Positions 1 through 64,000 of a stretch of DNA of 64,000 nucleotides are shown in pieces. Both the position numbers and the translations under genes were made by a program. Each line of letters begins with the position of its first letter. Within the stretch, counting starts at the first letter, position 1. The notes under the pieces are model-generated. The model did no database searches. It worked only from the letters and a program-made list of their open reading frames with translations, and was not told the DNA's origin. The stretch is from Tachypleus tridentatus (lineage: Eukaryota; Arthropoda; Merostomata; Xiphosura; Limulidae): NCBI RefSeq assembly GCF_004210375.1, contig NC_134828.1, positions 19,646,400-19,710,399 on the forward strand, given 5' to 3'.

Positions 1-888
1 AGTTACATCTTCACCAGTTATCGTGATTTGAAAGATAAAAGAAAAAACAATTTCTAAGGAACCCACTAAAGCCACACAACTAGCCTTTTCAATGTAGAGG
101 GCGTTAACATAAATATACTGAGTGAAAAAACTAAGTATTCCAATTCCAAATATAAACCAAATCACAGTTCCACATTCTGGAAATACAGTATCGTTAACAA
201 TAAACTGATAAGTGCATAACAGTAGAGTCTGGATGACACAGTAATGGAAGATAACCACAGCATAGTTTAAAGATTTTATCCTACGCACTATGATGGTCGA
301 CAACGAGGAGAAAAACCGTAACCAACAGCTAGTAACGATCCAAAATTCGAGATTGTGTATCCAATTTACTGTCCAATCCTCCAAAAATAAAAGATGGACA
401 ACTAATTAAGATGATCCCAACAATGGCTAACGGGATGGCTATTACGTCAATAAAATGTATTGTTTCTCGCAGAATGAAAAAAGCTAGAATTACAGTGAAT
501 ATAATTTGTGTCTTTGTAAGGACTGTAACATCGCTTAGTGGCAAGAAGTTTAACGAATTATACAAGAACAATATACCTATCGTTCCAGTAATTCCTCGGA
601 TGCATATTATTAAATACTGGAACAGAATCTTTGGGAAGAAAGAGTGACGGCTATGTAAAATAATTGGTACACAGAAAGCAGCCATATATATTCCACGGTA
701 AATCAAAATAACCTGTCTGGAGACACCTGGAGTAAGTTTAACCAGCATCCATTGAATACATTGAGCAATACACTGAAATACAGTTAGAATAATTCCAATA
801 CCAGGAAATTTGATTTTCTGAAAGGGAGATCAAATGTCTTTGACACTTCAAAGGAAGTGTTTCCTCTTTCCGTATTCCTGTTTTTCAT
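1..888 (-). pseudogene. SLC35G-like transporter pseudogene (cut by window edge)
   Basis: This is a reverse-strand copy of the intact transporter gene at 34174-35199, collinear from its start codon (complement of 886-888) to about residue 297, where the window begins. Nucleotide identity to the intact gene is very high by eye. Three single-base deletions break it: near 829 (around codon 20), near 346 (codon 182) and near 314 (codon 193, a T-run shortened from six to five). The second shift leads straight into a TAG, so only the stretch from the MLVKLTPG motif to GGLDSKLD stays open (329-748). The upstream flank, including the putative splice acceptor, is also copied, so this is a DNA-level duplicate and not a retrocopy. 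The deletions are real in this sequence; whether they are assembly errors cannot be judged from it. Confidence 0.85.
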
Positions 889-1980
889 ATTTTTCCTGAT
901 TTATAGTGAACTTTGTTCGGACAATCTAGAATAATATACAAAAATAAAATATAGTGGTAAGTTTTTAATATGTGTTCAGAGAAACATATAGTAGAATAAG
1001 TCAAAACTAAAGAAATAGCTGAACACTTATTTCTAACATTTAAAACAATAATAAATTAAATTATTATTTGGTGATTGTTGTTCACTCACTAACCACCACA
1101 TTTTACACAGTAAACATTACAATATTATTTCAATATTACAACTATAAATACTCTTTGTTTGGTTCACAAATACAATCTACGACTTTCTTTTGGTACATTA
1201 AAAATAAGAACCCTCGTTCATTAGAAAATCATGTTGCCGTCCCTGGTTATCAATTATCCTGTTATCACAAATGGTTTTGTAGATCGGAGACGTACTATTT
1301 GTTTCCCGTGTCTTAGATATAAAAAGCTTTAATTATATTGATTTTCATTATTCTTCAAATGACCCTTGTTTTAAAATACTCTTGAATTATTTTATAATAG
1401 TATATGATACTGTGAATATTCTATTATATTTTAGTGTATGTTACTGTGGATATTTTGTTATATTTTTATGTATGGTACTGTGGATATTTCATTATATTTT
1501 AGTGTATGGTACTGTGGATATTATATTATATTTTAGTGTATGGTACTGTGGATATTTTATTTATCGATGTGTGTCTTATTCGTTTTTCACAACATGAATA
1601 ACTCCAAGTGGAAGGGAATTATATATGAAAACCTTTGTTTATCAGTGAATATAAACTTTTCTAATCTAGTGATAACTTGTTAAGTGCTAGACGAAATTCT
1701 TAAATAAATCACCTGGAATTTACCGCCATCTGTTCTTTGCGGCAAACGTAGATGAACTAGACATTTTGATAACAACATCCAGACAGAGAGTTTTACTTGT
1801 TTTGTTGTATACCATATGTAGTATAAAACTATGATGTAGTTAGATTTTTTTATGTCATTCTGTTTGCAAGTTTGATAACTTCTTCATGTGCTCTTTTATG
1901 TTTATATCTAAAGTATTCTGTCACACAAACTCTTATCTATACCACACTAATCTCATGGTAAATTAACATATTTCAATACA
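889..1980 (-). repeat. Duplicated 5' flank of the SLC35G module, copy 1
   Basis: This matches the flank upstream of the intact gene (about 32.8-34.17 kb) in inverted orientation, and also the flanks at 15.9-17.4 kb and 41.0-42.3 kb. All four copies carry the 34-bp minisatellite at the same relative place. No coding potential is seen; short open frames here reflect the minisatellite. Confidence 0.8.
1400..1572. repeat. 34-bp minisatellite in SLC35G 5' flank, about 5 units
   Basis: Units of about 34 bp built around tagtgtatggtactgtgg followed by an AT-rich stretch repeat about five times. The same repeat lies at the corresponding place in the other three flank copies: about 26 units at 15945-16910, 14 at 33195-33690 and 17 at 41535-42160. 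Confidence 0.85.
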
Positions 1981-2555
1981 AAACAAAGTATAAACTGAAT
2001 TGGAATAAATACTTCAGATTACTGTGTCTGATGTTAAAAAAATTCCTTGGAGACAAAATAAAAGTTACTTACTGAAAACAGTAAAAGAATCTTTCCAATA
2101 AAACTTCAAACATCAAACGTAGCTCTTGTCTTTACATCAATACTTGAACCTTTCAAATAAAAATGTGAAATGACGATTTCGCTTGTTTTAGTTTGGAGTT
2201 ATATAACAATATCGAGAATGTCTTCTCAATGAAAAATAAAATGACATGCGTTTGAGAGTAAACCGTATAAATACAAATCAGGTTAAGACTGTAAAACCTC
2301 ATTTCAGAGGAGTCAAAAAGTAGTGACATCTGTTGACCAAAACTTAAATGAAGTGAAGGAGGAGTAAAACTTTTTAAATAGAAAAACAAAATGAACGAAA
2401 TATTTAAAAGTTATAGTTACGAATGATTCATGAAAGGAAAAGGGGTATTAATTAATAATTGGGAATTCGATCTGAAAATATTCAATAAGTGATTTTACAC
2501 TTCGAAACCAAAGAAAGGTGAAAGTGATTTAAGAAATAAATTTTGAAACGTGATG

Positions 2556-5500
2556 ATGACGTTAAAGTATATATTTTAATACATTGTAGTAGCCTCACCT
2601 GGATGATGATGTTAAAGTATATATTATAATACATTGTAGTAGCCTCACCTGGATGATGATGTTAAAGTATATATTATAATACATTGTAGTAGCCTCACCT
2701 GGATGATGATGTTAAAGTATATATTATAATACATTGTAGTAGCCTCACCTGGATGATGATGTTAAAGTATATATTATAATACATTGTAGTAGCCTCACCT
2801 GGATGATGATGTTAAAGTATATATTATAATACATTGTAGTAGCCTCACCAGGATGATGATGTTAAAGTATATATTATAATACATTGTAGTAGCCTCACCT
2901 GGATGATGATGTTAAAGTATATATTATAATACATTGTAGTAGCCTCACCTGGATGATGATGTTAAAGTATATATTATAATACATTGTAGTAGCCTCACCT
3001 GGATGATGATGTTAAAGTATATATTATAATACATTGTAGTAGCCTCACCTGGATGATGATGTTAAAGTATATATTATAATACATTGTAGTAGCCTCACCT
3101 GGATGATGATGTTAAAGTATATATTATAATACATTGTAGTAGCCTCACCTGGATGATGATGTTAAAGTATATATTATAATACATTGTAGTAGCCTCACCT
3201 GGATGATGATGTTAAAGTATATATTATAATACATTGTAGTAGCCTCACCTGGATGATGATGTTAAAGTATATATTATAATACATTGTAGTAGCCTCACCT
3301 GGATGATGATGTTAAAGTATATATTATAATACATTGTAGTAGCCTCACCTGGATGATGATGTTAAAGTATATATTATAATACATTGTAGTAGCCTCACCT
3401 GGATGATGATGTTAAAGTATATATTATAATACATTGTAGTAGCCTCACCTGGATGATGATGTTAAAGTATATATTATAATACATTGTAGTAGCCTCACCT
3501 GGATGATGATGTTAAAGTATATATTATAATACATTGTAGTAGCCTCACCTGGATGATGATGTTAAAGTATATATTATAATACATTGTAGTAGCCTCACCT
3601 GGATGATGATGTTAAAGTATATATTATAATACATTGTAGTAGCCTCACCTGGATGATGATGTTAAAGTATATATTTTAATACATTGTAGTAGCCTCACCT
3701 GGATGATGATGTTAAAGTATATATTATAATACATTGTAGTAGCCTCACCTGGATGATGATGTTAAAGTATATATTATAATACATTGTAGTAGCCTCACCT
3801 GGATGATGATGTTAAAGTATATATTATAATACATTGTAGTAGCCTCACCTGGATGATGATGTTAAAGTATATATTATAATACATTGTAGTAGCCTCACCT
3901 GGATGATGATGTTAAAGTATATATTATAATACATTGTAGTAGCCTCACCTGGATGATGATGTTAAAGTATATATTATAATACATTGTAGTAGCCTCACCT
4001 GGATGATGATGTTAAAGTATATATTATAATACATTGTAGTAGCCTCACCTGGATGATGATGTTAAAGTATATATTATAATACATTGTAGTAGCCTCACCT
4101 GGATGATGATGTTAAAGTATATATTATAATACATTGTAGTAGCCTCACCTGGATGATGATGTTAAAGTATATATTATAATACATTGTAGTAGCCTCACCT
4201 GGATGATGATGTTAAAGTATATATTATAATACATTGTAGTAGCCTCACCTGGATGATGATGTTAAAGTATATATTATAATACATTGTAGTAGCCTCACCT
4301 GGATGATGATGTTAAAGTATATATTATAATACATTGTAGTAGCCTCACCTGGATGATGATGTTAAAGTATATATTATAATACATTGTAGTAGCCTCACCT
4401 GGATGATGATGTTAAAGTATATATTATAATACATTGTAGTAGCCTCACCTGGATGATGATGTTAAAGTATATATTATAATACATTGTAGTAGCCTCACCT
4501 GGATGATGATGTTAAAGTATATATTATAATACATTGTAGTAGCCTCACCTGGATGATGATGTTAAAGTATATATTATAATACATTGTAGTAGCCTCACCT
4601 GGATGATGATGTTAAAGTATATATTATAATACATTGTAGTAGCCTCACCTGGATGATGATGTTAAAGTATATATTATAATACATTGTAGTAGCCTCACCT
4701 GGATGATGATGTTAAAGTATATATTATAATACATTGTAGTAGCCTCACCTGGATGATGATGTTAAAGTATATATTATAATACATTGTAGTAGCCTCACCT
4801 GGATGATGATGTTAAAGTATATATTATAATACATTGTAGTAGCCTCACCTGGATGATGATGTTAAAGTATATATTATAATACATTGTAGTAGCCTCACCT
4901 GGATGATGATGTTAAAGTATATATTATAATACATTGTAGTAGCCTCACCTGGATGATGATGTTAAAGTATATATTATAATACATTGTAGTAGCCTCACCT
5001 GGATGATGATGTTAAAGTAAAGTATATATTGATAATACATTGTAGTAGCCTCACCTGGATGATGATGTTAAAGTATATATTATAATACATTGTAGTAGCC
5101 TCACCTGGATGATGATGTTAAAGTATATATTATAATACATTGTAGTAGCCTCACCTGGATGATGATGTTAAAGTATATATTATAATACATTGTAGTAGCC
5201 TCACCTGGATGATGATGTTAAAGTATATATATATAATACATTGTAGTAGCCTCACCTGGATGATGATGTTAAAGTATATATTTTAATACATTGTAGTAGC
5301 CTCACCTGGATGATGATGTTAAAGTATATATTATAATACATTGTAGTAGCCTCACCTGGATGATGATGTTAAAGTATATATTATAATACATTGTAGTAGC
5401 CTCACCTGGATGATGATGTTAAAGTATATATTATAATACATTGTAGTAGCCTCACCTGGATGATGATGTTAAAGTATATATTATAATACATTGTAGTAGC

Positions 5501-7404
5501 CTCACCTGGATGATGATGTTAAAGTATATATTATAATACATTGTAGTAGCCTCACCTGGATGATGATGTTAAAGTATATATTATAATACATTGTAGTAGC
5601 CTCACCTGGATGATGATGTTAAAGTATATATTATAATACATTGTAGTAGCCTCACCTGGATGATGATGTTAAAGTATATATTATAATACATTGTAGTAGC
5701 CTCACCTGGATGATGATGTTAAAGTATATATTATAATACATTGTAGTAGCCTCACCTGGATGATGATGTTAAAGTATATATTATAATACATTGTAGTAGC
5801 CTCACCTGGATGATGATGTTAAAGTATATATTATAATACATTGTAGTAGCCTCACCTGGATGATGATGTTAAAGTATATATTATAATACATTGTAGTAGC
5901 CTCACCTGGATGATGATGTTAAAGTATATATTATAATACATTGTAGTAGCCTCACCTGGATGATGATGTTAAAGTATATATTATAATACATTGTAGTAGC
6001 CTCACCTGGATGATGATGTTAAAGTATATATTATAATACATTGTAGTAGCCTCACCTGGATGATGATGTTAAAGTATATATTATAATACATTGTAGTAGC
6101 CTCACCTGGATGATGATGTTAAAGTATATATTATAATACATTGTAGTAGCCTCACCTGGATGATGATGTTAAAGTATATATTATAATACATTGTAGTAGC
6201 CTCACCTGGATGATGATGTTAAAGTATATATTATAATACATTGTAGTAGCCTCACCTGGATGATGATGTTAAAGTATATATTATAATACATTGTAGTAGC
6301 CTCACCTGGATGATGATGTTAAAGTATATATTATAATACATTGTAGTAGCCTCACCTGGATGATGATGTTAAAGTATATATTATAATACATTGTAGTAGC
6401 CTCACCTGGATGATGATGTTAAAGTATATATTATAATACATTGTAGTAGCCTCACCTGGATGATGATGTTAAAGTATATATTATAATACATTGTAGTAGC
6501 CTCACCTGGATGATGATGTTAAAGTATATATTATAATACATTGTAGTAGCCTCACCTGGATGATGATGTTAAAGTATATATTATAATACATTGTAGTAGC
6601 CTCACCTGGATGATGATGTTAAAGTATATATTATAATACATTGTAGTAGCCTCACCTGAATGATGATGTTAAAGTATATATTATAATACCCTGTAGTAGC
6701 CTCATTTGGATTATGATGTTAAAGTAAATATTTTAATACATTGTAGTAGCCTCACCTGGATTATGATGTTAAAGTATATATTATAATACATTGTAGTAGC
6801 CTCACCTGGATGATGATGTTAAAGTATATATTATAATACATTGTAGTAGCCTCACCTGGATGATGATGTTAAAGTATATATTATAATACATTGTAGTAGC
6901 CTCACCTGGATTATGATGTTAAAGTATATATTATAACACATTGTAGTACCCTCACCTGGATTATGATGTTAAAGTATATATTATAATACATTGTAGTAGC
7001 CTCACCTGGATGATGATGTTAAAGTATATATTATAATATATTGTAGTAGCCTCACCTGGATGATGATGTTAAAGTATATATTTTAATACATTGTAGTAGC
7101 CTCACCTGGATGATGATGTTAAAGTATATATTATAATACATTGTAGTAGCCTCACCTGGATGATGATGTTAAAGTATATATTATAATACATTGTAGTAGC
7201 CTCACCTGGATGATGATGTTAAAGTATATATTATAATACATTGTCGTAGCCTCACCTGGATGATGATGTTAAAGTATATATTATAATACATTGTAGTAGC
7301 CTCACCTGGATGATGATGTTAAAGTATATATTATAATACATTGTAGTAGCCTCACCTGGATGATGATGTTAAAGTATATATTATAATACATTGTAGTAGC
7401 CTCA
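2556..7404. repeat. 50-bp satellite array 1, about 97 units
   Basis: A 50-bp unit (ggatgatgatgttaaag, then an AT-rich core, then acattgtagtagcctcacct) is repeated head to tail about 97 times. Nearly all units are identical. Exceptions include the ttttaat variants near 2574 and 3672, a unit with an insertion around 5010-5030, a lengthened TA run near 5226, and a diverged patch at 6655-6960. Homogeneity is far higher than in array 2. No open frame crosses it, because 50 is not a multiple of three and every frame meets stops. Confidence 0.97.
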
Positions 7405-7776
7405 CCTTACTTATTAACGTATTTCTTGTGGATATTTTACCCGTTTCCAAACTTTGCTGTACTCGTCCTATGAAATGTGGTGGTCAATTATCTGTCTAGA
7501 ATGCACCAATCAATCCATTGGTCACTAAAAACAAAGGTAACATTTCTCTTCATCTCTTGATAATTGGTGTGTTACTTTAAAACCTAACAAAACCAAGGGA
7601 CAAGAAAATATTCTCCCAAAGCAGTTCATAAAATATTCACCACACATATACATTTCAGAAAAACGACAAATTCCTATGGGTTACATCTACGTAACTAAAA
7701 TTGTATCAATCATCAAATGTAACACAATGTCTCATTCACGTAACAAAAATATGTGGCATCCAAGAAACCTGCACAA

Positions 7777-8022
7777 TTAAAACCTTTTAATTCGACTTTT
7801 ATTTTGGTCTGTATAACTTGTTTTGAGCATTTGTTTGTCAAGATCACTCATTTGCTCAGACACTTTCTCTATACTTGTTTTAGAGTTACGCCTCATCTTG
7901 TGCCCCATGTTAAAAGGTATGCATTTTTTTGATTTTCTAGAAATGGTGTGAAAAAATGGACATTTCCAGAACAATAGGGTACCAAAATTTACTGTATCTG
8001 TCAGTCTTGAAATTTCATCACT
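7777..8022 (-). other. Candidate terminal exon, 82 codons (exon Z), copy 1
   Basis: On the reverse strand a pyrimidine-rich tract ending in tcttttag is followed by an 81-residue open frame ending in a stop at 7777. It contains SRLTDTVN, a Cys/His-containing WKCPFFHTISRKSKK stretch, MGHKMRRN, and an SEQMSDLD tail ending SRIKRF. The twin at 26993-27238 has the same acceptor, the same 82-codon length and few amino-acid changes. Decayed copies occur in the foldback modules near 13.7 kb and 45.9 kb. I do not recognise the family. It could be a real 3' exon of a duplicated host gene or a chance frame in a repeat; flanking DNA is also conserved, so conservation alone does not prove coding. Confidence 0.3.
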
Positions 8023-8427
8023 CTAAAAGAAACATTGTTACAGTAAAGTGTACTGGTAGATGCTAATAAACTATTGATAGAAATTATTGTATTTTGATCA
8101 GATTAACGTATCTTATGACAGGAATAACGTGATCACATCCTTACTAGGGTTTCAAGAAGAACAGAAACGAAAGACAGTTCAAAGAGGTTGTTTCGAAAGA
8201 AGGGCTAACCATTAATGAATATCAACCAGAATTATCTACCTTCACTATGTTATTCAGGCAAAATAGCAAGCCAACAGTGGGATTAACAGTTGAAGGACGA
8301 CTGTTCTTTCCATAGGGAACACATAAAGAGGTGGTGCAGTAAATGTTTTGGCAGTTATTTCTCGTGGTGAAAAACTGCTCTTCATATCCTCCAGCGAAAT
8401 GTCAACGGGACTTCCTCCTTACATTCA

Positions 8428-8790
8428 GACCAAGTAACATGTAGTTTTATGTAAACAGTAAGGAAACATTGAGACCAAGTATCATGTTACTTTATGTAAA
8501 CAGTAAGAAAACATTCAGATTAAGTAACATGTTACTTTATGTAAACAGTAAGGAAACATTCAGACCAAGTAACATGTGACTGTATCTAACAGTAAGGAAA
8601 CATTCAGACCAAGTAACATGTTACTGTATCTAACAGTAAGGAACCATTCAGACCAAGTAACATGTTACTGTATCTAACAGTAAGGAAACATTCAGACCAA
8701 GTAGCATGTTACTGTATCTAACAGTAAGGAAACATTCAGACCAAGTAACATGTTACTGTATCTATCAGTGAGGAAACATTCAGACCAAGT
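8428..8790. repeat. 44-bp minisatellite, about 8 units
   Basis: Units starting gaccaagtaacatgt recur at 8428, 8472, 8518, 8563, 8607, 8651, 8695, 8739 and 8783 (period 44-46). The mirrored site at 48069-48196 holds only about three units. Confidence 0.92.
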
Positions 8791-9380
8791 AACTTCATCC
8801 TTTTGTTATCCTTGTCCTGATATTTTGATTCTTTCTTCCCAAGGCTGTAACAGAATTTTGTTGGGTTAACAAGACAGTACACAATTCTTCAACTTTTAAA
8901 GTGGAATGAAATATCTTTAATGAGAAGATGGCAAACAAAGATTTATATGTATAATAAAGTGATTTAGTATGGAAACAACATACTATATGTTGTGATACAT
9001 TCATCTTCCTTCTTCAGATATTACACATGTGGTATGACATGTGGTGATCATTTTAATGCCCATAAATCATTATTTTCCAAATTATTATTATATTATCATA
9101 ATGTGCTTTCTGACTTAAGTTTAGATCTTTGAAATTGAAGTGAAATGAAGCAGATATAGAGCTCACGTAGATGTCTGTTTTTCTCAGAAAAATTAACTTA
9201 TGTTTAGCAAAACTGTGCCTGATTGTAATCATTAGATTTAACACTAATTATCTAACTTAAAACACAAGTTGTTTTTGTTCAGGTGATGTTAGTTGAGTCT
9301 AGTAGTTAAATTATAAGTTGTTACCCAGTTGATGTTATAAGTTTCTAAATTTAGATACAAGTTTTTCAAAAAACCTCTAC
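8791..9380. other. No gene recognised
   Basis: AT-rich sequence mirrored at 47466-48068. Short frames here show no recognisable domain. Confidence 0.5.
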
Positions 9381-9680
9381 ACAACTGTTATAAATACTGA
9401 GTTTAGTGGCATCCTAAACCTCATCAACTGTAAATACACAACTATCTGTTATAAATACTGATTTTAATGGCACCCTAAACCTCATCAACTGTAAATACAC
9501 AACTATCTGTTATAAATACTGAGTTTAGTGGCATCCTAAACCTCATCAACTGTAAATACACAACTATCTGTTATAAACACTAAGTTTAGTGGCATCCTAA
9601 TCCTCATCAACTGTAAATACACAACTATCTGTTATAAATACTGAGTTTATTGGCATCCTAAGTCTCATCAACTATAAATG
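9381..9680. repeat. 61-bp minisatellite, 5 units
   Basis: Units carrying ggcatcctaaacctcatc begin at 9381, 9437, 9498, 9559 and 9620; the later spacings are exactly 61 bp. The mirrored site at 47338-47465 has two units. Confidence 0.9.
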
Positions 9681-10213
9681 TGGAATATTCAAAATTATTT
9701 TATCTCATTAATGACTCTTTTATACTGAATGAATTAAAAAAACAACTTACAAAGAATAAAATGTTTGAATCAATTTATTAAAAACCTTTTTACTATCAAA
9801 CTTTGAAACAGATTCATGTTTTGATGATTAAAGAAGACAGTCTGTATGTTCTTGATACTGTTAATTATACCATTCTTCTGCCAAGTACAATAGTGTATTG
9901 TGATAACAATTAAAGTTAAAAATAACATATTTCAAATTTATCACAAGATCATTTTACACATAGGTTAAAATGTATGTAAAAATAAAAAGATGACACAGAG
10001 TATGTGATTTACACTAAATCATATAACAGCCATACTTTAAATATAATTTTTGGATTGTTATATATAGTTAACATAAAGATTGTGACTCTTATTTGCTCAT
10101 TTTTTAAGAAAGTGGTTTACAGACTGATGTAGGCTTAGGTAAGAATCAAAAGCAAAAATACTGAAAAACAAGAAATGTTTGAAAACCACATAATTCTTAA
10201 GCTACAACTTTAG
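9681..10213. other. No gene recognised
   Basis: AT-rich sequence mirrored at about 46801-47337. Nothing coding is seen. The last 110 bp before the exon-like ORF differ by only about one base from the mirror copy. Confidence 0.5.
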
Positions 10214-10417
10214 TTAACAAAGTATAAAGTGAATATTCTGATGAAAAACAAAATCTCACCCTTCTTCAGCTATCTTTATGCAGCATTGGAAGATTACCAA
10301 AGTAATTCACCAGAGTATCTGGCAATGTTAAATGAATACTTGTTGCAGTATAAATATAAAAATGCAAGATACAAGTGTACCAATGGAAGGTGGAAATTAG
10401 GGCCCACCGAGATCGCA
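10214..10417 (+). other. Candidate internal exon, 68 codons (exon X), left-arm copy
   Basis: The sequence caactttag (possible splice acceptor) is followed by an uninterrupted frame of exactly 68 codons and then gtaaaa (possible donor). The translation has coding-like composition, with SPFFSYLYAALEDYQ, SPEYLAMLNEYL and CTNGRWKLGPTEIA, unlike the Phe/Ile/Asn-rich chance frames elsewhere. The mirror copy at 46597-46800 keeps the frame and both sites, with three base changes, one changing an amino acid (Leu/Met). Flanking DNA is equally conserved, so this does not show selection. I cannot name the family, and no partner exon was found nearby. Confidence 0.35.
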
Positions 10418-10454
10418 GTAAAATGTGGTTTATATATAGAGCAAATCTGTTGTT

Positions 10455-10590
10455 GTTTTTTAATTTAACCCAAAGCTACACAAGGGCTATCTGCATTAGT
10501 CATCCCTAATTTACAACTGTAACGTTAGAAAGAATACAACTAGTCATCATCTCTTACTGCTAACTCTTGGACTGCTCTTTTACTGGACCC
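10455..10590 (-). mobile_element. SINE-A 3' part
   Basis: Reverse-oriented 3' body of the tRNA-derived SINE-A family, recognised by caaagctacacaagggctat and ctcttggactgctctttta, which match the near-complete copy at 63275-63467. The tRNA-like head is missing because the foldback module begins where it should be. The mirror is at 46430-46560. Confidence 0.75.
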
Positions 10591-13500
10591 AATATGGTAG
10601 ACAGAACACCGAGACTGTGTCAGATAATATGCATGAGTTTCTGTTGTACAACATACAGAGTAGAAGATAACTTGAGTAAAAACACATTATAAGCTTGTGT
10701 CTTATAAAAGCCTATATATTGAGAAGTTTTGAGATTATAATGATGCATGTGATATGGTACATGCAAGACCCACAGAAATGTCCTTGATCAATACCAGAAG
10801 GTATTATTTATCAAGCAGTTGCTAAGCAAATGCCCGAGTAGAGTACAGAAGGTAATGTGTGAATGTAATAACATTAGTGAATTTTTATTTTTGTCTGTAT
10901 AACTTGTTTTGAGTATTTGTTAGTTAAAACACACATACAAATCTATTTTGTATAAAAGGGTATGCTTTTGACATAGTGTTTTCTAACAGATCACTCATTT
11001 ACTCAGACAGTTACTCTAAATTTGTTGTAGAGTTACGTTTTATCATGTGCCCCAGATTAAAAGGTATGAAATTTTTTGATTTTCTAGAATTGGTGTGATA
11101 AAATGGACATTTCCATAACAATAGAGTACCCAAGGTTACTGTATCTGTCAGTCTTGAAAGATCATCACACTAAAAGAAACATTGTTACAGTAAAGTATAC
11201 TGGTAGATGTTGATAAACTATTGATAGAAATTATTGTATTTTGATCAGATTAACATATCGTATGACAGGAAAAACGTGATCACATCCTTACTAGGGTTTC
11301 AAGAAGAACAGAAACGAAAGACAGTTCAAACGAGGTTCTTTTGAAAGAAGGGCTAACAATTAATGTATATCAACCAGAATTATCTACCTTCACTATGTTA
11401 TTCTGGCAAGATAGCAAGCCAACAATGGGATTAACAGTTGAAGGACGACTGTCATTTCCATAGAGAACACATAAAGAGGTGGTGCAGTAAACTTATGGGC
11501 AGTTATTTCTCGTGGTGAAAAAACTGCTCTTCATATCCTCTAGCGAAATGTCAACGGGACCTCCTTCTTACATCACATGTATATAATATTTATAATATAT
11601 GCTAGATTAAAGTTGAACAATAACTTTGTGTTCCAGTATTATAATGACATTTCACTTGGAGTACATATTTTAGAGTAGGAAGTTACAAGATCGACATGGC
11701 CAGTACAGCCTCCACATCTTATTCCCATTGATAACTGTTGGGTAGAAGTGAACCACAAAATCGCTAACAAAAGCTCTAAATAAGCTATTGTAGGTGAGTT
11801 GCAGAGCCTTCTAGCGATAAGCTGAGATGAATTAACGATGAAGTATACCACTAACCTTATCTACAGCATGCAATATCTCCTTGCAGAAGTTATTAGGATG
11901 CAAGAAGGACCAACCAAGTACTTAATGTTTAACACAAATTGATATAATGTTAATAATTTGATGTTATGTGTGTTTTATTAAGATTTTGCTGAGTTAGATG
12001 AAATGCTGAACATCTTGGCCAAGTATGCACTTAAATAGTTTCTTTCAGTGTTTAAAGTTAAACTTTAACGACTCTCAATATCTATTTTTTGACCCATTGC
12101 GGGTTTGTGGTGATGGAAACATTTGATTTTATCAACAATTTTTTTTGATTGAGGGGTAGTATTGTAGTCATACCAATTATATAATACCCATTCTATTTAT
12201 ATTTCCCAGTACTTAACTTACCAGTTTGAGGGTCCAAAGATAAAGCGAATATAGTTCTTTCAGTGCAGATGATAATGTATGTAGCATCAATTCTGGGTAG
12301 TAAAGATGAATCCACTAATAGAACATCTCACCATATCCTCTTATTGGTCAAGGACTTCTTTCTTGAGCAGTAATAGAGACAGCTGCAGGTGGTTTCAGTG
12401 ACACCTTGTGTCGCGATAAGACAACATATACCATTTTACATTACTGGGAAATCCTGAGACTTAGTTTCACATGGCGTTCTTCATTATGGACCATAATGTA
12501 ACACGTTGACAAATAATGTATCTTCATTCATCAGTTCTTCACGATAAACACAAGTTCAGTCTCACAGTTGTAGATCTGAAATTGTCATAAGTACAACTGT
12601 TCTACAGAAAACTGCAATTCTGGAGGAACTAGTGAGTTTCAAAAGAAAATAAAATTCTATGGTAACAATGAAAGGGAAGGCTTTGATACATTTTCACTGC
12701 AAATAAAATAGTCGAACCACTAATTGGTCAAAAGAGAGATCCTGATATTCGTTAAAGCTTAACTTTCAATACTGAAAGTCGCTATTTAAGTCCATTGTTG
12801 CCATTCTATGCAAATAGACATTGAATGCTGTAGGTAAGGTTATTGATATACTTCATCGTAAGTTCATCCCAGCTTATCACAAGAAGGATCTGCACTTCAC
12901 CAACAATAGTTTATTTAGGACTGTTGTTAGCGAGTTTCTGGGTCAGTTCAAAACAACAGTTGTAAATATGATTAAAATATGTAGGCTTTACTGGCCATAT
13001 CGATCTTGTAACTTCCTACTTTAAAGTATGTACTGTAAATGTAACACAGAGTTATTGTTCAACGTAAACCTTAAATATGTAGAAATATTATCTACATGTG
13101 ATGTTAGAAGGAGATGTCATTGATATTTCGCTGGAAGATATGAAGAGCAGTTTTCACCACAAGAAATAGTTGCCAAAACATTTACTGCACCACCTCATTA
13201 TGTGTTCTGTTTGGAAAAGATAGTCGTTCTTCAACTGTTAATCCCACTCTCCAAATACTTCGAGTGATGAACATGAATCATACCACAAAATTTAAAAAGC
13301 CAGAACAGGCTTATCAAAAACGTTTACATGGTGCCAGTGTACTATCTGTGAACTGGCTAGATATTTTGCCTAAATTATATACTGAAGGTGGATAATTCTG
13401 GTTGATATACATTTATGGTTAGACCTTCTTTCAAAACAACCTCGTTTGAACTGTTCTTTTTGAAACTCTAGTAATAATGTGATAACGTTTTTCTTGTCAT

Positions 13501-14115
13501 AAGATATGTTAATCTGATCAAAATACAATACTTTAAATCAATAGTTTATCAACATCTACTAGTATACTTTCCTGGAACAAAGTTTCTTTTACAGTGATGT
13601 TATTTCAAGACTGACAGATACAGTAAACTTGGGTACCTTATTGTTCTGGAAATTTCGATTTTCTCACACCATTTCTGGAAAATCAAAAAAAAATCATACC
13701 TTTTAAAATGGGGCACAAGATGAGGCGTAACTTTACAACAAGTATAGAGAAAGTATAAGCAAAGAAGTGATCTTGACGAACAAACGCTTAAAACAAGTTA
13801 CACAGACTAAAATAGAAATTCGTAAATGTTATTATATTCACAGACTACCTTCTCTGCTCTACTCGGGCATTTGCTTAGCAACTGCTTCATCAATAATATT
13901 TTCTGGTATGGGACAAGGACATTTCTGTGGGTCTTGCTTGTACCATATCACATGCATCATTAGAACCTACAATGTTCTCAGTATATAGGCTTTTATAAGA
14001 TTCCATCTGATCATCTGCCTTTACTCATGTTATCTTCCACTCTGTATGTTGTACAACAGGAACGCATGCTATATTCTCTAACACAGCGTCAATGTTCTGT
14101 CTACCATATTTGGTC
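10591..14115. repeat. Foldback (self-palindromic) module, left arm of B
   Basis: 10591 to about 12160 is the approximate reverse complement of about 12680 to 14115; the intervening 0.5 kb is the loop. Both ends carry the motif ccatat(t)tggg/tcgacc beside SINE fragments. Each half contains the same roughly 650-bp piece (10880-11570 + and 13110-13830 -) that also lies in U at 7780-8427 and 26990-27740. The halves are diverged, with an extra segment near 11.9-12.03 kb. It could be an old foldback DNA transposon or an inverted duplication. No transposase is recognisable, and all frames in it are broken. Confidence 0.6.
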
Positions 14116-14190
14116 GAGTATGACCAGGTGGTTAGCGCGATTAACTAGTATTCTGATCATCGTAGGTTCTTTTACCTGTGGAGGAGTTGA
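14116..14190 (+). mobile_element. SINE-A tRNA-like head fragment
   Basis: The motif gaccaggtggttagcgcg matches the A-box part of the SINE-A head. It abuts the end of the foldback module. The mirror copy is at 44330-44482. Confidence 0.6.
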
Positions 14191-14585
14191 TGGTGTTTCT
14201 TATGTTTGTATTCTGTTTGTTGTGTACTTTTTTTAGCATAGAACTGATTGTGTTTTTAATGTTTTCTGTGTACTCCACTTATTTTGTAATGAATACTGTT
14301 TTTAATGTTTGTATATTTGTTGTGTATTCCACATAAGACAGAGTTGATTGTGTTTTAATGTTTGTATATTTGTTGTGTACTCCACTTAGGATAGAGTTGA
14401 TAGTATTTTTAATGTTTGTAATTTCTTTCTTAGGTTTTCAATTATCATAGAGTTTACAGTGGTTTTATTGTTTGTATTCTCTTTGTTGTTTACTCCATTC
14501 ATCATATTGTTGATGGTGTTTTTAAAAGATAGAACAAGTCGTACTATCTTTGGATAGTCGATACAGTGATTTATAGTTAATGGCT
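14188..14585. repeat. Degenerate 54-59-bp tandem repeat, about 7 units
   Basis: Units of the type tttttaatgtttgta, then ttgttgtgtactccactta, then an agagttgat motif recur with drift. The mirrored array at 43225-43755 has about ten units. Confidence 0.75.
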
Positions 14586-14679
14586 GCAATAATGGGGTTT
14601 CGATTAATAGATGGATTAGTGATGGTGTCTTTTATTAACGGATACAATAACTGATAGTGTCTCTTTCAAGAGTTAATGT

Positions 14680-14815
14680 CCTCCAAAGGCACAGCATTAT
14701 ATCTGCGAACACCCACCATTAAAAATCCGAGTTTCGATAGGTGTGTTAAGTGAAGCACAAATAGATCATTGTGTAGCTTTGTACTTAATTCAAACAATCA
14801 ATCAATAAAAATTAA
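14680..14815 (+). mobile_element. SINE-B (second tRNA-derived SINE)
   Basis: Carries ggcacagcattatatctgcg, a B-box-like gagtttcgatagg and the tail tgtgtagctttgtacttaat. The mirrored copy is at 42950-43078. A related fragment at 37550-37632 keeps a better B-box (tattgatacccgtggtgg). Confidence 0.7.
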
Positions 14816-15131
14816 AATAAATACCAGCTGGATAAAAGGCTGAAACAAGGTGTTATTTAGGTCAGTGTAATTTATTTATTATTTGAAGAGTTCCGATCTT
14901 GATGTAAAAATAAGACCCATGTTTTGCCATTTTACACATTAATTTGATATATTTACTGTTATCCAGTTTTTGTTTTGTTTAGTATTGAAATGTGTTTATT
15001 TACCATCAGATTGTTTCGTGAAGATAAGAGTGTGTGACAGAATGTTTCAGGGACAAACATAAACTAACACATGAAGAAGTTATGAAACTTGCAAACAGAA
15101 TGACAAACGATGAAAACAATATCGAGTGTAA

Positions 15132-15275
15132 TGTAACATGGACCATTTGACTAAGGTGCTTGACCCGTAGTCTGAAGGTCACGGTTTTGAATCCCCATTT
15201 ATCAAACATATATGTTTTGTCAGAAGAGAGGACAGTATAATGTGCGGTCAATCCCACTTTTCGTTGATAAAAAAG
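15132..15275 (+). mobile_element. SINE-A head and body
   Basis: A tRNA-like head (gaccatttgactaaggtgct; B-box-like ggttttgaatcccc) is followed by cggtcaatcccactttt, the body motif seen in the fuller copies. The mirrored remnant is at 42690-42790. Confidence 0.75.
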
Positions 15276-15944
15276 TGAATCAAAAGTTGATGGTGGATGG
15301 CGACGACCAGCTACTCTGTGTCTATTCTTACACTGCTAAAGTATGGACGGCTAGCGTAGATAGTCCTCGTGTATCTTTAGATAAAATTCAAAGTAATGTT
15401 ACGCAGAAAATCATCGGAACAAATGTGAGTAAATTACACGTCGTACTTGATAACGAGAAATCCACTTGAAGTACCATCCGTTTTATGATAAATTAAACAT
15501 TCACAAACATGAGTCATCCAAGTTTTAGATCCACATGTGTTTTACAGCATGTTGTTATGTATGTTTATAATTATCGTGTTTTCAACAAATGTACAGCCAT
15601 ATGTAGATATATTGAAAAAGGAACTCACGTTAATATAATTCTATAAAGTTGTTGGAACTGTTCTCTTGTTCCAGACAAAATAATATATATAGAGAAATAC
15701 TGAGAATTTACTTCATTTATTAGATTAACTTAATAAAACTGTTTGTCTGAATGATGTTTCAAAAACAGTTTATGGATTATCGGTCTCAAACATGAGATGA
15801 TAGTAAATTCTGGGTGATTTATTTAAGTCTAACACTTAGAAAAGCTAGATCCTCTGGTAAATGAAGGTTTTTCAGATATAATTCCTTCCAGTTGGAGTTA
15901 TTCAGGTTGTGAAAGAAACAAAAAGAAACAGGTCGGTAAATAAA
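15276..15944. other. No gene recognised
   Basis: Mirrored at about 42160-42690 with roughly 95% identity in the best-aligned 200 bp. Short frames in both arms are not convincing as genes. Confidence 0.5.
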
Positions 15945-16910
15945 ATATCCACAGAACCATAAACTACAATATAACAAAATATTCAAAAGTGCCATACACT
16001 AAAATATAACAAAATATTTGCAGTACCATACAGTAAAATATAACAAAATATCCACATTACCACATACTAAAATATAATAAAATAACTACAGTACCATTTA
16101 CTAAAAAAATATTAAAATATTCACACTATCATATACTAAAATATAATAAGCTCTCCATGGTATCAGATACTAAATGTAACAAAATATCCACATTACATAC
16201 TAAACTATAATAAAATATCTATTGTAGCATACACTGAAATATAACCGCAGTACCGTTTACTAAAATATAATACAAAAACACAATTCCATACACTAAAATA
16301 TAACAAAATATATACAGTGCTATACACTAACATATAAAAAAAGTTCTACAGTACCATACACTAAAATATAACAAAATAGTCACATTACGATACACTAAAA
16401 TATAAGAAAATATCTACAATATTAAGTAATAAAATGTAACAAAATATCCACAGTACCGTAGACTGATATGCAATAAAATATCCAAAGTGCCATACACTAA
16501 AATATATCAAAATATCCATGATGCCAAATACTAAAATATAATGAAATATCCCGAGTACCAAACTATAATATGTAATAAAACATCCTCAGTACCATACACA
16601 AAAATATACTAAAATATCCACAATATATTGCACTAAAATACATCAAAATATCCACAATGTCATATACTAAAATATGATAAAATATCCACAATGTCATATG
16701 CTAATATATGATAAAATATCCACAGTGCCATACACTAAAACATAATAAAATATCCGCAGTACCATATAAAAATTTTTATAAAATAACCACATTTCAATAC
16801 TCTAAAATATAGCAAATCATACACAGTACCATACACTGACATATAATAATATATCCAAAGTGCTGTATTATAAAATACAACAAAATATCCACCGTATTAT
16901 ACCGTATATA
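15945..16910. repeat. 34-bp minisatellite in SLC35G 5' flank, about 26 units
   Basis: Degenerate units with the pattern accatacactaaaatataac then aaaatatccacagt repeat for nearly 1 kb. This is the longest of the four homologous arrays. Confidence 0.85.
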
Positions 16911-16989
16911 AATTAAGGCAAGAGTATTTAAAAACAAGGATCACTTGAAACAGAATAATGAAATTCAATACAGTTAGAACTCTTTATAT

Positions 16990-17470
16990 CTAATACATGG
17001 GACACATAGTGTACGTCTCCGATCTACAAAACCATTTGTGACAACAGGATAATTGATAACCAGGGATGGCAACATGATTTTCTAATGAACGAGGATTCTC
17101 CTTCTGACTGTACCAAGGTAAAGATGTAGGTTGTATTTGTGAGCCAAACAAACAGTATTCATGGTTGTAAGATTGAAATAATATTGTAATGTTTACTGTG
17201 TAATCTGTAATGGTCAGTGAGTGAACAACAACTAAATAATAACTTAATTTATTATTGTTTTAAAGGTAAGAAATAAGTGTTCAGCTATTGATTTAGTTTT
17301 GACTTTTTCTACTATATGTTTCTTTGAACAGATGTTAAAAGCTTATAGCTATATTTTATTTTTATATCATATTCTAGATGTTCGAGCAGAGTTAACTATA
17401 AATCACGAAGAATATGAAAAACAGGAGTACGGAAAAAGGAAATTCTTTCATTTCAAGTGTCAAAGACACT
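16990..17470 (+). pseudogene. SLC35G 5' stub (flank and first codons), truncated
   Basis: The upstream flank of the transporter gene, with the acceptor-like atattctag (AG at 17376-17377) and the start codon at 17414, is followed by about 19 codons of the transporter N-terminus (KNR...EK) with substitutions and a frame change. Similarity then stops at 17470, where the sequence continues into a LINE reverse transcriptase. No transporter domain remains. Confidence 0.75.
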
Positions 17471-18830
17471 GGAAAAGCGCAATCATTATTGTTTGTCCCA
17501 ATATTTCCGCTGACATACGAAACCTGACAAACTACAGACCAAAAAGCCTCCACAATTCCACAGGTAAAGTAATGTTAAGAATTATAGGTTACAGATTGCT
17601 GTACCATCTGGAACTCAACTATATGTCAAAGGAAATTCAAAACAAAGACAGACGAACGATCACCTTGTAGATTGACTGAAACCATATTTCAACTGTAAGC
17701 ACATGACAGTCGTTACATTTCTTCACGTTAATAAAGCTTTTGATAGTGCCATAGCGTAATGTTATTTTAATTGCAATATCTCAAGATCCCTGACACAATA
17801 ATCAGATGTATCTTGAGCATTTTCTCAAATAGTCGAGCCAGAGTTCGCATGCATCAAATGCTTACACGTCCCTTTACTCTTACGACTGGTGTCCCCCAAG
17901 GGTCAGCCCTAAGCCCGATGTTATAAATTATCCACGTCAATGGTTTCCCGTTCCTAGAACTCACGCATCGCAATATTTAGACGATGTAGCAGTTTGGAGT
18001 ACATCGATTTACATCCTATTCGTGGCTAGTAGAGTTCAAATTTTGTCGAACCACATAATGACGTGGTGTAACAGGTGGCGTGTATCCATAACAAAACACA
18101 AGAAATTATGTTTCACAGAAGTTTTAAAAGGAAACAGAAGAATATTACACAGACAAAATTGAATTTATTAAAAACTAAGATCAAATTTACTAAATCGATT
18201 AAATTCCTCAGAGACACTTTCAACATGGCACTAAACTGGACACACCATTTTAACATGGCACTGATCTGGACACACCATTTTAACATGGCACTGATCTTAA
18301 TACACCATTTTAACATGGCACTGAACTGGACACACCATTTTAACATGTAACTGAACTCGACACACCATTTTAGCAGAATTTCTAATTCAGCGAAACAACA
18401 CGTAACCTTAGACAGATCAGAAACACCATATAAAGGATGCTCCCAAGACATCATCATAACCATTTACATATCGTTTATCAGACCTCTCATGTGATATGGG
18501 TGCATGGTTACTTGCACCATGTCCAGTCGCCTCAGGAAACGATTAAAGAATATACAATACCAGATAATAAACGTGGCATATCGACTACCCCTTAATATTC
18601 TACTCCATGTTAGTGAGAAAATATTCAGCTAAAAAATACTAGCTCAATGCTAAAACACACTAACTCGACAATTCCCAGCAATGGCTGAAACACCACACAC
18701 ATCCACCAGTCTCCTTGTTACTTATGTAATACCTAGAGCCATAATCGTAAATGTTTGTATATTGTTTTTACATCTTTTACAAAGAAAGGAACCGTAACTT
18801 CTGTCGTATAGCTCAGGCACTCCAGGGAAT
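17471..18830 (+). mobile_element. Jockey-like LINE fragment, reverse transcriptase relic (left arm)
   Basis: The translation shows reverse-transcriptase landmarks in order but in shifting frames: LTNYRPKSLHNSTGK (RT block 2, about 17521-17570), FLHVNKAFDSA (block 3 with catalytic Asp, about 17720), TGVPQGSAL-like (about 17888), YLDDVAVW (active-site YxDD, 17974-17997), KTKIKFTKSIKFL (about 18170-18210), and an IRPLM-to-SRLRKRLKNIQY thumb region (about 18480-18560). ORF1 and the endonuclease are missing. Frameshifts and stops make it dead. An in-frame 30-bp minisatellite lies inside it. The mirror copy at 39600-40965 has the same 5' breakpoint. Confidence 0.82.
18222..18371. repeat. 30-bp minisatellite inside RT frame, 5 units
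   Basis: Exactly five 30-bp units starting aacatggcact, each coding for ten residues of the type NMALNWTHHF when read in the RT frame. The last unit has a stop. The mirror array at 40012-40191 has six units. Confidence 0.95.
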
Positions 18831-18921
18831 AATTAGAGACAGACAAGTAAAAGTTGTGTTCTTCTGTATACCCTACATCAAAATCTTATCATAGGATCTT
18901 CGAATCCCCTCCGGCCCTGAA

Positions 18922-19036
18922 AGATCCTGAGTCCCACATCACTCGTTGAAGGGCCCTGAGTCCCACATCAGCCGTTGAAGGGCCCTGAAACTCACATCAA
19001 CCGGTGAAGGGCCCTGAGGCCCACATCAGCCGTTGA
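18922..19036. repeat. 29-bp tandem repeat, about 4 units
   Basis: Units of the type ccctgagtcccacatcagcc followed by gttgaaggg repeat about four times. They are GC-rich for this region. The mirror is at 39347-39475, also four units. Confidence 0.88.
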
Positions 19037-19339
19037 TTCCTGTAATATTCACACATCGGGTCTGTTGTTGGTTTTTCTGGGGTTGCTGGTTTGCCAGCCT
19101 TTCTCAAGTGAAATTCAAGAAATGGTTGTTTTGTTTAGAATTATTATTATTGTATTATTTTATTATATATATTTTTTTCGGGTTGCATGATCAAAATACC
19201 AAACTTATGAGTGGGGTGAAGAGAAAGAAATTTTCTGACAACCCTGGTTATCTCTGTTTTTAAGTAATGGGGACTTACATATTTAAACCGAAACACCTGA
19301 CAGTCTTTTGTTGTTGTTGTTTTTTTGTTCAATAATGTA

Positions 19340-20441
19340 AACAAAGAGTTACATGGTCATACGTCTCATACTGCTTACCAGACGTCTTATCATGTATTGT
19401 AAAATATACTGCCAGTCGTCTTGCAGTACATGGGTAAGCTGATATCTGTTCTCTGGTAATCTCTGGAGATTACTGGCTACTAGATGTCTTATCCCATATT
19501 GAAGACTCTTCTGCCACTCGTCCTGCTGTATTTGAATGAGTTGTTATCTGTTCTGTGGTGATCACTGGAGACTACTGGTCACCAGATGTCTTGTTTTATA
19601 TTCAAAAATCCCACGCCACTTGTCCTGCAATATCTGGATCAACTGTTATCTGCTCTCTTTGTAATCTTTGTAGGTGTTGTATCCTACCTCATCCCATATA
19701 TCTTCAGTCCAGTGAAGGTAGTGGTAAGTATAATGATCATATAATTACGACAACATATTCTGCATGGATACGTGCAGAGTGTAAACAAGCATTGTCCAGC
19801 TACAATACAGTGACGTCATGGTGGTCTCTGAGGAAGGAAATTACGTGGGGTTTTAGCACGTTGAGCATTCAGGTTCCTCTGTATGTGATATTCTGTGGTT
19901 GCATCCTCATACAACTACACTAGGGACACTCCAGTGATTGGTCTGTCGTCATATTGCTTTCCTTCTCTTCTCCAGACAAGTTGAAGTCCATCAGACCCGA
20001 CAATACGAAAACGTGACTCATCTGTGAATAGAACAGTGTTTCACTTTCTCTCAGTAGACGTAACAGATAGCACCATATGGCTTTGTTCTAAGAAGACCCA
20101 AACCAATCATCACTCTTGCTGCCTATATTATTACATTCTGGTTTGATGATGTGCTAAAGTGAAGTCTTGGTTCCTAAGTAGTCAAAGATGCTTTTATGGT
20201 GGTCAAGTAGTCCTGACGAATCACGTGAAGTCTTACTATCCATCTGGGCTCATATGAATGGCTCTATCTTAATGTAGTGATGTACTGCCATCCAGGACGC
20301 TGTTAGTCATCAAATGATCCTCTCAAACTGTGGCACTGAACTAGCTTCATAATGATTGACCGATTGCATTACAATCTAGCTTCCATCCAGTTGTAGAATA
20401 CTGTCAGCATGGTGACCTTCCATGTGTGATAAACGTGGCAT
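19340..20441 (-). pseudogene. Tc1/mariner-family transposase relic (left arm)
   Basis: Read on the reverse strand from a start-like MPRLSH at 20441, the sequence passes through a degenerate N-terminal helix-turn-helix region, then FTDESRFRIV with the first catalytic Asp (about 20030), a WRR motif, and a QLDNA-like second Asp block (about 19800). It ends in a tail that is tandemly repeated. The order and motifs are those of Tc1-like DDE transposases. Many stops and frameshifts, plus a deletion in the region of the third acidic residue, make it inactive. Terminal inverted repeats were not identified. Copies lie at 37941-39045 (+) and 62430-63037 (-). Confidence 0.78.
19379..19665. repeat. Tandem triplication of the Tc1 transposase 3' end, about 103-bp units
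   Basis: Units beginning ccagacgtcttat / ctagatgtcttat / ccagatgtcttg follow one another about every 100-105 bp. On the reverse strand each encodes a version of the family's C-terminal Trp, then RHLV/RRLI, motif. The mirror arm also has three units, but the copy at 62470-62680 has two. Confidence 0.75.
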
Positions 20442-20744
20442 GTTATTCTGTAGTCACTATGCCAAATTGTATTCAGAATGCACAATACATACAGCCTCCA
20501 TGTTCCATCCGTACATTCGATCCTCATAGGAATGACATCTAACAGACCACTGAAATGGGCTGCTTTGGTAAATGGTGATCAGGATTTAATAAAGCATGTT
20601 AAAAGTGTAAAGGAATGGGCATTTCACATTGGACGGTTTTTTAGGAGTTCACAAAGGGAATGGAAAATTTATATTTTTTAGTGTGGAATAAACCATTTCA
20701 AAACCAAACATTATATGTTTTAATTTGATTTGTTTTTAAGTTAA

Positions 20745-20845
20745 TGAGCTATTTATTATCTGCTCACCACGGGTATCAATAGCAGACTTCTATCGTTGTA
20801 GGTCCGCAGACTTACCCCGGTATTACTAGGAGGGGAAACATTTTC
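20745..20845 (-). mobile_element. SINE-B fragment
   Basis: The motifs caccacgggtatcaatagc and ggtccgcagacttacccc are the reverse complement of the SINE-B tRNA-like head. Mirrored at 37550-37632. Confidence 0.65.
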
Positions 20846-21698
20846 ATTAACATTTCTTATTTAGGAAGTGGTGAACAAAATTACCTGTTATTTAAAACGT
20901 TTTCCGGTTTTAAATTTTTTTGTCATTTGGATTAAAGATGGCTGATTTAAAACAGCTAAAATTGAGGTAAAAAAACGGGCAAATACATGAATATTGGCGA
21001 GGCAGAACAAACTATATTAACAGTTTCTTGCTCAGGTTTTCAAAAGAATCAAACAAGAAGATGGTTATTATTGCTTATTCATTACCAACTTTTCAGCAAA
21101 ATTTACTAAATTGTATGAAATTATTCTAATTAAAGAATGGTTAGCATTAAGTGAAATGAAATTAAGCAACTACCTTAAATATAGATGCTTGATACGGCTA
21201 TATCGATTGCATGGGGTGATGACAAGGAACAGTTCATCTAAATTCTATGGCTATAATATAAAAACCCTTTAATAATGTTTTCGTTGCTACTTTTCCCTAC
21301 CAATTCACATCAGATATTTAATGTTCACATACGTACACCTCGTAAAAATAACACATGATAAGACATCTGGAACAGATAATATTCCTCCAATGGTTTCAAA
21401 GAAGACTAATGGTTTTAAAGAAGAGAGGAATTACGCTATCAAATATTACAGCGCTTTTCTATGTCTAACGGACCCTTGGTCACGAACAAATACGACCTTA
21501 GTGTGAAACCTTGAATACGAGTTCATGACTTGACTTACTTTCAGTAGACTTACTAGAGACAAGAGGCTTCTCGTTGTACCCCGATTTATCATCAACAGAA
21601 CGTTTCAATTGATTTTTGCGAAATCACTGTGAAAGTGGATAGCGTTTGTTTTCTTCCTTACTTGACATCTTCAAATACGATCAAGGCTCTTTAGCACT
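20846..21698. other. No gene recognised
   Basis: Unique-looking sequence shared only with the mirror arm (36681-37549). The 21240-21353 part is also shared with the third copy at about 63037-63172. Confidence 0.5.
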
Positions 21699-22265
21699 GA
21701 AAACAAAGTATAAACTGAATTGGAATAAATCCTTCAGATTACTATGTCTGATGTTAAAAAAATTCCTTGGAGACAAAATAAAAGTTACTTACTGAAAACA
21801 GTAAAAGAATCTTTCCAATAAAACTTCAAACATCAAACGTAGCTCTTGTCTTTACATCAATACTTGAACCTTTCAAATAAAAATGTGAAATGACGATTTC
21901 GCTTGCTTTAGTTTGGAGTTATATAACAATATCGAGACTGTCTTCTCAATGAAAAAATAAAATGTCATGCGTTTGAGAGTAAACCGTATAAATACAAATC
22001 AGGTTTAGACTGTAAAACCTCGGTTCAGAGGAGTCAAAAAGTAGTGACATCTGTTGAGCAAAACTTAAATGAAGTGAAGGAGGAGTAAAACTTTTTAAAT
22101 AGAAAAACAAAATGAACGAAATATTTAAAAGTTATAGTTACGAATGATTCATGAAAGGAAAAGGGGTATTAATTAATAATTGGGAATTCGATCTGAAAAT
22201 ATTCAATAACTGATTTTACACTTCGAAACCAAAGAAAGGTGAAAGAGATTTAAGAAATAAATTTT

Positions 22266-25200
22266 GAAACGTGATGATAACGTTAAAGTATATATTATAA
22301 TACATTGTAGTAGCCTCACCTGGATGATGGCGTTAAAGTATATATTATAATACATTGTAGTAGTCTCACCAGGATGATGATGTTAAAGTATATATTATAA
22401 TACATTGTTGTAGCCTCACCTGGATGATGATGTTAAAGTATATATTATAATACATTGTAGTAGCCTCACCTGGATGATGATGTTAAAGTATATATTATAA
22501 TACATTGTAGTAGCCTCACCTGGATGATGGCGTTAAAGTATATATTATAATACATTGTAGTAGCCTCACGAGGATGATGATGTTAAAGTATATATTATAA
22601 TACATTACAGTAGCCTCACCTGGATGATGGCGTTAAAGTATATATTATAATACATTGTAGTAGCCTCACCTGGATGATGATGTTAAAGTATATATTATAA
22701 TACATTGTAGTAGCCTCACCTGGATTATGATGTTAAAGTATATATTTTAATACATTGTAGTAGTCTCACCAGGATGATGATGTTAAAGTATATATTATAA
22801 TACATTGTTGTAGCCTCACCTGGATGATGGCGTTAAAGTATATATTATAATACATTGTAGTAGTTTCACCTGGATGATGATGTTAAAGTATATATTTTAA
22901 TACATTGTAGTAGCCTCACCTGGATGATGATGTTAAAGTATATATTATAATACATTGTAGTAGCCTCACCTGGATGATGATGTTAAAGTATATATTTTAA
23001 TACATTGTAGTAGTCTCACCTGGATGATGATGTTAAAGTATATATTATAATACATTGTAGTAGCCTCACCTGGATGATGATGTTAAAGTATATATTTTAA
23101 TACATTGTAGTAGCCTCACCTGGATGATGATGTTAAAAGTATATACTTTAATACATTGTAGTAGCCTCACCTGGATGATGATGTTAAAGTATATATTATA
23201 ATACATTATAGTAGTCTCACCAGGATGATGATGTTAAAGTATATATTATAATACATTGTTGTAGCCTCACCTAGATGATGGCGTTAAAGTATATATTATA
23301 ATACATTGTAGTAGCCTCACCTGGATGATGATGTTAAAGTATATATTTTAATACATTGTAGTAGCCTCACCTGGATGATGATGTTAAAGTATATATTATA
23401 ATACATTGTAGTAGCCTCACCTGGATGATGATGTTAAAGTATATATTTTAATACATTGTAGTAGCCTCACCTGGATGATGATGTTAAAGTATATATTTTA
23501 ATACATTGTAGTAGCCTCACCTGGATGATGATGTTAAAGTATATATTTTAATACATTGTAGTAGCCTCACCTGGATGATGATGTTAAAGTATATATTATA
23601 ATACATTGTAGTAGCCTCACCTGGATTATGATGTTAAAGTATATATTATAATACATTGTAGTAGCCTCACCTGGATGATGATGTTAAAGTATATATTATA
23701 ATACATTGTAGTAGCCTCACCTGGATTATGATGTTAAAGTATATATTATAATACATTGTAGTAGCCTCACCTGGATGATGATGTTAAAGTATATATTATA
23801 ATACATTGTAGTAGCCTCACCTGGATGATGATGTTAAAGTATATATTATAATACATTGTTGTAGCCTCACCTGGATGATGACTTTAAAGTATATATTATA
23901 ATACATTGTAGTAGCCTCACCTGGATGATGATGTTAAAGTATATATTATAATACATTGTAGTAGCCTCACCTGGATGATGATGTTAAAGTATATATTATA
24001 ATACATTGTAGTAGCCTCATCTGGATGATGATGTTAAAGTATATATTATAATACATTGTAGTAGCCTCACCTGGATGAGGATGTTAAAGTACATATAATA
24101 ATACATTGTAATAGCCTCACCTGGATGATGATGTTAAAGTATATATTATAATACATTGTAGTAGCCTCACCTGGATGATGATGTTAAAGTATATATTATA
24201 ATACATTGTAGTAGCCTCACCTGGATGATGATGTTAAAGTATATATTATAATACATTGTAGTAGCCTCACCTGGATGATGATGTTAAAGTATATATTATA
24301 ATACATTGTAGTAGCCTCACCTGGATGATGATGTTAAAGTATATATTATAATACATTGTAGTAGCCTCACCTGGATGATGATGTTAAAGTATATATTATA
24401 ATACATTGTAGTAGCCTCACCTGGATGATGATGTTAAAGTATATATTATAATACATTGTAGTAGCCTCACCTGGATGATGATGTTAAAGTATATATTATA
24501 ATACATTGTAGTAGCCTCACCTGGATGATGATGTTAAAGTATATATTTTAATACATTGTAGTAGCCTCACCTGGATGATGATGTTAAAGTATATATTTTA
24601 ATACATTGTAGTAGCCTCACCTGGATGATGATGTTAAAGTATATATTATAATACATTGTAGTAGTCTCACCAGGATGATGATGTTAAAGTATATATTATA
24701 ATACATTGTTGTAGGCTCATCTGGATGATGGCGTTAAAGTATATATTATAATACATTGTAGTAGCCTCACCTGGATGATGATGTTAAAGTATATATTTTA
24801 ATACATTGTAGTAGCCTCACCTGGATGATGATGTTAAAGTATATATTATAATACATTGTAGTAGCCTCACCTGGATGATGATGTTAAAGTATATATTTTA
24901 ATACATTGTAGTAGCCTCACCTGGATGATGATGTTAAAGTATATATTATAATACATTGTAGTAGCCTCACCTGGATGATGATGTTAAAGTATATATTTTA
25001 ATACATTGTAGTAGCCTCACCTGGATGATGATGTTAAAGTATATATTTTAATACATTGTAGTAGCCTCACCTGGATGATGATGTTAAAGTATATATTTTA
25101 ATACATTGTAGTAGCCTCACCTGGATGATGATGTTAAAGTATATATTATAATACATTGTAGTAGCCTCACCTGGATTATGATGTTAAAGTATATATTATA

Positions 25201-26620
25201 ATACATTGTAGTAGCCTCACCTGGATGATGATGTTAAAGTATATATTATAATACATTGTAGTAGCCTCACCTGGATTATGATGTTAAAGTATATATTATA
25301 ATACATTGTAGTAGCCTCACCTGGATGATGATGTTAAAGTATATATTATAATACATTGTAGTAGCCTCACCTGGATGATGATGTTAAAGTATATATTATA
25401 ATACATTGTTGTAGCCTCACCTGGATGATGACTTTAAAGTATATATTATAATACATTGTAGTAGCCTCACCTGGATGATGATGTTAAAGTATATATTATA
25501 ATACATTGTAGTAGCCTCACCTGGATGATGATGTTAAAGTATATATTATAATACATTGTAGTAGCCTCATCTGGATGATGATGTTAAAGTATATATTATA
25601 ATACATTGTAGTAGCCTCACCTGGATGATGATGTTAAAGTACATATAATAATACATTGTAATAGCCTCACCTGGATGATGATGTTAAAGTATATATTATA
25701 ATACATTGTAGTAGCCTCACCTGGATGATGATGTTAAAGTATATATTATAATACATTGTAGTAGCCTCACCTGGATGATGATGTTAAAGTATATATTATA
25801 ATACATTGTAGTAGCCTCACCTGGATGATGATGTTAAAGTATATATTATAATACATTGTAGTAGCCTCACCTGGATGATGATGTTAAAGTATATATTATA
25901 ATACATTGTAGTAGCCTCACCTGGATGATGATGTTAAAGTATATATTATAATACATTGTAGTAGCCTCACCTGGATGATGATGTTAAAGTATATATTATA
26001 ATACATTGTAGTAGCCTCACCTGGATGATGATGTTAAGGTATATATTATAATACATTGTAGTAGCCTCACCTGGATGATGATGTTAAAGTATATATTATA
26101 ATACATTGTAGTAGCCTCATCTGGATTATGATGTTAAAGTATATATTATAATACATTGTAGTAGCCTCACCTGGATGATGATGTTAAAGTATATATTATA
26201 ATACATTGTAGTAACCTTACCTGGATGATGATGTTAAAGTATATATTATAATACATTGTAGTAGCCTCACCTGGATTATGATGTTAAAGTATATATTATA
26301 ATACATTGTAGTAGCCTCACCTGGATGATGATGTTAAAGTATATATTATAATACATTGTAGTAGCCTCACCTGGATGATGATGTTAAAGTATATATTATA
26401 ATACATTGTAGTAGCCACCTGGATGATGATGTTAAAGTATATATTATAATACATTGTAGTAGCCTCACCAGGATGATGATATTAAAGTATATATTATAAT
26501 ACATTGTTGTAGCCTCACCTGGATGATGATGTTAAAGTATATATTATAATACATTGTAGTAGCCTCACCTGGATGATGATGTTAAAGTATATATTATAAT
26601 ACATTGTCGTAGCCTCACCT
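22266..26620. repeat. 50-bp satellite array 2, about 87 units
   Basis: Same 50-bp unit as array 1 but with many recurrent variants: ttttaat against ttataat cores, gatggcgtt, gattatgatg, gtagtctcaccagg, acattgttg, actttaaag and acatataataa. The variants recur in the same order at long intervals, showing higher-order duplication. The ends match array 1, with right flank cttacttattaacgta. Confidence 0.97.
23211..25670. repeat. Higher-order duplication within array 2 (about 1.45-1.55 kb)
   Basis: The variant sequence starting gtagtctcaccagg at 23211 restarts at 24661 (offset 1450). Later markers are 1550 apart: actttaaag at 23881 and 25431, and the acatataataa unit near 24091 and 25641. The offset change is a two-unit indel. 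With A for ttataat and T for ttttaat, copy 1 reads ATATTTA from 23281 and copy 2 reads ATATATTTA from 24731. Confidence 0.9.
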
Positions 26621-26992
26621 TACTTATTAACGTAATTCTTGTGGATATTTTACCCGTTTCCAAACTTTGCTGTACTCGTCCTATGAAATGTGGTGGTCAC
26701 TTATCTGTCTAGAATGCACCAATCAATCCATTGGTCACTACAAACAAAGGTAACGTTTCTCTTCATCTCTTGATAATTAGTGTGTTACTTTAAAACCTAA
26801 CAAAACCAAGGGACAAGAAAATATTCTCCCATAGCAGTTCATAAAATATTCAACACACATATACATTTCAGAAAAACGACCAAATTCCTATGAGTTACAT
26901 ATACGTAACTAACATTCTACCAATCATCAAATCTGTAACACAATGTCTCATTCACGTAACAAAAATAGGTGGCATCCAAGAAACCTGCACAA

Positions 26993-27238
26993 TTAAAACC
27001 TTTTAATTCGACTTCTATTTTCGTCTGTATAACTTGTTTTAAGCATTTGTTCGTCAAGATCACTCATTTGCTCAGACACTTTATCTGTACTTGTTGTAGA
27101 GTTACGCCTCATCTTGTGCCCCATGTTAAAAGGTATGCATTTTTTTGATTTTCTAGAAATGGTGTGAAAAAATGGACATTTCCAGAACAATAGGGTACCC
27201 AAGTTTACAGTATCTGTCAGTCTTGAAAGATCATTACA
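26993..27238 (-). other. Candidate terminal exon, 82 codons (exon Z), copy 2
   Basis: The acceptor-like tgtttcttttag on the reverse strand is followed by 81 residues and a stop. It keeps SRLTDTVNLG, WKCPFFHTISRKSKK, MGHKMRRN and SEQMSDLDEQML motifs and the SRIKRF end of the copy at 7777-8022. A second possible coding piece lies upstream on the same strand at about 27570-27735 (motifs ISLEDMKSCFSPREI and SLYIFP), also recurring in the other copies. Family not recognised. The alternative is a non-coding repeat with fortuitous frames. Confidence 0.32.
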
Positions 27239-27740
27239 CTAAAAGAAACATTGTTACAGTAAAGTATACTGGTAGATGTTGATAAACTATTGATAGAAAT
27301 TATTGTATTTTGATCAAATTACCATATCGTATGACAAGAAAAACGTGAACACATCCTTACTAGGGTATCAAGAAGAACAGTATATGAAAGATAGTTCAAA
27401 CAAGGTTGTTTTGAAAGTAAGGCTATCCATAAATCTATATCAATCAAAGTGTCTGACTTCACCACGTTATTTGGGCAAAGTGGCTAGCCAGCATACATTG
27501 GCATACATTTTCATTGGCAACATGAAAACGTTTGTGATAAGCCGTTTTCTGGCTTGTTAAATTTCGTTGTAGGGTTCATGTTCATTGCCCAAGGTATTGG
27601 GGGACTGGGTTTAACAGTTGAAGGAAGACTATCTTTTTCATAGGAAATATATAAAGAGATGGTGAAGTAAATATCTTGGCAGCTATTTCTCGTGGTGAAA
27701 AACAGCTCTTCATATCCTCCAGCGAAATTTCAGTGACACC

Positions 27741-28690
27741 TAATTAGATAATATTTCTAACATATGCTAGGTTTAAGTTGAATAATAACTTTGTTTTCCA
27801 GGATTATAATAGCATTACACTTACAGTGCATACTTTAGAGTAGGAAGTTACAAGATAGTTATGGCCAGCAGCGCCTCCATATGTTAATCCCTTTTACAAC
27901 TATTGTTTTGAACTAATCCAGAAACTCGCTTACAACAGTCCTAATTAAGCTATTGTTGGTGAGCTGCCGATCCTTCTAGTGATAAGCTGGGATGAACTTA
28001 CGATGAAGTATATCAATAACCTTACCTACAGCATTCCATGTCTATTTGCATAGTATGGCAACAATCACAATTAAATAGAGACTTTCAGTATTTAAAGTTA
28101 AGCTTTAACGAATATCATTATCTTTCTTTTGACTAATTAGTGGTTCTACTATTTTAATTCTAGTGAAAATGTATTAAAGCCTTCATTTTCATTGTTACCA
28201 AGGATTTTATTTTCTTTTGAAACTCACTAGTCCCTCCAGAATTGCAGAGTTTTCTGTAGAACAATTGTGCTAATGATAATTTCATATCTAGAACTTCGAC
28301 TGTAAACTGGTGTTTATCGTGAAGAACTGATGGATGAAGATACATTGTTTGTCAACATATTGCGTATGGTTTGTTCATTATGTACATCATCAGACTGACT
28401 CTGTGGTTTCAAGGAGCTTGAGTTTTGAACAGAGATCTCTTGTGAAGCTAAGTCTTATGATTTCCCAGTGATGTAAAAAGTTACAAGTTGCCTTATTGCT
28501 ACACCAGATGTTATGTTTTGAAGCATCCTAAAGCTGTCCACATTACTGCTTTTGACACCAATAAAGAAGATGTCTCTGACCAATAAGAGAAGGTGGTGAG
28601 ATGTCCCATCGGAGAATGCACCATTATTACCCACAATTGATGCTGCATGCATTACCATCTGCACTGAAATAACAATATTCACTTTATCTT
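27741..28690 (+). repeat. Copy of the foldback-module interior
   Basis: Matches about 12220-13110 in inverted orientation, with moderate divergence. A reverse-strand frame at 28455-28682 (HAASIVG, TSHHLLLLVRD) has a degraded counterpart near 12.3 kb. No known domain is assignable. Confidence 0.6.
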
Positions 28691-28699
28691 TGGACCCTC

Positions 28700-29200
28700 A
28701 TGCTGGTAAGTTAAGTAGTAGAAAGTAGAAATAGTATTAATATTACATTAATATTCCTCGATCGAGAAGATGTTGGTAAAATCAAATATTTCCTGTGGCA
28801 TCACTACAAACCAACCATGTAATGAGTCTTGACAACTAACTTGATGTGAGTTCAGAATGAATGAGGTAATCTCTACCTCAAAAACAAATGTTTTGATGAT
28901 GAAGACCAGGAAGGGAACCTGCACATTAGAACTGCTGGTGTTCCGTGACCCAAGTTGCCCCAACTGCAGGACCAGTGAGGATGCTCAAACGTAGAACCTC
29001 CAACCAAACTACCTAATTTTATTAGAAACTGACTTATCTTAAAACAAATCCCAGTGCTCAAAAGACACTACCAGAAGATGACCGGTAAGTGTTTGGAGGT
29101 TCCAACTTTTACACAATAGAGGAGAATCAAGAAAACCACTTCCTCTGTTGTTTGAAGAAGTGGTGTTGCCCCTGAGGTCTTTGTTAATCAAGATAGAGAA
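28700..29200. other. Unassigned, slightly GC-richer stretch
   Basis: Two overlapping reverse-strand frames (28748-28963 and 28873-29061) include WGNLGHGTP, faintly like an RCC1 repeat. Too little to name; frames are broken. Confidence 0.25.
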
Positions 29201-29201
29201 A

Positions 29202-29437
29202 GAGTCCTGATAAACACTCAGGATGACCTCAACACTATAAGAGTCCTGATAAATTCTCAGAATGACCTCAACACTATAAGAGTCCTGATAGACACTCAGG
29301 GAGAACTCAACACTATAATGACAGCTTGATAAACACTCAGGGTGACCTCAACACTATAAGAGTCCTGATAAACACTCAGGATGACCTCAACACTATAAGA
29401 GTCCTGATAAACACTCAGGATGACCTCAACACTATAA
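29202..29437. repeat. 39-bp minisatellite, 6 units
   Basis: Units gagtcctgataaacactcag followed by gatgacctcaacactataa start at 29202, 29241, 29280, 29319 (41 bp), 29360 and 29399. Confidence 0.95.
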
Positions 29438-30115
29438 TGACACCCATATGGAAGATAATTGAAACATGATGAAACTGCTAATAAGTACTACCATGATGAG
29501 AAATAAAACTTTGAGAAATTCTGTAATAAATTTCATATTTTCTAAATAGGCCTATTGTTATAAAGTTAGTAAATTGTGCACTTGTCATATATGTGGCTTT
29601 TTAAAATTAATTTATAAGTATATCTGTTTTAGTTTCTTTCTCTTTATAAGTGAATGTAGAAGGCATTGGTTTACAGTTTTTCCCACATATATAGGTTAAA
29701 ATAAGTGTTATTTCACGGTTTGGATTCTGGAATCTAAATTACAAGAATTCAGTTCTGGGTTTTATTGTTTTACTTATTGTTATAATGTTTGACTAAATAG
29801 TTTTATTCATCATGAATATAAAATTAATGTTTTTCATATTTTGTTTTTCAAAAGGGATTTTATTTCCTTCTATCAAATAAGTACTTTATTTGTGTTTTTT
29901 ATAAATTTATGTTTTCTTTGAAATTCATAATTACTTTCCTTGTACTATTCAGTTCAAGCTAAAAAGATTTCTATTTTAATAACATTTGTTGTCCATTGTT
30001 AAATGGTCGTATTTTATATCATTTATGCATTCAGAGTCCGTTAATATTACTGTCTATTAAAGTGAACAGATTATTTTTGTTTAAATAATCTTGTGCTTGG
30101 TAGGCTTTTTTTCAG
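29438..30115. other. No gene seen
   Basis: AT-rich, T-tract-rich sequence without repeats or open frames of note. Confidence 0.6.
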
Positions 30116-30236
30116 GCCCGGCATGACCAGATGGATAAGGCACTCGACTTGTAAGCTAAAAGTCGCGGTTTCGAATCCCCGTCACATCAAACATGGTCGC
30201 CATTTTAGACGTGGGGGCATTATAATGTGACGGTCA
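30116..30236 (+). mobile_element. SINE-A tRNA-derived head
   Basis: gcccggcatgaccagatgga (A-box side), ggtttcgaatccccg (near-perfect tRNA B-box) and gacgtgggggcattataatg define the head and start of the body. It is truncated after gtgacggtcaat. It resembles a tRNA gene but has a SINE body rather than an acceptor stem. Confidence 0.82.
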
Positions 30237-30436
30237 ATATTTTGTTTTGGATGTAAAATTTCAATGGACATACATCTGGATGGAACACAAAAGAAGCACA
30301 AATAACTTTAAAAAGTGTCTTTCTTTTTTTTTTTTTTTTCCCCGAATATACTTCCAGCTACAAATAATGGTTGTTTATATAGTTAGAATTGGTTAATGAA
30401 ACTTTGAAAAGGTAAAATATTGTCTTTACATATTAC

Positions 30437-30683
30437 TGATCATCCCGGTTGGTACATTTGTGAAGACCCCAACAATGGCTGGCATGTTGGCTAAGACATC
30501 AATAAAATGTATTTTTTCTCGCAGTGTCAATAAAGCTAGAAATACAGTGAATATAATTTCTGTCTTTGTAAGGACTGTAACATCGCTTAGTGGCAAGAAG
30601 TTTAAAAAGTTATACAAGAACAATATACCTATCGTTCCGATACTTCCTCGGATGAAAATTATTAAATACTGGAACAAAATATA
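30437..30683 (-). pseudogene. SLC35G-like fragment (about residues 89-165)
   Basis: Reverse-strand open stretch with FQYLIIFIRGSIGTIGILF, FLNFLPLSDVTVLTKTE and LREKIHFIDV, matching transmembrane segments 3-5 of the intact transporter. It is more diverged than the 1-888 copy (for example VFLALLTLREK against VILAFFILRET). Sequence on both sides is unrelated to the gene. A fifth, older remnant of the same family. Confidence 0.85.
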
Positions 30684-30729
30684 GTATTATGTTTTGTTTC
30701 TGTGTGAAATAAATATGTTATTTGAGAAC

Positions 30730-30880
30730 GGTTGGTATTGGTATTAACAGTTTTATTGATGAGGAAAGAACAACGTTTAGACATTCCTTGGTCATCTTCA
30801 AGTTAAGAAAAGATGACCTAGAAAGGGCTAAACGTTGTTCTCTACTTTATTTTAATAAAAGGTTTAATACACATACCAGC
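30730..30880. repeat. Palindrome with hammerhead-like arms (Penelope-type terminal remnant)
   Basis: 30730-30799 and 30809-30880 are inverted repeats around a roughly 10-base loop. Each arm reads outward as gatgacc, a short loop, then aaacgttgttct, as in the hammerhead ribozyme motifs carried by Penelope-like elements (CTGANGA, stem, GAAAC). Both arms are degenerate: the + arm lacks the CTGA box, the - arm has TTGAAGA, and both have taaac in place of gaaac. Ribozyme activity is therefore unlikely. Confidence 0.5.
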
Positions 30881-30884
30881 CGTC

Positions 30885-31744
30885 TTGAGATACATTTTTA
30901 TTTCAAGTGTGTTTCTCGTCTTCAAGAATGATCTCAAAACAGAAGACGAAAGTCTATTAAAACGTTTTCCTCACACTTGTGTTTCTACAACAGACAGTTG
31001 CTGTATAACTAAGCTTCAGATAAATACATATGTTCATGTCACCATTTCTCTTGAAACTTTAACCCATGTACAGCTTTTTATGACTTATTTTAGATAATAT
31101 ATGCTCAATAGAGGTCACTACAATATTGTGATATTTTTTCTCCCTCAATTTGTTATTTATTTTAATCAAACTTATGAATTATTATTGTCAGTAGCCTTTA
31201 TAATAAACAAATTCTAATTATTTAATAATAACTTTAATATTCTTATTGTTAATCAACTACTAATTACAGATTTGTTTTTATCCATTCTTCCTCTACTTGG
31301 TGGGACTCAATCCTCGGTCTTACAAACCGAGGTAAAGTTTTTATAAATCCCTCATTTCCTTAAAACTATGAGTCTGTACTGCGGTGTTAACTACTTATGT
31401 TAAAGTTGCAAAGAAAGCATCAGGCAAGCAGCTGTGACTTATAAAATGAAAACAAGTTAACAGTAAGTACCTGTATCAGGTTTATATTATTATATAAAAT
31501 ATTAACCATTAGAAAAATAATATTTTATCTTCACAACCTTGACTTGAAGACCTAAATGTACCTGTATTTGCCTGCAGTCTTTAAACATGTTCCACATAAG
31601 TGTAAAAATTCAAACTTGCACTTTCACGTGCATGTGTACATGACTTGACACGTCACATCACGTGACAAAAACAAAAGTTAAAATTTGCAAATTTTCATCA
31701 GAATGCAGTTTTCAGGTGGGTGTTTTTAATGTTATCGTGTAGTT
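30885..31744. other. No gene seen
   Basis: AT-rich sequence. The first ~50 bp (ccagccgtcttgagatac) may continue the Penelope-type remnant. Confidence 0.5.
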
Positions 31745-31860
31745 TGTATTTAAATTTTGCCCAAAGCTACACGCTATCCATACATAATTTAGTTATGCAA
31801 GACTAGAGGGAAGGAAGCCAGTCATCAACATCTACTGCCAATTCTAAGTACACTTTGTAG
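31745..31860 (-). mobile_element. SINE-A 3' body fragment
   Basis: ttgcccaaagctacacgc, gcaagactagagggaaggaa and catctactgccaattct are SINE-A body landmarks in reverse orientation. The tRNA-like head is absent. Confidence 0.72.
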
Positions 31861-31879
31861 ATGATTATAGAGATATTGG

Positions 31880-32770
31880 TTGTGCAGGTTTCTTGGATCC
31901 ATCCTATTTTTTATTACCTGAATGAGACATTGCATTGCAGAATTGATGATTGGTCCAGTATTAGTTACGTAGATGTAAGACATACGAATTTGGTTGTTTT
32001 TCCGAGATGTATATGTGTATATAATATTTTGTGAACTGCTTTCGGATCATATTTTCTTTTCCCTGGGTTTTCATAAGTTTCAAAGTCACACGACAATGAC
32101 CAAGTGATGAAGAGAAACATGACCTTTGATTGTAGTAGCCAATGGACAGTTGGTGCACTCCAAATACCTGAGTCACCAACTCATTTCCAATGGACAGTTG
32201 GTGCACTCCAAATAGCTGAGTCACCAACTCATTTCCACGCAAGAGTACAGCAAAAATATTTTAATATCCAATTTCAAATTATTAAAAGTCTTTCATGAAA
32301 TATTCGTAGCTTTAACTTTTAAACTTATGTGCTTGAAGTGTAACAGTTAGTTAATTTTGTTTCTCTATATAAACAAATTTGCACCTTTTTTCACTTCATT
32401 CTAGTTTTGATCAACAGATGCCACTACTATGAGAATATGCTGTACAGATGTTTTACAGTCTTAACCCAGCTTATAATTATATGGTTTACTCTCAAACACA
32501 TGCCATTTGACATTTTTTATTAAGAAGACAGTCTAGGTATTGTTATATAACCAAACGAAATCACATCATTTCACGTTTTTATTTGAAAGGTTCAAGTTTT
32601 GATGTAAAGACAAGAGCTACGTTTGATGTTTGAAGTTTTATTGGAAAGATTCTTTTACTGCTTTCGGTAAGTAACTTTTATTTTGTCTCCAAGGAATTTG
32701 TTTCACATCAGACATAGTAATCTGAAGGATTTATTCTAATCCAGTTTATACTTGGTTTGGTACTGAAATA
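31880..32770 (-). repeat. Satellite-free inverted copy of unit U
   Basis: On the reverse strand, 32770-32260 matches the left flank of the satellite in U (1981 to about 2482) and 32254-31880 matches the right flank (about 7453-7790). The two flanks are joined directly at about 32254. The 50-bp array is absent, as are about 70 bp on its left and 47 bp on its right. Divergence is much greater than between U1 and U2. At the same place this copy has its own 48-bp duplication. Confidence 0.78.
32139..32234. repeat. 48-bp tandem duplication, 2 units
   Basis: Two near-identical 48-bp units beginning ccaatggacagttggtgcac (32139-32186 and 32187-32234). The unit aligns with the single-copy U sequence near 7485-7525. 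Confidence 0.93.
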
Positions 32771-33194
32771 TGTTTATTTACTATGAGATTAGTGTGGTAT
32801 AGATAAAAGTTTGTGTGACAGAATTCTTTAGATATAAACATAAATTAACACATAAAGAAGTTATCAAAATGCAAACAGAATGACAAACGATTAAAAATAT
32901 CGAGTGTAATGTAACACACAAAATCGTGGAGACAAAGGTCAGAAAATCTAACTACATCTCAGTTTTAAACATATATACGCTATACAAGTAAAACTGTCTG
33001 TGTGGATATTGTTATCACAATTTCTGGTTTATGGCCTTAAAGAACCAGTGACCATAAATATCAGTTAATTTGTTTAAGAACCAAGTTATCACAGATTAGA
33101 AAATTTATATCCACTGATAAACGGAGGTTTTTAGATGTAATTCTCTTCCAAATGGAGATAATCATGTTGTGAAGAAACAAAGACACAGATCGAT
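32771..33194 (+). repeat. Distal 5' flank of the intact SLC35G gene
   Basis: Homologous in inverted orientation to about 1600-1980. No gene seen. Confidence 0.6.
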
Positions 33195-33690
33195 AAATAA
33201 CTTATCCACAGTACCACACAACAAAATATAAGAAAATATCCACAATACCATACACTAAAATATAGCAAAATATCCACAGTACCACACACTAAAATATAAG
33301 AATATATCCACAGTACCACACACTAAAATATAAGAATATATCCACAGTACAATACGTTAAAATATAACAAAATATCCACTGTATAATATTCTAAAATATA
33401 TAGAGTACCATATATTAAAATACGACAAAATATCCACACTGTATCATACATTAAAATAAAACAAAATATTCACAGTACCATACTCTAAAATGTAACAAAA
33501 TATCCTCTGTAACATACATTAAGTGTGATAACATATCCACAGTACTACACACAAAAATATCACAAAATATTCGCAGTACCATATGCTATAACGTAAACAA
33601 ATATCCACAGTACCATACGCAAAAAAAAACAACATCTACAGTATTATACACTAAAAGACAACACAATTTCCACCGTATTATGCACTAATA
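33195..33690. repeat. 34-bp minisatellite upstream of intact SLC35G, about 14 units
   Basis: Units of exactly 34 bp around 33250-33350 (taccacacactaaaatataa then gaatatatccacag), degenerating outward. Homologous to the other three arrays. Confidence 0.87.
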
Positions 33691-34111
33691 TAAAATAAAA
33701 GAAAAGTATTTAAAAACAAGGGTCATTTGAGGAATAATGAAAATAAATACAGTTAGAACTCTTTATATCTAATACATGGGAAAAATTGTACGTCTCTGAT
33801 CTACAAAATCATTTGTGATAACATAATAATTGATAACCAGGGACGGCAACATGACTTTTTTCTGGACGAGTATTCTTATTTTATAAAGACGTAAGTTGTA
33901 TTTCTGAACCAAACAAAGAGTATTCATGGTTTTAAGATTGAAATAAAACTGTAATATTTTCTGTGTAAACTGTAATGGTTAGTGAGTTGTCAACAATAAC
34001 TAAATAATAATTTGATTTATTATTGTTAGAAATAAGTGTTCAGCTCTTTATTGAATTTTGAATTTTTCTACTATATGTTTCTCTGAACACATTTTAAAAG
34101 CTTACAGATGT

Positions 34112-34136
34112 ATTTTATTTTTCTATCATATTCTAG
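34112..34136 (+). promoter_or_regulatory. Putative 3' splice site before the coding exon
   Basis: A T-rich tract ending atcatattctag (AG at 34135-34136) lies 37 bases before the start codon. It suggests that the coding exon is preceded by an intron and a 5' UTR exon outside the recognisable sequence. The duplicate at 16990-17470 keeps the AG; the copy near 41055 has it mutated to tctgg. Confidence 0.45.
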
Positions 34137-34173
34137 ATTGTCCGAAAAAAGTTAAGTATAAATCAGGAAGAAT

Positions 34174-35199
34174 ATGAGAAACAGGAATACGGAAAGAGGA
34201 AACACTTCCTTTGAAGTATCAAAAACATTTGGATCTCCCTTTCAGAAAATCAAATTTCCTGGTATTGGAATTATTCTAACTGTATTTCAGTGTATTGCTC
34301 AATGTATTCAATTAATGCTGGTTAAACTTACTCCAGGTGTCTCCAGACAGGTTATTTTGATTTACCGTGGAATATACATGGCTGCTTTCTGTGTACCAAT
34401 TATTGTACATAGCCGTCACTCTTTCTTCCCAAAGATTCTGTTCCAGTATTTAATAATATGCATCCGAGGAATTACTGGAACGATAGGTATATTGTTCTTG
34501 TATAATTCGTTAAACTTCTTGCCACTAAGCGATGTTACAGTCCTTATAAAGACAGAAATTATATTCACTGTAATTTTAGCTTTTTTCATTCTGCGAGAAA
34601 CAACACATTTTATTGACGTAATAGCCATCCTGTTAGCCATTGTTGGGATCATCTTAATTAGTTGTCCATCTTTTATTTTTGGAGGATTGGACAGTAAATT
34701 GGATGCACAATCTCGAATTGTTGGATCGTTACTAGCTGTTGGTTATGGTTTTTTCTCCTCGTTGACGACCATCATAGTGCGTAGGATAAAATCTTTAAAC
34801 TATGCTGTGGTTATCTTCCATTACTGTGTCATCCAGACTCTACTGTTATACACTTATCAGTTTATTGTTAACGACACTGTATTTCCAGAATGTGGAACTG
34901 TGATTTGGTTTATACTTGGAATTGGAATACTTAGTTTTGTCACTCAGTATTTTTATGTTAACGCCCTCTACGTTGAAAAGGCTAGTTGTGTGGCTTTAGT
35001 GGGTTCCTTGGAAATTGTTTTTTCTTTTATCTTTCAAATCACGATAACTGGTGAAGATGTAACTTTGTCGAGTGTGGTAGGTGCAGTGTTCATTACATTA
35101 GCAGTGGTAATGAAAGCATGTCTTCAATGGTATTCTGAAAGTCCTGAGAGTTTTTGGAAAGCTTTGAACAAAATAGGCTTAAGATACTTTAAACGTTAA
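34174..35199 (+). CDS. SLC35G-like EamA/DMT-family transporter, 341 aa
   Basis: A multi-pass membrane protein of the drug/metabolite transporter superfamily, closest in layout to the SLC35G group. The substrate of that group is poorly known, so none is assigned. About ten hydrophobic segments are visible, at residues 29-49, 60-79, 91-110, 117-140, 144-164, 182-202, 211-231, 242-264, 268-290 and 298-316. They form two five-helix EamA repeats. Family-like landmarks are LIYRGIYMA (TM2), RGITGTIGILFLYNSL (TM3), LPLSDVTVLIKTEIIFT (TM4), LRET before TM5, and YFYVNALYVEKAS (TM8-9). The 341-residue length is typical. The start is the first ATG after an in-frame TAA at 34159. The coding sequence is intronless, with a likely intron in the 5' UTR. 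It is the only intact member of five copies or fragments here, and an AATAAA near 35523 could serve polyadenylation. Confidence 0.92.
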   Translation: MRNRNTERGNTSFEVSKTFGSPFQKIKFPGIGIILTVFQCIAQCIQLMLVKLTPGVSRQVILIYRGIYMAAFCVPIIVHSRHSFFPKILFQYLIICIRGITGTIGILFLYNSLNFLPLSDVTVLIKTEIIFTVILAFFILRETTHFIDVIAILLAIVGIILISCPSFIFGGLDSKLDAQSRIVGSLLAVGYGFFSSLTTIIVRRIKSLNYAVVIFHYCVIQTLLLYTYQFIVNDTVFPECGTVIWFILGIGILSFVTQYFYVNALYVEKASCVALVGSLEIVFSFIFQITITGEDVTLSSVVGAVFITLAVVMKACLQWYSESPESFWKALNKIGLRYFKR

Positions 35200-36680
35200 T
35201 AGAAGATTCGACTAAATTCTCTATACAGGAGTAATATGATCGATATTGAAATTCATAATATCAATTCTTAAAGTGTACTTGGAAAAAGTGTTTTTTAATC
35301 AACATCATACTTTTAATGAATCTTTATTTATTAAGATTAATAACCATTAATTAATAAGAAATTATAAAATTAATAAGAAAAATGTTAAAACCTTTCTTTA
35401 TGTAATCAAAATGCTTGAAAAAGTATAAGTAAATATTCTGTAACATAAATATTGCTGTTAATATTTTTTTAAAATTTATCTCTCAGGTCATTCATAGAAA
35501 CCAAAAAACATATTTGGAAACAAATAAAATAATATTATTACACATAATTTATATATATCTCACAACTGAAATATCTAAATACTAAACACAGTTTTAGATA
35601 GAAGTTTACATTGTAGGACTTTGTATTGTTTTTATTTTTCATACCATTAAAGTACACAAACTTTATTATATCATTTGTTAGAATGAGACCCCGAACGCAA
35701 GCTCTGACTGGTTTCCTCATAGGAGGTGAGGAGTAGAGAGCTCCATGAGGTGGAAACAATGATGCTGTACTTATAAAATATGGAACTAGAGGGGCGTTTA
35801 GCTTGGCTTACGTTGCTGTTAGTCATAGTTCCACAAAGTGGAATCAGAGAGTGCATAACTATAGGAAAGCGTGTAATGATGAAGTAATCATTGCTGACAG
35901 TTCATGAACCATCCACAAGAGAAAAATGTAGATCAATAAATATCAACACATCATCATATCTCTAGTAATGATAAAAGCCTAAGATTAACATTACATCTAG
36001 TTTATATACTATTTTACATAATTTTGAAAAGAATGAGGTGAAGTGATTAGTTCTATTAAGGCACTACAGGTGGATCATATAACTTAGAGGATATCATCAT
36101 ATAAAGTATAAGCTTACCGTTAGAGCTACCACTAATAAAATTAATTGTATTACGTAGATTTTACCATTAAATGCAAACAAATTATGTTGCTAATTCATAT
36201 TAATAATCATTTAAAGAGTTGCTTCAAAGGAAAATTATTACTTGAATGATGCAACTGTTATAACACTGTTACGTCAGTCATGATTTAGTTACACTGAATA
36301 CGTTTTCTATTCAATTTTATAGCCAATAATATTTTACCTTATTTGCATAAAATAATTTTCACAATATATGTTGTAACATAATTATTTATATCTACATATT
36401 TACCACACATAATTATTTAACATTGAAACTTACAAACACATAATGCATATTTGAATATTTATACATATTGTCTGGTGTTATTGGTTACATATATATTTAT
36501 CCTACCTTCTATGTTTGTAACTCCATTATTATAAATATCCCTAATTTCGATTTGGTGTCATACCTATAAGTCAGGTGATCGGTTTGTAAAAACATTCCTA
36601 TAAATTCACAAGAAGTGATTGCCTCTTGTTCATCAGAGATCATAAGACAAAGGGGTATGACCTGTCTTGGCCATGTTTTA
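35200..36680. other. 3' flank of SLC35G and single-copy DNA
   Basis: AT-rich sequence with no duplicate elsewhere in the window. A candidate polyadenylation signal AATAAA is at 35523-35528. Nothing coding is recognised. Confidence 0.5.
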
Positions 36681-37549
36681 GTGCTAAAGAGCCTTGATCG
36701 TATTTCAAAATGTCAAATAAGGATGAGACAAACGCTATCCAATTTTACAATAATTTCGAAATAATCAATTGAAACGTTCTGTTGATGATAAATCGGGGTA
36801 CAACGAGAAGCCTCTTGTCTCTAGAAAGTCTACTGAAAGAAAGTCAAGTCATGAACTGCTATTAAAGGTCTCACACTAAGATCGTATTTGTACGTGACCA
36901 AAAGTCCGTTAGACATAGAAAAGCACTGTAATATTTGAATATTTGTTATTCCTCTCTTCTTTAAAACCATTCGTCTTTTTTTAAACCATTGGTGGAATAT
37001 TATCTGTTCCAGACGTCTTATCATGTGTTATTTTTACGAGGTGTACGTATATGAACATTTAGTATCTGATGTGCATTGGTAGGGAAAAGTAGCAACTAAA
37101 ACATTATTAAAGGGCTATATCTTTTATACTAAAGCCATAGAATTTAGATGAACTGTTTCTTGTCATCACCCCATGCAATCGATATAGCCGTATCAAGCAT
37201 CTTTATTTAAGATATTTGCTTACGTTCATTTTACTTAATGCTAACCACTTTTTAATTAGAATAATTTCATACAATTTAGTAAATTTTGCTGAAAAGTTGG
37301 TAATGAATAAGCAATAATAACCATCTTCCCATTTGATTCTTTTGAAAACTTGAGCAAGAAACTGTTAATATAGTTTGTTCCGCCTAACCAATATTCATGT
37401 ATCTGCCCGTTTTTTTACCTCATTTTTTGCTGTTTTAAATCAGCCATCTTTAATCCAAATGACAAAAATTTAAAAACGGGAAACGGTGTAATTTACAAAT
37501 AATTTTGTTCACCAGTTCCTAAATAAGAGATGTTAATGAAAATGTTTCC

Positions 37550-37632
37550 CCTCCTGGTAATACCGGGGTAAGTCTGCGGTCCTACAACGATAGAAGTCTG
37601 CTATTGATACCCGTGGTGGGCAGAGAACAAAT
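37550..37632 (+). mobile_element. SINE-B fragment (right arm)
   Basis: Contains ggggtaagtctgcggtccta and tattgatacccgtggtgg, the tRNA-like head with a recognisable B-box. Truncated at both ends. Confidence 0.65.
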
Positions 37633-37940
37633 GGCTCATTAACTTAAAAACAAAACAAATTAAAACATATAATGTTTGGTTTTGAAATGGTTTATTCCAC
37701 ACTTAAAAATATAAATTTTCCATTCCCTTTGTGAACTCCTAAAAACCGTCCAATGTGAAATGCCCATTCCTTTACACTTTTAACATGCTTTATTAAATCC
37801 TGATCACCATTTACCAAAGCAGCCCATGTCAGTGGTCTGTTAGATGTCATTCCTATGAGGATCGAATGTACCGATGGAACATGGAGGCTGTATGTATTGT
37901 GCATTCTGAATACAATTTGGCATAGTGACTACAGAATAAC

Positions 37941-39045
37941 ATGCCACGTTTATCACACATGGAAGATCACCATGCTGTCAGTTTTCTGCAACTGGATGCA
38001 AGCTAGAATGTGATGCAATCTGTCAATCATTATGAGGCTAGTTCAGTGCCACAGTTTGAGAGGATCACTTGATGACTAACAGCGTCCTGGTTGTCAGTGC
38101 ATCACTACATCAAGATAGAGCCATTCTTATGAGCCCAGATGGATAGTAAGACTTCACGTGATTCGTCAGGACTACTTGACCACCATAAAATGCATCTTTG
38201 ACTAGTTAGGAACCAAGACTTCACTTTAGCACATCATCAAACCAAAATGTAATAATATAGGCAGCAAGAGAGATGATTGGTTTGGGTCTTCTTAGAAAAA
38301 AGCCAATTGGTGCTATCTGTTACGTCCACTGAGAGAGAGTGAAACACTGTTCTATTCACAGATGAGTCACGTTTTCGTATTGTCGGGTCTGATGGACTTC
38401 AACTTGTCTGGAGAAGAGAAGGAAAACAATATGACGACAGACCAATCACTGGAGTGTCCCTGGTGTAGTGGTATGAGGATGCAACCACAGAATATCACAT
38501 ACAGAGGAACCTAAATGCTTAACGTGTTAAAACCCCACGTAATTTCCTTCCTCAGAGACCACCATGACGTCACTGTATTGTAGCTGGACAATGCTTGTTT
38601 ACACTCTGCACTTATCCATGCAGAATATGTTGTCGTAATTATATGATCATTATACTTACCACTATCTTCACTGGACTGAAGATATATGGGATGAGGTAGG
38701 CTTCAACACCTTTAAAGATTACAAAGAGAGCAGATAACAGTTGATCTAGATATTGCAGGACAAGTGGCGTGGGATTTTTCAATATAAAACAAGACATCTG
38801 GTAACCAGTAGTCTTCAGTGATCACCACAGAACAGATAACAACTCATCCAAATACAGCAGGACGAGTGGCAGAAGAGTCTTCAATATGGGATAAGACATC
38901 TAGTAGCCAGTAATCTACAGAGATTACCAAAGAACAGATATCAGCTTACCCATGTACTCCAAGACGACTGGCAGTATATTTTTTAATACAGGATAAGACG
39001 TCTGATAAGCAGTATGAGACGTATGACCATGGAACTCTTTGTTTA
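37941..39045 (+). pseudogene. Tc1/mariner-family transposase relic (right arm)
   Basis: Mirror of the 19340-20441 relic. It starts MPRLSHMEDHHAVSFLQ at 37941, runs through a decayed DNA-binding region, then FTDESRFRIVGSDGLQLVW near 38350-38405 with the first catalytic Asp. FLRDHHDVTVLQLDNA lies near 38550-38595 with the second. The segment that should read SPDL...WDE near 38670-38695 is shortened. The triplicated C-terminal segment follows. Multiple stops confirm it is dead. Both arms share this state, so inactivation preceded the inverted duplication. Confidence 0.78.
38720..39015. repeat. Tandem triplication of Tc1 3' end (right arm)
   Basis: Three units with cagataacagttga / cagataacaactcatcc / cagatatcagcttaccc spaced about 100 bp apart, in mirror correspondence with 19379-19665. 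Confidence 0.72.
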
Positions 39046-39346
39046 CATTATTGAACAAAAAAAACAACAACAAAAGACTGTCAGGTGTTTCGGTTTAAAT
39101 ATGTGAGTCCCCATTACTTAAAAATAGAGATAACCAGGGTTGTCAGAAAATTTCTTTCTCTTCACCCCACTCATAAGTTTGGTATTTTGATCATGCAACC
39201 CGAAAAAATATATATATAATAAAATAATACAATAATAATAATTCTAAACAAAACAACCATTTCTTGAATTACACTTGAGAAAGGCTGGCAAGCCAGCAAC
39301 CCCAGAAAAACCAACAACAGACCCGATGTGTGAATATTACAGGAAT

Positions 39347-39475
39347 CAACGGCTGATGTGGGTCTCAGGGCCCTTCAACGGCTGATGTGGGACTCAGGGC
39401 ACTTCAACGGCTGATGTGGGTCTCAGAGCCCTTCAACGGCTGATGTGGGAATCAGGATCTTTCAGGGCCGGAGGT
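39347..39475. repeat. 29-bp tandem repeat, 4 units (right arm)
   Basis: Units caacggctgatgtgggtctc then agggccctt begin at 39347, 39376, 39405 and 39434. Confidence 0.9.
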
Positions 39476-39599
39476 GGATGCGAAGATCCTATGATAAGAT
39501 TTTGATGTAGGGGATACAGAAGAACCCAACTTTTACTTGTCTGTCTCTAATTATTCCCTGGAGTGCCTGAGCTGTACGACAGAAGTTACGGCTCCTTTT

Positions 39600-40965
39600 T
39601 TTGTAAAAGATGTAAAAACAATATACAAACATGTACGATTATGGCTCTAGGTATTACATAAGTAACAAGAAGACTGGGGGATGTGTGTAGTGTTTCATCC
39701 ATTGCTGGGAATTGTCGAGTTAGTGTGTTTTAGCATTGAGCTTGAATTTTTTAGCTGAATATTTTCTCACTAACATGGAGTAGAATTTTAAGGGGTAGGC
39801 GATATGCCACGTTTATTATCTGGTATTGTATATTCTTTAATCGTTTCCTGAGGCCACTGGACGTGGTGCAAGTGACCATGCATCCATATTACATGAGAGG
39901 CCTGATAAACGCTTTGTAAATGGTTATGATGATGTCTTGGGAGCATCCTTTATAAGGTGTTTCTGATCTGTCTAAGGTTACGTGTTGTTTCGCTGAATTA
40001 GAAATTCTGTTAAAATGGTGTGTCCACTTCAGTTACATGTTAAAATGGTGTGTCCAGATCAGTGCCATGTTAAAATGGCGTGTCCAGTTCAGTGCCATGT
40101 TAAAATGGTGTGTCCAGTTTAGTGCCATGTTAAAATGGTGTGTCCAGTTTAGTGCCATGTTAAAGTGGTGTGTCCAGTTTCGTGCTATGTTGAAAGTGTC
40201 TCCGAGGAATATAATCGATTTAGTAAATTTGATCTTAGTGTTTAATAAATTCAATTTTGTCTGTGTAATATTCTTCTGTTTCCTTTTAAAACTCCTGTGA
40301 AATATAATTTCTTGTGTTTTGTTATGGATACACGCCACCTGTTACACCACGTCATTATGTGGTTCGACGAAATTTGAACTTTACTAGCCACGAATAGAGA
40401 GGTCAATCGATGTACTCCAAACTGCTACATCGTCTAAATATTGCGATGCGTGAGTATACGGGAGTTCTAGGAACGGTATACCAACGACGTGGATAATTTA
40501 TAACAGCGGGCTTAGGGCTGACCCTTGGGGGACACCAGCCGTAAGAGTAAACGGACGTGTAAGCATTTGATGTATGCGAACTCTGGCTCGTCTATTTGAG
40601 AAAAAGCTCGAAATACATCTGATTATTGTGTCAGGGATCTTGAAATAGTGTAATTAAAATAACATTATGCTATGGCACTATCAAAATATTTATTAACGTG
40701 AAGAAATGTAACGACTGTCATGTTGAATCCTTGAAATATGGTTTCAGTCAATCCACAAGGCGATCGCTCGTCTGTCTTTTGTGTCTGTCTTTGTTTTGAA
40801 TTTCCTTTATCATATAGTTGAGTTCCAGATGGTACAGTAATCTGTAACCTATAATTCTTTACATTAGTTTACCTGTGGAATTGTGGAGGCTTATTGGTCT
40901 GTAGTTTGTCAGGTCTCGTATGTCAGCGGAAATATTGGGATAAACAATAATGATTGCGCTTTTCC
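39600..40965 (-). mobile_element. Jockey-like LINE fragment, reverse transcriptase relic (right arm)
   Basis: Mirror of 17471-18830, with the same RT blocks in reverse: the YLDDVAVW active-site box is at the complement of about 40418-40441. The fragment is broken by stops. Its junction with the SLC35G stub at 40965/40966 matches the left arm base for base, so the chimera formed once. Confidence 0.82.
40012..40191. repeat. 30-bp minisatellite inside RT frame, 6 units
   Basis: Six exact 30-bp units (aaaatggtgtgtccag, then tcagtgccatgtt type). This is one more than the left arm, with different unit variants. Confidence 0.95.
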
Positions 40966-41480
40966 AGTGTCTTTGACACTTGAAAGGAAGAATTTCCTCT
41001 TTCCGTATTCCTGTTTTTCATAATCTTCGTGATTTATAGTTAACTCTGCTCGAACATCCAGAATATGATATAAAAATAAAATATAGCTGTAAGTGTTTAA
41101 CATGTGTTCAGAGAAACTAATAGTAGAAAAAGTCAAAACTAAATCAATAGCTGAACACTTATTTCTTACCTTTAAAACAATAATAAATTAAGTTATTATT
41201 TAGTTGTTGTTCACTCACTGACCATTACAGATTACACAGTAAACATTACAGTATTATTTCAATCTTACAACCATGAATACTGTTTGTTTGGCTCACAAAT
41301 ACAACCTACATCTTTACCTTGGTACAGTCAGAAGGAGAATCCTCGTTCATTAGAAAATCATGTTGCCATCCCTGGTTATCAATTATCCTGTTGTCACAAA
41401 TGGTTTTGTAGATCGGAGACGTACACTATGTGTCCCATGTATTAGATATAAAGAGTTCTAACTGTATTGAATTTCATTAT
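40966..41480 (-). pseudogene. SLC35G 5' stub, truncated (right arm)
   Basis: Start codon at the complement of 41021, about 18 N-terminal codons, then the LINE junction. The upstream flank matches the intact gene's flank. The splice-acceptor AG is mutated in this copy. Confidence 0.72.
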
Positions 41481-41534
41481 TCTGTTTCAAGTGATCCTTG
41501 TTTTTAAATACTCTTGCCTTAATTTATATACCGT

Positions 41535-42160
41535 ATAATACGGTGGATATTTTGTTGTATTTTAGAATACGGACTTTGGATATATCATTATAAATCACTG
41601 TATGGTACTGTGTATCATTTGTTAGATTTTAGAGTATTGAAATGTGGTTATTTTATAAAATTATATTTATGGTACTGTGGATATTTGGTCATATTTTAGT
41701 ATATGGTACTGTGGAAATTTTGTTGTATTTTAGTGTATAGTACTGTGGATATTTTATTATATTTTAGTGTATGGAATTGTATTTTTGTATTATATTTTAG
41801 TAAACGGTTCTGCGGTTATATTTTATTATATTTTAGTGTATGGAATTGTATTTTTGTATTATATTTTAGTAAACGGTTCTGCGGTTATATTTTAGTATAT
41901 TTTAGTGTATGCTACAATGGATATTATATTATAGTTTAGTATGTAATGTGGATAATTTGTTACATTTAGTATCTGATACCATGAAGAGCTTATTATATTT
42001 TAGTATATGATAGTGTGAATATTTTAATATTTTTCAGTAAATGGTACTGTAGTTATTTTATTATATTTTAGTATGTGGTAATGTGGATATTTTGTTATAG
42101 TTTAGTGTATGGCATATTTGAATATTTTGTTATATTGTAGTTTATGGTTCTGTGGATATT
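41535..42160. repeat. 34-bp minisatellite in SLC35G 5' flank, about 17 units
   Basis: Degenerate tattttagtgtatggtactg units in the same orientation as the copy at 1400-1572. Includes a local roughly 80-bp duplication near 41740-41900. Confidence 0.83.
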
Positions 42161-42689
42161 TTATTTACCGACCTGTGTCTTTTTGTTTCTTTCACAACCT
42201 GAATAACTCCAACTGGAAGGGAATTATATCTGAAAAACCTTCATTTACCAGAGGATCTAGCTTTTCTAAGTGTTAGAATTAAATAAATCTCCCAGAATTT
42301 ACTATCATCTCATGTTTGAGACCGATAATCCATAAACTGTTTTTGTAACATCATTCAGAGAAACAGTTTTATTATGTTAATCTAATAAATGAAGTAAATT
42401 CTCAGTATTTCTCTATATATATTATTTTGTCTAGAACAAGAGAACAGTTCCAACAACTGTATAGAATTATATTAACGTGAGTTCCTTCTTCAATATATCT
42501 ACATATGGCTGTACATTTGTTGAAAACACGATAATTATAAACATACATAACGACCAACTGTAAAACACATGTGGACCTAAAACTTAGATGACTCATGTCT
42601 GTGAATGTGTAATTTATCATAAAACGGATGGAACTTCAAGTGGATTTCTCGTTATCAACTACGACGTGCAATTTACTCACATTTGTTCC
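42161..42689. other. No gene recognised
   Basis: Mirror of about 15276-15944, about 95% identical in the best-aligned part. Confidence 0.5.
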
Positions 42690-42790
42690 GATGACTTTTT
42701 TTGTTTACTTTAGTGTCAACGAACAGTGGGATTAACCGTCACATTGTATTGTCCTCATGTCTGACAAAATATATATGTTTGGATAAATAG
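42690..42790 (-). mobile_element. SINE-A remnant
   Basis: tcaacgaacagtgggattaa followed by ccgtcacattg is the reverse of the SINE-A body. Less of the head remains than in the mirror copy. Confidence 0.65.
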
Positions 42791-42949
42791 GGATAAATAT
42801 ATCAAATTAATGTGTAAAATGGCCAAACATGGGTCTTATTTTTACATCAAGATCGGAACCCTACAAATAATGAATAAATTACACTGACCCAAATAACACC
42901 TTGTTTCAGCCTTTTATCCAGCTGGTATTTATTTTATTTTTTATTCATT

Positions 42950-43078
42950 GATTGTATGGATTAAGTACAAAGCTACACAATGATCTCTTTGTGCTCCGCT
43001 TAACACACCTATCGAAACTCGGATTTTTAATGGTGGGTTTTCGCAGATATAATGCTGTGCCATTGGAGGTCATTAACT
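42950..43078 (-). mobile_element. SINE-B (right arm)
   Basis: taagtacaaagctacacaat, tatcgaaactcgg (reverse B-box) and aatgctgtgccattgg mark a reverse-oriented copy mirroring 14680-14815. Confidence 0.7.
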
Positions 43079-43224
43079 CTTGAAAGAGACACTATCAGTT
43101 ATTGTATCCGTTAATCAAAGACACCATCACTAATCCATCTATTAATCGAAACCCCATTATTGCAGCCATTAACTCTCACTCACTGTATCGACTATCCAAA
43201 GATAGTACGACTTGTTCTATCTTT

Positions 43225-43755
43225 TAAAAACACCATCAACAATATGATAAATGGAGTACAAAACAAATAGAATACAAACAATATAAACACTGTAAACTCT
43301 ATGATAATTGGAAAACCTAAGAAACAGTATACAAACATTAAAAATACTTTCAATTCTATGTTAAGTGGTGTACACAACAAACATTAAAATACTATCAACT
43401 CTATCTTAAGTGGAATACACAACAAATATACAAACATTAAAACACAATCAACTCTGTGTTATGTGGAGTACACAACAAATACAATACAAACATTAAAACA
43501 CAATCAACGCTGTGTTATGTGGAGTACACAACAAATACAATACAAACACTAAGACACAATCAACTGTGTTAAGTGGAGTACACAACAAAAATACAAACAT
43601 TAAAAACACTATCAATTCTATGCTAAGTAAAGTACACAACAAACAGAATACAAACATAACAAACACCATCAACTCTATGTAAAGTGGAATACATAACAAA
43701 CAGAACAGAAACATTAAAAACACGATCATCTTTATGTTAAGTAGTGTACAACGTA
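43225..43755. repeat. 54-59-bp tandem repeat, about 10 units
   Basis: Units of the type acaaatacaaacattaaaa, then caatcaactctgtgttatg, then a gtggagtaca motif. The hydrophobic open frames across it (LLCTPLNIEL-type repeats) are a product of the repeat and not a membrane protein gene. Confidence 0.85.
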
Positions 43756-44329
43756 AACTGGTTTTGAAAAATAACAATAACAAGAGAGAAAAACTTCTCT
43801 TGTTATATCTTGTTATAATATTCTGATAAACAGACTGAAACCAGGCAGTCAGTAAGACGTATATTTTATTTTAACTCAGCCCAAGATAGAACGTGACACC
43901 TTGGTTACCGACTCGTCACAATCTTGACTGAATGTGGTTTGAACAAACAATTTAAAAATCTTTTTTTGTTGACAGATTCTGAAGACCATGTCAACTTTTT
44001 AACTTTTGTACCCGGGTATTTTTATTTTAGTTACTAAAAATTATCAGTTATTTATTTTGAACAACACGGAAGTTTCACAAAACAGACAAAAAACATGTCA
44101 CTAACATTTGAAGACAAATTTCCAAAAGTTTGACTTTCGTAAGACAGATGTTTTTGAATGGAACACATGTGTATGAGCGTCTCTTTCAAAAGACACACTT
44201 GTGTCAAAACCCGATCACCTTCACACGTTTTCGAACACTGCAAGTCATAACAACACAACATAACCATAGAAAACACTCATATACTAAATAAAGAAACAAA
44301 CATAAACAAACGCAAAATTATAGAAGCGC
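43756..44329. other. Right-arm-specific insertion, about 570 bp
   Basis: Absent at the corresponding place in the left arm (about 14216-14235). No terminal repeats or coding domain identified. The left-arm state could equally be a deletion. Confidence 0.45.
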
Positions 44330-44482
44330 TACTACTCTTTTACCATCGAATAGTGAGATTGGTTGTAACTATGTAGCGCTTCCACAGGTAAAAGAACGAA
44401 TTTCTTTGGTGTGACAGTGATTGGAACCTACGATGATCAGAATACCAGTTAATCGCGCTAACCACCTGGTCATACTCGACCA
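44330..44482 (-). mobile_element. SINE-A fragment next to foldback module
   Basis: ctcttttaccatcgaatagt and gcgctaaccacctggtcata are reverse SINE-A body and head landmarks. Abuts the foldback end. Confidence 0.65.
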
Positions 44483-46430
44483 AATATGGTAGACAGAACA
44501 CCGAGTCTGTGTTAGAGAATATAGCATGCGTTCCTGTTGTACAACATACAGAGTGGAAGATAACTTGAGTAAAGGCAGATGATCAGATGGAGTCTTATAA
44601 AAGCCTATATACTGAGAACATTGTAGGTTCTAATGATACATGTGATATGGTACATGCAAGACCCACAGAAATGTCCTTGTACCATACCAGAAGATATTAT
44701 TTATGAAGCAGTTGCTAAGCAAATGCTCGAGTAGAATGCAGAAGGTAGTGTGTGAATACAATAACATTTGTGAATTTTTATTTTAGTCTGTGTAACTTGT
44801 TTTGAGTATTTGTTAGTTAAAACACACATACAAATCTATTTTGTATAAAAGGGTATGCTTTTGACATAGTGTTTTCTAAACAGATCACTTATTTACTCAT
44901 ACAGTTACTTTAAATTTTAGAGTTATGCCTCATCATGTGCCCCAGGTTAAAAGGTAAAATTATTTAATTTTCTAGAATTGGTATGAAAACATGGACAATT
45001 CCAGGACAATAGGGTACCCAAATTTAGTGTATCTGTCCATCTTGAAATATCATCACTGTAAAAGAAACATTGTTAGAGTAAAGTATACTGGTAGATGTTG
45101 ATAACTATTGATAGAAATTATTGTATTTTGATAAGATTAATGTATCTTACGACAGGAATAACGTGATCACATCCTTACTAGGGTTTCAAGAAGAACAGAA
45201 ACCAAAGACAGTTCAAACGAGGTTGTTTTGAAAAAAGGGCTAACCATAAATGTATATCAACCAGAATTATCCACCTTCAGTATATTATTTAGGCAAAATA
45301 TCTAGCCAGTTCACAGATAGGACACTGGCAACATGTAAACGTTTTTGATAAGCCTGTTCTGGCTTTTTATTACAACACTGGAACACAAAGTTATTGTTCA
45401 ACTTTAATCTAGCATATATTCAAAATATTAAATACATGCGATGTTAGGAGGAGGTCTCATTGACAAATTTGCTGGAGGATATAAAGAGCAGTTTTTTCAC
45501 CACGAGAAATAGCTGCCAAAACATTTACTGCACCACCTCTTTATGTGTTCCCTATGGAAATGATAGTCGTCCTTCAACTGTTAATCCCACTGTTGGCTTA
45601 CTATTTTGCCTGAATAACATAGTGAAGGTAGATAATTCTGGTTGATATTCATTTATGGTTAGCCCTTCTTTCAAAACAACCTCGTTTGAACTGTCTTTCG
45701 TTTCTGTTCTTCTTGAAACCCTAATAAGGATATACACACGTTTTTCCTGTCATAAGATATGTTAATCCGATCAAAATACAATAATTTTTATCAAGTTTAT
45801 TGGCATCTACCAGTATACTTTACTGTAACAATGTTTCTTTTACAGTGATGATATTTCAAGACTGACAGATACAGTAAACTTGGGTAACCTAATGTTCTGG
45901 AAATGTCCATTTTTTCACACCAATTCTAGAAAATCAAAAAAGTACATACCTTTTAATCTGGGGCACATGATAAAACGTAACTCTACAACAAGTTTAGAGT
46001 AACTGTCTGAGTAAACAAGTGATCTGTTTAGAAAACACTATGTCAAAAGCATACCCTTTTATACAAAATAGATTTATATGTGTGTTTTAACTAAAAAATA
46101 CTCAAAACAAGTTATACAGACAAAAATAAAAATTCACAAATGTTATTACATTCACACATTACCTTCTGTACTCTACTCGGGCATTTGCTTAGCAACTGCT
46201 TCATAAATAATACCTTCTGGTATTGATCAAGGACATTTCTGTGGGTCTTGCATGTACCATATCACATGCATCATTATAATCTCAAAACTTCTCAATATAT
46301 AGTCTTTAATAAGACACAAGCTTATAATGTGTTTTTACTCAAGTTATCTTCTACTCTGTATGTTGTACAACAGAAACTCATGCATATTATCTAACACAGT
46401 CTCGGTGTTCTGTCTACCATATTGGGTCCA
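44483..46430. repeat. Foldback module, right arm (short version)
   Basis: 44483 to about 45370 and about 45374-46430 are approximate reverse complements meeting almost without a loop. The 1.5-kb interior present in the left arm (11.6-13.1 kb) is missing. Each half contains the piece shared with U. Confidence 0.62.
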
Positions 46431-46560
46431 GTAAAAGAGCAGTCCAAGAGTTAGCAGTAAGAGATGATGACTAGTTGTATTCTTTCTAACGTTACAGTTG
46501 TAAATTAGGGATGACTAATGCAGATAGCCCTTGTGTAACTTTGGGTTAAATTAAAAAACA
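46430..46560 (+). mobile_element. SINE-A 3' body
   Basis: gtaaaagagcagtccaagag and tgcagatagcccttgtgtaa are SINE-A body landmarks in forward orientation. The head is replaced by the foldback module. Confidence 0.75.
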
Positions 46561-46596
46561 ACAACAGATTTGCTGTATATATAAACCACATTTTAC

Positions 46597-46800
46597 TGCG
46601 ATCTCGGTGGGCCCTAATTTCCACCTTCCATTGGTACACTTGTATCTTGCATTTTTATATTTATACTGCATCAAGTATTCATTTAACATTGCCAAATACT
46701 CTGGTGAATTACTTTGGTAATCTTCCAATGCTGCATAAAGATAGCTAAAGAAGGGTGAGATTTTGTTTTTCATCAGAATATTCACTTTATACTTTGTTAA
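46597..46800 (-). other. Candidate internal exon, 68 codons (exon X), right-arm copy
   Basis: Mirror of 10214-10417 with the frame, the acceptor-like caactttag and the donor-like gtaaaa all kept. Three base differences from the left copy, two of them silent. Confidence 0.35.
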
Positions 46801-47337
46801 CTAAAGTTGTAGCTTAAGAATTATGTGGTTTTCAAACATTTCTTGTTTTTCAGTAATTTTGCTTTTGATTCTTACCTAAGCCTACATCAGTCTGTAAACC
46901 ACTTTCTTAGAAACAGAGCAAAGAAGAGTCAGAATCTTTATGTTAACTGTATATAACAATCCTAAAATTATATTTAAAGTATAGCTGTTATATGATTTAG
47001 TGTAAATCACATACTCTGTGTCATCTTTAAATTTTTACATACATTTTAACCTCTGTGTAAAATGATCTTGTGATAAATTTGAAATATGTTATTTTTAACT
47101 TTAATTGTTATCACAATACACTATTGTAATTGGCAGAAAAATGGTATAACTACCAGTATCAAGAACATACAGACTGTCTTCTTTAATCATCAAAACATGA
47201 ATCTGTTTCAAAGTTTGATATAAGAAAGGTTTTTAATAAATTGATTCAAACATTTTATTCTTTTGTAAGTTAAGATGTTTTTAATTCATTCAATATAAAA
47301 GTGTCATTAATGAGATAAAATAATTCTGAATATTCCA
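46801..47337. other. No gene recognised
   Basis: Mirror of 9681-10213. Confidence 0.5.
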
Positions 47338-47465
47338 CATTTACAGTTGATGAGGCTTAGGATGCCACTAAACACAGTATTTATAACAGATAGTTGTGTA
47401 TTTACAGTTGATGAGGCTTAGGATGCCACTAAACTCAGTATTTATAACAGATAGTTGTGTAGAGG
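47338..47465. repeat. 61-bp minisatellite, 2 units
   Basis: Two units with gatgaggcttaggatgccac, against five in the left arm. Confidence 0.9.
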
Positions 47466-48068
47466 TTTTGTGAAAAACTTGTATCTAAATTTAGAAACTT
47501 ATGACATCAACTGGGTAACAACTTATAATTTAACTACTAGACTCAACTAACATCACCTGAACAAAAACAACTTGTGTTTTAAGTTAGATAATTAGTGTTA
47601 CATTTAATGATTACAATCAGGCACAGTTTTGCTAAACATAAGTTAATTTTTCTGAGAAAAACAGACATTTACGTGAGCTCCATATCTGCTTCATTTCACT
47701 TCTCTTTCAAAGATCTAAACTCAAGTCAGAAAGCACATTATGATAATATAATAATAATTTGGAAAATAATGATTTATGTGCATAATAAAATGATTACATG
47801 TCATACCACATGTGTAATATCTGAAGAAGGAAGATGAATGTATCACAACATATAGGATGTTGTTTCCAAACTAAATCACTTTATTATACATATAAATCTT
47901 TGTCTTCCAACGTCTTATTACAGACATTTCATTCCACTTTAAAAATTATAATAATATGAAAGTAATGAGTTGAAGAATTGTGTACTATCTTGTTAACCCA
48001 ACAAAATTCTGTTACAGCCTTGGGAAGAAAGAATCAAAATATCAGGACAAGGATAACAAGAGGATGAA

Positions 48069-48196
48069 GTTACTTGGTCTGAATGTTTCCCTACTGTTAG
48101 ATACAGTAACATGTTACTTGGTCTGAATGTTTCCTTACTGTTTACATAAAGTAACATGTTACTTGGTCTCAATGTTCCATTACTGTTTACATAACC
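48069..48196. repeat. 44-bp minisatellite, about 3 units
   Basis: Three ttacttggtctgaatgtttc units, against about eight in the left arm. This array marks the outer edge of the right arm. Confidence 0.88.
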
Positions 48197-50633
48197 TCTT
48201 AAACTTTTCTTTTGACAAATCAATCCTCAGATTTGGGTTCTTCATACTTTGATTTTTTGTTTTTCCCATGATGGACTGATACTGTTTGAGACTATAGTTT
48301 ACTATCTGTGGTAATGGAGGGGAAAAAAGAGTACCTGGGTAATACAAAAGAATGAAAAACTTGTATTTCTGTGAAAGATGAAAATAAGAGAAGTAAAGTT
48401 TGACCTGATATATCAAACTGACAGGTTTCACTATAATCATTTAAATTCTCCTTTTGTTTTATTTGGTTTTTATTGAATTTTTGAACACAGTTTAAAACTA
48501 GTTCTGATATTTTGTATGACATCTTGTGGGATTCTCAGGATTCTGTTGAAAGATAAACTGGATAATCTTTCTATGGATGATTAACCCTAACTTGTAAAAA
48601 TACATTACTTTACCATATTGACTTTTTAAACATATTTTTAAACTGTTTATACATCACATTGCTGATTATTCTAATAGTGTGTTGTGTACAGAATCCCTAA
48701 TTTTGTGTAAGTTATCAAAACTACATCTTGCTCCTATCTGGAAAGTGAAGAAGTTATTTATTTATTTATTTATTCAACATATCTGTATGAATTTATATTC
48801 AATTCATAATCTCACACTAGTCTGTCCCCTCTCTACAAATTTCTTGGGATGCCCATGTCAATATTACAATTAATTCCACTAATTACTGCTAAGGTGCTTC
48901 TGTAATTTAAATAGAAATTATTTAGTTTCTCCCAGCTTTGTGGGCTAGTTCTCTATAATTGAGTATTGTTACAAACAAAATTTCTTTTGCAGTATGTGGA
49001 CATTCTGGGCAGCAAACTGAGTGGAAGCATATCATAGATTTTAGGGTTAAGAAGTTTTTAATTATTACTGTCTTAAGAAACTTCCAATAAGATGACAGTA
49101 ATCTGATTATGATTCTTACAGAACAGGTGTTATTTCATCAGAAATCTATGAACAATAAGTAAACTCAAAGAGGAAATGACCATATTGTTTAATTTTATAG
49201 AATTATTGTTTCAGTTACATTTAGATTGAGATAAACAAATACAAGAAATATATTTATTATTTTATGACTTACTTCAGTAATTTGAACTTAAGTTTTTTGT
49301 TACTGTGTGATATGATGTTTTTCTCAATATAGATGGTTATTGTTTCTTTGAAATTAAGTTTTTATACAGCTGGGGATATTTTTGAGGAAAAATATTTTCA
49401 TTAATCTTTTTGATGGATGAAATGGAAAAAACTTAAAATATAGACAGAAGTAGAAAAACAGAAATCTGTGAGAAACAGTGTTCCAAATAACATAGAATCT
49501 GGAGTAGCAGATATAGAGATTTATTTGATACTCTTACGTAGTGGTAACAGAGTCAGTCTAATACAGAATAGAGTAATGGTAGACAAAATAACAGACACAA
49601 TGTAAAGTGTTTCTAAAGAAAAACATTTTGTATTTATTTTGAAAATTTTAATAGTTATGCAAATGAAGTTTGAAAATTTTGACAATAAGAAAAGTATATT
49701 TATTTTAACATGAAAACCACTTTACATTATAAGCAGTCACTTATTTTACTTGTTGTATTTATGAATGAAAGTTTATTAAACATCCTTAATTTAAAATTCT
49801 CATTTTTATGTTAACAAAGGACGTGTACACTGAAATCTACATTAGGTACTGTGAGTTTTGTTGTGTCTGTACATTAATGGTTACATATTGATTTAACACT
49901 CATGGAAGTGTTAATTTCAGTATCTGCTTTTATCTTGTGCATTATTATTATTCTGTAAATCTACAAAATTTGGTACGGAATTTTGAATTTAAGATATTTT
50001 ATTGTAGTATATTTACTTCTAGTAAATCAGAAACAGAATATATTTTAAAATTTCTGGAGAGTTAAATGTAACATCCAGTGTTTTATTATATTACACCAGT
50101 CATCTGCAGTGATACTAGGTTTGTTATGAGCTTTGTTTCCTGCCTTCTGCTTTTTGTCAACACACAAAAAACATTGTAAATCCACATCAGCCAATGTGGC
50201 ATGACATTTTGTCAGACAACACTAAGTAAACAGTGTTTTTTTTCTTAATTGTAAAATTTCTATTTTGGACTTTTTTATTAGAATCAATTAATTGAGATAA
50301 TGAAGTTACTTGAACAGTATAAAAGTATTTTATAAACTTTAGATATGAATGTGGAACTACAAAGTAAGTAGGCCCTTGTATTTTATCTTTCTTGTTTGTC
50401 TGTAGGACACTCAGTTGAGAATCCTTTTCATTTCTTTTTCTACTCAAGAACAAACTGTCTGTGGTCTGTCATCTTGTGGTTCAATTTTATTCAAGCCTTA
50501 GAACAGTGGAAATTACCGTATGATAAGGTCAAAGGTCAGATATCTAAAAGTTATAAGCCAATAAACGTTTATATAAAAAGTAGGATAAATTCTGTAAAAT
50601 GCAACAAAAAATAAAAAATATGCCTTGTATGAT
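48197..50633. other. Single-copy AT-rich DNA, no gene seen
   Basis: No recognisable coding domain. A (TTTA)n microsatellite is near 48755-48775. Confidence 0.6.
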
Positions 50634-50999
50634 TTTCTATAGATAATAAAACCATATGTTTTTGGTATGATACCTCTTCATAACCAATAACTGTAAAATT
50701 ATTCTCTACATTCATGTATGGTACTTTTAAGGCCATACCGTCTTAATCCAGGCTTCCATCAGATTACACATAATACCGTCTTAATCCAGCTAGTTATTAA
50801 GTTATACAAATCCTCACTTAATTTAGCTTCTTATCTGGTTATACAACAGTTTTTCTTTATAATTTTCTATAAATAATAAATACATATGTTTTTGATATAA
50901 TACTTCTTCATAACCAGTAACTGTAAAATTATTCTTTACATCCATGTATGGTACTTTTAAGGTCATACCTAACAAACATCTACTTGATCACCACAAAGT
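50634..50999 (+). repeat. About 230-bp dispersed/tandem repeat, 1.5 units
   Basis: 50634-50740 is repeated at 50865-50970 (atatgtttttg, tacttcttcataaccag, ggtacttttaaggtcata). The unit reappears at 55590-55876, and both copies end at ccacaaagtc. Nature unknown. Confidence 0.7.
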
Positions 51000-51160
51000 C
51001 CACAGGTGTTGTGGACATCATCTGATGCTGGTGTATGAGTGTAGTGCTCACGAAACCCTGGTGATGCTGCAGTGTCCTTCTTTGGCATTGTAGTGCATCC
51101 CCTCGTAGGGCTCCATGGTGGGTGGGGTCAGTGGGCACTGAAATATTCCTTTTTTTTATT

Positions 51161-52378
51161 ATGGATTTTCTAAATAAAATCTTAAATAAAATAGTGGAAA
51201 AGTATTCCATAGCTAAACGACCATGCCTTGAAGATTCCGAGCAGCAATCTCCAACATCTGTGGTACCCAATTTTCTTATACAATATTCTCTTTCAGACAA
51301 ACCTTTAGGGAAAATGTCTCCCTTTTTCATTGAGAAGGGACTAGAGGGACTTGCTACCTCTCCAAAGTTAGTAAGGAAGCTTCAATCTGGTGACATATTG
51401 GTGGAAACATCCACATCTAAACACAGTGAACTCCTCTTGCATTCAAAGGTGATTGGGGGATGTACCTATTGAGGTTACACCTCATGCTACTTTGAATTCG
51501 TCACAAGGAGTTATTGTTGAGAGGGATTTGAAGAACATCCCTGACTCTGAGATTCTTGCTAGTTTTTCCATCCAAGGAGTTTCTGCAGTAAGACATATCT
51601 CCACTTGCAAAGATGGAATTACTATACCTACCAATATCCTCATTCTGACATTTACATCACCACGTCCACCTGCCACCATCAAGGCAGGTTATCTTAATTG
51701 CAGGGTACAGCCATACATTCCAAACCCTCTCAGATGTTTCCAGTGTCAGCACTTCAGTCACTCAAAGGTTGTCACATCGTGGTTTCTTGACTTGTACTTG
51801 TTGCAATGCCAAGGACCACAATGCCTGTGAGTATGAAAAGGACCTTCATTGCATCAATTGCAATGGCTCTCACCTGCCCTACTTTTGTTTTTGTGCTAAA
51901 TGGTTGGAAGAAAAAGAGGTGCAGCATTTGAAAACAATTCATAACATTACTTACCCTGAGGCTCGAAAGCTGCTGTCCGCCATGTTATCTTGAATGGATG
52001 CTACTGCACTTCATTCCACTACTACAGTGGGAGCGCAGACGGATCTCTCTATGCTTCCAAAAAAAATCGTTCTCAAACCAAAGAAAAGTCTTTTGACCTC
52101 CATGGTTAAAAAATGTTGATGAATCAACTTCAACATCCATCTTTGTCCCTGACATACATTCCAGCAAACCCCAAGATCCACTTCCTTTGGTTCTGGGTTC
52201 AGGCATTTTCTTCAATACATCTTCTTCTCCCACCTCACGATGCAAAACGATCATTTGTTCACGTCCTCAGTCGCTGGAATCCTCTTCCAACAGCAAAGAC
52301 CTGCCCAATCGACCCAAGGCAGGATCCATCGAGGTCGATAGATCTCCCTTGAATAAAGACAGTGTAAAAAAGACATGA
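51161..52378 (+). pseudogene. LINE ORF1 (gag-like, zinc-knuckle) pseudogene
   Basis: Nucleic-acid-binding ORF1 protein of a Jockey-type LINE. It starts MDFLNKILNKIVEKYS at 51161. Around 51520-51720 come RDLKNIPDSEILASF and LTFTSPRPPATIKAGY, typical of the pre-knuckle domain. The zinc knuckles follow: CFQCQHFSHS (about 51736), LTCTCCNAKDHNACEY and LHCINCNGSHLPYFC, then the conserved PEARKLL motif near 51960. Frameshifts near 51460 and 51770 split it into three frames, a stop falls after 51990, and the Ser/Pro-rich C-terminus continues to 52378. It overlaps nothing and lies 50 bp before ORF2. Confidence 0.82.
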
Positions 52379-52427
52379 TCGTGAACAAAAGGGTTTTCCA
52401 CCCAACTCTACCTACACATAAATAAAA

Positions 52428-54605
52428 ATGACCACCTTGATACAGTGGAACTGTTGTCGAGATTTATGTTCTAATATGAATAACACCAAATCACTAATTG
52501 CTTCTTACCATCCTGTATGTCTTTCTTTACATGAAATATTTCTGAAACCTGCCAGTACAATCATCTTTCAATTGTTTTCTTTGTACAGAAATGACAGGCT
52601 ATGGGATGGAAGAGTGGCACTGTTGGCTTATCAGCATGTGCCCACCCTGTGTTTGCAACTCAACACACCCTTGGAGGCCATAGCCATCCATGTTACCTTG
52701 TGTCATACCATCACTGTTTGTTCTATCTACCTGTTTCCTGGAGAGACCTATGATCAATCAGCCCTTGATTCTCTCATTGAATGGTTACTCTCTCCCTTTT
52801 TAATCCTGTGGGAGTTTAATGGACATCATCCCCACTGGAAAAGTGCTGATACTTATAGGAGAGGTCACTCCATAGAGTGTATTCTCTCTGATCACAACCT
52901 TTCTCTTTTCATTTTTGGTTCTTCTACTTATTTTCATGCACCTAGTCAGTCCTTTACTGCTATTGATCTCTTAATTTGCTCCCCTTCACTATTCTCCCAT
53001 TTTTCATGGAGGGTTGGCAATAATCTATGAGGCAGTAATCATTTTGAGAAAGACAAGATATGGTCACTGTCACCCGACCCACGTGCCCTGGTGGAAGCTG
53101 AATCAAGCAAATTGGCCTTCTTTCACTGCTCTTGCAAAACTTGATCCTACCATCGTCTGTAAGCCCACAATAAACGAATCTGTGGCAGCAGTAACTGACT
53201 GTATTATATAAGCAGCTGCTCAATGTATTCCTAAAACCTTGACACGTTTTCCACAATATACTAATCTGTGGTGGAATCTTGCCTGCCACATGGCATGGAA
53301 GGTTCAAAAACAGGCCTGAGATACTTTTCTTTGGTATCCCACACTTTTGCACCACATCGCTTTCCAGCAGGTTGGGGGGGGGGGCACATCTTCGGTGGGT
53401 AACACGTTGAAGCCAGAAGGAATCTTGAATTAAGTTAACAACCAGCATATCTTCTACCACTGACTCCAAAGTCATATGGGATAAGATTCGAAGGGTCAGT
53501 GAACAATATAATTCTGTCCCCCTCTCAATCTTGCTCTCTGATGGCCAGGATGTAGCTGATAACCAGAGCATCGCCAATTCTCTAGATGAAAGCTTTTGCT
53601 GGGTATCTAGCACTTCTACTTCTTCCTCCTCCATCTTAGCCATCAAGACTCGAGCAGAGTGATCACCTATTTCCTTTTGAGCTGATTGTTTCTGTAACTA
53701 TAATCGTCCATTTACGCTGGTGGAGCTCAAACTGGCTCTTCATCGGTCTGACAGTACATCGGTTGGACCTGATGATGAACGCTATGAAATTCTGTGCCAT
53801 CTATCTCCTGCTTCTTTTGCTATTCTTCTGATTGTTTTTTAACTGGATCTGGCAGGAGAATGTTTTTCCTGATGCCTGGTGCCAGGCTATTGTTCTTCCT
53901 TTCTCTAAGCCTGGGAAAGATCCCAAGACTCCTTCACTCTGCCATTCAATTGCTTTGATGAGAGAGCTGTCTCTGCATGACCTTAGAGGAGGGTTAATGC
54001 TCGTCTCGTTTGGTTCCTCTCACCCACCCAGTGTGGGTACTGATGACCTCACTTCACCACAACCACCTAATTTGACTTGAACTGTCAATCAGAGAAGCCT
54101 TTGTCAAACAACAACATCTTGCATCAATATTCTTTGACATTGACAATGCTTATAATATATCATGGAGGTATGGCATTTTGTAAGACCTCCATATATATGG
54201 GTTATGTGGCCATTTGTCCATTTTTATTACGATTTTTTTAATGGACAGGAGATTCCACGTTCGTGTGAGTTCAACACTTTCCCGTTCTTTTTGAGTGTCA
54301 CAATTTTCAGTATAAAGATTAATGCCATCACTGAAGAACTCCCTCTTACTGTTGCAAACAAGCTTTATGTCGAAGACTTTCACATCTCTGTCAATAATAA
54401 AACATGAGGTATATTGAGCACCCACTACAGACTGCCCTCAATCGTTTACTGAAGTGGACCACATCAAACGGCTTTAACTTCTCTCTGTCTAAAACCGTTT
54501 GCATGCACTTTTTGCCGCCAATGGGGTATTTACCTTGATCCTAAACTGCGTATTGGAGAAGTTGTGCTCTCAAAACAAGTAATTACTAAGGGTATCTGTT
54601 AAAAG
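52428..54605 (+). pseudogene. LINE ORF2 (endonuclease and reverse transcriptase) pseudogene
   Basis: The start MTTLIQWNCCRDL opens an apurinic-type endonuclease domain, intact in frame to about 53030. It includes the FNGHHPHWKS motif (usual form GDFN.HH) and IDLLICSPSL. Beyond that many stops, frameshifts and a ten-G run near 53377 break the linker. RT pieces remain: ASIFFDIDNAYNISWRYGI (54125-54182), DRRFHVRVSSTLSRSF, and a YxDD active site altered to YVED in KLYVEDFHI (about 54361-54387). The catalytic change, stops and missing 3' part rule out activity. Confidence 0.83.
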
Positions 54606-55094
54606 TGGGATACCAAATTATAGAAATTTATCTTTTCTCTCATTATTTCTATAACAACCAACATTTTGTACAACTGTGCAACATATACGTATACGACATT
54701 ATTAAGTCATGATTGATTTACTATTTAATGTTTGACATTAGTAATAGTTTTTTTGTAGATTTGTGTTTATAACTTGATAGTTCTATCAGTATCTATGTTT
54801 TTGCATGACGGAACCCTAACACGGTGGTCAGCTAAAGGACAAATGAATGAAAGCAGTTGTTTATGGTTATAATTAAGTATTTGACTGCTGCATTGTTAGG
54901 TGTGATAGTTTTGTGTAATGTAATATGTGTATATATCTGTGTGTTTGTGTATATATGTGTGTGTTTGTGTATAAACATATATTTTGTTGAAACCTTGACA
55001 GATCTGTAAAATTTCAAACTTTTCTTCTCAACTTTTCACAAGACTTCAGGATAAACAAGTAGAAATGTTGGAAAGGATTTGTGTTTGAAGAGCA
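54606..55094. other. AT-rich DNA with TG/TA microsatellite
   Basis: An imperfect tgtgtatata/tgtgtgtttg stretch lies at about 54920-54985. No gene seen. Confidence 0.6.
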
Positions 55095-55262
55095 ATGCTA
55101 TGCATCCTGAGAATATTATATGAACTTGTCAAGAGCTTGCTCATCCAATGGAAAGAAGAAGGCAACTTTCTCGATGCTTCACTGATGGATCAATCTAATT
55201 ATCCTCAACCAACTACAACTCAACAGAACCAAGTCTTGGTTATAAACTGTTACCAGCTGTGA
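55095..55262 (+). other. Short unassigned open frame, 55 aa
   Basis: A frame with coding-like composition, including ILYELVKSLLIQWKEEGNFL and a Gln/Thr-rich PTTTQQNQ part, ends at 55262. One upstream stop aside, the frame extends back to about 55063. Family not recognised. It could be an exon remnant or chance. Confidence 0.2.
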
Positions 55263-55589
55263 CATTCAGTAGTATATGAAAAACCAAACAACCTATTAAG
55301 AAAGGTCTTGTGGACAGGCTCATTATACGTTTGTAGAATACAGTGATAAGTACATGTTTTCATTATTTTTATAAGTCCTGTTATATTTAAAATAATACAT
55401 TAATGTTCATTCATTGCCTATGATTGTTTAAATGCATGCAGAATTTTTGAAAGTTGTGCACCGTGTATAACATTCATTCAACTGTCGGAGGGAAACTGTA
55501 CCCAAGATGGCAAATTAGCAGTTAATGGGTAAAATACATTCTTTTATATTCTATCCTAGACCTGAATCCTTAAATTTATTCATAATAAA

Positions 55590-55876
55590 ACCTGTCATCA
55601 AAATATCATAATCCCATCTTAATCCAGGCTTCCATCAGATTACACATAATCCTGTCTTAATCCAGCTAGTTATCAAGTTGTACAAATCCTTACTTAATCC
55701 AGCTTCTTACCTGGTTATACAACAGTTTGTCTTTATAATTTTCTATATATAATAAATACACATGTTTTTGATATAATACTTCTTCATAACCAGTAACTAT
55801 AAAATTATTCTTTACATCCGTGTATGGTTCTTTTAAGGTTATACCTAACAAACATCTACTTGATGTCCACAAAGTC
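55590..55876 (+). repeat. Second locus of the about 230-bp repeat
   Basis: Matches 50720-50999 in the same orientation (ccaggcttccatcagattac, ccagctagttatcaagttg). With the first locus it brackets the LINE. Confidence 0.75.
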
Positions 55877-58354
55877 TAGAGAAAATTAAAGTCTGTAGTA
55901 TTGACATATTACACATGAAGAAGTTATCAATATAATGTAGTTAAAACTACAACTTAACTGTGTAAAATATTGATAAATTGTAATAGTTAAGCACATATTG
56001 TAGTTGTTTGCATCTGTGTTAGAATACAGTGTATCTGGAATGTTTTACATTTATTACTCACCCTTGTAACACGTCACCCACATTTTGTTTCATATTTGAT
56101 TATTTAATGTTTACTTTTTTGTTGTTTTCCTTTAATAAAATGACAAAGTTAAGTACTGCTGGTGTTGATTAAAATAAACTGAGTTAGCTACTATAATGTT
56201 TCAAACTGTAAACGTTCAAATTTAGTTATGAAATGCACTTTAGTATTAACAAACAATGTATTATAAGATTCATAACACAAAATATGCCAGAAAGTAATTG
56301 AGCCCGTTAGGCTGGTTTCTTTTAAGGTGAGTCATTCAGATAATTATGTCTCACTCTGGATTATTTCTGGAGAAGAACAGACTATGATAATGTTAAGTGT
56401 ACAAGTTTTTATATACTGTACTTCCAATCGCAGTTTCCAGTTTGTTTGAGGTGATGTGATATCCTTTGGTATAAATATTGTTAGTTTTGTGAAGTACACA
56501 GAAACTTGTTTGAACACATAAATGAATTTATCAGCATGATTTTAGTACCTATAGACACTGGAAATGTTAAGTATTGACAGGTGAATGTAGGTGGATAAAG
56601 AAACTGTGAAATTAGTGTGGTTACATTGATAGAAAACATTATTTCTATTATGTTACATGATTCGTGTCTGACATAATTAAGCTGTAAGTGTTTAACATTT
56701 ATTAAAGATATATAATTCTGGAAAATTTAACATTATATGTTTTTATTAGGAAGAATTAACAGTTTCAAACTAAACACCATTATTATTATTTGAATTTTAT
56801 GAGCAACTTTCAATATTTGTTACTGTAAATGATATGATTAACAGTTGTGTATATCTGATATAGTTTATAAAATACAGATACATGTATAAGTGTTCACTTT
56901 ATAATGCATTTTACTGTATCTGAAATAGTAATTATTTCAGCCATAATGGAGGATACATTTTAAGTTAGGGCTGAGGTCTCCAAGTTACCCAAGCTGGTAT
57001 CATCTGTGAAGCATACAGAGAGTTTGAGGTTTCCTTTCTTGGTATTATACAAGTACGTGTATAAACTTTGTGAAACATACAGAGAGTTTGAGGTTTCCTT
57101 TCTTGGTATTCTATAAGTATTTGTATAAACTTTGTAGACAAAATATATTTCTTGAGAGATCTACAATTATAAAAAGTTTATACATCTATTATTTTATTTT
57201 ATTGTTTGCTAAAGTGCTGGAAAGTTCTCCAGAATGGTAAGAAAAACAAGTACACATTGAGTTCACATTGCTATAACTTGTTCAGGTCGAGATGTTTAAT
57301 GATTACTTCTGAACTATATACACAACTTTGCAGTATATGTTAACTTCTGATAATGCTAATTTCTGTTGTTGTAAACATGTTCTTGTGAATGTTTGTGGCC
57401 ATTTATGCTACTTTTTAGTCATTCTTTAGTTTCTTTCATATTTGAAATTATTCATTCTAATTTTTATTGTTAGGTAACCTTTATAGTTTTGCAATGAGCC
57501 CATGTGTGTGTTTATAGTCTTTATTAACATTATAAAATAAAAGTTATTTATTATGTAACATTAACAATTATTTAAACCAGTATTCAAACATCCAAATATC
57601 TCTATACTATAGTTGTATCTATAGGGTTATCAAATGATAACTTTTTGTGAACAGTATTGTCAGTAGATATTTATACTCACTACTAATTGTAATGTGATAC
57701 AAATAGTGAGTAAAATCTGAGAACAAGACTGTAAATCAGAGTCAGTTTACCATTTTAAGTTCAACTAACACTTTATATTTGTGATAAATGTAATCAGATG
57801 TTTTAAATTGATTAGTTTTTATTCCATTGTTACAGTTTGATATGCTTGTTATCAGAATCTTAGTGTAAAATACACTGAATATGTTATAAAATATATCAGT
57901 AAATAACTTTATTAAATTGGTTCACAACATATTTTATATCAATTCAACACACTTATTACTTATTTATAACTAACTCTGATTACATAGTTTTGTGTTCAGG
58001 AAAAGTTAAAATAAATAGATAGTACCAGTTTTTATTGAAATTAGAACATAATGTTATAATAAGTCACTGTCACTACCTCAGTGACAAATGTATCACAGCC
58101 ATACTATTTACTGAGGTACACATGTTAGGTCAGGTTGGTTCAGTATCTTCATGATAATTTATACAGATTGATTCAGTGTCAGATTTACAATTTATCAACA
58201 GAATGTACAAAATAAACTAATGAATAACATAACATTATTCAAGTGTCATGAAGCTGTTGTAGTAATAACTTTGAAGTTTCCTTTCACTAAAGACTGATTG
58301 TTGGATCAAGTTGTGTTAATTCTTTGTTCAAATGATAAACACTCAATTTATTAA
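55877..58354. other. Single-copy AT-rich DNA
   Basis: No gene seen. A 65-bp tandem duplication (acatacagagagtttgaggt) is at 57006-57135. Confidence 0.6.
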
Positions 58355-58602
58355 GAAGAACCAATATATTCTTACAGTTCTACATACTGGTATTATTGTT
58401 TATTTAATAAATCTAGGTATGATAATTATTTGTTCTGATGATATGTACAAATTTTACCAAAGAGAAGCAACAGATTCTTACAGTTCTACATACTGGTATT
58501 ATTGTTTGTTTAATAAATCTAGGTACGACAATTATTTGTTCTGATGATATGTACAAATTTTACCAAAGAGAAGCAACAGATGCTTACATTTCTACATACT
58601 AA
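58355..58602. repeat. 106-bp tandem repeat, about 2.3 units
   Basis: The motif cttacagttctacatactgg recurs at 58370 and 58476 and, altered, near 58582 (period 106). The short open frame across it follows from the repeat. Confidence 0.9.
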
Positions 58603-60498
58603 TGTAGTTTTAAAAGAAATGTGGATAAACTGTAACAATTTTAGCAAAATACTGAACAATCATTAAAACCATTAATATAGAACTTTGAATCATAAAAACA
58701 CAGACTCAATACTAAAGCTAATTTTGATTCCCAGTTTGTTCCTGAAGAAGGAAGATTCACCTTTTGAAAGTGCTTGAGTTATAGTGTTTTTCACTTTATA
58801 GAACTTTGAGTTTGTTATTTCAGTATCTGTTCTGTATGTTGAGAATATTTCGTTAAGTATGCTAAACATTTATTATAAAATCTGTAACACTATTTAAACT
58901 GAATATTTTTGTTACCCATTCCACACACAATTATTTTTTCATAATAGTTCATAAAGTCTGTAGAAAAATAACTATTTCTTTGGATATGACTTGTAAATCT
59001 GACACTGAATCAATCTGTATAGTTACAGCCTTCACCACGTGTGTACATTGGTACAAGCACATTATAAAGTAAAAATTAATGTATTCTAGAACTGTTTTTG
59101 GTACAGTATTTATAAGTAACATTATTTTAATTTAACTTTACATTGATACATACTACTAAAGATATTTGTATAAAATACATGTATAAATCTTCTTGTAGAT
59201 AGTTACTTGTTGTACTTGAAAACAGATTTTCAAAATAAATTAAACATCCTACAGGCTGATACTGTCATGAACACTGAAAACATTACATATTCCTAAGATC
59301 TATGTTTCAAATGTTAGTATTAAAATAGATTTCTAAATATTCAGTTTTGTGTGTTGTGTAGCATACTGAATGATTATTTGGCTTAAATTATATGTTTGTG
59401 ACATTGAAAGGCAAAATCCATAGTTCCTTAAGAAATAGAATTTCAAATTACCAATATTAACAAGGTATAATATAAAACAAGGACCTTCTATTTTATCTAT
59501 TTTCCAAGACATGTTTAGAAAATCAAACAAGTTGGTCCTGCCCATCTCTTCTGTCTTTGGAAATGTTTGTTCACATGTACTTACTTCATTGTATGAAATG
59601 TTTATAACCAATCAAAACATCAGAATTTCTCTTACGTGATTTTTCTGTTTTTATAAAGTATCTTCATCAGTAAACTCATTTTTCTATTGTAGACATGAAA
59701 CAATCATTTTGTTTTACATATTACACTTTCACAACTCAAAAGGCTTAGCAGATTGTGACATGTGAGTACTAATTATGTAAACAGAGAATATCATTGTTTT
59801 CTATTTTATTTATTTATTGTTCTGTGTTTTAAGACAAGTAACTGAAATTTAAATTTAAAGATTAATTTGTAAATAGTAATTATATATATATATATATATA
59901 TATACATACATGTATCAGAACTCAAATGTGATTGTATTTTACAAAATACAGGTTCTCTAGAACAAAGGAAAGTCAGTTTTATAATATTTTATATCAACTG
60001 TGGTTACACATGACTCACTGATTTGTGTATTAAAAATTGTTGTAACATAAACCACTCAACACTTTGTATTATTATACTTTGGATGTTTAACTTAGGTTGA
60101 AACTTACAATTATTATAAGATAAACTACATTATAAGATTTGTCACACTGACTTATTTTTGTTTATAAGCTTCAATGGCTTATGTCGATTTAAATACTGTT
60201 TACTAAAACAGTAGTTAAAATATGAATTTTAAACATTAAGTGTTTTAAATTATATCTTCATATATCACATGTCTACAGACTGACGTAGATATCATGACAC
60301 TTATTTCTGTTTCTGTGACTCAGCAATAACAACTAGATTATAAAAGTTTACCTGCTACACAATATTATATTAAGACTTATTTGACTGTGTTTATGTTATC
60401 AGTACAAAATATACTCAAGTTGAGGGGTTATTATGATGTGATAATTTGTGTTTAGTGTGTACAGTGGAACTTGTTGGTTTAAATAAATAATTAGGAAG
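58603..60498. other. Single-copy AT-rich DNA
   Basis: No gene seen. A (TA)n microsatellite is at about 59880-59904. Confidence 0.6.
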
Positions 60499-60990
60499 CT
60501 TTCAATGTGACTTATCTCTGCAATGTGTGTGTTATTTTTATGTGTTTTATATAAAAATACTTTCAATGTGACTTATCACTGCAATGTGTGTGTTATTTTT
60601 ACGTTTTATATAAAAATACTTTCAATGTGACTTATCACTGCAATGTGTGTTATTTTTACGTCTTTTATATAAAAATACTTTCAATGTGACTTAACACTGC
60701 AATGTGTGTGTTATTTTTACGTGTTTTATATAAAAATACTTTCAATGTGACTTATCACTGCAATGTGTGTGTTATTTTTACGTCTTTTATATAAAAATAC
60801 TTTCAATGTGACTTAACACTGCAATGTGTGTGTTATTTTTACGTGTTTTATATTATAATACTTTCAATGTGACTTAACACTGCAATGTGTGTGTTATATT
60901 TACGTGTTTTATATTATAATACTTTCAATGTGACTTAACACTGCAATGTGTGTGTTATTTTTACGTGTTTTAATCTTATATAAAAATACT
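60499..60990. repeat. 59-61-bp minisatellite, 8 units
   Basis: Units starting ctttcaatgtgactta occur at 60499, 60560, 60619, 60678, 60739, 60800, 60861 and 60922. Period alternation (59 or 61) reflects a variable gt pair and tt/tat changes. Confidence 0.95.
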
Positions 60991-61142
60991 TTCTCTAGCA
61001 ATCAAAACTTGATTTTTAAAACATTTTAACAAAACAAGTAATAGAGCCACGGCAACATATGTAAACATCTGTAATGAATGTTTTGAATTACACATAATTC
61101 ATTTTCAGTAAATCAATAAAATTAATTAATTAAACAATCTTT

Positions 61143-61685
61143 AGTATAAATATCAATATAAACGTACAATAAACAGTGTTATAAATATTAATATAAGCAT
61201 ACAATAAACAGTGTTATAAATATTAATATAAACACACAATAAACAGTGTTATAAATATTAATATAAACACACAATAAACAGTGTTATAAATATTAATATA
61301 AGCATACAATAAACAGTGTCATAAATATTAATATAAACATACAATAAACAGTGTTATAAATATTAATATAAATATACAATAAACAGTTTTATATATATTA
61401 ATATAAACATACAATAAACAGTGTTATAAATATAAATATAAACATACGATAAACAGTTTTATAAATATAAATATAAACATACGATAAACAGTTTTATAAA
61501 TATTAATATAAACATAAAATAAACAGTATTATAAATATTAATATAAACATACAATAAACAGTATTATAGATATTAATATAAACATACAATAAACAGTGTT
61601 ATAAATATTAATATAAACATACAATAAACAGTGTTATAGATATTAATATAAACATACAATAAACAGTGTTATAGATATTAATAAC
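61143..61685. repeat. 35-bp minisatellite, about 15 units
   Basis: Units ataaatattaatataaacat then acaataaacagtgtt repeat about 15 times with few substitutions. Confidence 0.95.
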
Positions 61686-62211
61686 AAAAACCAAAAAACT
61701 GTTACTGAAAAATTGCATCAACTGTACAAAGTTCAAAAGTAATTAATAACTTTAGTAACTTTTAAGTTTTGTTTCTCTAAGTAGATTATTGTACCAATTA
61801 ATTACTTCATCTCTGTAACATGAAATATGAACTGATAGAATTGTTTTAAGGATGATGAATAAAAGCACAATAGTAATATAAACATTTGACTCTGAGACAT
61901 TTAATACTAGAATGGTTTTAAATATTCCATTTTCAGCAATATACATTTAAATGAGGTAAAATGTTAGATACAAAGATATCTAAATTTATAAAGTTCCAAC
62001 ATCTTATGGAGAGGAATTAGAATACAAACTAACAAAATAAAATAAATAAATAAAAGATGATGTTCAGGTGAAGAATATAATATACCTTTATCCATCCTAC
62101 AATTTTATATTATATCTAGTGTTCACTCATCTACCATAAACTGTGGATGAATCTGAAATTTGAGGTAAAGTATATAACTGATAACTGTTGTTATGTTACG
62201 TTGAATTTCTC
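61686..62211. other. No gene seen
   Basis: AT-rich sequence with a short poly-AAAT run near 62035-62055. Confidence 0.6.
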
Positions 62212-63172
62212 AAGTGAAATTCAAGAAATGGTTGTTTTGTTTATTATTATTATTATATTATTATTTTATTCTATTTTTTTTTCGGGTTGCATGACCAAAA
62301 TATCAAACTCATGAGTGGGGTGAAGAGAATACCATGAGCAACCCTGGTTATCTCTGTTTTTAAGTAATGGGGACTCACATATTTAAACCGAAACACCTGC
62401 CAGTCTTTTGTAGTTTTTTCTGTTCAATAATGGGGGTGTAGAAACCGTGCTATGGCCATACGTCTCATGCTACTTACCAGACGTCTTATCCTGTGTTGAA
62501 AAATCTCATGCCAATCGTCTTGCAATACTTGGATCAGCTGATATCTGTTCTGTGGTAATATATTGAGACTACTGGCCACCAGATATCTTGTTCTATATTG
62601 AAGAATCCCATGTCACTTGTCCTGCAATATCTGGATCAACTGTTATCTGCTCTCTTTGTAATATTTGGAAGTGTTGTAGCCCACCTCATCCCATATATGT
62701 TCAGTGGAGTGTAGGCAGTGGTAAGTATGGTGGTCGTAGCATTACGTCAACATATTCTGCATGGATACGTGCAGAGTGCAAATAAGCATTGTCCAGCTAC
62801 AATACAGTGACATCATGGTAGTCTCTGAGGAAGAGAATTACGTGGGGTTTTAACACGTTAAGCATTCAGGTTCCTCTGTATGTGATATTCTGTGGTTGCC
62901 TCCTCAATCCACGTCACTAGGTACACTCCAGTGATTGGTATGTCGTCATATTGTTTTCCTTCTCTTCTCCAGACAAGTTGAAGTCCATCAGACCCGACAA
63001 TACGAAAACGTGACTCATCTGTGAATAGAACAGTGTTCTATGGCTTTAGTATAAAAGATATAGCCCTTTAATAATGTTTTAGTTGCTACTTTTCCCTACC
63101 AATACAAATCAGATACTTAATGTTCATATATATATATATATATGCACCTCGTAAAAATAAACAAAGACGTGT
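62212..63172 (+). repeat. Third, internally deleted copy of the Tc1-bearing block
   Basis: 62212 to about 63037 matches 19100-20040, and 63037-63172 matches 21240-21353, in the same orientation as the left arm. The 1.2 kb between (Tc1 N-terminal half and SINE-B) is missing. Its boundaries (tctcaagtgaaattc and cacctcgtaaaaata) may be those of the block as a dispersing unit. Confidence 0.8.
62430..63037 (-). pseudogene. Tc1 transposase C-terminal relic (third copy)
   Basis: Reverse-strand sequence begins within the FTDESRF block near 63037 and runs to the C-terminus. It has two rather than three copies of the terminal repeat. The N-terminal DNA-binding half is absent. Stops and frameshifts are present. 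Confidence 0.72.
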
Positions 63173-63274
63173 ACAAAATAAATGACATTTACAATGCATC
63201 CACATTCATAATGTTTAGCCTCTGTTCAAAATAAATAATTCACCATTATCAGTGATTAGAAAATATCTGATTTT

Positions 63275-63467
63275 GTTGGTTTTTTTGGAATTTCGCACAA
63301 AGCTACTCGAGGGCTATCTTGGGCTTCTTTTTTACCAACGAATAGTGGGATTGACCGTCACTTTATACACCCCCACGGCTGGGAGGGCGAGCATGTTTAG
63401 CGCAACGCGGGCGCGAACCCGCGACCCTCGGGTTACTAGTCGCACGCCTTACGCGCTTGGCCATGAA
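63275..63467 (-). mobile_element. SINE-A, near complete
   Basis: Reverse-oriented copy with 3' end ttttggaatttcgcacaaag, body ttaccaacgaatagtgggat and the GC-rich tRNA-like head with cgcgaacccgcgaccctcgg (B-box region) and gcgcttggccatg (A-box side). An internal part of the body is deleted after gggctatctt. It is the youngest-looking SINE here, with high GC content against its surroundings. Confidence 0.88.
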
Positions 63468-63559
63468 AAATATCTGAATAAAACATCTTTGCTGATATAT
63501 TCAGAATTGAGAACAAGAAAGTGATAGAGTCTAATCACGATACCACCTTTTCCAGCTGT

Positions 63560-64000
63560 CATGGTTTTAGTGAAACTCCAGTATCTTTACGTTATACACC
63601 TCCTGTCCTGAACAAACTATATTCAGATATCGAGATAATTCTCATGTTTATTTTATATGCTCTATAAACCCGATTTTAAAAGAGCTGATGTTGTTTAAAT
63701 GTTGTTGCTTTTAAATTTAGCTAATGTTGCTCCTGTCTTCGAGGAAAGTGAGAGAAATTGTCCACTAACATAGACCTATCAGTCTTACATCATGTGTGTA
63801 AAATGTTTTGGAAAGTCTGATAAAAGACGCTTTATAAAGTCATTTAACAAAATTTATTATTTTATCAGATATTCAACATGGTTTTAATGAGGAAAAATCA
63901 TATCTAACAAATATTTTAACATGATTTTAAAATGTTACTGGACACGTAGATGAGGATAAAGGTATGAATTTAGTGTATCTGGATTGTCAGAAAGCAGAAA
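63560..64000 (+). mobile_element. CR1-like LINE reverse transcriptase fragment (runs off the window)
   Basis: Across shifting frames the translation gives NVAPVFEE, an RPISLTSCV-like block (about 63765-63800), STWF where QHGF is expected (about 63875), a CLTNIL-like block, and near the end NLVYLD-type FSVSGL before the expected catalytic Asp. The order and wording fit CR1-clade RT. Frameshifts and stops show decay. The element continues beyond base 64000. Confidence 0.68.

Follow-up and report, generated by a model that had tools for sequence, protein, structure and literature searches.

Paralogous copies of one stretch of DNA in Tachypleus tridentatus come in two forms: "filled" copies hold an array of a 50-bp satellite, and "empty" copies do not. 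The two are genuine paralogues, in which the unique sequence to either side of the site is homologous, and the phylogeny of this flanking sequence indicates a single old event that divides a local segmental-duplication cluster into two subfamilies. The difference between them is a case of something already known, the presence and absence of a satellite or VNTR in paralogues that arose by segmental duplication; a partial search of the literature found no published account of this 50-bp array. Its value is that a single genome offers no fewer than 17 filled and 12 empty sites among paralogues, mostly with common boundaries and with measurable flank divergence, which makes it possible to distinguish array turnover, the escape of edge units and inter-array exchange.

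The history that we propose has three parts. The ancestor of the empty copies would have lost 69 bp, the array and 45 bp in one deletion. The array of the filled subfamily would have travelled with the duplicated block, its length changed by unequal exchange inside the array and its outer boundaries mostly fixed. Less securely, exchange between arrays or constraint on the unit may have kept one 50-mer commonest nearly everywhere. Taken whole (old subfamilies, deletion, intra-array exchange, and inter-array exchange or constraint), this account seems to us moderately probable.

The empty site and its filled counterparts

The window is the whole stretch of 64,000 nucleotides that was analysed (C4:19646400-19710399, in a 2.17-Gb assembly of 205 contigs). 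It contains two filled copies, U1 and U2, and the focal empty copy, which lies on the minus strand (Table 1). The first-pass annotation had held that the focal stretch carries both flanks of the array, joined directly near 32254, and that about 70 bp on the left and 47 bp on the right are absent together with the array itself. Alignment agrees to within two bases: the join is at 32255/32254, and the array, 69 bp and 45 bp are missing. Against the reverse complement of the focal stretch, the left flank of U1 is homologous as far as window position 2482 (75% over 996 columns; E reported as 0.0), and homology on the right starts at 7453 (main piece 78% over 325 columns, 1e-69); for U2, homology stops on the left at 22203 (80% over 525 columns, 5e-122) and starts on the right at 26666 (main piece 80% over 325 columns, 1e-75). 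Flank E-values of 1e-69 or better exclude a chance match, and with it the idea that the flanks might not be homologous. On the right, homology covers only about 325 bp (7453-7776 against 32254-31880); on the left, the homology of the focal copy to U1 continues into the neighbouring gene, up to 35064.

Table 1. Features of the empty copy, the filled copies and related paralogues (window positions)
Feature	Position	Strand	Remarks
Left flank, empty copy	32255..32770	-	homologous to ~1981-2482 and 21701-22203
Empty join	32254..32255	-	filled copies hold 69 bp + array + 45 bp here
Right flank, empty copy	31880..32254	-	homologous to 7453-7776 and 26666-26992
48-bp tandem duplication	32139..32237	-	2.1 copies, 98%; ~20 bp from join
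Intact EamA-family transporter ORF beside empty site	34162..35199	+	PF00892, E 1.2e-24; site ~1.9 kb upstream
69-bp left segment, U1	2483..2551	+	filled copies only; U2 equivalent 22204-22272
50-bp satellite array, U1	2552..7407	+	97 copies by TRF; consensus = 82/94 extracted units
45-bp right segment, U1	7408..7452	+	filled copies only; U2 equivalent 26621-26665
50-bp satellite array, U2	22273..26620	+	87 copies by TRF; consensus = 36/86 extracted units
53-bp minisatellite, third paralogue class, copy T1 (corresponding interval)	14293..14522	-	
57-bp minisatellite, third paralogue class, copy T2	43225-43750		

Could an empty copy reveal the seed from which the satellite grew, as had been suggested? 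It reveals none, because the neighbourhood of the array is absent from it, the unit does not match it above chance, and the 69 and 45 bp are unlike the unit. Local alignment of the unit with the empty copy, in search of a single-copy seed, scored 24, against 26 for the 96th of 100 first-order Markov resamples; the best match, GGCTACTACAAT (right flank, opposite strand), is within chance, and the unit likewise fails to rise above resampled controls in U1's own flanks or in two third-class paralogues of the window. The 69- and 45-bp segments were also considered as degenerate satellite units and rejected in that role (p 0.18-0.87 over three scoring schemes, and 0.06-0.91 when 100 bp more outside them are taken in, both for the U1 copy only).

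Two subfamilies in a transporter gene cluster

At least 43 matches to the focal 891 bp were found in the genome (40 of 47 candidates scored), and all fall within 17.81-20.01 Mb of C4. A survey of the genome for filled and empty copies, which the first-pass annotation had advised, yielded 17 left array ends, 13 right ends and 12 empty joins, every one of them on C4 at 17.8-20.0 Mb and within a cluster of EamA-family transporter genes. The left ends were recovered at identical places by pattern and by DNA (17 each; 17/17 candidates scored), and all 17 share one phase. Right ends number 11 by pattern and 13 by DNA (13/13 candidates scored); all 11 of those read, of the 13 found, start at one base of the right segment, and at the otherwise standard right edge of U19238 the last array unit is slightly altered. 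This edge is kept in 11 of the 13 filled copies whose right side was read and deleted in the other two, U19988 and U19728. The empty join was found by genome-wide pattern at 11 places, and a 12th copy has a small deletion at the join. As for the satellite itself, the 34-bp core of its unit, sought in the genome with a pattern, occurs 3380 times within 3 mismatches, and among the matches listed all are on C4.

Twelve of the filled copies lie at 19.26-19.67 Mb, four amid the empty copies at 19.68-20.01 Mb and one at 17.81 Mb. In nine, the two ends share a strand and are less than 10 kb apart, the distance being roughly 0.95 to 9.1 kb, and six of these were read through; the remainder are cut by gaps, rearranged, or extend past the sequence read. 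Some arrays stand apart from these copies. One (L026, C4:19408475-19408995), which is not counted among the 17 left ends, comes directly after a truncated left flank, some 540 bp including the 69-bp segment being gone. A further 50-bp array (L030 and L031, C4:17782182 to at least 17790466, minus strand) is separated by about 20 kb from that of the filled copy at 17.81 Mb; the 8 kb of sequence read across its two ends contained no flank from U1, from an empty copy or from a gene.

The gene beside the empty site in the window is presumably SLC35G1-like. In U1 the 69 bp, array and 45 bp sit about 1.65 kb upstream of a gene, and the arrangement is general: in all 12 empty and at least 14 of the 17 filled copies the site is upstream of an EamA-family gene that is no more than about 4 kb away (40 of 340 candidates scored); among the matches listed, there is no such gene for U2 or for the copies at 19711 and 19970 kb. 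A second cluster of related genes occupies C4:31.8-33.8 Mb, with further copies on C2, and amounts to a large expansion of the same transporter family in which many copies have stops; matches to the transporter protein in the whole genome, the first cluster included, number at least 123 (119 of 1030 candidates scored).

Two regions from that distant cluster on C4 served as outgroup rows for the left-flank tree. All 17 filled copies fall into one group (support 92/97) and all 12 empty copies into another (87/86), which is moderate support. In the right-flank tree the two groups, of 11 rows each, have 100/100; U19988 and U19728 were left out of the right-flank sets because of their deleted edge, and the focal copy was left out of the tree because of its duplication. 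Substitution divergence in the left flank is 3.0% within filled copies, 2.5% within empty copies and 12.9% between them; in the right flank it is 2.7% within filled copies, 22.6% between the classes, and 8.8% within empty copies, a figure probably inflated by a deletion in three rows. Filled and empty copies each forming a separate branch, one change on the tree explains the difference.

The comparison of filled with empty paralogues that had been proposed from the window alone is thus sound: its flanks are homologous and it needs only one change. The placing of that change is another matter. It had been assigned either to the ancestor of U1 and U2 or to the focal copy by itself; instead there are two old subfamilies, the empty state being common to 12 copies. 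Nor did the survey show that flanks without the array are always later deletions, and the empty copies do not nest inside the filled ones.

Might the empty copies be nothing but collapsed or misjoined arrays, artefacts of assembly? Some arrays do abut gaps of 500 N, and the spacing of units is noisy beside gaps. But 12 empty copies with one common join stand on a branch of their own, 13-23% from the filled copies in both flanks, and they also lack bases that are not repeats, a pattern that collapse would not produce. We consider an artefact scarcely credible.

Two observations on the genes of these copies may be added. The gene differs by 3.2% between the classes (5 empty-class and 8 filled-class genes compared), against 12.9% and 22.6% upstream, and one filled/empty gene pair has synonymous differences at 8 of 232 sites; the gene-centred similarity looks as if gene conversion had been focused on the gene. 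The two filled copies with a deleted right edge (U19988 at C4 ~19986952-19989800, U19728 at 19727008-19730000) are sister copies with short arrays, of 11 and 7 units respectively, and their genes pair outside both the filled-class and the empty-class genes.

Loss or gain

Which way did the change go? As far as the trees can tell, gain and loss would fit the reciprocal branches equally, because the outgroup profiles match only about U1 2053-2343: in the two outgroup upstream regions, L049 and L050 (from 2 of the many genes at 31.8-33.8 Mb), profile matches end some 140 bp before the join. L049 has a weak pairwise match, out of order, to U1 2451-2551, the last 100 bp before the array (64%, E 6.6e-4); the profiles did not confirm it, and if they did it would favour loss. 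Related species could decide between gain and loss directly.

The balance tips slightly towards a single deletion in the ancestor of the empty copies, on an argument from parsimony that is no demonstration. The lean towards loss comes from the 114 bp (69 and 45), which are found only at arrays and whose ends show neither a duplication nor an inverted repeat or hairpin beyond chance expectation; a deletion would account for unique sequence going along with the array, and no source of an insertion is found elsewhere in the assembly. Matches to the 69-bp edge are at arrays in 17 of 17 cases by DNA and 14 of 14 by end pattern, and matches to the 45-bp edge in 13 of 13 and 12 of 12; reversed-pattern controls gave 0 for both. 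Such a loss would not be the precise one that had been envisaged, since those 114 bp of non-satellite sequence also differ. No duplication or other scar is seen at the join, where divergence of 13-23% might have erased one.

Gain would run the other way: the ancestor of the filled subfamily would have acquired 69 bp, one or more units and 45 bp at an empty site, the unit then expanding, and the empty state would be ancestral. The trees permit this equally; none of the 12 empty copies showed a satellite unit in the surrounding 1.8-3.9 kb that was read; and the restriction of the 69 and 45 bp to arrays is what gain would also leave behind. What it wants is a donor: the ends occur only at arrays of the cluster, the unit matches listed keep to C4, and an insertion that leaves no target duplication, terminal repeats or relatives requires more assumptions than a deletion. 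Gain is possible, if on the doubtful side.

A special case of gain would make the 69 bp, array and 45 bp a non-autonomous Helentron-like element (HINE) inserted between two T's. Elements of this kind have subterminal inverted repeats or a terminal hairpin. The filled copies do have central tandem repeats between two unique ends, and the join (ATATT-insert-TTTGC, falling between two T's in the empty copies) has no target-site duplication, a weak test since the flanks differ by 13-23%. In all these respects, and in being open to comparison with empty sites, the locus is like the HINEs of the Pacific oyster, which are reported (PMC7492417) to make no target-site duplication, to prefer TT in a T-rich target, and to have been examined by an empty-site test. 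It is unlike them in that neither end is found outside one cluster, every match being at an array there with reversed-pattern controls at 0, and in that no inverted repeat or hairpin rises above chance (for the U1 copy only, p 0.20 for an inverted repeat between the ends, and 0.16 on the left and 0.67 on the right for hairpins against shuffles); its arrays, at more than 400 units, are also far longer than the short ones of the oyster paper. We think a HINE very improbable, and return to the deletion and to what followed in the filled subfamily.

Array turnover and the constancy of the 50-mer

Arrays range from 7 to more than 400 units, one having 417 within the 21 kb read. Units identical to the consensus make up 410 of 417, 66 of 68 and 158 of 181 in three arrays, and the fractions of Table 1 in U1 and U2, the latter being mixed; arrays beside assembly gaps have irregular spacing, and consensus polishing could overstate the uniformity of the long ones. 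The left edge is different: the first unit is the consensus in only 1 of 17 copies and has the same C in 14 of 17, whereas among units 3-6 the consensus accounts for 49 of 68. From this divergence of first units, homogenisation does not reach the edge of the array, as exchange inside arrays would lead one to expect; unequal exchange within arrays with a sheltered left edge fits the first-unit pattern.

Exchange between arrays is harder to judge. The commonest unit is the consensus 50-mer in 23 of 25 arrays or pieces (some pieces being the two ends of one array); the two exceptions, the 7-unit arrays of U19508 and U19728, have a commonest unit that is seen only twice. This holds although the left flanks of the filled copies differ by about 3%. 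Under independent drift of the arrays at the flank rate, the commonest unit should have changed about 8.9 times on the 15-copy filled tree, U19508 and U19728 left out, and 0 changes are seen (P ~1.4e-4), an expectation that assumes neutral replacement at that rate and fast turnover and is overstated for mixed arrays like U2. A commonest 50-mer shared despite flank divergence hints at exchange between arrays or at constraint. Conversely, nine arrays contain 74 variant unit types, 11 of them in more than one array and 63 in one only, and so large a private share speaks against very frequent exchange between arrays. A stronger proposition strikes us as rather unlikely: that frequent exchange among paralogous arrays, or constraint on the unit as an upstream regulatory element of the transporter genes, preserves the 50-mer in arrays separated by as much as about 2 Mb, even as the sequence beside them diverges. 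Were it true, the filled and empty subfamilies would be a natural experiment on the effect of an upstream satellite on a gene family. Expression of genes with and without the array can in any event be compared inside one animal.

Two kinds of known system are instructive here. Euchromatic satellites near genes, such as the 1.688 family of Drosophila, form arrays of short units among genes, vary in length, and are present or absent between related loci; the 50-bp arrays are alike on all three counts. They are unlike in belonging, as far as was searched, to one segmental-duplication cluster on one contig, in that the filled and empty sites compared belong to paralogues within a single genome, and in that 114 bp of unique sequence accompany the array. 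A VNTR or minisatellite in a duplicated gene block spreads with the block, alters its length by unequal exchange and has a diverged edge unit. Here too there is a diverged edge unit, and the array was probably borne by the block and altered in length by unequal exchange; unlike the usual VNTR, arrays as far as about 2 Mb from one another nearly all have one commonest unit, with left flanks about 3% diverged.

Is the site itself prone to tandem expansion? The first-pass annotation took the 48-bp duplication near the join as a sign that it is. The duplication is real, but it is private to the focal copy (1 of 12 empty copies) and lends the idea little support when 42-57% of random intervals of 1.1-2.2 kb in the neighbouring 200 kb overlap a tandem array with a period of at least 20. 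A nearby deletion is common to three other empty copies, of 104 bp relative to the focal copy or about 56 bp relative to copies without the duplication. Third-class (T) paralogues have a 53-57-bp minisatellite, unrelated to the 50-bp satellite, in all 8 intervals checked (two further T-like left pieces, which lack a right flank, were not counted); as evidence of a special site these minisatellites were rejected, the copies being interrelated and the base rate being the same 42-57%.

The window as a whole has 27 merged arrays with a period of at least 20, which together take up 16 kb; minisatellite periods are 29, 30, 34, 39, 44, 53-57, 61 and 102 bp. It also holds ORF pieces, at 51453-53027, of what may be a LINE-like element: the piece at 51453-51827 matches no Pfam family, and that at 52422-53027 matches the endonuclease-reverse transcriptase family PF14529 (E 1.1e-10). 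The 34-bp minisatellite, which lies between the gene and the left flank, varies from 5 to 28 units among paralogues.
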